In this document: piece by piece, positions 1 to 64,000 of the stretch
Layout: each line of letters begins with the position of its first letter
How positions within the stretch are numbered: the first letter of the stretch is position 1
Assembly: GCA_022829145.1 (NCBI GenBank)
Contig: CM040747.1
Location: forward strand, 38,952,052-39,016,051
DNA length: 64,000 bases
Source of the DNA: Albula goreensis
Lineage: Eukaryota; Chordata; Actinopteri; Albuliformes; Albulidae
Reading direction: 5' to 3'
Made by a program: the position numbers and the translations under genes
Notes under the pieces: generated by a model
Databases searched by the model: none
What the model saw: only the letters and a program-made list of their open reading frames with translations
What the model was told of the DNA's origin: nothing

Positions 1-447
1 GCTGGAGGAGTTGCATCAGACTGAATTCTCTCTCCTTCTTCAAGTTCAGGTCTCGGAAAGGAAGAGTGAAGATTAAATTAATATCCTGATTGGCTTTTCC
101 TTCTGCCCAGTCCAGAATGAACTTCTGCACAGAGACAGTTTTCCCAATGCCAGCGATGCCCTTTGTAAGCACAGTTCTGATGTGTTTCTTTTGTCCAGGT
201 AAAGGTTTAAAGATGTCATTGCAGAGGATTGCAGTCTCCTGTGTGGTTTGTCTCTTGGATGCTGCCTCAATCTGTCTGACCTCATGTTCATTATTGACCC
301 TCCCACCTCCCCCCTCTGTGATGTAGAGTTCTGTATAGATCTCATTGAGGAGGGTTGGGTGGCCCTGCTGTACCAAACCTTCAAATATGCATTCAAACTT
401 CTTCTTCAGATCAGATTTCAGTGTCTGTTGGGCTCTTGGGACTTTTT
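1..447 (-). CDS. NLRC3-like NLR (gene 1): FISNA plus start of NACHT exon, partial
   Basis: This is the large exon of a fish NLR innate-immune receptor, cut by the left edge of the window. The exon starts at 447 after a TTCTCAG acceptor and stays open for about 149 codons. The first part reads as the FISNA domain that precedes NACHT in fish NLRC3-like proteins (for example [20 protein letters not shown]). The NACHT Walker A motif GIAGIGKT lies at 160-137, followed by [19 protein letters not shown] and LPFRDLNL, as in the family. The domain binds nucleotide and drives oligomerisation in the cytoplasm. Two bases at the exon start complete the codon left by the pyrin-like exon at 1575-1806, so the splice is in frame. 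The rest of NACHT and any LRR or B30.2 lie outside. I see no disabling change. Confidence 0.93.
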
Positions 448-1574
448 CTGAGAAGACGAAATAAGACAGATAATTTACTTAATAAAAAAAAATCAGTTGA
501 AAAACTTATAAACTTTTCCCCTTGACACAATATTTTACACAAGTCTGTCACACAGTGTGTTACACATCACTCAAACAATCTACACAAATGGTGAACAGAA
601 ATAGATTCTGCCTTGTTCATGAAGACAAAGCAGAGTAGGGGAACTATAGAGCGTAAGGTTTTACCAACATGAAATGAGATTAAGAGATTGAGGGAATCTA
701 TGAGATTAAGTGAACATGTACAGACAGATAATACTAGATCCACATATATAAAAACCCATTATAACAGTATAAATAATCAGGTATATCTGCTCTAAACTGT
801 ATAGGCAGCTTCACAACCTGGTGCAGAGGGCCACTCAGTTTAGATCAAATTTCAGAACTTTTTCAAAATATGTTTAGATCGCACAATTCTATTATCTTAT
901 TAACAGTAATAATATCATAAATTGGGTTTCATTTGGTGGCTGTTGGTGGAATGATGTATTATTCTTGTGATGCTGAAATGCTGAAAATGCTTTTCAGATG
1001 TTGGAACAGAACACTAAAATACGGTCTGTTTGGCACAGTCATATTTTTCTGTGTTATCTGGCATGTGCTCTCTTACTATTATTTTAACATATCCATTATT
1101 CTGGTGTTAAATGAGCACTACAGCCACTTTATGAAGAACTGCACCTGCCTGTGGTGCTCATTTGACACCACACTCAGGGAATAAGAGATACAGAAAAGTA
1201 GAGGCAGAAAACCTGCACAAACAAACATGGAAAAATAAGGATGTGTGATGCATCCACTCATTTAAAGGGAATGTGGAAAACATCCTGATTGGTCAGTGCA
1301 TGATCACAGCTTTAAATCAGTACTTTGCTCCATCTGCTTCTCTTTCAGACATTAAACTGCTAAACTGATTCTGCCACAGCTTTTTAAATCTGCATTAATG
1401 AGCTTTTTCCAACATTTATATCCTTACATAAGGGGCCTGTGTGTTGCACATCTCTCTCTGGGCCAGGTTTACTAAGGAATAGTCACAGCACAAACACATT
1501 CACTCTTTAGTGGCTTGTTTGCAGTTGCTAATACAGATATATTAATGACTGATTTACACAAAATAGTGTCTTAC

Positions 1575-1806
1575 TCTTCTGCTCATCTCTCTCCAGTGAG
1601 TCTGCAGGATCCTTCTGCTTTATGGTCCTCAGGATGTGGAGTGTGATCTTCAGAGATCTCTCACTGCCACAGGTCTCCAGCATCTTCTCAACTACATGCA
1701 GGGCCTCAAGGTCCTCCTGTTGTCTATCAGAGCATTCTGGGTAATACTGACTCAGATGGCTGTGAAACTGTTTCAACTCCTCCTTCTTCAACTTCATCAG
1801 AGTGCG
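1575..1806 (-). CDS. NLR gene 1: pyrin-like death-fold exon
   Basis: This 232-bp exon encodes about 77 residues of a six-helix death-fold of the pyrin/DAPIN type found at the N-terminus of many fish NLRs. Diagnostic pieces are LMKLKKEELKQFHSHL near the start and LKITLHILRTIKQKDPADSL near the end. The domain would recruit an adaptor through homotypic pyrin contacts. The acceptor is TCTCTCCAG at 1807-1815 and the donor is GTAAGAC after 1575. The exon enters in phase 0, matching the exit of the 70-bp linker exon, and leaves one base that joins the FISNA exon in frame. The intron just upstream on this strand holds a 40-bp minisatellite built from the acceptor region itself. A CARD-like assignment is less likely but cannot be excluded without a profile search. 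Confidence 0.88.
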
Positions 1807-1810
1807 CTGG

Positions 1811-2190
1811 AGAGACTGAAATAAAGACATGAAGAGGTGTGCTGTATCAGAGAAACTGAAATAAAGACATGAAGAGGTGTGCTGTATCAGAGAGACTGAA
1901 ATAAACACATGAAGAGGTGTGCTGTATCAGAGAGACTGAAATAAACACATGAAGAGGTGTGCTGTATCAGAGAGACTGAAATAAACACACAAAGAGGTGT
2001 GTTGTATAAGAGACTGAAATAAACACATGAAGAGGTGTGCTGTATCAGAGAGACTGAAATAAACACACAAAGAGGTGTGTTGTATAAGAGAGACTGAAAT
2101 AAACACATGAAGAGGTGTGCTGCAACAGAGAGACTGAAATCAACATATGAAGAGGTGTGCTGTATTCAAATGACTGAAATAAACGTAGCG
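1811..2190. repeat. 40-bp minisatellite repeating a 3' splice-site motif
   Basis: About ten tandem copies of a roughly 40-bp unit (one of 38 bp) lie directly upstream, on the minus strand, of the pyrin-like exon. Each unit reads on the minus strand as a pyrimidine-rich run ending in TTTATTTCAG, so the array repeats an acceptor-like signal. The copy nearest the exon merges into the acceptor at 1807. Open frames across it are by-products of the repeat. Confidence 0.93.
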
Positions 2191-2299
2191 ACATCTAGTG
2201 TTGAAACTAAAAACTGCAATGTACATACAGTGCAATTTATTGTGAGAGAACATGTTGTAACGGGTCACATACCATTTTATTTTCAATATTCACGGCGGA

Positions 2300-2500
2300 C
2301 CACTTAAAAACGGGCAACAGGCCGCAGTTGGACCGGGGCCATAGTTTGGCAATGCCTGGTCAAGGCCACTGCCAGGAACAGTGCTGCTGGGAGTTTGAGT
2401 CCCATAACAGGTGTTACATTACCAATGTGGACTTCCTGCCATAGCCAGTAACAGTGCTGCTGGGAGTTTGAGTCCCATAACAAACATGTGCCTTTACTGC
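2300..2500. repeat. Imperfect short direct duplication
   Basis: A segment containing AACAGTGCTGCTGGGAGTTT, then GAGTCCCATAACA, occurs near 2371-2408 and again near 2445-2482. It sits in the NLR gene 1 intron between the linker exon and the pyrin exon. No gene is seen. Confidence 0.7.
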
Positions 2501-2715
2501 AATCTGTATGAGATTGTGATTCATTAAAATTTGGGTTTTTTAGCAGAGCACTTCCTTTGAATGTGTGCAATTACACCACATCAGAGTGAGAGGTGAGTCA
2601 TTCTAATAGTTATTAGCCTGAAAAGAGAGGTGAAATAAAGAGTATTCTCCAAGCCACACCCCATGATGATTAATACATAGATAAAGAGGTATCACACCTT
2701 TTTTGTGGGGTTTAC

Positions 2716-2785
2716 ATCCATACACTGCTCTCTCCTCTCTGGACTCTTCTGTTCCAGACAGCTGGACTCTGCTGATTGCTGGACC
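2716..2785 (-). CDS. NLR gene 1: 70-bp phase-changing linker exon
   Basis: A short exon is bounded by acceptor CCTCTTTGCAG and donor GTAAAC. Its start, RVQQSAESSC when joined to the preceding exon, resembles the RVQ...SPVPSC start of the 111-bp cassette exons, so it is probably a diverged relative of them. It enters in phase 2, as the cassette exons require, and leaves in phase 0, as the pyrin exon requires. Without it the cassette exon joined to the pyrin exon hits a stop within a few codons. The encoded stretch of about 23 residues is polar and probably a flexible linker. The call rests on splice signals and phase, with no transcript. Confidence 0.72.
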
Positions 2786-2931
2786 CTGCAAAGAGGTTTG
2801 CGAGGAATCAGAGATCCAACAGAAAGAAACAGTGAATTAAGAAAAAAAATACAAGAGAAGAGTACATTAAAATGTTTCAGAGAAGCTCAATCATTAGACC
2901 TCTGTCTTGTGAAAACTGGGTACACCCACGC

Positions 2932-2969
2932 GGGGGGTGGGGGGTTTGTGGGGCTGGGGTGTTTGGGGG
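2932..2969 (+). other. Guanine-quadruplex-like G-tract cluster
   Basis: Five runs of four to six G separated by loops of one to five bases lie on the plus strand, about 150 bp before the linker exon as read on the minus strand. The spacing fits the usual intramolecular quadruplex pattern. On the NLR transcript the same bases read as C-runs. Confidence 0.75.
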
Positions 2970-2989
2970 TAAGTTGGATCACTCATACT

Positions 2990-5900
2990 TATATCAAACA
3001 GTGAACCTGTGGGTAAAACGTACCTAACCATATAATTAACCAATGAAATAGCCTTTGAGGTGTGAAACAAAAGTTGATAATTGTTCAAGAAATGTTCACT
3101 TCCTTATAATGAGAATAGATTACTCATGCCTCTAATTTAACTGTATCTTCAAGCACTAGATAACATGACTCAAACCTTTCAAGAAAAATCATCACCGATG
3201 CACCCTCTCTCAACAGCATGGGAAAAGACCCAAACACCAGAGTCTGGGTCCCTGATGTTAAAGGTTATCAAAATGACATCCCGAGTGTTTGATAACTTCT
3301 CTGTTTCATAATTGTGAAGGAAAAATTCTGTGTATAATGCTTATCATATTGCTTATGTTCGTGCCTTCACACTGTGACATTCTGGTCCTGTGGTTTAGGC
3401 AGAGCTTGTTCTTTGTGTTAAGATAAAGGCAGCTGAAGTTTTGATATGTTACGCCTAACAGAGACATATCGACAGAGCCTTTTAGACAAACAAACTGTCC
3501 ATATGAAAATTGTTGCAGAATGGGATTGGCTTTTTGTCCATTGAAGGCACCTGCTCATGTAAACACATCAAATGTGATGCTCTGGGCAGATCCCAAAACA
3601 GCCACGTCAGCTAATTTTATCATTCCCATTATAAGGTGGTGTACAGACTTAGTTCCTTGAACATTGTACATATCCTGCTGTGAGAACTGTTCCCTCTGCA
3701 CAAAGCTCCGGATAAAAAGCTTCTCTGAAGAAGCCTGGGTCTCCCCAGCCTTATGGAAACTAAGGAGTGTATGGTGGAGGCAGTGACACTAACAAACCAG
3801 TTTTCCAGGAGCAAATGGTCCTAAAATGGCACCCTGTTTTACTGTGTGATATAGCACAGAACCCTGCAGGCCAGAAATATGTTGTACACCTTCTCTGGTG
3901 TGTGCAGGAGAGAGCCACCTGGCCCTGAGCAAGCCGATGCAGGGCTCCACATGCAGCAGGGCCTCTCTGAGGAAGGGCCTGTGTGCCAAGGTCTGGATTG
4001 GCTGGAGCCAGTGCCTGCTTAAATATTATAGGATGCTGTATGCTCTGCAGGGGAAAGGAGGTGGTCTGTTTCATCTCTAGACCATGGATGGGTGGATCTT
4101 ACTTGCACAGACTGACAGACTTTCATTCTTCATCACGAACACCTACCAAGCTAAGTGGTGAGCTAACAAACTGAACATTACAGCAGTAAATATCTTTACC
4201 ATACTTCTGTGAAATGAATGGTTTAACTGTGATGTTGTTATTCTGTATCAGTAAATAAAAGGCATGTCCCTATGTTAGTCTTTACAATGTATGAAAGAGA
4301 GGTAGATTAGCAGTAAAGCTAATAGCTGCACGATCCTTTATATCATGTTCCTGTGTTTTATGTGGTTTCATCACTGGCAACAGCAAACACTATGCTTACA
4401 TTTACTACTCTGTGGCACTGTATTAGCAACTGCTGTAAGCGTACTAATAAACAGCACAGAACTGGAATAAGTAACAAGCATTACACTAATATGAAACTAT
4501 TTAGCATGACACTAGCATGTAGCATTTTTGAGAGAGTAGCAGAGTTGAGAGAGCGTAGAATACTGGCTGTGTTCTCTATAGTTTGGACTAAACGAGCCAC
4601 CATAATATCATCAATGGTGTTAATGTGCTTGTGTTGATATGTATGGTGTGTGTGAGACATGAAATCCATTGATGGCTTTGCTCATAATGCCACAACCCCA
4701 TTTCATGATTCAGAGTTCTTAAAGGAACTCCTTCGTGCCCATGCCTCATCCAACAGGGAGTGAGGGTGTTTTCTCAAATGATGTTCTCAGCCCCACGCTG
4801 TGAACCTTTTGCCCATGCATGTGGCTCCTCCAATTTTCTGCCCAGTTTGCCAGTAGAGGGCACTACAGAGCAATGAGACAGATAATTTTACTGGTTTACA
4901 GTGTATAAATATTTAAAAATACAGTATATTATATTTTTATCTGTTTAGGCTGTGCTAACATTGCCTCTCCAAAGTGAACCTCCAGTCATTGGAGCATGGG
5001 TTATTGAACATTTTAAACAAACTGATAATATAGGGAAGTGTCTCAAAATGCAGGTGTTGATTAAAACAGGGCAGTCAGGAGAAAAGAGTAAGATCTCCAA
5101 AACTCCTATGAGTGGAGCTTCTGGAGTGACAAAGTTTGCTCATATTTATAGCAAATATCCCAGCAGTGTCTGGGGAAACAGACACATGTGACACCGACAA
5201 AACTGGTCAATTATTTCTGTGGTATCAGGTACAAACAACTGACTTAAAAATACTTCCCTTCGGGAAAATAAAACCTTTTATCAAGCCATATTACAAAATT
5301 GGAGACAGAGTAAGACCATGGCTTAATCTGTACCAGCAGATAGCTGGCTTACGCTGTATATGGCAAATGCAGTGGTTACTATCTTGAAGACCACATGCTC
5401 GATACACATGAAGACCACACACTTGACTCTAGAAAACTGTCAGATACCTCTCTTCATATTCTGCAGTACTTGGCAACGTCTCACACAAACCAAATTCGTA
5501 ATGTGGCTAGCTAAACTTGGCTTAGAGTCTCCTGGGCTCTAATTACACCCTCAGTGTTTGGAGAAAGGACACAAACGCTACTTGGGATGTGAGCAATAAG
5601 ATAAGCTCTTTTTTCAATGAAAGATAAGTGGGCAAAAATCAGTTTTTATTAGGTTTTTTTATTTGTTAAGTTCAATATGTGTGACAATATTGTTGTTATG
5701 GTTGCTTTTTTTTATTAGCCTACTACATTTTTTTTTATCTGTGTAAGTTCAAGATGTGGATGGATGTTTCGGCTACTTTGCAAAACCAAACTTCTTGTTT
5801 CATTAAATAGGGTCTCTTATTAATCAGTCTTTTGAAACATGTTAATTGAGGGGTTTGAGCTTCCATTAAACTGTGCAGTGAGCAAAGAAGCACACAATAA

Positions 5901-6340
5901 TTTGGTACACACCACATGGAACAAAATGTTCATCTTGTGATCTGTGCTGATTACGAGGCTTAATTTTGCGATTATCCTCCATGATAGAATTAAAAATAAA
6001 GATTTGTCTGTAATATGTTGGCTTCAGCTTCAGCTAGTTGACTGGCAGAAATGCATGTCGTTCTCATACCTAGAAGCTACACAGCACAGGTCTACTGACG
6101 ATAGGTCTACTCCAGGCTTCAAACTGAGCCAGCCCAAACAGGGCCTCACAAAAAAAGAAGGTGTGGGTCACTTGAACCGATCTAACATGCTGAAGGAGGG
6201 AGTGAGGTATGATGCCACTGGATTCAAGAAGGCTGAGTCACAGCTAAAACATTTTCACGAAACCACAAACAACCATCTACAACCATCCTAAGATGATGGT
6301 AAATTTCCACCATCCTGAGAAAGTCTTAACGTCATCCTCT
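2990..6340. other. NLR gene 1 intron, no recognised feature
   Basis: I recognise no conserved exon, RNA gene or transposon protein here. The open frames are short and overlap on both strands without a clear family signature. The stretch lies between the linker exon and the cassette-exon array, so on the gene model it is intron. A 30-bp scrap of the cassette exon (around ACAGCTGGGTACAGGTGACC) occurs at about 6353-6384, marking the worn edge of the array. Confidence 0.6.
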
Positions 6341-6934
6341 TCCTGCAGCTCTAAGACAGCTGGGTACAGGTGACCCTGCGTTCGTTAAATTAGAAGGGCA
6401 TCCAGTTAACCTCATCCTCTCACTGCAGCTCTAACTCACAGCACATGGAGACAGAGCTTCCAGTTAACCTCATCCTCTTACTGCACCTCTAACTCACAGC
6501 ACATGGAGACAGAGCTTCCAGTTAACCTCATCCTCTTACTGCAGTTATAACTCACAGCACATGGAGTGAATATATTATTTTATTATGCAGTTAAATAAGT
6601 GATATCCAAAATGTAGAATGTTTATTTATCTCTTCTTTAAATCTATTGATTAGCAAAGGTTCTACATTTTGCACAACTTGTTCAGGATTAAGCCTTAATT
6701 TTATTAGAAATGTGTTGAAGACTGCTGAGTACAATGAAGAGTGTGATGAAAACATTTAGTCCTTTTTACACAGTTCACAGCATGAACACAGATTCAGATG
6801 AATTTCTTTCTCAAGCAATAAAATTTTACTTTATTTAAGCGCAGAGGAACTGTCCCCCCACCCTACCTACACCAGACTGTAGCCTGTAAGAGTGAGGAAT
6901 TATGAAACTGCAGTGTAAATATGAAAATGTTTAC

Positions 6935-7045
6935 CTTGGATCAGCTGCTGATTCTCCTCTTAATGTGAATGGTTGCTCCATTGACCAGTCACTCTTCACT
7001 GACAGACAGCTGGGTACAGGTGACCCTGTTCTCTCCACCTGGACC
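6935..7045 (-). CDS. NLR gene 1: N-terminal cassette exon, copy 4 (most 3')
   Basis: This 111-bp exon has acceptor TTTCCACAG and donor GTAAAC. It encodes a 37-residue module typical of fish NLRC3-like N-termini, with SPVPSCLSVKSDWSMEQPFT in the middle and ending ESAADPR. It enters and leaves in phase 2, so any number of such exons can be spliced together in frame. Its sequence is identical to the copies at 8859-8969 and 10053-10163. The function of the module is not known to me; in fish NLRs it precedes the death-fold or FISNA region. Confidence 0.85.
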
Positions 7046-7722
7046 CTGTGGAAAGCACATGGAGACAAAGCTTCCAGTTAACCTCATCCTCTTAGTGCAG
7101 CTCTAACTCACAGCACATGGAGACAGAGCTTCCAGTTAACCTCATCCTCTTACTGCAGCTCTAACTCACAGCACATGGAGACAGAGCTTCCAGTTAACCT
7201 TATCCTCTTACTGTAGCTCTAACTCACACCACATGGAGACGGAGCTTCCAGTTAACCTCATCCTCTTACTGCAGCTCTAACTCACAGCACATGGAGACAG
7301 AGCTTCCAGTTAACCTCATCCTCTTACTGCACCTCTAACTCACAGCACATGCAGTGAATATCTTATTTTATTATGCAGTTAAATAAGTGATATCCAAAAT
7401 GTAGAATGTTTCTTTATCTCTTCTTTAAATCTATTGATGAGCAAAGGTTCTACATTTTGCACAACTTGTCCATGATTAAGCCTTAATTTTATTAGAAATG
7501 TGTTGAAGACTGCTGAGTACAATGAAGAGTGTGATGAAAACATTTAGTCCTTTTTACACAGTTCACAGCATGAACACAGATTGAGATGAATTTCTTCCAA
7601 AACCAATAAAATTTTACTTTATTTAAGCGCAGAGGAACTGTCCCCCCACCCTACCTGAACCAGACTGTAGCCTGTAAGAGTGAGGAATTATGAAACTGCA
7701 GTGTAAATATGAACCTGTTTAC

Positions 7723-7833
7723 CTTGGATCAGCTGCTGATTCTCCTCTTAATGTGAACGGTTGCTCCATTGACCAGTCACTCTTCACTGACAGACAGCTG
7801 GGTACAGGTGACCCTGTTCTCTCCACCTGGACC
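7723..7833 (-). CDS. NLR gene 1: N-terminal cassette exon, copy 3
   Basis: This has the same length, phase and splice signals as the exon at 6935-7045. It differs from the other three copies by one synonymous base (a proline codon, CCG for CCA), so its protein is identical. The near-perfect match to its neighbours means recent duplication or gene conversion. Confidence 0.85.
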
Positions 7834-8858
7834 CTGTGGAAAGCACATGGAGACAAAGCTTCCAGTTAACCTCATCCTCTTACTGCAGCTCTAACTCACA
7901 CCACATGGAGACAGAGCTTCCAGTTAACCTCATCCTCTTACTGCAGCTCTAACTCACAGCACATGGAGACAGAGCTTCCAGTTAACCTCATCCTCTTACT
8001 GCACCTCTAACTCACAGCACATGGAAAAAGAGCTTCCAGTTAACCTCATCCTCTTACTGCAGCTCTAACTCACAGTACATGGAGACAGAGCTTCCAGTTA
8101 ACCTCATCCTCTTACTGCACCTCTAACTCACAGCACATGGAAAAAGAGCTTCCAGTTAACCTCATCCTCTTACTGCAGCTCTAACTCACAGCACATGGAG
8201 ACAGAGCTTCCAGTTACCCTCATCCTCTTACTGCAGCTCTAACTCACAGCACATGGAGACAGAGCTTCCAGTTAACCTCATCCTCTAACTGCAGCTCTAA
8301 CTCACAGCACATGGAGACAGAGCTTCCAGTTAACCTCATCCTCTTACTGCACCTCTAACTCACAGCACATGGAGACAGAGCTTCCAGTTAACCTCATCGT
8401 CTTACTGCAGCTCTAACTCACAGAACATGGAGACAGAGCTTCCAGTTCACCTCATCCTCTTACTGCAGTTATAACTCACAGCACATGGAGTGAATATCTT
8501 ATTTTATTATGAAGTTAAATAAGTGATATCCAAAATGTAGAATGTTTCTTTATCTCTTCTTTAAATCTATTGATTAGCAAAGGTTCTACATTTTGCACAA
8601 CTTGTTCAGGATTAAGCCTTAATTTTATTAGAAATGTGTTGAAGACTGCTGAGTACAATGAAGAGTGTGATGAAAATATTTAGTCCTTTTTACACAGTTC
8701 ACAGCATGAACACAGATTCAGATGAATTTCTTTCTCAAGCAATAAAATTTTACTTTATTTAAGCGCAGAGGAACTGTCCCCCCACCCTACCTACACCAGA
8801 CTATAGCCTGTAAGAGTGAAGAATTATGAAACTGCAGTGTAAATATGAACCTGTTTAC

Positions 8859-8969
8859 CTTGGATCAGCTGCTGATTCTCCTCTTAATGTGAATGGTTGC
8901 TCCATTGACCAGTCACTCTTCACTGACAGACAGCTGGGTACAGGTGACCCTGTTCTCTCCACCTGGACC
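8859..8969 (-). CDS. NLR gene 1: N-terminal cassette exon, copy 2
   Basis: A 111-bp phase 2-2 exon identical in coding sequence to the copies at 6935 and 10053, with intact acceptor and GTAAAC donor. It is followed on the transcript by its own minisatellite block. Confidence 0.85.
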
Positions 8970-10052
8970 CTGTGGAAAGCACATGGAGACAGAGCTTCCA
9001 GTTAACCTCATCCTCTTACTGCAGCTCTGACTCACAGCACATGGAGACAGAGCTTCCAGTTAACCTCATCCTCTTACTGCAGCTCTAACTCACAGCACAT
9101 GGAGACAGAGCTTCCAGTTAACCTCATCCTCTTACTGCAGCTCTAACTCACAGCACATGGAGACAGAGCTTCCAGTTAACCTCATCCTCTTACTGCAGCT
9201 CTAACTCACAGCACATGGAGACAGAGCTTCCAGTTAACCTCATCCTCTTACTGCAGCTCTAACTCACAGCACATGGAGACAGAGCTTCCAGTTAACCTCA
9301 TCCTCTTACTGCAGCTCTAACTCACAGCACATGGAGACAGAGCTTCCAGTTAACCTCATCCTCTTACTGCAGCTCTAACTCACAGCACATGGAGACAGAG
9401 CTTCCAGTTAACCTCATCCTCTAACTGCAGCTCTAACTCACAGCACATGGAGACAGAGCTTCCAGTTAACCTCATCCTCTTACTGCAGCTCTAACTCACA
9501 GCACATGGAGACAGAGCTTCCAGTTAACCTCATCCTCTTATTGCAGCTCTAACTCACAGCACATGGACAAAGAGCTTCCAGTTAACCTCATCTTCTTACT
9601 GCAGCTCTAACTCACAGCACATGGAGACAGAGCTTCCAGTTCACCTCATCCTCTTACTGCAGTTATAACTCACAGCACATGCAGTGAATATCTTATTTTA
9701 TTATGCAGTTAAATAAGTGATATCCAAAATGTAGAATGTTTCTTTATCTCTTCTTTAAATCTATTGATTAGCAAAGGTTCTACATTTTGCACAACTTGTC
9801 CGTGATTAAGCCTTAATTTTATTAGAAATGTGTTGAAGACTGCTGAGTACAATGAAGAGTGTGATGAAAACATTTAGTCCTTTTTACACAGTTCACAGCA
9901 TGAACACAGATTCAGATGAATTTCTTTCTCAAGCAATAAAATTTTACTTTATTTAAGCGCAGAGGAACTGTCCCCCCACCCTACCTACACCAGACTGTAG
10001 CCTGTAAGAGTGAGGAATTATGAAACTGCAGTGTAAATATGAACCTGTTTAC

Positions 10053-10163
10053 CTTGGATCAGCTGCTGATTCTCCTCTTAATGTGAATGGTTGCTCCATT
10101 GACCAGTCACTCTTCACTGACAGACAGCTGGGTACAGGTGACCCTGTTCTCTCCACCTGGACC
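10053..10163 (-). CDS. NLR gene 1: N-terminal cassette exon, copy 1 (nearest the start exon)
   Basis: A 111-bp phase 2-2 exon, the first reached from the start exon at 10797-10934. The start exon leaves AG, and the first G of this exon completes an arginine codon, giving RVQVERTGSPVPSC. Splice signals are intact. It is identical to copies 2 and 4. Confidence 0.87.
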
Positions 10164-10796
10164 CTGTGGAAAGCACATGGAGACAAAGCTTCCAGTTAAC
10201 CTCATCCTCTTACTGCAGCTCTAACTCACAGCACATGGAGACAGAGCTTCCAGTTAACCTCATCCTCTTACTGCAGCTCTAACTCACAGCACATGGAGAC
10301 AGAGCTTCCAGTTAACCTCATCCTCTTCCTGCAGCTCTAACTCACAGCACATGGAGACAGAGCTTCCAGTTAACCTCATCCTCTTACTGCAGCTCTAACT
10401 CACAGCACATGGAGACAGAGCTTCCAGTTAACCTCATCCTCTTACTGCAGCTCTAACTCACAGCACATGGAGACAGAGCTTCCAGTTAACCTCATCCTCT
10501 TCCTGCACCTCTAACTCACAGCACATGGAGACAGAGCTTCCAGTTAACCTCATCCTCTTACTGCAGCTCTAACTCACAGCACATGGACAAAGAGCTTCCA
10601 GTTAACCTCATCCTCTTACTGCAGCTCTAACTCACAGCACATGGAGACAGAGCTTCCAGTTAACCTCATCCTCTTACTGCAGCTCTAACTCACAGCACAT
10701 GGACAAAGAGCTTCCAGTTATCCTCATCCTCTTACTGCAGCTCTAACTCATTTGTAATGTATTAATTAAAGTAGAATCTGTTCCATGTATTCATAC

Positions 10797-10934
10797 CTCT
10801 TGCTTTTAGGGCTGGAGGTTCCAGCGCTGGTCTCTGGCTCCCCAGAGTGACTCGATTTTGAGACAGCACCCCCCATTCTCAGGAGACTGGGCCAGAACTG
10901 ACCATGAAACAGTTCTCACCCAAATTTAACAGAC
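10797..10934 (-). CDS. NLR gene 1: translation-start exon with shifted start codon
   Basis: The exon begins after acceptor GTGTTTACAG and ends at donor GTATG. In the paralogous exon at 33445-33591 translation starts at an ATG giving MSLSGEPETS. Here that ATG is broken by one inserted C (AAAATCGAG instead of AAAATGAG). Another ATG, at 10876, opens the same frame a few codons earlier and gives MGGAVSKSSHSGEPETS, 26 codons plus AG. The new N-terminus fits the N-myristoylation pattern (Gly2, Ser6, Lys7). An earlier ATG in the leader opens only an eight-codon frame. The exon fits the cassette exon in phase. Whether the shifted start is used is inference. Confidence 0.78.
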
Positions 10935-12241
10935 CTGTAAACACACAGGAATAGAGATTATAAACATTTGATCTTCATTATCTGACATTTAACTGTCACT
11001 TAAAAATCGCCTCCTTCTCATGAGCCCAAATTGAAGGGAAAACGAAGGGCTGTACCCACATGTCAATATCACTTGGACACAACTTTGTTCAACAAGCTGA
11101 CTGTTGTGTTTGAAAGGTTTTTGACATTTAAGATCAAAAATGGCATATCTGTGTTTGTAGGTGTAATATGGCGACAAAAACCAATCAAAATTCAATTTAC
11201 TAAATTTGAAGGAAAAATAAAGCTTATGTATTGGCACCAAGCAATAATTTAATTTAAAAAATTATCAAAAATCAATAATGGGTTGTGCATGTATGTCCAC
11301 ATAACTTGGATTCTATAATGTTTTAACACCTCGAGTAACGTGGTTGGAAAGTTGTTGACATTTTAATCTGAGAACCAAAAACGCACGAGACAGTTTCTAA
11401 ATGTTCTGGATAAATATCAATACAATTTTCTGATGGCAAATCCATGGTTTGCGTAGTCTGAGACACAGAACTAATGGAATTAATGTTGCCAACAAATAAA
11501 TACATATTTTCTCATTTAATCGCATTTATTACACAGATATTGACGGAATTTGCCATGATATTACTGATATTATGACAGCGATTGTATTCGACAGCACAGG
11601 CTACATTATATCGCTTCAGCACCACCTCCAACTCAAGCGCAACATCACATATATTGCTGCCTATTTAAGAACTACCTCAATACTGCACTGAAGTAAAAGG
11701 TTGAAGATAGGGTCGTTCTGCTCCGAATCAAAAGGCAAAGCGCCATGTTTAAATGACATGACGTGCACCCGTTAATGACCGCTTTTGCTAACATGCATGA
11801 TTTTGCAAATTTTAAAATGAAACTATGATTATAAGGGGTGGAAGATTCTTTTGCGACATATAGGCTATGATATTTAACATTCGATTATTATAATTTTTCA
11901 GTTTTCCCCTGAAAATTCACATAAATGAAGGAAATTGACTTCCGTTAAGTGAGCATCGTTCATCATAAATAAGTATACTAACTGGATGCACAATTCAGTT
12001 CCGAGAAGCTCATTTCGCCTCGGACAATCTGATTTAAAATAGTTTTGCGATAGTCTGTCGGATATTAGTTAAGAAGATTGTCGATGAGAAGACTTGCTGT
12101 CGGTACACAGTGATTCCGTTCAACGACTGTACAAGCTGAAGCGGACGCTCCACATTTTTTACATTTGCCTAAATGAACCCCAGCGATTTTATCCCGAGAC
12201 ACCACCCCAAGGCAGAATAACCACCTTTTAAAGATACTTAC

Positions 12242-12325
12242 GACATGAAATGTATTCCTTCTCACTTCATTTCATCTGTCCCCTTCTTTAAAATGGCGTT
12301 TCAGATTTTAAACTTTCACTTTTAC
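12242..12325 (-). promoter_or_regulatory. NLR gene 1: interferon-response-like element and noncoding first exon
   Basis: On the minus strand the sequence GTAAAAGTGAAAGTT (12325-12311) matches an ISRE/IRF core. About 70 bases downstream is a strong donor, GTAAGTATC, after 12242. The order ISRE, short leader, donor is what an interferon-induced gene with a noncoding first exon looks like. The second NLR copy keeps both elements at 34994-35078. A matching acceptor for the next exon lies at 10935. The transcription start itself cannot be fixed from sequence. Confidence 0.6.
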
Positions 12326-12879
12326 CTTGACCGAGTTGAGGAACTGTTTTTTTTACTTATTGGCCATTTTTACATTATCTTGCAGAGAAAACGTTGAGCA
12401 AACCTTGAGGAGTCCCTAGGTTTACATTCCTGGCTGTAATCCCTATAGTATCAGAGCTTTCATTACATAGCAACTACTGAATAAGTCTGCTTTGAAGAAT
12501 TAGATATAGAATATTATGATATACATCAGGATATAAAACAGTTCAAACATCTTGTGGTTGCATAGTCTCATCTGCGTATATTTTATGACCCTCTTAAAAT
12601 GACACATAGCCTCTTCTTTCACTTCACTAATATAGCTTCCTCCTGCAAGCTGCATGCAGCATAATTACCAGAGCATTTCATATGAATGTGTGTGGCCTAC
12701 TCTAAAATACCCTGTTTCAAAGTCGTTGCTATTTAATAAAAGTTGTTTATTAAAGTGACTTTTGAGGAAGTATATTACGTTGGTTTACAACCAGACACAA
12801 ATTTCCAATTCTTCAAAACAGACTTATTGGAGACTACTTGTTATTACATACATGTATGTCACCAGCAGATATCCCCATC

Positions 12880-13075
12880 TCAAGTGTTTTGAAACAGTTA
12901 CTTGTTCCAAACAGTAAGCTGCCAACGCGTTTGGAAACAGTGTTCATTGCTGTGTTCGTGTTTTGAAGCAGTCTTAATTGTTTCCAAGGGTCAGATGACT
13001 TGCAGTGTTTTAAAGCACTCTTAATTGTTCTGGAGTACCAGTTGTGCCAACATTTTGAAACAATGATCCGTTCCA
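12880..13075. repeat. Degenerate GTTTNGAAAC-motif repeats (copy 1)
   Basis: Short spaced copies of a motif close to GTTTTGAAACAGT recur at roughly 40-60-bp intervals. They match the better preserved set at 35755-35960. Confidence 0.6.
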
Positions 13076-13826
13076 GTGCATTTCCCCCCGTGGCATAATC
13101 AACAGTCTAAGTATGGTTATCAATCTGGGTTTTTCGTTGGTGACCTTGAATTTCTGCTTTTCGAATCCGAACTACAAAGTTTTTCCAGTCTTATCAATAG
13201 AATGTAATCACTTTTATCAGTTGGAGAAATTCAACATAGGGATTTATGTAGTTAATTAGCTAAATGCATACCCTAATTCAATTGGTGTAACGTCACACAC
13301 TTTACACTGCGTTGCTTAAACTGCATGGAAATAAATAAATTATATTGCCTGGACATCGCATAGGCTAATACTTCGTCAGCGGGTATGTACGTTGTGAATG
13401 CGTTATATGCAGCAACTAAATAAAAACAGGACCACATTTCGTACTAGGGGCACAGCCTACAGCCTGGTTTTAAAGTGTCTCTTAAGGAAATAAGTTGCAT
13501 TGCCTTCATAAACGCATTCAAGGAGAATTCAATGTCTAATGATTTAATGAAGTTAGAATGGGCAGGGTATATCGCTGATTTGTGTAGGCTACGAGTAGAT
13601 TTCCTCAATATAAGTGCTTTTTTGCAACAACATGGTTGTATTATGCAAATAGCTCAACAAGTAGAGCAGCAGTGGCGGTTCTAAGGGGGGGCATTGCCCC
13701 GTGACAACAAGCCTGCACCCCCAACCTTCCACCCGTGGCCCCCTTAAGTGCCATTTAAAATGGGTAAATTTCATTGTAGAGCTGCGCGCAGCATTGTTCA
13801 ACTCAGCCCTCCTTGCCCCGCTCTCG

Positions 13827-14326
13827 NNNNNNNNNNNNNNNNNNNNNNNNNNNNNNNNNNNNNNNNNNNNNNNNNNNNNNNNNNNNNNNNNNNNNNNNNN
13901 NNNNNNNNNNNNNNNNNNNNNNNNNNNNNNNNNNNNNNNNNNNNNNNNNNNNNNNNNNNNNNNNNNNNNNNNNNNNNNNNNNNNNNNNNNNNNNNNNNNN
14001 NNNNNNNNNNNNNNNNNNNNNNNNNNNNNNNNNNNNNNNNNNNNNNNNNNNNNNNNNNNNNNNNNNNNNNNNNNNNNNNNNNNNNNNNNNNNNNNNNNNN
14101 NNNNNNNNNNNNNNNNNNNNNNNNNNNNNNNNNNNNNNNNNNNNNNNNNNNNNNNNNNNNNNNNNNNNNNNNNNNNNNNNNNNNNNNNNNNNNNNNNNNN
14201 NNNNNNNNNNNNNNNNNNNNNNNNNNNNNNNNNNNNNNNNNNNNNNNNNNNNNNNNNNNNNNNNNNNNNNNNNNNNNNNNNNNNNNNNNNNNNNNNNNNN
14301 NNNNNNNNNNNNNNNNNNNNNNNNNN
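13827..14326. other. Assembly gap (500 N)
   Basis: Exactly 500 unknown bases. The left flank is NLR upstream DNA with a GC-rich stretch; the right flank is V-unit flank DNA. The gap therefore joins two different repeat families and the join is unproven. Confidence 0.99.
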
Positions 14327-15960
14327 TCACTTTTATCACAATTACTTTTGAATTGTAATTAATTCAGAATGTAGATACTTGCACCTGATGGCAAGACAAG
14401 TTTGCACCAACATTGACCATTCTCATTTATGATATGACACCCTTACTTGACTTACCCTACATAGCTGGCTGGCTAACAAGCTATGTTAAGGTAAAACATT
14501 AAAACTCCTGTAATTTCTGAACATAAAAATCTGTTATATTCAGTTACAGAACTGATCAATTAATTTTTAAGTCATGACAAAGAGACACTGTATTTGAGGA
14601 AAAGCTTTAGGTATCTACTTACAAGTCTGAAGGATGTAACTGTCCAAGAAAATAGTGGAACACATTATTGTCTTCTGCTATACTAAGTGACTGGTACATT
14701 TTGGTAAGATATAGTTGCAATCCATGAAAAGTCCAAATGACATATTAATTGATAGTTGTTTGCATTTTAAGAACATTCCTATTGTGACATCATAGAGGCT
14801 GAAATACTGAAAATTCTAAACCACTTAAACTTATTACTGTTGCTGGGAAACAGAATGATGTGATTTCAGTCCAATTCTATGTTGTAAATTTAAAAGAGTA
14901 AAATGTTTTAAATAACGGTTAAGGGTTTACAGTGCTGAACAAGCAAGAGTTTTATAAGAGCACCAACAACAGTCTTACTCTGTGATGCAAATTTTGAAAA
15001 AAAAAAAAAAAAAAATGGATGTGGTATTTAGGCTGTTTTAAAATAAAAGTGTTCATGTGGGCTATTTAGAAAAATATAATACACATGAATAAAAATGTAA
15101 AAGTCTATAGAGGAAGGGACTTTGAATACATGACATCATTTTATGATGAAATATTACTTAACTCATATCTTATAACTTGCATTTTTAAAACCAACAAAAG
15201 TTGATAAAGTGACATCAGATTTTATGGGACTTAATTTCTCTGTGTAGTTCTCATAGATGATAACCTCATACATCTGAAAATGTAATACTGATGCAAAAAT
15301 GCATGAATGCTCATATTCTTGAATCAAACTTATAGGCTAAACATTCTTGGGAAACAAACCAATGTACTTCAAACACCCATGAAACTAATTCATGGGTTTC
15401 ATTTAATGTTATAAATGTGGTGGCACAGTGGCAGGTGAGGCCACTGAGCTGAGCCAGGTGGTGAGTGGAAGTAAAACACAACAAAAAATTTGTTTTTTTT
15501 GGGGGCGGGGTGGGCTACAATTCAGAGACACTTCCTCACTTGTTTCATACCCCTCAGGTGATACCCTGTCCTTGTTGACTACGATGGAGAGAGCAGCAAA
15601 ATCCTCTTTCACTACAGTGGAAAAACAGCAATGGCTGCAGTAGTCAGCCATGTCTGGTCCTTCAGTGTGATGGGAAACAATCAGAGTATGGATTATGTGT
15701 GAGTGCAGCAGTGATAGGACATAAATAACTCACACCATGAAAATTAGGCAAAACCCAAGGTTTCAAAGAGTTAAAATCTAATTGCGCAATGTCACCGCCT
15801 CCAAGGTTAACACTGCACTGTTTAACAGGGGTACATGTGAGAAAAAGAATATGATGGCCAAATGTGAATGATGTTGGTTTGGATTGTGATCCTGCTGTCC
15901 AGACACTGTTACACCAGTGTTAAACTGCTCTGTCTGTGTCACAGCCCATAAGCCCTAGTC
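14327..15960. repeat. Upstream flank of V unit 1
   Basis: AT-rich noncoding DNA whose order and sequence recur upstream of the other V segments (about 18.0-20.0, 29.4-31.28, 36.3-38.75, 40.3-42.3 kb, and inverted at 60.7-62.9 kb). Shared marks include GAGGAAAAGCTT, TTGCTGGGAAACAGAATGAT and ATTGTGACATCATAGAGGCT. The inverted copy at 61.3-62.4 kb is the closest match to this one. Confidence 0.85.
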
Positions 15961-16011
15961 TGCCTCCACAGCACTGCTGGGCTACAAGTGCCTGCTGTAC
16001 CCAGGAAGACC

Positions 16012-16076
16012 ATTTGCATAGAGAAGACACTTTGCATTGGCAGCACATGCTTCAGTGCTCTGGGAGTGTTTATAGT
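16012..16076 (+). promoter_or_regulatory. V segment 1 promoter: octamer and TATA-like box
   Basis: ATTTGCAT at 16012-16019 is the octamer bound by Oct factors, in the orientation usual for kappa-type V promoters. A second partial octamer, TTTGCAT, follows at 16031, and TTTATAG near 16070 may act as a TATA box. The octamer is 104 bp before the leader ATG in all four V segments. Confidence 0.88.
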
Positions 16077-16115
16077 CCTGTGAGTTTAACACTTGATGAC
16101 TGAGAGCTGTCCTTC

Positions 16116-16676
16116 ATGGCAACAGAACCCACAGCAACAATGACTTTTATCACCATCTTCATCTGGGCACTCGCTTTCTGCATTCAGAGTGAGATAAATA
16201 CTTTGTCAAATTCAAATGATTCTCCAACTACAGAAAATATCAAACATTAGTTTTATAATTTATATTAATACATGTACATTCAAATCTGTAAGTGTACATT
16301 GTGTTTAGTAATGCTATTTACACAGTGAATCTCTCTCTCTCTGCAGAGTCTTGGGGGCAGGTGGTTCTCACTCAGTCTCCAGCCCAGTCAGTTCTGACGG
16401 GTCAGTCAGTCTCTATTGACTGTAAGGTCAGTACTATCATTAGCTGTACCAATAGTGCCAGGTACTGTCTCCACTGGTACCAGCAGAAATCTGGAGAAGC
16501 TCCTAAACTCCTGATCAAACTCACATCAGAGAGAGTATCTGGAGTGCCCTCTAGATTCAGTGGCAGTGGGAGAGGAAATGGCCTCGACTTCACTCTGACC
16601 ATCAGTGGAGTCCAGGCTGAAGATGCAGGAGATTACTACTGTCAGAGTTTACACTCCATCAATGGCTGGGTGTTCA
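16116..16676 (+). CDS. Immunoglobulin light-chain V segment 1 (kappa-like), leader plus V exon
   Basis: A germline antibody light-chain V segment. The leader exon is 16116-16188 ([20 protein letters not shown]..., a hydrophobic signal peptide; a second ATG in frame could also start it), donor GTGAGA. The V exon is 16347-16676 after acceptor CTCTGCAG. The V domain has the framework-1 Cys (SIDC), [25 protein letters not shown] and AEDAGDYYC with the second Cys. The germline CDR3 part is [11 protein letters not shown]. It is open throughout and flanked by a perfect 12-spacer RSS, so it should be able to rearrange. Two oddities: CDR1 carries an extra cysteine pair ([10 protein letters not shown]), and framework 3 has two extra residues ([10 protein letters not shown] against GSGSGTDF). 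Confidence 0.93.
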
Positions 16677-16704
16677 CACAGTGATAGAGAGCCGTACAAA
16701 AACC
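16677..16704 (+). promoter_or_regulatory. Recombination signal of V segment 1 (12-bp spacer)
   Basis: Heptamer CACAGTG, a 12-bp spacer and nonamer ACAAAAACC, all consensus. A 12-spacer on V is the kappa-type arrangement and predicts a J partner with a 23-bp spacer. Confidence 0.96.
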
Positions 16705-16949
16705 TCCCTCAGTCAGACTGCACAGAGACTGCACTGCTGCAGCTGGGACCTATTGCAGGTGCTGAGGGGGGAGGCACTGACCCGGGACACTGAGGGGTTC
16801 TGCAGTTGTACATATTTGTGGAAAGAGTAGCAGTGAACCCCCTGTGCAGGACAGTCCAGAGAATTACATAACTGCCCATAGTGCTGATCAGAGATGGAGG
16901 CTCTCTCTTCATTTTGGAAGATCTGCTCTCATAGGAGACAGTATGTAAT

Positions 16950-16976
<27 letters not shown>
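16950..16976. repeat. Poly-C tract (27 bases)
   Basis: An uninterrupted C run closes the 3' flank of V unit 1. Length may be unreliable in the assembly. Confidence 0.95.
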
Positions 16977-16980
<4 letters not shown>

Positions 16981-16989
16981 CCCTTTTGC

Positions 16990-17175
16990 TTAAAAACATG
17001 TTGCGAAAGTGCCCTCCTGGGTGCCCCTATGTGTGAGAAAACATGATGAAGTGCCCTATAGAGCTGCCCTATGAATGAGAAAATGTGATAAAATGTCCTC
17101 TAAAGTGCCCTTCCAGTGGAGAAAAAGTGATAAAGCTCCTTCTAGAGTTGTCCTATGTATGAGAAAATGGAATTA
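16990..17175. repeat. Diverged short tandem repeats
   Basis: Four or so degenerate copies of a unit of about 50 bp built around GTGCCCTATAGAG...ATGAGAAAATG. Noncoding. Confidence 0.65.
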
Positions 17176-17326
17176 AATATGATAACTTTTTAATCAGTGT
17201 GCAATCTTTATAATCCTCTGATCACTTAGGGCAGTCTGTAATGTCACATTTTGACACATTGAATTGTTTAAGTGACATCCACTGAGACAAACAAATGTTT
17301 ATCGGGATACTTATGAAAAGCCAACA

Positions 17327-17557
17327 ATGAGCCCAAAAAATGAGCTCAAAAGTGAATCTGCACCTCACTTATACAGCCAGTGCAGATGCAGTCATAGTGT
17401 TCTTTGTACCAGACACCATACTCTGCAACATCACCATGTAAATGACAGTCACATAAATGACTTGCTTGGAACTAAACAAACCATGTTTGGAACGAACCAA
17501 TCCATTATTGACTTACCTAACAACAAGACAAAACAAACGCCTTTGGTTTTTATGTAA
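17327..17557 (+). pseudogene. Fragment of the repeated 130-161-codon frame (see 39746-40231)
   Basis: From about 17395 the frame matches the C-terminal third of the open frames at 24346 and 39746 (VLCTRHHTLQHHHVN...). The hydrophobic part is missing. It lies between V segments 1 and 2, about 2.8 kb before V segment 2, the same relative place as the longer copy before V segment 3. Confidence 0.45.
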
Positions 17558-17979
17558 AGGTACCCCTAGCTCTGTCCCAACAAGGCCCAGGATAAATGGT
17601 TTGGCTGAGCGACAAGCAAAATGTATATAGAATAGAACTGGCTGTATTGATGGAATAAATTCCATTATTTAATTTGCTAACCTCCAACCTTTGAGGATCT
17701 CTCTATGGAGAATGTACTTCTTGCTTGGAACACAGATATAATCTCATTCATTTGCTTTTAATATGCACTGATTTTACTGACTTCAGAATGATAGGGCAGA
17801 GATGTCCTTTCTGTATGTTCTTCATGTTCTATTCTGCATCAGTTGTCAGTGTTCTACATCTGGACTTCCTTCCCATTGTGACATCATAGTCGTGGAGTGC
17901 CATTTTAATCAAAATTAATTAAACAAATATGTGTATGAAGTAAATAATCAAATGAATATAGAAACCATCAATAAACAAT

Positions 17980-20020
17980 GAGATATTCACCATACCATTA
18001 TCATGTTTAATTTTTACTTCAGAATAAGGTAGGAATTAATAATTTGATCTTTATTTCTTAACAATTGTATTTCCAAATGGCTTTTTTCAAACAACCTGTT
18101 TTATTTCATAATGAAACTTTCATTTCATAATGTCACTTTTGTTACAATTGTTTGAAAAGTGCAATTAATTCAGAATTAAAATATTAGAACCATTTGGCTA
18201 ACCACATTTGTACCAACATTGGCAATTCTCATATACAATATGACATCCTTCCTTCAGTTACCCTGAATAGCTGGCTTGTTAACAAGCTATATTAAGGTAA
18301 AACATTAAAACTCTTGCAATATCTGTAGTCAATCAATTAGTTTTGTTGTAATGACATAGAGACACCACATTTGAGGAAAAGCTTGAGGTATCTACTCACA
18401 GGAAGGAAGTAACTGTCCAAGAAAATAGTGGAACACAATATTGTTTTCTATTATAGTAAGTCACTGGTAAATTTTGGTATGAATAATTGAAATCCATGAC
18501 AAGTCGAAATGACATATTAAGTGATTGTTGTTTGCATTTTTAGAACATTCCTATTGTGACATCATAGAGGCTGAAATACTGAAATTCTAAACCACTTCAA
18601 CTTACTACTGTTGCTGGGAAACAGAATGATGTGAATTCTGTCCAATTCTATGTTCTAAATTGAAAAGAATGCATTGTTTTAAATAATATTAAGAATAATA
18701 TAAGTATTATATTTACAGGAACCGGAAAGGTATTACAGAATGACTACATGGAGAGCTGAGGAGAAAAAGACTGAACAAGCATTTGATAGCATCTATAACT
18801 CTACTGAGGGTGAATATTTGAATTTGTTACTTTGCAAAATCATGCATGAATGCATGAATGGCCTTATTCTGAATCAAACTTACAGGCGATATATTCTTGG
18901 GAAACAATCCAATGTACTTCAAAGACCCATGCAACAAATATTTTTCTTTTCTTTTTTGTAAAAATATTGCTGTTTTGTAAAGCTTATTTGTCTTTGACAC
19001 TCTGCTGCTTTTCCCTCCTTTGCCCAGCTGCTTTCCTCCCCAATTTTTTGAGTCTCCAGCCATCGCTGATTTATATGTAGTATATTGGTCTGTGAAACCA
19101 CTCGGTCTACAGCAGTTCCATTCAAACTGTCACACAAGCTGCCTTTACATACAGTGACCACAGGAGGGAGACAGAGTAGTACTATTGCACCTGATGTAAT
19201 AACACTGTAATAAAAGAGTTGAAGCTAAAGTTTGGCATCAAAACCTGATCTATATTTCAGTGAACAAATATTAGTGAACATTCAAATTGGGAAAAACTAA
19301 ACATAAAATAAATGTTGTTTAAAAAGAAACATGAAACAGAGAGAACAAGACTGCTGCCCTTCATTTAATGTCATGAGTACACAAAGTCGGTAGTGTTACC
19401 TAATACACTGTCTATTACTCTTTATATTACCGTGTGTTACTCTCACCCTACACTGAGAGGCACTCCTGAGCAGGAACACATCAGATCAGAGCTCGATTAT
19501 TCCCCTCTCAGAATTACCCAGTTTAAATGAAACTGAGTTATTACCAATCAGGATAATGTTCAGATCACATCCAGTTAATTTAGCATGTTTATGTAGGAAA
19601 GCAGCAAAAGCCTCATTCACTGCAGTGCAAAAACAGCAATGGCTGCAGAAGCCAGACCTGACTGGTAATTTAATACAATGGGAATCAATCACAACATGCA
19701 TTACTTGTCAGTGCAGTAGTGATAGAGGATAACTAACTTATAACTAACTTAACCCATGGTATTAACATTAGGCAAAACCCGAGGATTCTTCTTGCAATTT
19801 CACCTGCTCAAAGGCCAATGCTGCATCTATAGAGATGAGTCAGAGGAGGGGTGTATGTGCTGTTTAACAGGGGTACATGTGAGAAAAAGAATATGATGGC
19901 AAAATGTGAATGATGTTGTTTTGGATTGTGATCCTGCTGTCCAGACACTGTTACACCAGTGTTAAACTGCTCTGTCTGTGTCACAGCCCATAAGCCCTAG
20001 TCTGCCTCCACAGCACTGCT
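17980..20020. repeat. Upstream flank of V unit 2
   Basis: Noncoding copy of the V-unit flank. Relative to unit 1 it contains an extra stretch at about 18680-19250 that is shared with 38030-38740. No protein-coding exon is seen. Confidence 0.8.
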
Positions 20021-20053
20021 GGGCTACAAGTGCCTGCTGTACCCAGGAAGACC

Positions 20054-20118
20054 ATTTGCATAGAGAAGACACTTTGCATTGGCAGCACATGCTTCAGTGC
20101 TCTGGGAGTGTTTATAGT
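20054..20118 (+). promoter_or_regulatory. V segment 2 promoter: octamer and TATA-like box
   Basis: ATTTGCAT at 20054-20061, 104 bp before the leader ATG, with the same downstream TTTGCAT and TTTATAG elements as V segment 1. Confidence 0.88.
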
Positions 20119-20157
20119 CCTGTGAGTTTAACACTTGATGACTGAGAGCTGTCCTTC

Positions 20158-20735
20158 ATGGCAACAGAACCCACAGCAACAATGACTTTTATCACCATCT
20201 TCATCTGGGCACTCACTTTCTGCATTCAGGGTAAGGGTTGGGAACATTCAGAAACACATTATAATTGTCAACTGAAAAGTTATAAAATCAACTAAAACAC
20301 GTTTTCCTGTGATGTCATCAGATAATCTGATTGTTACATGTCTATTAAATAATATATGTTGTATGTTGCTAAATACAGGATTTTTAAGGTGTTGCTTCTT
20401 CTCCTTAGAGTCTACAGGACAGGTGACTGTGACTCAGACTCCTGCTGGTAAATTTTCTCTCATAGGAGACACTGTCACCCTGAGCTGTAAAACCAACCCC
20501 GCTGTGTACACCAGTAGTGGTTATCACCTCCTAGCCTGGTATCAGCAGAAACCTGGAGAAGCTCCTAAACTCCTGATCTATGCTGCAACATCACGTAACT
20601 CAGGGATTCCTGATCGATTCAGTGGCAGTGGATCTGGGACTGACTTCACTCTGACCATCAGTGGAGTCCAGGCTGAAGATGCAGGAGATTACTACTGTCA
20701 GAGTGTACATGAGATCAACAGTAATGGTGTGTTAA
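20158..20735 (+). CDS. Immunoglobulin light-chain V segment 2 (kappa-like)
   Basis: The leader exon is 20158-20230 (donor GTAAGG). The V exon is 20409-20735 after acceptor CTCCTTAG; the split codon gives Glu, then [14 protein letters not shown]. Hallmarks are [10 protein letters not shown] (first Cys), [34 protein letters not shown] and AEDAGDYYC. The germline CDR3 is [12 protein letters not shown]. It is open and has a consensus 12-RSS. It shares the CDR1 length of V segments 3 and 4 rather than the cysteine-rich CDR1 of V segment 1. Same orientation as V segments 1 and 3. Confidence 0.94.
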
Positions 20736-20763
20736 CACAGTGATAGAGAGCCGTACAAAAACC
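20736..20763 (+). promoter_or_regulatory. Recombination signal of V segment 2 (12-bp spacer)
   Basis: CACAGTG, a 12-bp spacer identical to that of V segment 1, and ACAAAAACC. Confidence 0.96.
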
Positions 20764-21409
20764 TCCCTCAGTCAGACTGCACAGAGACTGCACTGCTGCA
20801 GCTGGGACCTACTGCAGGTGCTGAGGGGGGAGGCACTGACCTGGGACACTGAGGGGTTCTGCTCCAGCACACTGAGCTTCAGTGGTTCAATAAACTTTCA
20901 TACATTGAAGACAAAAATATACAGAGACTGAATTTAAGGTCAGGATATCCAAGCCTTGACAGAGAATGACAGTGATTTCAAATTCAAATGACAATGTGCA
21001 CCATTCAAAGTTGCTTGATAAATCAGTGAAATGTAATTTTGTAGCATAATATTTTGATTTTAGTGCAGTTGTTTATAACATATCTATGGAAAGAGTAGCA
21101 GTGAACTCCCTGTGCAGGACAGTTCAGAGGTGTTTCCTTCAACACACATTATACAAGCTGCCATTACATATACTGACCACAAGATGGAGATATACAGACC
21201 ACTCCTGCATATCTGAATGCCTCTGCTCTGTAATAACTGAGTGGAGAGCACACTTTGGTATCTGAGGCAGTCCTTACTAAGTCCCACAGCCCCACAGATA
21301 ATTACATAACTGCCCATATTGCTCATCAGAGATTGAGGCTCTCTCATCATTTAGTGGGACAGAACACTGAAATTTGAAAATGCAGATTACTCTTAGACAC
21401 ATTTATGTA

Positions 21410-22648
21410 ATTCGAGGGTAAATTACTCTCTTACATTGATACACCCTTATGGGGCGTGTGGGTGAGAGGGTGAATTACTCTCTTACATTAATACACCCTT
21501 ATGGGGCGTGTGAGTGAGAGGGTAAATTACTCTTTACATTAATACACCCTATGGGGCGTGTGGGTGAGAGGGTAAATTACTCCCTTACATTAATACACCC
21601 TTATGGGGCATGTGGGTGAGAGGGTGAATTACTCTCTTACATTAATACACCCTTATGGGGCGCGTGGGTGACAGGGTAAATTACTCTCTTACATTAATAC
21701 ACCCTTTATGGGGGCGTGTGAGTGAGAGGGTAAATTACTCTCTTACATTAATACACCCTTATGGGGCGTGTGGGTGAGAGGGTAAATTATTCTCTTACAT
21801 GAATACACCCTTATGGGGCGTGTGGGTGAGAGGGTAAATTACTCTCTTACATTAATACACCCTTATGGGGCGTGTGAGTGAGAGGGTAAATTACTCTCTT
21901 ACATTAATACACCCTTATGGGGCATGTCGGTGAGAGGGTGAATTACTCTCTTACATTAATACACCCTTATGGGGCGTGTGAGTGAGAGGGTGAATTACTC
22001 TCTTACATTAATACACCCTTATGGGGCATGTGGGTGAAAGGGTGAATTACTCTCTTACATTAATACACCCTTATGGGGCGTTTGGGTGAGAGGGTAAATT
22101 ACTCTCTTACATTAATACACCCTTATGGGGCGTGTGAGTGAGAGGGTAAATTACTCCCTTACATTAATACACCCTTATGGGGCATGTGGGTGAGAGGGTG
22201 AATTACTCTCTTACATTAATACACCCTTATGGGGCGTGTGAGTGAGAGGGTGAATTACTCTCTTACATTAATACACCCTTATGGGGTGTGTGGGTGAGAG
22301 GGTGAATCACTCTCTTACATTAATACACCCTTATGGGGCGTGTGGGTGAGAGGGTGAATTACTCTCTTACATTAATACACCCTAATGGGGTGTGTGGGTG
22401 AGAGGGTGAATTACTCTCTTACATTAATACACCCTTATGGGGCGTGTGGGTGAGAGGGTAAATTACTCTCTTACATTAATACACCCTTATGGGGCATGTG
22501 GGTGAGAGGGTAAATTACTCTCTTACATTAATACACCCTTATGGGGCATGTGGGTGAGAGGGTGAATTACTCTCTTACATTAATACACCCTCATGGGGCA
22601 TTTGGGTGAGAGGGTAAATTACTCTCTTACATTAATACACCCTTATTG
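21410..22648. repeat. 52-bp minisatellite, about 24 copies
   Basis: A 52-bp unit containing TTACATTAATACACCCTTAT and GGGGCGTGTG repeats with very few indels and recurring point variants (GGGTAAATT or GGGTGAATT; GGGCGTG or GGGCATG). It starts about 650 bp after the V segment 2 RSS. No open frame runs through it. Confidence 0.96.
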
Positions 22649-22649
22649 A

Positions 22650-23030
22650 GTTTAGCAAGTTTTTAAGACTCTGTTTATTAGTTTTCTTAGACAAAGTATT
22701 ATTACAAACTGCACTAGAATCATACTAAACAAAAATAATACAAAAAAAATATGTTCGGAAGTGGTAATAGCAATAATAATCAACTGGTCACAAAACACAC
22801 ACATAAGATGAATTACAGATGACTAGTGAAAATGATATTTTAAAATAAAATTATGAAAAAAAGAATAAAAATAAATCAAAATAAAGATACATAAAAATAT
22901 CAAAATGAAAATGAAAATATCACAATGAAAGTTTTGAGAGTTTTGCTTGAGATATGAAATTTAAGGGCTCCATATCTTAGAAAAGAGTTGCAGTTTGCCT
23001 CTTGAATTGTATTTTATTTTTTCCAGACTG
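22650..23030. other. AT-rich spacer, nothing recognised
   Basis: A-rich low-complexity DNA between the minisatellite and the LINE fragment. No gene or signal is seen. Confidence 0.6.
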
Positions 23031-23036
23031 ACTGAC

Positions 23037-23960
23037 TCAAGAACCATCCGGACTCAAGAACCAGCATTTATAAGATGGAGTAGGCAGTTTCCAGTCCATG
23101 AGAATTAACCATCTGGCTAAGAGAGTAAAACAGGCTGCAGCATGTGAATCAGTCCTAGTTAAAACCACATCATCTGGAAATATGCCAAAGATAGCAGCTA
23201 TGGGGTTTGATGGAATGTCTGTACTGTAGACATTGGAGAGCATTTTGAAGACAGGCCCCCAAAACCTAGACAACTGAGGGCAACTCCAAAATGACTGGAA
23301 TAACATGGCAAGTTCAGTCTTACGTTTGTTCGCATGTAGGGCCTAACTCTTAAAAGACTGTCCAGAGGTTTTCTCTAGACTAATGGATTCGATGTAATAC
23401 TTTGAATTGTATTCGGCTATGTCTGGCACTAAAAGAAGACCCATGAACTCTACGCACATACTTTCATCAAAGATGACCCCCCGATCATCCTCCCACCTTG
23501 ATTTGGGTACAGTCCATGGGGGGGGTTTGCTATCTGTTAAATACAGTGTATGTATTTAATATCGCCCCTTTTGGACACATTACCTCAGGCAATTTGTCAA
23601 CTGTTGATCTAGGAGGCAATAAAGGACATTATCTGAATTTCACCCTGACGAAATCTTGTTATATGCGAGTAAAGGAAAAAGTGGGAACCTGGTATATTGA
23701 ATTTTCCCTGAAGTTGAGTAGAGGAAGCAAAATGATTGTTTTTGTGTTCCTGATCAATTTGAGAAAGACCATTCATGACCCAAGTGTGAAAGTCTCTATT
23801 GGAAAATGATGGAGGGAACAGAATATTTCTATGAATTGGCCCCAAGGTGGAAAATTCTTTCACACCAAAATTCATCTGAAATTGTGTCTAGATCTCAAAA
23901 GTCTGTCTGATGATTGGATTACATCCAAATGTGTTTATTTTAAGGGGAACAGATGAAGTC
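23037..23960 (-). mobile_element. L1/Tx1-type LINE fragment (3' part of ORF2)
   Basis: Minus-strand frames encode the region after the reverse transcriptase of an L1-like ORF2. One piece has FSTLGPIHRNILFPPS followed by a THFFRF-like stretch (SHFFLYSHITRF). A second has LFQSFWSCPQLSRFWGPVFK and FTLLARWLILMDWK, which match the usual tail of fish L1/Tx1 proteins. Frames are broken between about 23310 and 23600, so this is a dead 5'-truncated copy. The family was recognised from motif wording, not from a search. Confidence 0.75.
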
Positions 23961-24345
23961 AGCAGGGAAACTAAGGAGGCTGGTTTAGCAGATACTGATT
24001 CTATCTGAACCCAGAGTGACATCAGCGGGTCATTGTGGGAAAGAGACCGTCATGTCCCTGCTTAGGGTACACAGGATACCAAAAACACACGGCCAAATAA
24101 AAAGCAAACTAGCCATGAAAATCAGGAACAGACACTTTTCAGAAAAGAACACACGACTCTGTGGTGGACCTTTATTTTAAAACAACCTCACACATCCAGC
24201 GCCAACATTCACCTCCCTCGTATATACCTTCATTTACCCTAATATACATTTTGTCACAACCAATCAGAGAGCTGTGTTTACCCATGGCCAAGTAATGGTC
24301 AGTTTCTTCAGTTAGTATCTGTAGGGTTTAGCAGGTTTATGTAAG

Positions 24346-24735
24346 GTGAAGGGAATGCTGGGTAGTGAGGTGGCTGGATCAGACACAGATCATCATGGGT
24401 CTGATACAGAGAGGAGGAGATCCCACCCTCCCTGTGCCACTGCCCTGTTCTGTTACACATTATCTGCTTATTCCACATTCATTCTTATTATCACTGTTAC
24501 TGTAATTGATGTTATGTCAGCTGGTTTCTTAGCCGGTTTTGTTTTTGTTGTTATTGTTTTTACTTCCGTGTTTCACTGTCATGTGCTTGTGTTTATGTTT
24601 ACCTCATGTGTTTTCCTCAGCTTTGTGCAAATTATATGGCAAGCAAATATAAGACAGGAGAAAGTACAACTTTACCTGGGCCCATCTCAAACGACTGTAC
24701 TGTTCTCTCTTTGTACCAGACACAACACTCTGTAA
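24346..24735 (+). other. Repeated open frame with hydrophobic segments, copy A (129 codons)
   Basis: The frame starts MKGMLGSEVAGSDTDHHGSD, continues through about 60 largely hydrophobic residues (for example VIDVMSAGFLAGFVFVVIVF) and ends early compared with the copy at 39746 because CAA has become TAA. One extra isoleucine codon relative to copy B keeps the frame. I do not recognise a family. It belongs to the repeated V-unit flank and may be chance coding potential in a duplicated segment. Confidence 0.3.
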
Positions 24736-24903
24736 CAACACCATGTCAATGAAAGTCAACTAACCAAACCATTATTGACTTACCTAACAAGGCAAAACAA
24801 GCACTTTTGGTTTTTATATAAAGGTACCCTTTCAAGGTACCCCTTAGCTCTGTCAAAACAATACCCAGGATAATGCAATGTTTTAGCTGAGCTACAAGCA
24901 AAG

Positions 24904-24908
24904 CGTAT
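24904..24908. repeat. Left target-site duplication CGTAT
   Basis: CGTAT here and again at 29421-29425 flank the LTR element. The paralogous flank at about 40311-40320 has a single uninterrupted AAAGCGTATATAGTGC, the empty site. Confidence 0.93.
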
Positions 24909-25958
24909 TGTTGGAAGGCCAGCTGAAGGGAGTGGATTCTCCCGCAAAAATGAGAACTGACAGCAAAGGTTGGCAGTGCTCCCCCAAGGTGGAAAAATTT
25001 ATTTTCAAAAAAAGTTTGGCAAAAACCCAAAATAAACAGATACAACGTAAATAAATCCCAAAATAAACAAAATAATTAAAGAAAACTAATTTAAACTCAA
25101 TAAATTCAAATCAAAAGGCGTGTCAATAATTTGCCCAACACAAGAAAGGAAAAGGCTGCTACCTAACATCAGTAGCAATCGCCACTACTGTCCTCCTTGA
25201 GGCCCAAAGCACTACTGGCTAAAATAGAGAAAAGGTACGAATCTCCTCCCTCTATGGACTGTACCATTCCTACTTAATCAATTACAATAAGACAATATAC
25301 AAATCTATACAATAATTACATTTACACATACAGAACACAATTATAACAATTAAACAATACATACATACACTTATAAGGATTAAAACACCACAATTCAATT
25401 CAATAATTTCCCCAATGGAAATTACTTCGCTCCCCCCACTGTTATACACAGAAGTCCGCCAACCCAACAAGTTATTAAAACCTCGCGAGACCCTTGTTCG
25501 CATCTTCTCCCGGAACAAGGAAGTTGGTGCGCAGCCAAACAAACATCTCAGGTGAGTAAATATCCCTGTACATCAATGACCATTATCTTGAATCTATATA
25601 TATCGCGAATACGTTGTTTTATATACAGACCCACTTACTCAAGCACAGTTGGTAACAGTAGTATTAAGTTTGAAATGTTCGCTAAACATAAACAAAGATT
25701 TGGCGCCGTAAATCTACGTTAAATGCCGGCTTTACATACAAACTTAAGACATGTCACCTACCCTTTCGTCTTGCAGGTGCTGTAGTTCCGATAACCATCG
25801 ACCCAAAGCAAGAAAACTCATGCCATCGACAGTGTGTTCTAACTATGTACTCAATAAAACTCAACAGGGTAAAAGTGTTCGTTGTGGCTTGATTACACAC
25901 ATGCGCAGTCTCTGAAGGTAAAACAAAAGAACTGGAACGGAGAATTCGCTCCGTGACA
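24909..25958 (-). repeat. LTR of the Ty3/gypsy element (3' LTR by element orientation)
   Basis: A terminal repeat of about 1.05 kb, near-identical to 28378-29420. Read on the minus strand it begins TGTCACGGAGCG and ends CTTCCAACA. It carries many single-base indels relative to the other LTR, which suggests age or assembly noise. The open frames inside are not genes. Confidence 0.95.
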
Positions 25959-26163
25959 TTTCCTCCCTTCTGCAGCGGGAGCTCACGGCCTGGTCCATCA
26001 AAGGCCCTCTGTAGGTCAGAATTTCAACCTCACCATCTAGTCTCCTCCTCTGAAGACGTGACAGGAAGTCAGCCACCTGATTTGCTGACCCCGCCCTGTA
26101 CTGGATGGAAAACTTAAATGGCTGAATGGACAGATACCATCGAGTGATGCGGGATTGAGTCAC
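25861..26163 (-). pseudogene. LTR element: RNase H-like tail of pol
   Basis: The frame contains RITRWYLSIQPFKFSIQYRA, then GSANQVADFLSR, the usual end of a gypsy RNase H region (asparagine and aspartate in NxVADxLSR). Upstream, to about 26520, further RNase H-like pieces lie in other frames with stops. It is non-functional. It ends just before the polypurine tract, and no integrase follows. Confidence 0.75.
25959..25971 (-). other. Polypurine tract
   Basis: On the minus strand AGAAGGGAGGAAA directly precedes the LTR start TGTCACGG. This is the expected plus-strand DNA primer site of an LTR element. Confidence 0.85.
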
Positions 26164-26525
26164 GCATCTTCTGTAGCCACTGCAATGCTCGATGATCAGT
26201 CTCTAGCAAAAGTCCTTCCCAGCAAATAATAACGGAGGGATTCGAGCGCCACTTTATGGCGAGACACTCCTTCTCCACCGTTGAATATCTTGTCTCCTGG
26301 GAAACAGCTTACGGCTTAGGAAAGCCACAGGTTTGCGCCACCTTCCCTCCTTGGAGTAAAACAGCTCCCAGACCTAGGCCTGAGGCATCCGTTTGGAGGA
26401 TAAAGGGCTGTTGGAAATCAGGGTCTGCAGCTCTGTCTCTGCACACAAGGCTCCCTTTAAATCTTGAAAAGCAGCCTCACTCCGGAGTCCACACCACTTT
26501 ATTTGGTGCCGAGTTCTTTGTTAGG

Positions 26526-26726
26526 TCAGTAAGACAGCTGCTCTGGAAGAAAAATTAGGACAAATTTCCTGTACCAACCAACTAAACCAAGAAAGGATCT
26601 CACCTTCTTCTTCGTGGTCGGTGGCTGGCAGGACTGGATTGCCTCCACTTTGCTGAGCTGAGGACGCAGGACTCCACCCCCAACAACAAATCCCAGATAT
26701 TTCACTTCTCCTTGGCTAAGGCACAT
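26526..26726 (-). pseudogene. LTR element: tail of reverse transcriptase
   Basis: The frame has VKYLGFVVGGGVLRPQLSKV followed by KKVRSFLGLVGWYRKF, the standard post-catalytic part of gypsy RT. The catalytic palm with its YxDD box is absent; the preceding frame jumps from the protease region to INPAKCALAKEK, so the RT core was deleted. Confidence 0.85.
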
Positions 26727-27735
26727 TTCGCAGGGTTGATGGTGAGGCCTGCAGCCTCCTCTGTACTAGCCTTGTACTGGAGCTTGTCCCTGCGCTTTGC
26801 CTGCTTAGTTTTGCGTGTTTTCCCTGGCGCTACTTCACCCCTGTCTTCAGCAAACGGTAAAGCCTGGAAACCCTCTCGTGCCGCCTGGGACCGAGTAACC
26901 ACATTGCAAGCCTTAGATTCAGACACTAACTCACATAAAATTGGCAAGTCGTGCCCTAACACCACAGGGTGAGGAAGCTGAGGCGCTAATGCAACAGAGA
27001 GTAAAAAGGTCTGTCCCTCAACAGTTAGATACACATCTGCAGTAGGGTAGGGTTTCACATCCCCATGAACACAGCAAATTTTAACCTCCTGCTGCTCATT
27101 CCACTCCTCCCTAGGAACCAGACTATCAAGTACTAGGGTCTGTGCACTCCCAGTATCTACAAGTGCTTGCATAGCCTGTCCATTCACGAGAACCTTCACT
27201 AGCTGGTCAGCTACAATGTTCTCAACATGAGTCCTAGGTGGCCGTGGAACATAACACAAGCTAGAGGGTTTAGTTCTGGACTTAGCCGGACAATGCGGTT
27301 TAGTGTGCCCTTTCTCCCCACATGAGTAACAGGTAATCTCAGGTCTATTTGTGCTGACACCTGACCTAGGATAAGTGTGTGTATTAACTTTACTCTGGGC
27401 ATGACCATAACCCCCAACACCCCCATCAGACTCACTTCTCGATGAGCGGCTGGTCTGGCGATCAAAGGTGCCACCTCTTCCTCCCCGACGAGCAGACAGG
27501 AACACCTCCGCCAGCTGGGCTGCCTCCTCTGCTGACTTTGGGTCACGTTCCTTGAGCCACACTTCCATGTCTGGAGGAACCATCCGCATGTACTGCTCCA
27601 GGATGAGGATTTCCGAGACTTCCTTCATGGAGTGCTGCTCAGGCTTTATCCACTTATTGTAGAGTTCCTTCAGCCTCACATACAGCTCCCTGGGAGTCTC
27701 ATCAGGTTGGATCTTGGTGGATCTAAATCTTCGCC
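26702..27735 (-). pseudogene. LTR element: Gag C-terminal half, zinc knuckle and protease
   Basis: The frame continues Gag after a one-base shift near 27735. It first has a SCAN-like segment (ELYVRLKELYNKWIKPEQHS, then LEQYMRMVPPDMEVWL), then a CCHC zinc knuckle CYSCGEKGHTKPHC, then an aspartic protease with the active-site motif ALVDTGSAQTLV and the flap-distal stretch VVLGHDLPIL. It ends by fusing into an RT remnant after a deletion. Vertebrate SCAN domains are known to derive from this kind of Gag (Gmr1-like elements). Confidence 0.85.
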
Positions 27736-28332
27736 GTAGGTGTCAGTGTTGATCTCGTATTTCTTGAGGATGGCTTCCTTCACTTTCTCATAGTCGAAGG
27801 TGTCATCAATGTCCATGGTGACATATGCACTGCGTGCCTTGCCAGTGAGAAGAGGCACCAGTCTAATGACCCACTCCTGGTCTGGCCAGTGACAAGTGAT
27901 GGCCATCCTCTCAAACGTGGTTAAAAAATGCTCAATGTCATCATCTTTCGTTAATGGATGCAGTTTTGGCTGTTTGAATTCAGTGAGGGGACGCCCTGGC
28001 CTTCTTAGAGATGGCACTTCCCGGCTTGGCTCACTGACCTCTTCATACTCCTCTGCCTCCCTTGTCCGGAGACTCTCGGCTACCTGCCCCTGAAGTTGCT
28101 TGAAGCTATGTTGCATGCTCTGCCATCTTTGCTCCTGCCGCCTGGACTCCTTCTTCTCGAACTGCTCATCCCGCGCTGCTTGAGACTGCAGAAGTCCTCT
28201 GACCAGGCCCGTCAGCTCTGCCACCACCTCTGAAGTGTTCCTCTGGGGCTGCCCCAACTCCACGGATGACGATGCTGCCTCCGCACTTGGCCCGGGCTCC
28301 TCAGTTCTGTCGTGCCTGGCCTTGGGTGGCAT
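27676..28332 (-). pseudogene. LTR element: Gag N-terminal half
   Basis: The start ATG at 28332 (MPPKARHDRTEEPG) lies 46 bp inside the 5' LTR. A coiled-coil-like, glutamine- and arginine-rich part is followed by capsid sequence (IEHFLTTFERMAITCHWPDQ and LLTGKARSAYVTM). A missing base near 27735 shifts the frame out of the SCAN-like half, so full Gag is not made. Confidence 0.85.
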
Positions 28333-28357
28333 ATTCACTTCTGGAGGGTGATGCTGG

Positions 28358-28375
28358 ATCCCACTTCTGACACCA
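28358..28375 (-). other. Primer-binding site, tRNA-Leu type
   Basis: On the minus strand TGGTGTCAGAAGTGGGAT starts two bases after the 5' LTR. It is complementary to the 3' end expected for a leucine tRNA, including the CCA. Confidence 0.8.
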
Positions 28376-28377
28376 TT

Positions 28378-29420
28378 TGTTGGAAGGCCAGCTGAAGGAG
28401 TGGATTCTCCCCAAAAATGAGAACTGACAGCAAAGGTTGGCAGTGCTCCCCCAAGGTGGAAAAATTTATTTTCAAAAAAGTTTGGCAAAAACCCAAAATA
28501 AACAGATACAACGTAAATAAATCCCAAAATAAACAACAAAATAATTAAAGAAAACTAATTTAAACTCAATAAATTCAAATCAAAAGGCGTGTCAATAATT
28601 TGCCCAACACAAGAAAGGAAAAGGCTGCTACCTAACATCAGTAGCACCGCCACTACTGTCCTCCTTGAGGCCCAAAGCACTACTGGCTAAAATAGAGAAA
28701 AGGTACGAATCTCCTCCCTCTATGGACTGTACCATTCCTACTTAATCAATTACAATAAGACAATATACAAATCTATACAATAATTACATTTACACATACA
28801 GAACACAATTATAACAATTAAACAATACATACATACACTTATAAGGATTAAAACACCACAATTCAATTCAATAATTTCCCAATGGAAATTACTTCGCTCC
28901 CCACTGTTATACACAGAAGTCCGCCAACCCAACAAGTTATTAAAACTCATGAGACCCTTGTTCGCATCTTCTCCCGAACAAGGAAGTTGGTGCGCAGCCA
29001 AACAAACATCTCAGGTGAGTAAATATCCCTGTACATCAATGACCATTATCTTGAATCTATATATATCGCGAATACGTTGTTTTATATACAGACCCACTTA
29101 CTCAAGCACAGTTGGTAACAGTAGTATTAAGTTTGAAATGTTCAAAACATAAACAAAGATTTGGCGCCGTAAATCTACGTTAAATGCCGGCTTTACATAC
29201 AAACTTAAGACATGTCACCTACCCTTTTCGTCTTGCAGGTGCTGTAGTTCCGATAACCATCGACCCAAAGCAAGAAAACTCATGCCATCGACAGTGTGTT
29301 CTAACTATGTACTCAATAAAACTCAACAGGGTAAAAGTGTTCGTTGTGGCTTGATTACACACATGCGCAGTCTCTGAAGGTAAAACAAAAGAACTGGAAC
29401 GGAGAATTCGCTCCGTGACA
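28378..29420 (-). repeat. LTR of the Ty3/gypsy element (5' LTR by element orientation)
   Basis: The partner of 24909-25958. It ends at the right target duplication CGTAT (29421-29425). Confidence 0.95.
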
Positions 29421-31278
29421 CGTATATAGTGCAGAACTGGCTATATTAAAAGAATAAATTCCATTATTTAATTTGCAAACTTCCGACCTTTAGGACTTCT
29501 CTGAGAATTCACTTGTTTTTTGGAGCACAGCGCAGTCCTAATCTCACTCATCTGCTTTTTATATGCACTGATTTAACTGACTTCAGAATGATAGGCCAGA
29601 GATGTCAAGCTCAAAGATATGGTTCAGTACATTCTGTCCCACAGTCACTCAAAGCTAAATGAATGTTCAGTGTTGATTCACAAATTAAGGAAAAAGAACA
29701 GTCCCAGCAGCGAGGTAGTACATGGTCATTCATCATAATTTATGTCTGTACTTTATGTTCAATTCAGTTGTGATGCATCAGTTGTCAGTGTTCTACATTT
29801 GAACTTCCTTCCCATTGTGACATCATAGTTATGGAATGCCATTTTACTCATATTTAAATAAACAAAAACATTTATGACATAATCACATAGATGATAAATT
29901 AGTTGATAAATTGTGAAATAATTCAACAAATGATACTCAACCCATAAAGATAAAATATTATTTCAGCATACTGATTTGCACAAGACCATTATCATGTTTA
30001 AATTTTACTTCATAATGATGAAGTAATGAATTATTTGATCTTTATTTCATAAAATACATTTTATTTACAAATGGCTTTTGAGAGCAATCTGTTTTAATTC
30101 ATAATGAAACTTTGATTTCATAATGTCACTTTTATCTTAATTTCTTTTGAAATGCAATTAATTCAGAATGGAAATAAGAGCACCTTTTGGCAAAACAAGT
30201 TTGCACCAACATTGGCCATTGTCATATACAATGACACCCTTACTTGAGTTACCCCACATAGCTGGCTTGCTAACAAGCAATATTTAGGTAAAACATTAAA
30301 ACTCCTGCAGTTTTGGCCTCTCTGTTAGATTCAGGCACAGAACTGATCGATTAATTTTGAAGTAATTACAAAGAGACACTGCATTTGAGGAAAAGCTTGA
30401 GGTATCTACTTACAGGTCTGAAGGATGTAACTGTCCAAGAAAATTGTGGAACACAATATTGTTCCCTATGATACAAAGTGACCGGTACATTTTGGTATGA
30501 TACACTTGCAATCAATGGCAAGTCCAAATGACATATTAATTGATAGCTGTTTGCATTTTAAGAACATTCCTCTTGTGACATCATCGAGGCTGAAATGCTG
30601 AAAATTCTAAACCTCTTGAACTTACTACTGTTGCTGGGAAACTGAATGATGTGAATTCTGTCCAACTCTATGTTGTAAATTTAAAAGAATAAAATGCTTT
30701 AAATAACAGTACGAGTTCACAGTACTGACCAAGCAAGAGTTTTATAACAGACAATACCTTTTGGAGTCTTATTTACTCTATGATGTTAAAGCACATTCCG
30801 ACACCGTGGTGTTTATGGTCTTTATGGTGATACAGTATTGTATCATTTAATTTCTTGGCCAAATGAGGCAAATTTGAAAAAAAAAAAAAAATGTGTCATA
30901 AAATGACTCTCCAAAGCAAAACTCTATAAAAAAGGTGGGGGGAGACTACAAAACAAGAACATACTCAAACACAAGTTTAAACTCAAAAACAGAGCCAGGT
31001 CAAACAGCCACACAAAGCTCAAAGTCTCATGTGAAAGTCTCATGTGAGAGGCTGTGCTTAAATAGATAAACAGTTAAATAGATTGTGCCTAATTGAAGGC
31101 AAGTGCTCACAGCTGAGTTGATTAGAAATCACTCTCAGGTGAGGCTGCCTGTTCTGTGAGGCCTCTGCTGCTGCAGCTCCAGTTAACTCTCCAGGCTGAG
31201 GGAGGGAACCAGGAGACTGACAGCAGTACAGTGGGAGGAGCTGAGGAGCTTGCTCCTCCCTCCACCTCTCCCAGCACC
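29421..31278. repeat. V-unit flank without a V segment, ends at a gap
   Basis: It follows the right end of the LTR element and is collinear with 40316-41915, the flank of V segment 3. The last bases before the gap (CTTGCTCCTCCCTCCACCTC) correspond to a point about 600 bp before the V segment 3 leader. A V segment would be expected just to the right, where the assembly has 500 N and then NLR repeat DNA. Confidence 0.85.
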
Positions 31279-31778
31279 NNNNNNNNNNNNNNNNNNNNNN
31301 NNNNNNNNNNNNNNNNNNNNNNNNNNNNNNNNNNNNNNNNNNNNNNNNNNNNNNNNNNNNNNNNNNNNNNNNNNNNNNNNNNNNNNNNNNNNNNNNNNNN
31401 NNNNNNNNNNNNNNNNNNNNNNNNNNNNNNNNNNNNNNNNNNNNNNNNNNNNNNNNNNNNNNNNNNNNNNNNNNNNNNNNNNNNNNNNNNNNNNNNNNNN
31501 NNNNNNNNNNNNNNNNNNNNNNNNNNNNNNNNNNNNNNNNNNNNNNNNNNNNNNNNNNNNNNNNNNNNNNNNNNNNNNNNNNNNNNNNNNNNNNNNNNNN
31601 NNNNNNNNNNNNNNNNNNNNNNNNNNNNNNNNNNNNNNNNNNNNNNNNNNNNNNNNNNNNNNNNNNNNNNNNNNNNNNNNNNNNNNNNNNNNNNNNNNNN
31701 NNNNNNNNNNNNNNNNNNNNNNNNNNNNNNNNNNNNNNNNNNNNNNNNNNNNNNNNNNNNNNNNNNNNNNNNNNNNNN
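31279..31778. other. Assembly gap (500 N)
   Basis: The left side is V-unit flank and the right side is the 58-bp minisatellite of an NLR intron. The two do not belong together in any other copy in the window, so a misjoin is possible. Confidence 0.99.
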
Positions 31779-32615
31779 CACATGGAGACAGAGCTTCCAG
31801 TTAACCTCATCCTCTTACTGCAGCTCTAACTCACAGCACACGGAGACAGAGCTTCCAGTTAACCTCATCCTCTTACTGCAGCTCTAACTCACAACACATG
31901 GAGACAGAGCTTCTAGTTAACCTCATCCTCTTCATGCAGCTCTAACTCACAGCACATGGAGACAGAGCTTCCAGTTGAACTCATCCTCTTACTGCAGCTC
32001 TAACTCACAGTACATGGAGACAGAGCTTCCAGTTAACCTCATCCTCTTACTGCAGCTCTAACTCACAGCACATGGAGACAGAGCTTCCAGTTAACCTCAT
32101 CCTCTTACTGCAGCTCTAACTCTCAGCACATGGAGACAGAGCTTCCAGTTAACCTCATCCTCTTACTGCAGCTCAAACTCACAGCACATGGAGACAGAGC
32201 TTCCAGTTACCCTCATCCTCTTACTGCAGCTCTAAATCACAGCACATGGAGACAGAGCTTCCAGTTAACCTCATCCTCTTACTGCAGCTATAACTCACAG
32301 CACATGGAGACAGAGCTTCCAGTTAACCTCATCCTCTTACTGCAGCTCTAACTCACAGCACATGGAGACAGAGCTTCCAGTTACCCTCGTCCTCTTACTG
32401 CAGCTCTAACTCACGGCATGTGGAGACAGAGCTTCCAGTTAACCTCATCCTCTTACTGCAGCTCTAACTCACAGCACATGAAGACAGAGCTTCCAGTTAA
32501 CCTCATCCTCTTACTGCAGCTCTAACTCACAGCACATGGAAACAGAGCTTCCAGTTAAACTCATCCTCTTACTGAAGCTCTAACTCACAGTACATGGAGA
32601 CAGAGCCTCCAGTTT
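31779..32615. repeat. 58-bp minisatellite, NLR gene 2 intron
   Basis: About fourteen copies of the same 58-bp unit seen in NLR gene 1, with slightly more variation. A few further copies lie at about 33265-33400 next to the start exon. Confidence 0.93.
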
Positions 32616-32802
32616 GAATGTGATGTGGTACACCCCACCTACACCTGAGTTTGACAAAGCATTCCTATCCTACACCTGAATGTGAAATGGTACACCATCA
32701 TACACCTGAATATAACATGGCACACCCCACCTACACTTGAATGTTGCCATTGACAGATAAACATAATGATAATGAAGTGTAAATATTCACCCATTTTCTT
32801 AC

Positions 32803-32913
32803 CTTGGATCACCTTTAAATCCTCCACTGAATTGTATGGGTTCTCCCATTGATAGGTCACTCTTCATTGACAGACAGCTGGGTACAGGTGACCCTGCTCT
32901 TTCACTCTGGATC
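32803..32913 (-). CDS. NLR gene 2: N-terminal cassette exon
   Basis: A 111-bp phase 2-2 exon, donor GTAAG, acceptor TAGTAG (an alternative AG lies three bases earlier and also keeps frame). It encodes RIQSERAGSPVPSCLSMKSD, continues LSMGEPIQFSGG and ends GDPR, clearly homologous to but diverged from the four gene 1 copies. Only one copy is visible before the gap. Confidence 0.83.
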
Positions 32914-33444
32914 CTACTAGAGAATAGAAACATTGCATATTTGTTTTAGAGCATGATTTGGTGAAAACAGCCCAGCAATTCAAGGTAACATCAAATATTT
33001 TCTGGCATAAAACAAGCTAATTTTCATACTGTCCTACGAAGAATACTTAATGTACAGAATTACCTTGGTGATCAGTAAAACTGTGGGGAAAACAATTTTC
33101 GCAAGATTTCAATTTCTACAGGTTGTTAAGCACAGCAATATACAATACTGACTCATAAAACACAATGTTGGAACTTGAGGTGCAGAGGCAACATGAAGGA
33201 ACAAGAATTAGAAAATCACCTTGTAGCTGAGAAAGCACTTCAATCTCTCACCTTAAAAGACTCTTAATTCAGCTCTAACTCAGAGCACATGGAGACAGAG
33301 CTTCCAGTTACCCTCATCCTCTTCCTGCAGCTCTAACTTACAGCACATGGACACAGAGCTTCCAGTTAACCTCATCCTCTTATTGCAGGTCTAACTCATT
33401 TATAATGTATTATTTAAAGTACAATCTGTTCCAGATATTCATAC

Positions 33445-33591
33445 CTCTTGCTTTTAGGGCTGGAGGTTCCAGCGCTGGTCTCTGGTTCCCCAGAGAGACT
33501 CATTTTAGAGACAGCGCCCCCTGTCTCAGGAGACTGGAAAATGACTGACCAGAACTGACCATGGAACAGTTCTGACACAGATCTAACAGAC
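33445..33591 (-). CDS. NLR gene 2: translation-start exon
   Basis: The coding part is 33445-33503: MSLSGEPETSAGTSSPKSK plus AG, which joins the cassette exon in frame. The acceptor is GTGTTTACAG and the donor GTATG, as in gene 1. The leader carries an upstream ATG (about 33562) whose 20-codon frame ends in a TGA overlapping the main start (ATGA). MSLSGE is a common start of fish NLRC3-like proteins. Later exons are lost beyond the gap at 31.3-31.8 kb. Confidence 0.87.
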
Positions 33592-34993
33592 CTGTAAACA
33601 CACAGGAATAGAAATTATGAATATTTGAACTTCATTATCCACATTTCGTTTTTGTTCTAGAGCCCTCTGACATTTAACGGATCGTCACTTAAAAATCGCT
33701 TTGTTGCCATGAGCCCAAATTGAAGGGAAATCAAAGGGCTGTACCCACATGTCAATATCACTTGGACACAACTTTGTTCAACAAGCTGAGTGTTGTGGTT
33801 GAAAGATTCTTGACATTTAAGATCGAAAATAGCATTCGTGTGTTTGTAGGTGTAATATGGACACAAAAACTGACCAAAATTCAATTAACCAAATTTGAAG
33901 GCTAAATAAAGCTTGTGTATTGGCACCAAATAATAATTCATTTTTAAAAAATCATCAAAAATCTAGAAAGGGTTGTGCACGTATGTCCGTATAACTTGGA
34001 TTCTATAATGTTTGAACACCTCGAGTAACGTGGTTGGAAAGTTTTACTCTGACATTTTAATCTGAGAACAAAAAACGCTCAAGACTGTTCCTAAATGTTC
34101 TGGATGAATATCAACACACTTTTCTGGCGGTCGATCAATGGTGAGCGTCGTCTGAGTCACAGAGTGAAGAATTAATGTTGCGAACAAATAAATATATATT
34201 TGAAAATAAATCATGGGTCCGGTGAATTAATCAATGCTTATATCTAGATACTGGAAGGCCCCTCATCACCCGCCTTCAGTGCAGCCTCACTGCTCTGGAA
34301 TGTGTAACCACATTAATTGTAAAGATATTGACGGAATTTGCCACGATTTTACTGATATTACGACAGCAATTATATTCGATAGCACAGACTACATTATATC
34401 GCTTCAGCACCATTTTCAACTCAAGCGCAACATCACATATTTCCGCCTATTTGGGAACTGCCTCAATGCTGCACTAAAGTAAAAGGTTGAAGATAGGGAC
34501 GTTCGGCTCCGAATCAAAAGCCTAAGCGCCATGTTTACATGACATCACGTGCCCGGTTAATGGCCGGTTTTGCTAACATGCATCATTTTGCAACTTTTTA
34601 AAATGAAAATTTGATTATAAGGGGTAGAAGATTCTTTTGCGACATGTAGCCTATAAAAAGTAACATTCGATTATTTTTATTTTCTCCCTGAAAAGTCACA
34701 TAAATGCAGGAAATTAACTTCCGTTAAATGAGCATCGTTCATCATAAATAAGTACACTAACTGGATGCACAATTCGGTTTTCGCCTAGGACAATCGGATT
34801 AAAAATAGTTTTGCTATAGTCTGTCGGATATGAGACGAGAAGATTGTCGATTGGTACAGTGATTCCGTTCAACGACTCTACAAGCTGAAGCGGACGCTCC
34901 ACATTTTTTTACATTTGCCTAAATGCACCCCCAGCGATTTTATCCCGGCACACCACCCCCAAGGCAGAATAACCACCTGTTAAAGATACTTAC

Positions 34994-35078
34994 GGCGTGA
35001 AATGTATTCCTTCTCACTTCATTACCATCTGTCTCCTTCTTTAAAATGGCGTTTCAGATATTTAACTTTCACTTTTAC
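34994..35078 (-). promoter_or_regulatory. NLR gene 2: proximal ISRE-like element and first-exon donor
   Basis: On the minus strand GTAAAAGTGAAAGTT (35078-35064) is followed by CTGAAACGCC and, about 70 bp on, donor GTAAGTATC after 34994. Layout and sequence match gene 1. Confidence 0.6.
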
Positions 35079-35199
35079 TTAGACCGAGTCGAGGAACTGT
35101 TTCTTACTTGCCATTTTTACATTATCTAGCCGAAAAAACGTTGAGCAAACCGTTATACTTCTGACCAAAAATATACACTTACACCGACACTCTCTGTGA

Positions 35200-35310
35200 C
35201 TCGAAGAAGTTACTATAATATTTTATTACACTTCATGCTTCGTCCCTCTCTCTTTACTTCACTCTTCTGTCTACGAAATGGCGCTTGAAAAGAAATACTT
35301 TCACTTTCAT
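35200..35310 (-). promoter_or_regulatory. NLR gene 2: distal ISRE-like element, possible second first exon
   Basis: On the minus strand ATGAAAGTGAAAGTA (35310-35296) is an almost ideal ISRE (GAAANNGAAA). It is followed by a GCGCCATTTCG stretch like the proximal unit, then a possible donor GTAAGTG near 35190. It looks like a tandem duplicate of the proximal promoter and is missing from gene 1. Confidence 0.5.
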
Positions 35311-35408
35311 CATTTGGACTGACCCATTCGGAGTCCCTAGGTATAGTTGACTGTAATCCCTGTAGTATCAGAGCTTTCATTAAATAGAAACTACTGAATA
35401 GGTCATAC

Positions 35409-35420
<12 letters not shown>

Positions 35421-35459
<39 letters not shown>
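35421..35459. repeat. TG microsatellite
   Basis: A run of GT dinucleotides, preceded by a short AT-rich run, upstream of NLR gene 2. Confidence 0.95.
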
Positions 35460-35460
<1 letters not shown>

Positions 35461-35754
35461 TTTTAAGAGGGTCGTAAAATATACGCAGATGAGTTTATGC
35501 AACATCAGGATTATAAAACAGTTCAAACATCTTTCATTTCACGAATATAGCTTCCTCTACATGTTGCATAATAACTTGACCATTTCATATGAATGTGTGT
35601 GGCCTACTCTAAAATACCCTGTTTCAAAGTCGTTGCTATTTAATAAAAGTTGTTTATTCGAGTGACTTTTGAGGTTTATTACCAGACACGAATGTCCAAT
35701 TGTTCAAAGCAGACTTATTGTTATTACATACATGTATGTCACCAACAGATGTCC

Positions 35755-35960
35755 CCATCACAAGTGTTTTGAAACAGTTACTTGTTTCTAACAGTAAGCT
35801 GCCAACGCGTTTGGAAACAGTGTTCATTGTTCCTAAGAGTCAGCTGTGTTCGTGTTTCGAAACAGTATTAATTGTTTCAAAGGGTCAGATGACTTGCAGT
35901 GTTTTGAAACAGTCTTAATTGTTCTGAAGGTACCAGCTGTGCCAACGTTTCGAAACAATG
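35755..35960. repeat. Spaced GTTTCGAAAC palindrome repeats
   Basis: The palindrome GTTTCGAAAC occurs exactly at 35854-35863 and 35947-35956. Near matches (GTTTTGAAAC, GTTTGGAAAC, TGTTTCAAAG) occur between and before them at 40-60-bp intervals. Copy 1 at 12.9-13.07 kb is more decayed. Confidence 0.7.
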
Positions 35961-36329
35961 ATCCGTTCCAGTGCATTTCCCCCCGTGGCATAATCAACAG
36001 TTACAGTATGGTTATCAATCTGGGCTTTTGGTTGTTGACTTTGAACTTATACTTTTCGAATCCTAACTACAAAGTGTTTCACTCTTATCAATAGATTGTA
36101 ACATCAATTTAACCAGCTGGAGAAAATTCAACATAGGGATTTATTTAGTTAATTTGCTAAATGCAAATCCTAATTCAATTGGTGTAACGTTACACACTTT
36201 ACACAGCATAAAGGGACACAGCATACAGGCTGGTTTTAAAGTGTCTCTTGAGGAAATAAGTTGTGTTGCCTTAATAATCAAATGTCTAATGGTTTAATGA
36301 AGTTAGAATGAGGAGGGCATATGGCATCA

Positions 36330-38750
36330 GCTCTCAGTTTTGTGACGTCTCTATTGTTACCCCATATCAGTTTCTGTTACCCTAAATAGCTGGCTTACTG
36401 ATGAGCTATATGGTAATGGGAAACATAAAAATTCTTGCATTATGTGTAGCCAACCAATTAGTTTTGTTGTAATGACATAGAGACTCCGCATTTGAGGAAA
36501 AGCTTGATGTATCTACTCACAAGTCTGAAGGAAGTAACTGTCCAAGAAAATACTGGAACACAATATTGTTTTATATTGTAACAAGTTCGCTGACTTGTTG
36601 ATGTGAGATCCTCGTTAGTCGACAGAGACAGACACAGACACAAAAATGCCGTCGAACACAGTATATCTTTTCTTTATTGTTCTCACTCAACTTTTTCAGA
36701 ACTAACGACCGCGCCGTTTTCGCGGGCCAGGGTCTTTTTATATCCCCTGTGTGTCACTTCCTGCGGTTCTCAAACACGTCCGCTCTAAATTGCTCACAAG
36801 GTTGTATTCTCTCACCCACAAATCAGGAATAACATTTACCACACTTATGCAGATCCTGAATAAAACTGGCCCTGACAAAGGGCAGCAAAACCCCTTATGC
36901 GTGTGCTACTCTGAACACGTAGCCTAACACCGTCACAGTAACCTAAGCCTTTTTAACTGTAAAAAAATGCCTCTCTTAACCAAACTGAATGTGACTGTGT
37001 TCGCTAGCGCCCCCACGTGCATCTCACCCTACACAGCAGAAGCACAGCCAACACCAATCTGTCACAATATAATAGGAAGCCACTGGTAAATTTTGGTATG
37101 AATAGTTGCAATCCATGAAAAGTCCAAATGACATATTAATTGATAGCTGTTTGGATTTTTCGAACTTAGAACTATTGTGACATCATAGAGGTTGAAATAC
37201 TGAAAATTCTAAACCACTTGAACTTACTACTGTTGCTGGGAAACAGAATGATGTGAATTCTGTCCAGTTCTATGTTCTAAATTGAAAAGAATGCAATGTT
37301 TTAAATAACATGAAGAATTTACAGTGCTGAACAAGCAACTGTTTATGACATATTTATTCTTACTTATTCAATGCCATAAAAACAGCACTGTGCTCATATA
37401 ACAATTCACATAAAAGAATTTAGAAACAATACGGACACATACAATTTAGATGACCAAAGGCATAAATAAAGAAAAGCGAAAAGAAGTATTAACCTTTTGT
37501 GTCACTGATCATAGATGCTTCAACAAGCTGTGAAAAAACACTTGTCATTTTGTCCAGTGCTGACAGGAAAGAAAAAAGACAGCTTCACATAAGAACCTGA
37601 AAATAGCATGAATTAAAATGTTGCATTGTTTGAGGTAGTTTACCGTTAATTTTCTTAAATTGTATTTAATTTAACCATTGTATATGATAGCAGAGTTGCC
37701 TAAATTAAAAATGTGTACTGGCGACATAAAAAGTGATTTACGTCCATAAATATTATTGCATGGTTTCTCCTGGATGCATTCAGAAATCTGTGAGTAGTTT
37801 GAATATTTGCATTTGCACATTGTTAATAACTTACGTTGATAAGGCAGAGTGAAAAATGACAAATGAATTGGTCATTGTTTACTAGTTCACAGGGAAAAAA
37901 TGGACACTGGAGACTGCCATGGCATGGTTAGTTTTGTGGGTGGTGAAAGAGGAATGGACAGGCAAGGGAATGTTGTGGATTATCATTCCATACTCTGGGG
38001 AATGAGGCTCTGGTAAACTCAAGCTCCATAAGTATTTATTTACAGGAACCAGAAAGGTATTACAGAATGACTATATGGAGAGCTGAGGAGAAAAAGACTA
38101 AACAAGCATTTGATAGCAGCTATAACTCTACTGAGGATGAATACTTGGATGTGTTATTTTGCAAAAACTATATAATTTTATGATGAAATATAACTTAACT
38201 CAAATCCCATAACTTATATTTTTACAAAACCAATAAAAATTGATGAAGGGAAATCACATTTTAATTGTACTTAATTCATTTCTCTGTGCAGGTCTCATAG
38301 ATGATAACCTCATACATTTGAAGATGTGATACTAATGCAAAAATGCATGAATGACCTTATTCTTGAATCAAACTTACAGGCTAATAATTCTTGGGAAACA
38401 ATCCAATGTATTTTAAAGACCCAAGCAACAAATATTTTTTTTTCTTTTTTGTAAAAATATTGCTGTTTCCTAAACCTTATTTGTCTTTGACACTCTGCTG
38501 CTTTGCCCTCCTCTGCTCAGCTGCTGTCCTCCCCAATTTTTTTGAGTCTCCAGTCACCACTGATTTATATGTAGTATATTTGTCTTTGAAACCGCTCGAC
38601 TTACCTCAGTTCCATTCAAACTGTCACACAAGCTGCCTTTACATACAGTGACCACAGGAGGGAGACAGACCAGCACTATTGCACCTGATGTAATAACACT
38701 GTAATAACAGCTGCAACACTGCTGCCCTTCATTTAATGTCATAAGTACAC
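36330..38750. repeat. V-unit flank without a V segment, carrying a solo LTR
   Basis: Collinear with the unit 2 flank (18.27-19.25 kb), but with a solo LTR at 36577-37066 and an extra 0.7-kb stretch at about 37320-38030 that shares a block with the inverted arms (37.5-37.8 against 47.94-48.16 and 51.14-51.36 kb). No V exon or RSS follows. Confidence 0.8.
36577..37066. mobile_element. Solo LTR, 490 bp
   Basis: It begins TGTAACAAG and ends CTGTCACA, with TG...CA termini, and is flanked by ATAT on both sides (36573-36576 and 37067-37070). The paralogous flank at about 18.45 kb lacks it. No internal coding region remains, as expected after recombination between two LTRs. The parent family is not recognised. 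Confidence 0.72.
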
Positions 38751-39720
38751 AAACGAACTCTCACACTCTGTAATCTAATACAGTGAAGCAATGTGCCCCC
38801 ACTTTTCCCCAGCCCATAATACCCAGTTATATCAGTGAGTCTAGCTGATCACAGTCACCTTCTCTGTTAACTCCAGAGAGCACAGAAAAGCATGAGCGCT
38901 CCTCTGAAACATGTGATGTCAGCTGCTGCTTCTTTTCACTCTGCAGTCCCCCAGTTGTGCTCACACAGATACTGAGTCAGAGGAGGACTCTTCATGTGCA
39001 GCTTCAACAAGCAGACTGTAGGAAACACAACTGGCCACAAGGGGGTGCTGAGGTGCAGTGAGACATTGTCATGCTGCCTACTTATTACCTTCATCTCTGG
39101 GCAGCACTTTGAAGGGCTTCTCAAAGAATCTGAAGAAATGGGAGCTTGAGATATTACTCTTACAAGATAATTAAAACAGAAAAGTAAATTATCAATGAAT
39201 TTTCTTGAACAATCCTTTCAAATGGTTTAAATCCCTTTCTGTGCCAATCATTGAATGCAGACGAATGGAAAAGGGAAGAAAAACAATGCTTTTCAGCAGT
39301 AGAGTAGAGCAGAGAGGAGGACTGAAGCCCAAAGTGCATCCTGAACTGAACCCATATTGTGAGTGACTGCTTCACCACAGGATTCTTACAGCTTTAGGGA
39401 TCGGTGAGGGCCAATGAGCCACATATAAGCCCAGACAGGCTGGGTGAGCAGCATGATCTGGCCTCCATATTCACCCATGAAGGTCCTGTGTGCTGTGAGG
39501 GAAAGCTTTTACACAATAAAATGCAGTGAATGTTAGCAGAGCAGTAGTAATGCTGGAAGATAGGTAAAGCTAACTCCTGGGTCTGAATAGAAAAACCTCA
39601 CATATATACAGGGATGTTTCCCATTCCAAATGCATGTAGAGAAAACAGAGTCAATATTATGACTGACATATGATCATTGATTTGGAGAAATGAACCTTGG
39701 TTTGGGTTCAGTTAGTATCT
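38750..39720. other. Spacer, nothing recognised
   Basis: Unique-looking DNA between a V-less flank and the V unit 3 flank. No exon with convincing splice signals and no transposon protein was found. Confidence 0.5.
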
Positions 39721-39745
39721 GTAGGGTTTAGCAGGTTTATGTGAG

Positions 39746-40231
39746 GTGAAGGGAATGCTGGGTAGTGAGGTGGCTGGATCAGACACAGATCATCATGGGT
39801 CTGATAGAGAGAGGAGGAGATCCCACCCTCCCTGTGCCACTGCCCTGTTCTGTTACACATTATCTGCTTATTCCACATTCATTCTTATCACTGTTACTGT
39901 AATTGATGTAATGTCAGCTGGTTTCTTAGCTGGTTTTGTTTTTGTTGTTATTGCTTTTATATCCGTATTTCACTGTCATGTGCTTTTGTTTGTGTTTTCC
40001 TCATGTGTTTTCCTCAGCTTTGTGCAAATTATATGGCATACAAATATAAGGCAGGAGAAAGTACAACTTCACCTGGGCCCATCTCAAACGACTGTACTGC
40101 CCTCTCTTTGTACCAGACACAACACTCTGCAACATCATCATGTGAATGAAAGTCACTTAAATTACTTGTTTGCAACGAATCAAACCAGGTTACCTAACAA
40201 GGCAAAACAAGCACTTGTGGTTTCTATGTAA
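39746..40231 (+). other. Repeated open frame with hydrophobic segments, copy B (161 codons)
   Basis: This is the longest version of the repeated frame. The polar N-terminus MKGMLGSEVAGSDTDHHGSD is followed by two or more hydrophobic stretches (VIDVMSAGFLAGFVFVVIAF and a VLLFVFSSCVFLSFVQIIW region) and a polar tail ending KAKQALVVSM. It matches copy A at 24346 with an in-frame codon indel, and partial copies lie at 17.4 kb and, inverted, at 62.82-62.95 kb. It always sits 2.4 to 2.8 kb before a V segment or its remnant. No family is recognised, and coding status is unproven. Confidence 0.35.
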
Positions 40232-40315
40232 AGGTACCATTTCAAGGTACCCCTTAAGTCTGTCACAACAATACCCAGGATAATGCAGTGTTTTAGCTGA
40301 GCTAAAAGCAAAGCG

Positions 40316-42300
40316 TATATAGTGCAGAACTGGCTATATTAAAAGAATAAATTCCATGATTTAATTTGCAAACTTCCAACCTTTGAGGACTTCTCTGAGA
40401 ATATACTTATTTTTTGGAGCACAGTCCGAATCTCACTCAGCTGCTTTTAATATGCACTGATTTTACTGACATCATAGTTATGGAATTCCATTTTATTCAT
40501 AGATAAACAAAAACTTTTATGAAATACATAATAAAATGAATAATAAATTAGTCAATAAATTGTGAAATAATTCAACAAATGATACTCAACCCATACAGAT
40601 AAAATATTTCAGCATACTGATTTTCACAAGACCATGTTTAAATTTTACTTCATAATGATGAAGTAATGAATTATTTTATCTTTATTTCATAAAAATACAT
40701 TTTATTTACAAATGGCTTTTGAGAGCAACCTGTTTTAATTCGTAATGAAACTTTGATTTCATAATGTCACTTTTATCACAATTACTTGTGAAATGCAATT
40801 AATTCAGAATGGAAATACGAGCACCTTTTGACAAAACAAGTTTGCATCAACATTGGCCACTGTCATATACAATAACACCCTTACTTGAGTTACCCCACAT
40901 AGCTGGCTTGCTAACAAGCAATATTAAGGTAAAACATTAAAACTCCTGCAGTTTTGGCCTATCTGTTAGATTCAGGCACAGAACTGATTGATTAATTTTG
41001 AAGTAATGACAAAGAGACACTGCATTTGAGGAAAAGCTTTAGGTATCTACTTACAAGTCTGAAGGAGGTAACTGTCCAAGAAAATAGTGGTGGAACACAA
41101 TATTGTTCCCTACGATACAAAGTGACCGGTACATTTTGGTATGATACAGTTGCAATCAATGACAAGTCCTAATGACATATTAATTGATAGCTGTTTGCAT
41201 TTTAAGAACATTCCGATGTGTTCTTATGTGACATCATAAAGGCTGAAATACTGAAAATTCTAAACAACTTGAACTTACTACTGTTGCTGGGAAACAGAAT
41301 GATGTGAATTCTGTCCAATTATTTGTTGTAAATTTAAAAGAATAAAATACATTAAATAACAGAATGAGTTCACAGTACTGACCAAGCAAGAGTTTTATAA
41401 GAGACAATACCTTTTGGAGTCTTACTTACTCTATGATGTGAAAGCACATTCCGGCACAGTGGTGTTTATGGTTTTTATGATGATACAGTATTGTATGATT
41501 AAATTTCTTGGCCAAAGGAGGCAAATTTTGAAACAAAAAAATGGATATGTCATAAAATGACTCTACAAAGCAAAACTCTATAAAGGGGGGGACTACAAAA
41601 CAAGAACATACTCAAACACAAGTTTAAATTCAAAAACAGCACAGCCAGGTCAAACAGACACACAAATCCTCAAAGTCTAATGTGAAAGTCCCCCTTCAGC
41701 CTCTCAGGCTTTGTTTAAATAGAAGGCCTAATTGAAGGCAAGTGCTCACAGCTGAGTTGATTAGAAATCACTCTCAGATGAGGCTGCCTGTTCGTGAGGC
41801 CTCTGCTGCTGCAGCTCCAGTTAACTCTCCAGGCTGAGGGAGGGAACCAGGAGACTGACAGCAGTACAGTGGGAGGAGCCGAGGAGCTTGCTCCTCCCTC
41901 CACCTCTCCCAGCGCCACAATACAGAGACACTTCCTCACTTGTTCCATACCCCACAGGTGATACACTGTCCTTGTTGACTACGATGGAGAGAGCAGCAAA
42001 ATCCTCTTTCTGTACAGTGTAAAAACAGCAATGGCTGCAGTAGTCAGCCATGTCTAGTCCTTCAGTGTAATGGGAAACAATCAGAGTATGGATTATGTGT
42101 GAGTGCAGCAGTGATAGGACATAAATAACTCACACCATGAAAATTAGGCAAAATCCAAGGTTTCAAACGTGTTAAAATCTAACTGTGCAATTTCACCACC
42201 TCAAAGGTTTACGCTGCACTGTTTAACAGGGGTACATGTGAGAAAAGGAATATTGATGATTGATGGAATGGTAAAATGTGAATGTTAGTTTGGATTGTGA
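40316..42300. repeat. Upstream flank of V unit 3
   Basis: Noncoding flank collinear with 29421-31278 and continuing without a break to V segment 3. It contains the intact empty site for the LTR element at about 40311-40320. Confidence 0.85.
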
Positions 42301-42422
42301 TCCTGCTGTCCAGACACTGTTACACCAGTGTTAAACTGCTCTGTCTGTGTCACAGCCCATAAGCCCTAGTCTGCCTCCACAGCACTGCTGGGCTACAAGT
42401 GCCTGCTGTACCCAGGAAGACC

Positions 42423-42487
42423 ATTTGCATAGAGAAGACACTTTGCATTGGCAGCACATGCTTCAGTGCTCTGGGAGTGTTTATAGT
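42423..42487 (+). promoter_or_regulatory. V segment 3 promoter: octamer and TATA-like box
   Basis: ATTTGCAT at 42423-42430, 104 bp before the leader ATG, with the TTTATAG element downstream. Confidence 0.88.
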
Positions 42488-42526
42488 CCTGTGAGTTTAA
42501 CACTTGATGACTGAGAGCTGTCCTTC

Positions 42527-43105
42527 ATGGCAACAGAACCCACAGCAACAATGACTTTTATCACCATCTTCATCTGGGCACTCGCTTTCTGCATTCAGGG
42601 TGAGATTCATAAAAAATATTCAAATATATATGAGTATGTCTTACATTTTAATAAAATGAAAGCAAGAAGAATGAAATCACTGTATGCAATCACTTTGCAA
42701 AACAATTATTTGGACAATGGTGTGACATTCTAAAGTGTCGATGGATGATATAAAACATATTAATATTCTTCCCTTCAGTATCCACAGGACAGGTGACTGT
42801 GACTCAGACTCCTGCTGGTAAATCTGCTCCCATAGGAGACACTGTCACCCTGAGCTGTAGAACCAGCCCTGCAGTTCATGTCTGGAGTGGTTATCACCAC
42901 CTAGCCTGGTACCAGCAGAAACCTGGAGAAGCTCCTAAACTCCTGATCTATGGGGCAACATCACATAACTCAGGGATTCCTGATCGATTCAGTGGCAGTG
43001 GATCTGGTACTGACTTCACTCTGACCATCAGTGGAGTCCAGGCTGAAGATGCAGGAGATTACTACTGTCAGAGTACACATGTGATCAGCAGTAGCAGGGT
43101 GTTCA
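42527..43105 (+). CDS. Immunoglobulin light-chain V segment 3 (kappa-like)
   Basis: The leader exon is 42527-42599 (donor GTGAGA). The V exon is 42779-43105 after acceptor CCCTTCAG; the split codon gives Val, then [14 protein letters not shown]. It has [44 protein letters not shown] and AEDAGDYYC, with germline CDR3 [12 protein letters not shown]. It is open and has a consensus 12-RSS. The leader exon has no stop before its donor, so an unspliced frame reads into the intron; that longer frame is not a separate gene. Its 3' flank is shared with V segment 4 and leads into the left arm of the inverted duplication. Confidence 0.94.
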
Positions 43106-43133
43106 CACAGTGAAAGACAGCCGTACAAAAACC
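43106..43133 (+). promoter_or_regulatory. Recombination signal of V segment 3 (12-bp spacer)
   Basis: CACAGTG, a 12-bp spacer (differing at a few bases from V segments 1 and 2) and ACAAAAACC. Confidence 0.96.
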
Positions 43134-43672
43134 TCCCTCAGTCAGACTGCACAGAGACTGCACTGCTGCAGCTGGGACCTACTGCAGGTGCTGAGGGGGG
43201 AGGCACTGACCCGGGACACTGAGGGGTTCTGCTCCAGCGGTTCAGTTATCACTTCCAGAAGCTCTCACACCTAATCCAGTGTTTGAGCATTTTCATGTCT
43301 GTACATCCAACAGTTTCAAAGCCCCATGGATGAATAATTATGGTTATATGAAATACCAATTTTTTATGAAATAAGTACATTTATATCAGAGGAGGCTGGT
43401 CCATAGAGGTAAGGGAGGATGCTCCACCCCTATTTTAGAGAGGAATGAGGAAGACTGAAATTAAAGATACATGTGTCATAGAGTATTGGAAGACCTCGCT
43501 GTCATGAATTAAAAACACTTTTACATGAATAAATGAACCATTAAGGCTAGTTAGTTCGTAATTTTATTGACACAAAATGATAAAACATTGGTCCAAACAA
43601 TAAAAAATCATATATAAAATAAATCCATAAGTTCAAAAAGGTAATGAAACCAGCAACACAAAGTCCCATCAC

Positions 43673-45628
43673 TCAGTCCATAGAATACTGCTGGTGCTCC
43701 AATAACTCAAGGCAAGCATGTAACATCACTAAAGTTCTGTTATCAGTGTCCACAAAGAGTGAGCTCAGTTCAGTGGAGTCATGCCCATATTTCACACGGA
43801 TATCCTGTGTGTGAGGGCACACCAGTATATGTTCTTCATTCTGTATGCCAGTCCTGCAGCAACACACGTTGTTCAGGTGGTGTACAGCTCCACCTTCCCA
43901 TTTCCACTCGCAGCCAGTGAGAGGACAGCCGGAACCGTGTGAAGCTTATTCTCAAGTGGTCTTCAATATACCAGTGTATGGCTTGGGTAAAGTGGGTGGA
44001 CGGATATATCTGGGTTGATGGCTTGGTAGATCTTGTATCTTGTTCTCTCTTTAGATTGCAGTTTCTTAATCATCTCCATATGGTCACTCTCAATAGGATC
44101 TTGTTTCTCCATTAACTTAGATAGATGTGAGTTCATAACTTGGTTCTCTTTTCTAGTTATTTCAAGCACATGCCATAAGGGGTCATCAAGCATGCCATGA
44201 CGCTCCTTCACCTTGGTCAAAAACCTGGCTTGCTTTTCTCTCACTAAAGTCTGCACTGAAGGAAGTCATGCCTCCAAGAGGCAGGTTAGGTTCAGTGTCG
44301 TAGACCTCACCCCAAGTAGGGATTTCACTCCAGTCATATAGAGAGTTTAAACAGGTTTTAAGGGCACTTTTAACCGAGCCTCACACCCAAACAAGACAGC
44401 TGATGAGAAAGCAGCCTCAAATACCTTTAACACAAAATGGGGCATCATAGTTGGTTGATAAGAAGATGATTAATTTGTTTAAATGCTTTGTTTTCTCTTT
44501 TACTTGTAGAGTGAGGTTTGGGAATTTCAATCAGCAGTGAAGATAGCTCCAAGATATGTATAACTGTTACAACGCCTCACCATAAACGAACCAAGCTGAA
44601 TAGGTTGCCTGCCTTCATCAGATCTCAAAATGGCCGTAAACTTTGTTTTACCTTCATTACCAAGAATCTCATATTCATTACATTCCACATCATATTCCTC
44701 CAAGTATTTCAGTTTCTCAATCAGCATTAGAACATGGAGTCATTTCAAGAATCCATCGTCTCGACATTGTTGTTTACTCTTTCTGATCAACGTGTCAACA
44801 AACATAACAAACAGGAAGCAGGATGTGGGGGATCCTTGCCTCACCCGATGGACGATGTTATTGCTGTAGTGTCCAGGATACTTGTTGTTACACTGTACAT
44901 TGACATCAGAACCTAAATCATAGTAACTCCACACCCCAAGCGTTTTAAAATTCTGAACAGTTTTCCTCATGGAACCCGGTCATAGCTTTGGAGAAGTCTA
45001 TAACAGCAGTGTACAGCTGAACCTTCTTTCTGATACAATAGTCCATTATAAGTCTAAGTGCCACAATGTGTTCAATGCAGCGTCTTTTAGGTTGGGCTCC
45101 TGCCTGCTCCGAGAATGGCTTATACCAGGCCATCAGTCTATTGTTCAGCACATAATCACACAATTTTACTGCACTGTTGATCACACTTATCCCCCGGTAA
45201 TCATCACAATCAAGGGCGTTACCTTTCCTGAATAACATGACCAATCGAGCAGGGGCCCAGCTCATTGGATAGCCAGTCACAAAGATGAGATTTATATGCG
45301 TGCATAAAAATATTACCCAGTCGCCGGGCAGAAATTTGAACACGCCCGGGCTTACCCCATCAGGGCCCGCTCCATTTCCCCACTTTAGCTGGTGGTCGAT
45401 CACATGTTGAGTCTCTGCTGTTGTGATTGGGTCACCTGGCAGTGGCATATTCACATTATAGACCTCCATATGCAGTCGGTTTTCTCCCTCACCAGCAGGG
45501 AGGTTCAGCAGCTTCTCCATATGTTCTTTGAATGCAGCTTCAGAAGGCATCTCTTGGTGAGGAGTTGAGGAAAACCCCCCTTTCCAATCAATGGCCTGCC
45601 ACAACATTTTAGCATCACTGCACTGCAA
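43673..45628 (-). pseudogene. Left-arm LINE: reverse transcriptase and C-terminal region
   Basis: The frame at 45628-44945 carries RT blocks: GNGAGPDGVSPGVFKFLP, a block around DDYRGISVINSAVKLCDYVL, EQAGAQPKRRCIEHIVALRL and VIDFSKA. The next frame has VRQGSPTSCFLFVMFVD. A deletion then removes the catalytic MDD-type box, joining LHVLML to a later helix. Downstream are NSYTYLGAIF, a basic helix region and a Cys-rich VCCCRTGIQNEEHILVCP motif typical of LINE C-termini. The same deletion exists in the right arm. Confidence 0.85.
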
Positions 45629-45846
45629 TATACGCAGCCAACGGGGGGTGAAAGTGCTTCCTGATTCTGGGGCAGGCTGTGGGGTCTAAGAGCTCACTAG
45701 TTGGCTCTGGGCTGCACAGTTATACAATAAATCTGCAAACCACACAGCCATATCATCCAGGTTTTGGTCACAGCTAATGATGGGTGCTTCCAGTGAACTT
45801 ATGTTGAAAGAAAATTGATCTGCATCTATATTGTGGTGTACAGCGC

Positions 45847-46480
45847 CTATAAGGCACTGGTTTCCTGCAACGCGGGTTGCCAGAGTGAGTCATAATAGAA
45901 TGCATACACAAATCCTGAGCACTGTAACAAAACCTTTGCATTAAACGTTTCTTCAGGGAACACGAGTTCTATAGACAATGGGGCGTGATTGGATGGCATG
46001 TCAGTGTTTTGGTTCACTTCAAAGCTTTTAACACAATTAATATAACAAGCAAAGATTAGACAGTAATCCACTACAGAAATCAATTTTTTTTTCTTGCGAT
46101 AGGTTAGGGAACTAGGGAAGGAGTAAAAACGCTGTGTTGAAGTTGTTCACAATCAATAGATTATTGCAAACCTGAATAATACTCTTTCCACTGGTGTTTA
46201 CTGTTTCATCAACAGGCTTGTAGTGCATGTTATTGCTACCTTCAAGCAGCTCATTCACCTTATCTCCACACCTAGTGTTCATGAGACCAACTACCACATA
46301 GCCAAAGGTGTTGTTCTGGGTTCTGGCCTGGATCTCAGAAAAACGTACATTGAGAAAAAAGGGGAATCAGATGGCGGTATATAGGCTCTGCTAATCATTA
46401 TACCGGGACGCTCTGCAGTCCAAACCAAATTTGCTCTTGAGCTGATGGACCAATTATCGTGACATCATTGTAAATATCAT
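45847..46480 (-). pseudogene. Left-arm LINE: endonuclease fragment
   Basis: Frames hold HMNTRCGDKVNELLEG-like and NHAPLSIELVFP segments, matching the GDxN and SDHAPL blocks of AP-type LINE endonucleases; here the SDH serine reads as asparagine. Stops and a shift near 46100 break the frame. It corresponds to 56935-57586. Confidence 0.78.
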
Positions 46481-46612
46481 GTCTAAACAGAGCAGCACTG
46501 TACATTGGCTACCAAATGAGTCTATGGGTCACATGAAATCTCTGTCAGACCACTATGTCATGGTCCCTCAGCCACATATCACATTCATATTTCCCAGTTT
46601 ATATGCAGCCCG

Positions 46613-47473
46613 TTAACATCCAGAACCCAAGTCATATATGTTTGACCCCAGTAGCTGAAAAGGGGACACAAACTTACAGACCACCTCCCCATCTTTAGTT
46701 ACAGCGAGCTTCCTGTAATCCACTCTGATTGTGCACCCAACATATGCAGGAGCTGCACTCTCAGTTTTTGCATAGTCACACAGCCTCTTCCATTCCCTAC
46801 GAATGACGGGATGTAGATCTTTCATTTTGTAAACTTTTTTACGGTCTTCTTTAGTGGAGTCCTTCAACTTTCTGGCATTATCCAACACAGTCTTTGCCTC
46901 TGTTATAGTTATCACCAACAATGGGTGGGGTGGTGAATTTTCATCCCCTGGGGTTCCCAAGCCTCATAATTTTAGCAGGCACAACACCAGGGCACTGAAT
47001 CTCCATGAATATGGCTTCCTCTTCCCAACATTTCTCTCCTTTTTTACTCTGCCACTTCCATAAATATAAGGTTTTTCTCTCTCTGTCTTTTTTTTTCCAG
47101 ATTTCACGTGCACGTTGCTGTTGGGCTACGGCTGTCTTCACCTTGCTATACTGCTCATAACAGTCACCATTTGGGGTCTTATGCTCTTACTTACTGCACT
47201 TGCTTCAGAAAGTTTTTGCTTGAAGACTTCATTCTGAGCTTGAGATCTTGGACTTCCTTGCCAAGAATATCTTGTCTTAAATTAAGCTCTTGTATCTCCA
47301 GTAAGGCCTGCTTCAGCATTGCAACGCATTCCTTCTCTGTCTTGGTGGATGTTCAGCAAATCCAAGACTTGAGTCTGACTTTTTTCCATATATGGGGAAT
47401 ATCGGCACTTGTCAATCGTTCTTCTCCTGTTGACATCTTGCTTGTTCATAGGAATCAACAAACAAAAAAATGA
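46613..47473 (-). pseudogene. Left-arm LINE: ORF1-like region
   Basis: Frames correspond to 51880-52684 of the right arm: a coiled-coil stretch (QALLEIQELNLRQDILGKEV in the right arm) and a part ending VGCTIRVDYRKLAVTKDGEV. The function is RNA binding by analogy with LINE ORF1. It is broken by several shifts. Confidence 0.65.
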
Positions 47474-47669
47474 CACTTCCTCCAAAAACAATATAAAAGC
47501 GCTAATCTTCCAAAAATGACCAAAAGTGATGAAAAATATCAAGAAAAATGTTGTATAACATCGATTTATCACAGGATGGCAATCTTTAACATAAATATAT
47601 GATGGATTAAAGGACTGGCTCTGAGGAAAATGTGGAAATCTTAGAACACCCACACATCGTACATGTGGC

Positions 47670-47671
<2 letters not shown>

Positions 47672-47702
<31 letters not shown>
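47672..47702. repeat. CA microsatellite at the LINE 5' end
   Basis: A CA run. The inverted arm has an imperfect TG run at 51603-51632 in the mirrored place. Confidence 0.9.
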
Positions 47703-47708
<6 letters not shown>

Positions 47709-48179
47709 TCATCATAGAATTCACAGAATAACGTTTGCTAAAATAATTCACCCATGCGAACATTTTTTCCCTTGCTGCCTGTGATTGTTCTGGAAACTTC
47801 AGTGCTAAATTTAGCTTTAAGGGACCCTCTCTTCATGATTGACATCGTGTATGCCCAACCACTGGCAAAGTATTCTTCAAAACAGTTTCTGTTTCAAATC
47901 ACCAACCTATTTTTGTCAGTTTGAATTGAAAGACTAAACTGACCATAGATGCTTTGACAAGCTGTGAAGAAACACTTGTCGTTTTGTCAAGGGCTGATTT
48001 TTCTTCTGATTTTCTTAAATTCAGCAAACTGCTTTTGCTAGCAGAGTCACCTAAATTGATAATGTGTACTGGTGACATAAAAGTGAATTATGTCCGTTAG
48101 CAGTATTTTATGTTTTCTTCCAGATGCATCCAGAAGTCTATGAGTAGTTTGAATATTCACATTCAAAGCACAGAAACTT

Positions 48180-48330
48180 CCGTTTATAAAGCTGGATGTT
48201 TATTGGAGCAATTTGGGTCACATGCCTTGCTTAAGGGTACAACAGCAGTGCCTACCTGAGAATCAAACCCTGTATCACTAAGTTTGACCTGCTGCAACAT
48301 AACCATTACACTACACTACTGACATATGTT
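48180..48330 (-). mobile_element. tRNA-derived SINE (V-SINE-like), left-arm copy
   Basis: On the minus strand it reads GTGTAATGGTTATG, GGGTTTGATTCTC (box-B-like), TGTACCCTTAAGCAAGGCAT and an ATTGCTCCAATAAA tail, typical of fish tRNA-derived SINEs with the conserved central domain. It ends where the inverted duplication ends. Confidence 0.75.
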
Positions 48331-48423
48331 TGTCAGATTAAATAACATGTTTAATTGATGCATTTCAGGGTTGCAAATGAGACACAAGACTATGAAATAT
48401 ATACTGAGCTGTACCATTTGCAG

Positions 48424-48605
48424 GCAGCATGGTGGCTCAGTGGTTAGCACTGTGGCCTCACAGTTTCAGTGGGCAGGCACAATGGGCAGCAGTCCCTGTG
48501 TTGAGCTTGCATGTGTTTGCCTGGGTTTTGGAAGTGCTCATCTGTCCAGGGTGTCTCCCTGCCCCTTGCCCAATTCATGCTGGGATAAGCTCCATCACCA
48601 GCCCC
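48424..48605 (+). mobile_element. tRNA-derived SINE, degenerate (mermaid/DANA-like head)
   Basis: The head GGTGGCTCAGTGGTTAGCAC contains an A-box-like TGGCTCAGTGG. The tail GTCCAGGGTGTCTCCCTGCC, then GCTGGGATAAGCTCCA, is the common end of such fish repeats. The box B region is not recognisable. Confidence 0.7.
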
Positions 48606-48671
48606 AATTTTTCTGGTTAGTTTTTTGGGGTTATCTTAAATTACAGATTGAAGAACAAATGCCTTTAATTC

Positions 48672-48900
48672 CTAGGTTTTCCAGTTCTGTTCAGGTGCAC
48701 ATTGATTTGACAGTGGTGGTAAAAGGGGTCTGTGGTCTGACAGTGAATGCACTAATGTCGGAGGGTCCATATCAGTGATGGCATAGTCGACTACACTAGC
48801 CCTAAGAGCTGAGCAGTAAGTGAAGCTCCCTAAAGAGTCCCCTCTGATCCTGCCATTAAGCATGTACAGGCCTAAAGGCTCCACAGAGACACACTAACTC
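48672..48900 (-). mobile_element. Non-LTR retrotransposon endonuclease fragment
   Basis: The frame reads MLNGRIRGDSLGSFTYCSAL, then SVVDYAITDMDP and LSDHRPL. The GDSLG...VDY...SDH pattern belongs to the end of a LINE AP-type endonuclease. It is an isolated fragment. Confidence 0.7.
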
Positions 48901-48959
48901 CCTACTGTTTTTGTTCACAGCACAGTCAGGGCTGTTTCTCTGTGGTACAGTTGGTGTTA

Positions 48960-49740
48960 GGTTCAGGGGGTTGTGTGTGATATTCATGTCTTACATCAAA
49001 AAAATTACATACACACACCTTTAACATTTATAATATAATTTTATTGTAATAAAATAAAACATGATTACACAATAGTTCTTCAAATGAACCTGCTAAAAAG
49101 CCATATTGTTATATACAGGATTGAACTTGTACTGAGGTAAACTGGAGACATCTGAAACTGTGTCTCTCTTCAACCTCTACTCCTACCTACTGTATCTATG
49201 TACAAATCTGTGTGTGTTTCCACAGGCACATATGTTTAAAAAATATATAAAATACTGTTTGTGTGTGAGCTATGAAACAGAATTTGGTTGAGTGTATATT
49301 TACGTCAGCGTGTGTGCATGTTATGTGTGCATGTGTACATTTGTGTTTGTGAGTGAACATGCATTTTTTGTGTGTGTGTGTGTGTCTATGTATGTATGTA
49401 TAGGTGAGTGTGTGTAAGAGAGTGTATGTGTGTGTGTTTATGTGTGGGTGGAAGTGTCAACTGCAAACACAGTCTCTTTTTACTGTGTTTGCAGTTGTAT
49501 CAGTGTGTTTGTCTGTAGCAGTTCCGATGCAAGTGTGTTGATAAATCTGAGACTATGAGTATGAGTGTGTGTGCATGTATTTTACAGTGTTTGGAGTGTG
49601 TGTGTAATATGTGAGTATGTGTGTTTGTGTGTTTTTATGTGATGTGTGCTGGATTTGGGTCACAGGGATGTTTTTGTGTGGTGAGTGTGTGAAGCTGGGA
49701 CACTGGGATATGTGTGTGTGTGTGTGTGTGTGTGTCTCTA
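48960..49740. repeat. GT-rich low-complexity stretch
   Basis: Scattered TG runs (for example 49370-49384 and 49707-49735) in otherwise unremarkable DNA on the 3' side of the B30.2 exon. It may include the 3' UTR of that gene. Confidence 0.7.
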
Positions 49741-49895
49741 CTCCAGTTGGCATAGGGACACTGAGGTGTTATACCCATACACTCTAAACCCAGCACAGAG
49801 GGGTGTGTGTGTGTGTGTGTGTCTCTACTCCAGTTGGCACAGGGATACTGAGGTGTTATACCCATACACTCTAAACCCAGCACAGAGGGGTGTGT
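49740..49895. repeat. About 90-bp tandem duplication of the B30.2 3' end
   Basis: The segment from CTACTCCAGTTGGCA to CCCAGCACAGAGGGGTGTG occurs twice in tandem, each with a GT run. The upstream copy on the transcript holds the stop codon in use; the second copy lies in the 3' UTR. Confidence 0.9.
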
Positions 49896-50428
49896 GTTCA
49901 GTGAAGTTGGTGTGGAATCTGTGCAGGAGGGTCAGTGTGTCAGAGTCAGAGACGCCGTAGAAGGACAGAGTGCCGGCCGGACGGTCCACACACACTCCTA
50001 CTCTGTACACACACACTCCTTCACCATCATCATCATCACACACTCCTACTCTGCGGTAGGGGAAGGGGGGGGCAGGTATGTGTGTTTGATTCTTATTGTG
50101 ACAGACAGAGTATCTGTGTTTAGAGCAGGACAGACTCCAGGAGTTTTTATTCCATCCAAACCACAGTCATCACCCCGTCCTTTCCTGCTGATTCCTTTAT
50201 ATGTCACTGCTATATGAACCCCTCCCCACTCAGACACACTCCACTCAGCCTCCCAGTAACAGCGTCCAGACAGACTCTCTCTGCACAAAACCTGGGGCCT
50301 CCGGTCAAATCTCTCTGGATGATCAGGATATGGCTGCTCTCTCTCTGTGTATGTCACCTTCCTGTTCCCCTCAGACAGAGACAGCTCTCTGTGCGCTGTG
50401 TTTGGATCCAGTGTGAGCTGACAGCCAT
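49825..50428 (-). pseudogene. B30.2 (PRY-SPRY) terminal exon with one frameshift
   Basis: The acceptor is GGTCTGCAG before 50428. The PRY part reads DGCQLTLDPNTAHRELSLSE, then NRKVTYTEREQPYPDHPERF. The SPRY part reads LSGRCYWEAEWS and VHIAVTYKGISRKG. A base missing near 50142 shifts the frame; the next frame continues the domain (RPAGTLSFYGVSDSDTLTLL, FTEHTPLCAGFRVYGY) to a stop at 49825. An in-frame insertion with four aspartates and a second RVGVCV copy lies in the shifted part. B30.2 ends many fish NLRC3-like and TRIM proteins and binds ligands. It is either a pseudogene or carries a sequencing error; its other exons lie across the gap. Confidence 0.85.
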
Positions 50429-50467
50429 CTGCAGACCAGAGACATTAATGAGATTAATTATCATTGT

Positions 50468-50967
50468 NNNNNNNNNNNNNNNNNNNNNNNNNNNNNNNNN
50501 NNNNNNNNNNNNNNNNNNNNNNNNNNNNNNNNNNNNNNNNNNNNNNNNNNNNNNNNNNNNNNNNNNNNNNNNNNNNNNNNNNNNNNNNNNNNNNNNNNNN
50601 NNNNNNNNNNNNNNNNNNNNNNNNNNNNNNNNNNNNNNNNNNNNNNNNNNNNNNNNNNNNNNNNNNNNNNNNNNNNNNNNNNNNNNNNNNNNNNNNNNNN
50701 NNNNNNNNNNNNNNNNNNNNNNNNNNNNNNNNNNNNNNNNNNNNNNNNNNNNNNNNNNNNNNNNNNNNNNNNNNNNNNNNNNNNNNNNNNNNNNNNNNNN
50801 NNNNNNNNNNNNNNNNNNNNNNNNNNNNNNNNNNNNNNNNNNNNNNNNNNNNNNNNNNNNNNNNNNNNNNNNNNNNNNNNNNNNNNNNNNNNNNNNNNNN
50901 NNNNNNNNNNNNNNNNNNNNNNNNNNNNNNNNNNNNNNNNNNNNNNNNNNNNNNNNNNNNNNNNNNN
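50468..50967. other. Assembly gap (500 N)
   Basis: It lies between the B30.2 exon and the right arm of the inverted duplication, so the inner end of the right arm and the centre of the palindrome are not fully known. Confidence 0.99.
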
Positions 50968-50970
50968 GTT

Positions 50971-51115
50971 AGTAGTGTAGTGTAATGGTTATGTTGCAGC
51001 AGGTCAAACTTAGTGATCCAGGGTTTGATTCTCAGGTAGGCACTGCTGTTGTACCCTTAAGCAAGGCATGTGACCCAGATTGCTCCAATAAACATCCAGC
51101 TTTATAAACGGAAGT
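50971..51115 (+). mobile_element. tRNA-derived SINE (V-SINE-like), right-arm copy
   Basis: The plus-strand mirror of 48180-48330: GTGTAATGGTTATG, GGGTTTGATTCTC, then a CTTAAGCAAGGCAT core. The gap lies three bases before it. Confidence 0.75.
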
Positions 51116-51639
51116 TTCTGTGCTTTGAATGTGAATATTCAAACTACTCATAGACTTCTGGATGCATCTGGAAGAAAACATAAAATACTGCTAACGGACA
51201 TAATTCACTTTATGTCACCAGTACACATTATCAATTTAGGTGACTCTGCTAGCAAAAGCAGTTTTGCTGAATTTAAGAAAATCAGAAGAAAAATCAGCCC
51301 TTGACAAAACGACAAGTGTTTCTTCACAGCTTGTCAAAGCATCTATGGTCAGTTTAGTCTTTCAATTCAAACTGACAAAAAATAGGTTGGTGATTTGAAA
51401 CAGAGTCGACACTGTTTTGAAGAATACTTTGCCAGTGGTTGGGCATACACGATGTCAATCATGAAGAGAGGGTCACCTCCCTTAAAGCGCTAAATTTAGC
51501 ACTGAAGTTTCCAGAACAATCACAGGCAGCAAGGGAAAAAATGTAACGCATGGGTGAATTATTTTAGCAAACGTTATTCTGTGAATTCTATGATGAAAAA
51601 CTGTGTGTATGCGTGTGTGTGTGTGTGTGTATAGCATGC

Positions 51640-52837
51640 CACATGTACGATGTGTGGGTGTTCTAAGATTTCACATTTTCCTCAGAGCCAGTCCTTTAAT
51701 CCATCATATATCTATGTTAAAGATTGCCATCCTGTGATAAATCGATGTTGTACAACATTTTTTCTTGATATTTTTCATCACTTTTGGTCATTTTTGGAAG
51801 ATTAGCGCTTTTATATTGTTTTTCGAGGAAGTGTCATTTTTTTGTTTGTTGATTCCTATGAACAAGCAAGATGTCAACAGGAGAAGAACGATTGACAAGT
51901 GCCGATATTCCCCATATATGGAAAAAAGTCAGACTCAAGTCTTGGATTTGCTGAACATCCACCAAGACAGAGAAGGGAATGCGTTGCAATGCTGAAGCAG
52001 GCCTTACTGGAGATACAAGAGCTTAATTTAAGACAAGATATTCTTGGCAAGGAAGTCCAAGATCTCAAAGCTCAGAATGAAGTCTTCAAGCAACAACTTT
52101 CTGAAGCAAGTGCAGTAAGTAAGAGCAAAAGACCCCAAATGGTGACTGTTATGAGCAGTATAGCAAGGTGAAGACAGCCGTAGCCCAACAGTAACGTGCA
52201 CGTGAAAATCTGACAGAGAGAGAAAAACCTTATATTTATGGAAGTGGCAGAGTAAAAAAGGAGAGAAATGTTGGGAAGAGGAAGCCATATTCATGGAGAT
52301 TCAGTGCCCTGGTGTTGTGCCTGCTAAAATTATGAGGCTTGGGAACCCAAGGGATGAAAATTCACCACCCCACCCGTTGTTGGTGATTACTATAACAGAG
52401 GCAAAGACTGTGTTGGATAATGCCAGAACGTTGAAGGACTCACTAAAGAAGACCGTAAAAAAGTTTACAAAATGAAAGATCTACATCCCGTCATTCGTAG
52501 GGAATGGAAGAGGCTTCGTGACTATGCAAAAACTGAGAGTGCAGCTCCTGCATATGTTGGGTGCACAATCAGAGTGGATTACAGGAAGCTCGCTGTAACT
52601 AAAGATGGGGAGGTGGTCTGTAAGTTTGTGTCACCTTTTCAGATACTGGGGCCAAACATATACGGCTTGGGTTCTGGATGTTAACGGGCTGCATAATAAA
52701 CTGGGAAATATGAATGTGACATGGTGGCTGAGGGACCATGACATAGTGGTGCTGACAGAGATTAAAAGAGCCCACACCCCTAGACTCATACCTGTGGTAG
52801 CCAATAACCAGTACAGTCAGAGAGGGGGTGTCACAAG
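51640..52837 (+). mobile_element. Right-arm LINE, first part (ORF1 region and start of endonuclease)
   Basis: Frames at 51899-52171 give a coiled-coil ORF1-like stretch (LLEIQELNLRQDILGKEVQD). Frames at 52293-52684 continue ORF1 (VPAKIMRLGNPRDENSPP, then AYVGCTIRVDYRKLAV). From 52672 the endonuclease begins (DVNGLHNKLGNMN, then DIVVLTEIKR). The element is cut at about 52838 by another LINE and resumes at 56935. Several frameshifts are present. Confidence 0.8.
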
Positions 52838-53061
52838 GTAGCAACCAAACAAATGTCAATATAAGACAACACAATACACATAACATATAAAACATCAGGC
52901 TTTTAAAATCACGAGAGAAAAATTTGGGTACAGTAGCTTCACAGAAAGCAATTACATGATTCAGTTACAGTGTTTTGTATAATGCATTTAAAGTTAGCCA
53001 TAGGTATGAAACAGTGTAATTTGAGCTCCTTTTGTAAATTGTTCCATGACCAAGGTGCATA

Positions 53062-54475
53062 TTAACTAAAGCCAACTTGTCCAAGAGCTGAAAAAGCCCT
53101 AGGAACATTAAAACACAGCCAATTTGCTGATTGCAGATGATAGCTCCTCGTGCTCCAGCAAAGGAGAGCACTGAGATAACCAGGGAGTTTGCCTAAAATT
53201 GCTTTGTAAATAACAACATACCAGTGTCTCTGCTTGCGAATGGATAACGATGTCCAACCCACCAATTTATATAAAATGCAATGGTGAGTGAGAGACTTTT
53301 GACCAGTAATAAAACGCAAAGATGCATGGTAAACTGAATCAAGTTTCCCCAAGGTAGAGGAAGCTGCATGCATGTACAATATGTCACCATAGTCTAGCAC
53401 TGACAGGAAAGTAGCTTCAACAAGTTTCTTCTTGGCATTAAAAGTAAAACATGATTTATTCCTAAAATAGAAACCAAGCTTCACTTTAAGTTTCTTTATT
53501 AGGCTTGAAATATGCGTGCTGTATGAAAGCTTGTCATCAATCCAAATGCCCAGGTACTTATAAGAATGCACCCTTTCAATGGCATTTCCATCACATGTGT
53601 GAATGCTGAAATTTTCAGCTAACTGAGAATGAGCATTTGAAAAAGCCATGAACTTTGTTTTTTCAGAATTTAAAACCAATTTCAAACTAAGCAGAGCTGA
53701 CTGTAAAGAATGGAAAGCTATTTGAAGCTCCTTTACAGCCTGGGACAAGGAGATTGCATGTGTATAAATGACAGTATCATCTGCGTATAAATGGAATTTT
53801 GCCTGGAGACCTTTGCCTAGATCATTTATAAAAATTGAGAACAGAACTGGTCCTAAGATGGAACCTTGGGGAACACCTTTACTAATCTCTAGAACCCGAG
53901 ACTTGTGGCCATCTGCACAGACACACTGAGTTCTGCCAGCAAGATAATTTGTGAACCACTCTGTGGTCTTAGGACTAAACCCAATACCTCTGAGTCTGTT
54001 TAGCAATAATTCATGGTCAACTGAGTCAAATGCCTTGGATAAATCAACAAATAAGGCAGCACAATGCTGTTTTTTATCAAGAGCATTTATGATGTCATTT
54101 GTTACTGCCATAGAAGCTGTGATGGTGCGGTGGCCAGATCTAAAACCCGACTGATATGGGTTCAAGATGTTGTTTTTAAGTAAAAATTGCTTTAACTGCT
54201 GATTTACCAAGGATACTAGGATTTTTGCCAGAACTGAAAGTTTTGAAATAGGACGATAATTATTTAACTCAAATGAATCTCCTCCTTTAAACAAGGGTAG
54301 AACATAGGCAGATTTCCAGATTTTAGGAATGCAGTTGGAAGAAAGACTTAAGTTGAACACATGGGCAATGGGCTCAGCTATCAGTTCAGCTGCTACCTTT
54401 AAAAGATACGGATACAGATTGTCAGGACCTTCAGTTTTTGTAGGATCTATGCTTTTTAGTGCTTTACACACTTCA
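53062..54475 (-). pseudogene. L2/CR1-type LINE: reverse transcriptase
   Basis: A 469-codon open frame holds the full RT palm: EGPDNLYPYLLK, NYRPISKLSVLAKILVSLVN, QSGFRSGHRT, ALFVDLSKAFDSVDHELLL, GVPQGSILGPVLFSIFINDL and the catalytic LYADDTVIY. The sequence after it (KYLGIWIDDKL, then the LDYGDILYM block) is the usual LINE thumb and C-terminal region. A stop just before a YAPWSWNNLQ-like tail truncates it by a few dozen residues. It follows the endonuclease frames after a shift near 54475. Confidence 0.92.
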
Positions 54476-55376
54476 GCAACTGATATACTGTAGGCTTAAT
54501 ATCAAATGCATCAATATTAGTATTAGCCACTGCAGAGACAGTAGTTGGATGAGTGGGATTAAGATAAGTGTTGTCAAATACAGACCCTGCACTGACAAAG
54601 TGGACATTAAACTGGTTGACCATAACTGTTTTTTCCTGTATTTCATTAGAGTCAACCACAATGCGTTCTGGAAGGCTTGCAGTAGTGCCTGATAAAGAGT
54701 TTATTACCTTCCAGAATTTATAGGGATTACTTAAATTCTGTGTAATTGAGTTCAGGTAGAACTCTGATTTGGATTTACTAATCAATGAAGTGCATTTGTT
54801 TCTGAGGGCTCTAAATGAATTCCAGTCAGCAGATGACTTAGAAATAAAGCTTTGGCTCAAGCTAGATTTTCATTGTCGAATTAGCTCTGATAAATTGTCT
54901 GAAAACCAGGGATTGTCCCTACCACTGATCCTGAATTTCGTAATGGGAACGTGTTTGTTAGTAATTGACAGAAAAATTGACTGAAAATATTCCCAAGCCA
55001 TGTCAACATCCGGGATCAGGGTAATTCTGTTTAGATCACTGAAAAGCAGATCATGCAAAAAAGCTTGCTCTGTGAAATGTTTAAAATGTCTTTTAAAAAT
55101 AAAACGTGGTTTCCGTTTTGCGACCTTTGTGTCCCGAACACATGCAATTGCACAGTGGTCACTGACGTCATTGCAAAAGATGCCGGTCGAAGTATATTTA
55201 TGAGGTGTATTAACTAAAATTAAATCTAATAATGTTGATTTACGTAACTCTTTGTGATGTGGCCTTGTTGGTGCGTCAATAAGTTGAACAACAGACACAC
55301 AGTTCTTTAAAACAATCTGACGTACAGGTAAGCCAGTCCCAATTAAGATCACCCATGAGGATGAACTCTGAGTCAT
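54456..55376 (-). pseudogene. L2/CR1-type LINE: end of endonuclease and spacer region
   Basis: The frame at 55376-54870 has VVQLIDAPTRPHHKELRKST, LLDLILVNTP and SDHCAIACVR, the final blocks of the endonuclease. A TGA near 54865 separates it from the next frame (ADWNSFRALRNKCTSLISKS, then FWKVINSLSG), the spacer before the RT. Both are in one ORF in related elements. Confidence 0.88.
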
Positions 55377-56386
55377 TTAATCTATGCAGAATATCAGAGA
55401 GAAGAAAGAACATCTTTGGAAGCAGATGGAGGTCTATAGCAACCAACGACCGTGATATCAGAAACCTTCGATACATTCAATTTAACGGCGATAAACTCAA
55501 ATTTCTTGGCTTTAGTAACAGAGAAGGTGACAGAACTACTAATATTAGATCGAACATAAATTGCAGCCCCGCCTCCTTTCCCAACACGATCAGTTCTATA
55601 GACTTTGTAACCATCAATATGTATTAAGTCATCAGGTATTGAATTCTTAAGCCAAGTTTCCGATAAAACCATGACGTCAGCATTTGTCGTGTTCGTCCAA
55701 ATCTTAATCTCATCCATTTTTGGGACAAGACTTCTTACATTAAGATGAATAAAACCAAGTCCATTTCTATATTTGAAATCTAGGGGAGTAGGTAAACATT
55801 GTAGGGAGACTTCAGGCCCAGGATTGGGCTGATCATTTCCAGACATCATCAATAACAGCATCACAACGCAACGCAATTTCATTTTCCCAACATTAACTGA
55901 ATCTGCTTTTCTATCAGTGGGTGAAAAAGAGAAAGAGTCCTCCGAAGCGATGAAATAGTCATTGAAAAGCATTAGATTCTGGAGATGCATAATGTTCACT
56001 TGTATTTGGTATTTGTAAAACAGCAGTTCATAACGTAGACTGATTAGTTGGTGTGATGACTCAAAAACCCTTGTCGGGGAAGACAGATTTCGGGAGGGTG
56101 ACAAAATAAATTCACTCACCCGACGTTGTCCATTTAGTCCAAACTCTCCTGGGTTAAAATGCATAAGCAGCAAGCATAAAAACAAATACATGATGAGTAA
56201 TGAAGTTAAAAGCAAGGTAAAACAGGTAGCAGCATTAACGTGGTTCACGTAGCCGTAACAAATATGTGGTTGGCCAAAAGTAAGTAATTGCCGGTTTGAT
56301 GCTCCAAAACAGTGGAAAATATCCTTTAGGAATAGGCTATACCAGAATCGTAAATCTGGCAACCCAATATCCCCCGCTCTTCCCAA
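55276..56386 (-). pseudogene. L2/CR1-type LINE: endonuclease N-terminal part
   Basis: The frame contains LGFIHLNVRSLVPKMDEIKI, DVMVLSETWLK, DGYKVYRTDRVGKGGGAAIY and a VVGCYRPPSASKDVL block, all AP-endonuclease motifs. The following GDLNWDW block lies in another frame at 55476-55276, so there is a frameshift near 55394. The first 100 or so residues (MGRAGDIGLPDLRFWYSLFL...) are not typical of the endonuclease and their role is unclear. Confidence 0.88.
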
Positions 56387-56934
56387 ACAAATGACTCTCC
56401 TCGGCCTAGAGGGGAGACAGGTCCGATGCAGGCAATTAAACTGACTTCACCATTCTCAGAGAGACTCATTCAGTACGCTGCTAGGTTCCCCATATCTAAT
56501 TTCCACAGATGAGGGCGAGGGACTGAAGACATGCAAATATATAAGAGGATAATTTATCGGAGGAAAGACGTCCACAGATAAATAAATAAATCCAATGCGA
56601 CAATCTGGCAACCACTGGACCCCGCACTCGGATTGATGCACTGCCCCGTTTTGGTGTATTCCAGCAGGTGAATCCAGGTAAACTTCAGGGAAAGCAAAGA
56701 GGGCCCAGGTCTAGGCCTAGACCACAGTTGATTCAAGTATCAATCCCAGTATGGAGACAGTAAAATAGTTTTTCATTAGTAAAAAGCTTTTGGATCCAGA
56801 ATTATCAGTTTAAAGAGAAACTGTTTCCAGGTGGAATAGCACATCCACAGCAAAAAACTATTTAAAACAAAACATAAAAGACTCCAAGCTGAGGGACAGA
56901 CACACATACAACAGACTGCCTGGCTGCCATCTTG

Positions 56935-59600
56935 GATATTTACAATGATGTCACTGTAATTGGTCCATCAGCTCAAGAGCAAGTTTGGTTTGCAGAGCGT
57001 TCCCGGTATAATGATTGGCAGAGCCTATATACCGCCATCTGATTCCCCTTTTTTCTATAATGTACATTTTTCTGAGATCCAGGCCAGAACCCAGAACAAC
57101 ACCTTTGGCTATGTGGTAGTTGGTCACATGAACACTAGGTGTGGAGATAAGGTGAATGAGCTGCTTGAAGGTAGCAATAACATGTACTACAAGCCTGTTG
57201 ATGAAACAGTAAACACCAGTGGAAAGAGTATTATTCAGGTTTGCAATAATCTATTGGTTGTGAACAACTTGAACACAGCGTTTTTACTCCTTCCCGAGTT
57301 CCCTAACCTATCACAAGAGAAAAAAAAAATGATTTCTGTAGTGGATTACTGTCTAATCTCTGCTTGTTATATTAATTGTGTTAAAAGCTTTGAAGTGAAC
57401 CAAAACACTGACATGCCATCCGATCACGCCCCATTGTCTGTAGAACTCGTGTTCCCTGAAGAAACGTTTAATGCAAAGGTTTTGTTACAGTGCTCAGGAT
57501 TTGTGTATGCATTCTATTATGACTCATTCTGGCAACCCGCGCTGCAGGAAACCAGTGCCTTATCGGCGCTGTACACCACAGTATAGATGCAGATCAATTT
57601 TCTTTTAACATAAGTTCACTGGAAGCACCCATCATTAGCTGTGACCAAAACCTGGATGGTATGGCTGTGTGGTTTGCAGATTTATTGTGTAACTGTGCAG
57701 CCCAGAGCCAACTAGTGAGCTCTTAGACCCCGCAGCCTGCCCCAGAATCAGGAATCACTTTCACCCCCCGTTGGCAGCGTATATTGGAGTGCAGTGATGC
57801 TGAAATGTTGTGGCAGGCCATTGATTGGAAAGGGGGGTTTTCCTCAACTCCTCACCAAGAGATGCCTTCTGAAGCTGCATTCAAAGAACATATGGAGAAG
57901 CTGCTGAACCTCCCTGCTGGTGAGGGAGAAAACCCACTGCATATGGAGGGCTATAATGTGAATATGCCGCTGCTAGATGACCCAATCACAACAGCAGAGA
58001 CTCAACATGTGATCGACCACCAGCTAAAGTGGGGAAATGGAGCGGGCCCTGATGGGGTAAGCCCAGGCGTGTTCAAATTTCTGCCCGGCAACTGGGTAAT
58101 ATTTTTATGCACGCATATAAATCTCATCTTTGTGACTGGCTATCCAATGAGCTGGGCCCCTGCTAGATTGATCGTGTTATTCAGGAAAGGTAACGCCCTT
58201 GATTGTGATGATTACCGAGGGATAAGTGTGATCAACAGTGCAGCAAAGTTGTGTGATTATGTGCTGAACAATAGACTGATGGGCTGGTATGAGCCATTCT
58301 GGGAGCAGGCAGGAGCCCAACCTAAAAGAGGCTGCATTGAACACATTGTGGCACTTAGACTTATAATGGACTATTGTATCAGAAAGAAGGTTCAGCTGTA
58401 CACTGCTGTTATAGACTTCTCCAAAGCTATGACCGGGTTCCATGAGGAAATCTGTTCAGAATTTTAAAACGCTTGGGGTGTGGAGTTACTATGATTTAGG
58501 TTCTGATGTCAATGTACAGTGTAACAACAAGTATCCTGGGCACTACAGCAATAACATCGTCCATCGGGTGAGGCAAGGATCCCCCACATCCTGCTTCCTG
58601 TTTGTCATGTTTGTTGACATGCTGATCAGAAAGTTTAAACAACAATGTGGAGACGATGGATTCTTGCAATGACTCCATGTTCTAATGCTGATTGAGAAAC
58701 TGAAATACTTGGAGGAATATGATGTGGAATGTAATGAATATGGAATTCTTGGTAATGAAGGTAAAACAAAGTTTACGGCCATTTTGAGATCTGATGAAGG
58801 CAGGCAGCCCATCCAGCTTGGTTCATTTATGGTGAGGCGTTGTAACAGTTATACATATCTTGGAGCTATCTTCAATGCTGATTGAAATTCCCAAACCTCA
58901 CTCTAAATGTAAAAGAGAAAACAAAGCATTGAAACAAATTAATCATCTTCTTATCAACCAACTATGATGCCCCATTTTGTGTTAAAGGTATTTGAGGCTG
59001 CTTTCTCATCAGCTGTCTTATATGGGTGTGAGGCTCGGTTAAAAGTGCCCTTAAAACCTGTTTAAACTCTCTATATGACTGGAGTGAAATCCCTACTTGG
59101 GGTGAGGTCTACAACACTGAACCTAACCTGCCTCTTGGAGGCAGGACTTCCTTCAGTGCAGACTTTAGTGAGAGAAAAGCAAGCCAGGTTTTTGACCAAG
59201 GTGAAGGAGCGTCATGACATGCTTGATGACCCCTTATGGCATGTGCTTAAAGTAACTAGAAAAGAGAACCAAGTTATGAACCCACATTTATCTAAGTTAA
59301 TGGAGAAACAAGATCCTATTGAGAGTGACCATATGGAGATGATTAAGAAACTGCAATCTAAAGAGAGAACAAGATACAAGACCAACCTAGCCATCAACCC
59401 AGATATATCCGTCCACCCACTTTATCCCAGCCATACACTGGTATATTGAAGACCACTTGAGAATAATCTTCACACGGTTCCGGCTGTCCTCTCACTGACT
59501 GCCAGTGGAAATGGGAAGGTGGAGCCGTACACCACCTGAACAACACGTGTGTTGCTGCAAGACTGGCATACAGAATGAAGAACATTCAGTCTTCCTCTCT
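56935..59600 (+). mobile_element. Right-arm LINE, second part (endonuclease rest, RT, 3' region)
   Basis: The frame at 56960-57586 carries the endonuclease rest (VVVGHMNTRCGDKVNELLEG and MPSDHAPLSVELVFP). The frame at 57784-58467 carries RT blocks nearly identical to the left arm. 58442-58885 carries the VRQGSPTSCFLFVMFVD block and the same loss of the catalytic box. 59075-59449 carries the basic C-terminal region. About 370 bp of the 3' end, present at 43455-43830 in the left arm, is deleted. Confidence 0.88.
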
Positions 59601-59910
59601 CAAAAATAAGGGTGGAACATCCTCCCTTACCTCTATGGACCAGCCTCCTCCGATAAAAATGTACTTATTTAAAAAAAAAAAAAAACGGTATTTCATATAA
59701 CCATAATTGTTCATCCATGGGGCTTTGAAACTGTTGGATGTACAGACATGAAAATTCTCAAACATTGTATTAGGTGTGAGAGCTTCTGGAAGTGATAACT
59801 TAACCACTGGAGCAGAACCCCACAGTGTCCCGGGTCAGTGCCTCCCCCCTTAGCACCTGCAGTAGGTCCCAGCTGCAGCAGTGCAGTCTCTGTGCAGTCT
59901 GACTGAGGGA

Positions 59911-59938
59911 GGTTTTTGTATGGCTCTCTATCACTGTG
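59911..59938 (-). promoter_or_regulatory. Recombination signal of V segment 4 (12-bp spacer)
   Basis: On the minus strand CACAGTG (59938-59932), a 12-bp spacer and ACAAAAACC (59919-59911). The signal faces away from V segments 1-3. Confidence 0.96.
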
Positions 59939-60491
59939 TGAACACCCAGCCACTGATGGAGTGTAAACTCTGACAGTAGTAATCTCCTGCATCTTCAGCC
60001 TGGACTCCACTGATGGTCAGAGTGAATTCAGTCCCAGATCCACTGCCACTGAATCGATCAGGAATCCCTGAGATACGCTGATTTACAAACTTTATCAGGA
60101 GTTTAGGAGCTTCTCCTGGCTTCTGGTTATACCAGGCCATTCTTTCACCATGACTGTCTTTATACACAGCAGGGCTGGTTCTACAGCTCAGGGTGACAGT
60201 GTCTCCTATGAGAGCAGATTTACCAGCAGGAGTCTGAGTCACAGTCACCTGTCCTGTGCATTCTGAAGGAAATAATAAACAACATATAACTGTATTATCT
60301 ATACATGGGAAATATTATAATATAGGGTGATACATTTAGTTATTTCAAATATGTATTACATTTAAATTAAAACAAGCAATCAATACAAAATATACTTCAG
60401 TAATTTTAAAAATCTCACCCTGAATACAGAAAGTGAGTGCGCAGATGAAGATGGTGATAAAAGTCATTGTTGCTGTGGGTTCTGTTGCCAT
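59939..60491 (-). CDS. Immunoglobulin light-chain V segment 4 (kappa-like), inverted
   Basis: The leader exon is 60491-60419 (donor GTGAGA); a tryptophan of the other leaders is cysteine here (IFICAL). The V exon is 60262-59939 after acceptor TTCCTTCAG. It has [40 protein letters not shown] (WYNQ instead of WYQQ), [33 protein letters not shown] and AEDAGDYYC, with germline CDR3 [11 protein letters not shown], close to V segment 1. It is open and has a perfect RSS. It is the only V on the minus strand and lies at the outer edge of the inverted duplication. Confidence 0.94.
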
Positions 60492-60530
60492 GAAGGACAG
60501 CTCTCAGTCATCAAGTGTTAAACTCACAGG

Positions 60531-60595
60531 ACTATAAACACTCCCAGAGCACTGAAGCATGTGCTGCCAATGCAAAGTGTCTTCTCTATGCAAAT
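60531..60595 (-). promoter_or_regulatory. V segment 4 promoter: octamer and TATA-like box
   Basis: ATGCAAAT on the plus strand (60588-60595) is the octamer ATTTGCAT on the minus strand, again 104 bp before the ATG, with CTATAAACA (TTTATAG reversed) nearer the gene. Confidence 0.88.
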
Positions 60596-60699
60596 GGTCT
60601 TCCTGGGTACAGCAGGCACTTGTAGCCCAGCAGTGCTGTGGAGGCAGACTAGGGCTTTTGGGCTGTGACACAGACAGAGCAGTTTAACACTGGTGTAAC

Positions 60700-61159
60700 C
60701 GTGTCTGGACAGCAGGATCACAATCCAAACCAACATCATTCACATTTCACTATCATATTCTTTTTCTCACATGTACTCCTGTTAAACAGTGCAGTGTAAA
60801 CCTTAGAGACGGTGAAATTGCACAGTTAGATTTTTAACACTTTGAAACCTTCGATTTTGCCTCATTTTCATGGTGTGAGTTATTTATGTCCTATCACTGC
60901 TGCACTCACACATAATCCATACTCTGATTGTTTCCCATCACACTGAAGGACCAGACATGGCTGACTACTGCAGCCATTGCTGTTTTTCCACTGTAGTGAA
61001 AGAGGCTTTTGCTGCTCTCTCCATCGTAGTCAACAAGGACAGGGTATCACCGGAAGGGTATGGAACAAGTGTGGAAGTGTCTCTGCATTGTTGTCCCCCC
61101 TCCTCCCATAAATAAATACATACATACATAAATAAATACATAAATAAATAAATAAATAA

Positions 61160-61235
<76 letters not shown>

Positions 61236-62960
61236 ATAAAGGCCTTTGGCCACTTTTTGTTGTGTTTTACTTCCACTCACCACCTGGCTCAGCTAAGTGA
61301 CCTCACCTGCCACTGTGCCACCACATTTATAACATTAAATGAAACCCATGAATTTGTTTCATGGGTTTTTGAAGTACATTGGTTTGTTTCCCAAGAATTA
61401 TTAGCCTGTAAGTTTGATTCAAGAATATGATCATTCATGCATTTTTGCATCAGTATTACATTTTCAGATGTATGAGGTTATCATCTATGAGGACTACAAA
61501 GAGAAATTAAATCCCATAAAATCTGATGTCACTTTATCAACTTTTGTTGGATTTTAAAAATTCAAGTTATAAGATATGAGTTAAGTAATATTTCATCATA
61601 AAATGATGTCATGTATTCAAAGTCCCTTCCTCTACAGACTTTTTCATTTTTATTCCTGTGTATTATATTTTTCTAAATAGCCCGCATGAACACTTTTATT
61701 TTAAAACAGCCTTAATACCACATCCTTTTTTTTTTTTTTTTTCAAAATTTGCATCACAGAGTAAGACTTGTTGGTGCTCTTATAAAACTCTTCTTTGTTC
61801 AACACTGTAAAGTCTTACTGTTTTTATTCTTTTAAATTTACAACATAGAATTGGACAGAATTCACATCATTCTGTTTCCCAGCAACAGGAATAAGTTCAA
61901 GTGGTTTAGAATTTTCAGTATTTCAGCCTCTATGATGTCACAATAGGAATGTTCTTAAAATGCAAACAGCTGTCAATTAATATGTCATTTAGACTTCTCA
62001 CTGATTGCAACTATATCATACCAAAATTTACCAGTCACTTCGTATAGTAGAACACAATATTGTGTTCCACTATTTTCTTTGACAGTTACATCCTTCAGAC
62101 TTGTAAGTAGATACGTAAAGCTTTTCCTCAAATGCAGTGTCTCTTTGTCATTACTTCAAAATGAGTTGATCAGTTCTGTAACTGAATATAACAGATTTTT
62201 ATATTCAGAAATTACAGGAGTTTTAATGTTTTATCTTAGTATAGCTTGTTACCAAGCCAGCTATGTAGGGTAAGTCAAGTAAGGGTGTCATATCATAAAT
62301 GAGAATGGCCAATGTTGGTGCAAACTTGTTTTGCCATAAGGTGCTCGTATTTCCATTCTGAATTAATTACAATTCACAAGTAATTGTGAAAAGTGACATT
62401 ATGAAATAAAAGTTTCATTATGAATTAAAACAGGCTTTGCTCAAAAAAGCTATTTGTGAAGAAAATGTATGATTATAAAATAAAGATCAAATAATTCATT
62501 CCTACATCATTATGAAGTAAATGTAAACATGATAATGGTACTGTGAAAGTCAGTATGCTGAAATAATACTTTATCATACTGGGGTGAGTGTTATTTATTG
62601 AATTCTTTCACCATTTATCAACTAATTTATTATCTGATTATGTGACTTTTCATTACATAAACATTTTTGTTTATTTAATTTAGACTAAAATGGCATTCCA
62701 TAACTATGATGTCACAATGGGAAGGAAGTTCAAATGTAGAACACTGACAACTGATGCAGAATTGAACATAAAAGACGAACAGAAATTATTATGAATGACT
62801 GTCATTTACATGGTGATCATGCAGAGTATGGTGTTTGGTACAAAGAGAGGGCAGTACAGTCATTTGAGATGGGCCCAGGTGAAGTTGTGCTTTCTCCTGT
62901 CTTATATTTGTATGCCATATAATTTGCATCAAGCTGAAGTTCCAAATTCCTGAAATCGGG
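60700..62960. repeat. Upstream flank of V unit 4, inverted
   Basis: The reverse copy of the V-unit flank, closest to unit 1. An inverted partial copy of the repeated hydrophobic open frame lies at about 62820-62950. Beyond about 63.0 kb the similarity ends. Confidence 0.85.
61096..61236. repeat. AAAT/GATA microsatellite
   Basis: AAAT-type repeats pass into about eighteen GATA units. It lies about 600 bp upstream of the V segment 4 ATG, at the place where unit 1 has a poly-T/G stretch. Confidence 0.95.
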
Positions 62961-62964
62961 ATAC

Positions 62965-64000
62965 ATGCAAATTCTTTTCTGTCTGAAAATAATATTCTCA
63001 GATTTATTGAAGCACACTGTTCTAACTACTATCCATGACAGAGCTGGGTGAAGGGAGTTATATCAGAGTCTGTATTTCATACCCAGTGATTATGCACATA
63101 GATCAGAGCAGATCAAGATGTTATGAATGAAAATTATAATGTACTGCTTTTATGTACATTTAACTTTAAATATATGGGCATGCTGCTCAAATGAGTAGAC
63201 CATGTTAGATTGGCAAACTGTTCATTTCTCCAAGAGTTTTAGCAGTCAGAGTAGAAAGACTCTCAGACACTTCTCACCTCACACTGCTAACATTTACCTT
63301 GAGTCTGATTTATGTAGGTCTAGCTCTGAGTTAGAGCTCTAGTTCACCCAGTCTGCTTGGCTCCACTTAATGAGCAGCCAGCCTCTGACTGTTCACCTCG
63401 TTCTCAGGCTCTTGCTGAGTCTGTTGAATTGTCTCCACACAGCAGGTCCTCTGCTTATGCCTCTGCTGGAGGAGATGATGTGGGGACAGAGGCTGAGAGT
63501 CTACCAAGGCTCTGTGCTCACGTGGCTCCTGGCCATCACCATGGAATCAAGGATGCCTCTACCTGCCAGCACACATGAGTCTCTCTCCTCTGTCTTAGGA
63601 TGTCCTGATCAGCACCAGCTCCAAATAAATGCATTTGGTTACGCAGTAAGAGAGCGCCCACGCTACAGCGCTCACTATGAAATCATGCATATGATGTGAA
63701 TAGTTGCAGATTACCATGAGCAAAGGGTATGTTTTATTCCATATGGTTATGTGTTTAAAGACTGTTTGTGCTGACCTCATCAAATGAGGGCCATTTGATG
63801 CTAAGATTACAACATTCTGTTGTATGATTCAGACAAACCAATATGTATTTAATAATATCAGTCTGGGCAACATACTGATAAATAACTAGTCAGGACAGCA
63901 ACGATTTTGTACTGTACTTAGACTTGATGATTTTCCACACCACAAGGGGGAGCCATCCTACTGTGATATAAGAGGGGTTATATGGTCTCTATTTGAGAAG
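62965..64000. other. Right end of window, nothing recognised
   Basis: No exon with family similarity or transposon protein is seen. An open frame of 109 codons at 63370-63699 has no recognisable motif and overlaps another frame on the same strand. Confidence 0.5.

Follow-up and report, generated by a model that had tools for sequence, protein, structure and literature searches.

The window, by which we mean the whole 64,000-nucleotide stretch of DNA analyzed here, contains the 5′ part of an NLR gene and, at higher coordinates, a second N-terminus. Their features are given below, each group running from high to low coordinates, beginning with the NLR gene.

10797..10876, minus strand: exon 1 as modeled (MGGAVSKSSHSGEPETSAGTSSPKSKR), phase 2 out, from homology to exon 1 of other loci, the spliced model, and a pattern search
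10172..10750, minus strand: 58-bp array of 10.0 units, upstream of repeat exon copy 4 (TRF)
10053..10163, minus strand: repeat exon copy 4, first in the transcript, encoding a 37-residue module, phase 2-2 (mismatch scan)
8978..9681, minus strand: 58-bp array of 12.1 units (TRF)
8859..8969, minus strand: repeat exon copy 3 (mismatch scan)
7842..8490, minus strand: 58-bp array of 11.2 units (TRF)
7723..7833, minus strand: repeat exon copy 2, with one silent change (mismatch scan)
7054..7351, minus strand: 58-bp array of 5.1 units (TRF)
6935..7045, minus strand: repeat exon copy 1, last in the transcript (mismatch scan)
6401..6566, minus strand: remnant of a 58-bp array, 2.9 units (TRF)
6353..6380, minus strand: exon relic, an exon/unit recombinant in which exon positions 16-43 run into minisatellite-like sequence (exon profile search)
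1810..2184, minus strand: second minisatellite, 40-bp unit, spanning the PYRIN exon acceptor and first codons
1575..1855, minus strand: PYRIN exon as modeled, phase 2 in, phase 1 out (Pfam PF02758, E 3.6e-12; spliced model)
1..447, minus strand: 5′ part of the FISNA-NACHT exon, which extends outside the window to C7:38950711 (Pfam FISNA/NACHT)

The second N-terminus comprises the following.

33437..33512, minus strand: exon 1 region (MSLSGEPETSAGTSSPKSKR) (exon-1 homology)
32803..32913, minus strand: divergent fifth copy of the repeat exon (26 differences), whose acceptor sequence also differs (mismatch scan)
31779..32614, minus strand: 58-bp array of 14.4 units, ending at a 500-N gap (31279-31778) (TRF)

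That the main gene is an NLR, as a sequence-only reading of this DNA had proposed, is borne out by the PYRIN match and by Pfam matches to FISNA (PF14484, E 1.1e-34) and PF05729 at positions 2-436 of the minus strand. A single large exon, running from 447 to C7:38950711, encodes FISNA and, immediately after it, NACHT, and the continuation outside the window (L009) matches NACHT, NOD2_WH, and NLRC4_HD2. Members of the fish FISNA-NLR family have C-terminal LRRs and, in some cases, B30.2; here an LRR-like frame, judged by eye (L010, 924-1172), lies farther downstream, ~17.5 kb from the NACHT exon, and the gene was assigned no B30.2. The acceptor nearest the PYRIN domain (exon start 1815) was rejected, as it breaks the frame and leads to a stop almost at once. 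The working acceptor is one 40-bp unit further upstream, inside the minisatellite at 1810-2184, and keeps the frame.

A mismatch scan of the window recovered four 111-bp exon copies with intact splice sites within 6935..10163, all on the minus strand, just where the sequence-only reading had placed them. The copies at 10053-10163, 8859-8969, and 6935-7045 are identical, and the copy at 7723-7833 has a single difference, at exon position 76, a third codon position at which CCA becomes CCG and the residue is unchanged, again as had been described. In all four, the acceptor ends in ...TTTCCACAG and the donor begins with GTAAAC. The first nucleotide of each exon finishes the codon begun upstream and its last two start a new one, so each copy is phase 2-2, and the frame should be kept with any copy number. 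The claim held in silico, in a concatenated spliced model consisting of exon 1, zero to four repeat exons, the PYRIN exon, and the FISNA-NACHT exon: the frame was open with 0, 1, 2, 3, or 4 copies up to a frameshift in NACHT. The 37-residue module gave no Pfam match above cut-off, and its charge-hydropathy value was 0.437 against a disorder boundary of 0.423.

The four copies are spaced by 58-bp arrays, as first reported, and these reach to 8 bp from each exon. Over the ~370 bp of remaining intron the copies diverge by 1.9-3.8%, compared with 0-1 differences of 111 in the exons. Divergence was lower in the exon, with 1/111 variable columns vs 19/371 in the intron, though at p 0.057 this is not significant and is suggestive only. 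That selection keeps the copies in this gene identical is not shown by that comparison. The variable intron sites are mosaic: near one end, variants are common to copies 1 and 3 and to copies 2 and 4, and in mid-intron copy 2 alone differs. Such a mosaic would be expected if the blocks had undergone exchange or conversion.

Two further features of the window had escaped the earlier account. The exon relic at 6353-6380 adjoins the last array, and chimeras like it occur in L011, L012, L016, and L028; in five places the first part of the exon is fused to unit-like sequence, and L020 carries a different fusion. The divergent fifth copy at 32803-32913 belongs to the second N-terminus, and the nearest upstream unit core lies 387 nt from it.

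The earlier description of the gene as a receptor fared less well. A 1-nt frameshift, lying outside the window and lacking from that description, falls in the NACHT exon at ~C7:38951872-38951879, ~175 bp beyond the window edge. One base is missing, giving GGG where relatives have GGGG, and a stop follows soon after, so that the predicted protein with four modules ends at residue 505, before the winged helix and HD2; a full receptor is therefore unlikely. Ten NACHT loci were examined, from the best 40 scored matches of 196 candidates, and GGG was present in three (including the window gene) and GGGG in seven. The G is also lost at C7:41.34 Mb and C7:41.07 Mb, and a frameshift common to three places in the assembly is unlikely to be a random sequencing error. 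Exon 1 of the window gene also has TCG where most other exon-1 copies found have ATG. These changes would suit dead debris, a pseudogene whose exon array yields no product. On the other side, the N-terminal exons, phases, and splice sites modeled show no damage, the NACHT exon has an open frame before the shift and another of 387 aa following it, and an in-frame ATG lies upstream. A truncated PYRIN protein is possible. We consider the case for debris evenly balanced; the window gene copy is probably either a pseudogene or the source of a truncated N-terminal/PYRIN protein.

We then examined how far the exon and the 58-bp unit extend through the genome, a 932 Mb assembly. A 22-base exon core with ≤2 mismatches gave 455 matches, compared with 0 for a reversed control pattern, and a 42-base unit core gave 3,580, compared with 0 for its control; neither set can therefore be put down to chance. 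Among the matches listed, most lay close to the ends of C7 and C8 or to the start of C17. In a protein search, the best 150 of 540 candidate exon places were all free of stops (150/150). For the PYRIN exon the best 150 of 185 candidates were scored, and by hand count ~137 rows had ≥60% identity, some rows being two pieces of one exon; rows below 60%, down to 36%, may represent other PYRIN families.

Full-length exons were collected from 22 sources, namely the window, 18 loci chosen mostly for several exon hits (L011-L028), and three chosen for unit hits (L029-L031). L052, also chosen for unit hits, lies outside the 22, and L001-L008, used in the exon-profile seed, duplicate other loci and were not counted. 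The 106 exons obtained had AG at the expected place in 103 cases and GT in 101, and 101 passed all tests, including absence of stops. Intact copies numbered 2-10 per source, in a set mostly chosen as multi-copy, with each locus counted as a single gene (perhaps wrongly in some cases) and with some loci cut at the ends of the sampled sequence. Exons differed by a mean of 6.2 of 111 positions within loci (211 pairs) and 20.1 of 111 between loci (4,839 pairs), and 83 of 100 exons had their nearest relative in their own locus.

Across 21 loci, exon divergence was 3.22% vs 6.98% in the next 100 intron bases, being lower than the intron in 17 loci and higher in four (sign test p 0.007; pairs within one locus are not independent, and pairs with flanks <100 bases, poor alignment, or >25% divergence were left out). 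This indicates constraint or preferential homogenization. With one exon from each of 23 loci, and with the 5/106 exons having stops or missing splice dinucleotides dropped, between-locus differences fell on codon positions 1/2/3 as 1750/1483/2266, and the NG86 dN/dS was 0.75; control reading frames gave no usable pairs. A ratio of 0.75 implies modest constraint on the protein, or constraint combined with diversifying change. The codon-position pattern and dN/dS fit translation of the family and have no bearing on the frameshifted window copy.

The coupling of exon and array noted earlier in this gene proved to be close in the window but not peculiar to it. The 42-base unit core ended exactly 25 nt upstream in 72 of the 106 exons and lay within 60 nt upstream in 78; the opposite orientation was found within 60 nt in none (0/106). 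The other 28 had no recognizable unit core within 60 nt, some having one at 66-129 nt. At least one exon with a unit core within 60 nt was present in 20 of the 22 sources, the exceptions being L026 and L030. The unit contains TTAAC, and for 72 of 101 intact exons the A of this motif is at -33. By this motif match it is a plausible predicted branch point; as its position follows from the fixed place of the unit, the two counts of 72 are not independent. In L021, exon spacing was 147+58k, with k=1-3, in 9/9 intervals.

Arrays and exons also keep company on a larger scale. The 100 exact unit places listed among the 3,580 matches formed ~19 clusters by hand count, and all but one lay within ~5 kb of a listed exon or PYRIN exon. 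Three array clusters outside the main NLR clusters (L029-L031) held repeat exons. The one exception, at C2:10.08 Mb, had no exon match in the 5.5 kb covered, showing that the 58-bp unit can exist apart from the exon. Derivation of the unit from the exon itself was unsupported, with a local alignment score of 17 that was equalled or exceeded by 39/500 shuffles. Given the fixed pairing, the spacing, and the fusions, the most fitting view of the unit is that it represents the 3′ splice-site neighborhood of the exon itself, which would have been expanded repeatedly. Taken together, the exon-unit pairing is real and common to most relatives sampled, with the window gene copy probably broken.

The sequence-only reading had gone further, proposing the 58-bp arrays as the driver of exon copying, through unequal exchange, with the consequence that the N-terminus varies in length between individuals. 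Arrays do flank each copy on both sides in the window gene, runs range from 1 to 43 units across sampled loci, and the 58-bp length steps between L021 exons and the exon/array chimeras are what such a process might produce. There is also precedent in recent human paralogs reshaped by minisatellites, as described in PMC2812944. Array length, however, failed to predict exon number: units per intron and exon number were uncorrelated over 22 loci (Spearman rho 0.007, p 0.98). L021, with the most copies (10), averages 2.1 units per intron, the four copies of L022 have 1 unit in each intron, and L030 has two copies with zero units between them. Because the sample is biased and some loci are cut at the sampled ends, the null correlation lowers the standing of array-driven copying without excluding it, and we now regard it as doubtful. 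Exchange between homologous blocks would be enough for the copying.

Regulated alternative splicing, giving one to four modules per receptor, was the other route to variable length put forward. The symmetric exon phase would permit it, and the GTAAAC donors in the window, together with a +5 base other than G in 73 of 101 intact exons, might allow leaky inclusion. In-frame compatibility, however, is common to the sampled relatives and is accounted for by tandem copying alone, leaving regulated splicing improbable on what can be read from the DNA. An assembly artefact, in which a single exon block was expanded, is very improbable: the window does have three runs of 500 N, one at the end of a 58-bp array, but none lies among the four copies, whose introns differ by the amounts given above and carry private variants, whose arrays differ in unit number, and whose design recurs at 21 further loci of the assembly, so the doubt raised earlier over whether four copies were one can largely be set aside.

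Our preferred explanation, which we consider probable as a whole, is that the window holds the 5′ end of an NLR gene of the fish FISNA type in which blocks of exon and array have been tandemly copied. The exon encoding the N-terminal peptide repeat is present here in four tandem copies, each block consisting of a 58-bp array extending to within 8 bp of the exon, the 111-bp exon, and ~370 bp of intron. The unit would correspond to the 3′ splice-site neighborhood of the exon, with its predicted branch point, and would have been repeatedly expanded into arrays and copied along with the exon. The tandem layout, mosaic variants, 58-bp length steps, and exon/unit chimeras suggest that block number rises and falls by unequal exchange or conversion between copies of intron, array, or exon. 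Hundreds of such exons are present in the genome. More boldly, the unit might act throughout the NLR family as a portable 3′ splice-site (branch-point) module, so that exon and unit form a cassette bringing its own working splice signals and recombination partner and keep making new N-terminal lengths that differ between individuals, with the 40-bp array at the PYRIN acceptor as a second, independent case. We offer this wider version tentatively and think it unlikely to hold in full.

Several known systems bear comparison. The kringle IV-2 VNTR of LPA likewise consists of near-identical, in-frame exon blocks in tandem whose copy number is free to vary. Its units are kilobases long and are not known to contain a short minisatellite, and its variation in populations is established, whereas the present case has a short minisatellite and is known from one assembly.

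The closest likeness is to the zebrafish FISNA-NLR family (NLR-B30.2, or NLR-C), in which FISNA and NACHT also share one large exon. As described by Howe et al. (2016, PMC4852459), groups 2-4 have several peptide repeats of ~30 aa, one exon each, extensively duplicated in groups 2b and 3b, which agrees with the earlier remark that tandem N-terminal repeats are known in fish NLRs. The 37-residue modules resemble these by description, being one per exon and variable in number. Exon amplification as such was thus already known. Fish NLR families reach up to hundreds of genes, as zebrafish illustrates (PMC4852459), and are clustered there as here, zebrafish genes outside chromosome 4 lying mostly towards chromosome ends. 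Our gene model combines a death-fold domain (PYRIN, E 3.6e-12) with repeats, and a zebrafish subset has a death-fold domain: Howe et al. assign such domains to groups 1 and 2, and in the 2024 eLife data 97 of 101 PYD genes belong to group 1 (PMC11192531). The same data report premature stops in nearly 10% of sequences and NLR copy number that varies between individuals.

The main texts of the two zebrafish papers (PMC4852459 and PMC11192531) do not use the word minisatellite (0 occurrences in each), whereas here a 58-bp intronic unit has a fixed position ahead of most copies sampled. The word occurs once in a haddock paper (PMC5894186), and among the titles and abstract openings listed from the open-access literature none announced an exon-minisatellite link in NLRs. 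Outside NLRs, De Grassi and Ciccarelli (2009, PMC2812944) described how minisatellites change gene structure in human segmental duplications, their expansion altering both the exons and the introns of recent paralogs, at exon-intron boundaries as well. There the repeat itself alters the exon or intron, whereas here whole exons are copied in blocks with an intronic array. Our data go beyond known exon amplification in that 72 of the 106 exons have the unit core at a fixed 25 nt, together with a predicted branch point. A unit that bears a likely branch point and lies at a fixed distance from most of the exons sampled provides a concrete way, open to testing, of connecting the instability of tandem repeats with splicing and with the architecture of the receptors.

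The PYRIN exon of this gene is overlapped by a minisatellite of its own:

1810-2184: second minisatellite, 40-bp unit, covering the PYRIN exon acceptor and first codons

This minisatellite was present in 10 of the 10 loci fetched (L032–L041, with the window's own gene counted among them as L032), at 5–31 units per locus. An acceptor-like end recurs in every unit, and the PYRIN acceptor used in the window's gene model must sit one 40-bp unit upstream of the domain. At the place matching this acceptor in locus L039, the AG is gone.

Splice-like motifs were also seen by eye in the 58-bp unit, the consensus of which, read on the gene's strand, contains both a donor-like GTGAGT and an acceptor-like CTGCAG. 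Their presence suggests that the 58-bp arrays may carry many decoy splice sites. A further array was located elsewhere in the genome:

2223-2871 of locus L052 (C2:10.08 Mb): 58-bp array

No NLR exon match was obtained around it in the 5.5 kb fetched, and the 58-bp unit can therefore occur apart from the exons. There is higher-order copying of blocks at two other loci: L025 alternates between exons that have an adjacent 58-bp unit and exons that lack one, and the repeated block in L024 is about 2.4 kb long, with weak, divergent exon matches inside it.

We also examined the start of exon 1. In two paralogs, at 10853-10876 in the window and about 2088-2115 in locus L013, TCG/ACG takes the place of the usual ATGAGT start. 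An upstream in-frame ATG yields MGGAVSKSS and MGGANSKTS, respectively, peptides that resemble an N-myristoylation signal. A pattern search (≤2 mismatches) returned three places, with the ATG in two, the window and L013.

Other features of the window are:

31779-33512: second NLR N-terminus (exon 1 plus one repeat exon)
49828-50444, minus strand: PRY (E 2.2e-24), adjoining a 500-N gap

The 58-bp array of the second N-terminus ends in a 500-N gap, and among the matches listed, none inside the window supplied its PYRIN or NACHT. At 49828-50444 (minus strand), a SPRY match in a frame other than that of PRY reached 22.7 of 26.3 bits, under the curated cut-off; the interval looks like a B30.2 exon with a frameshift.

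Scattered among the NLR pieces were four segments of the immunoglobulin V-set type that, by eye, resemble light chains:

16292-16684, plus strand: V-set segment
20276-20743, plus strand: V-set segment
42754-43113, plus strand: V-set segment
59931-60314, minus strand: V-set segment

Each is followed by a CACAGTG heptamer, a 12-base spacer, and ACAAAAACC, an arrangement that is recombination-signal-like.
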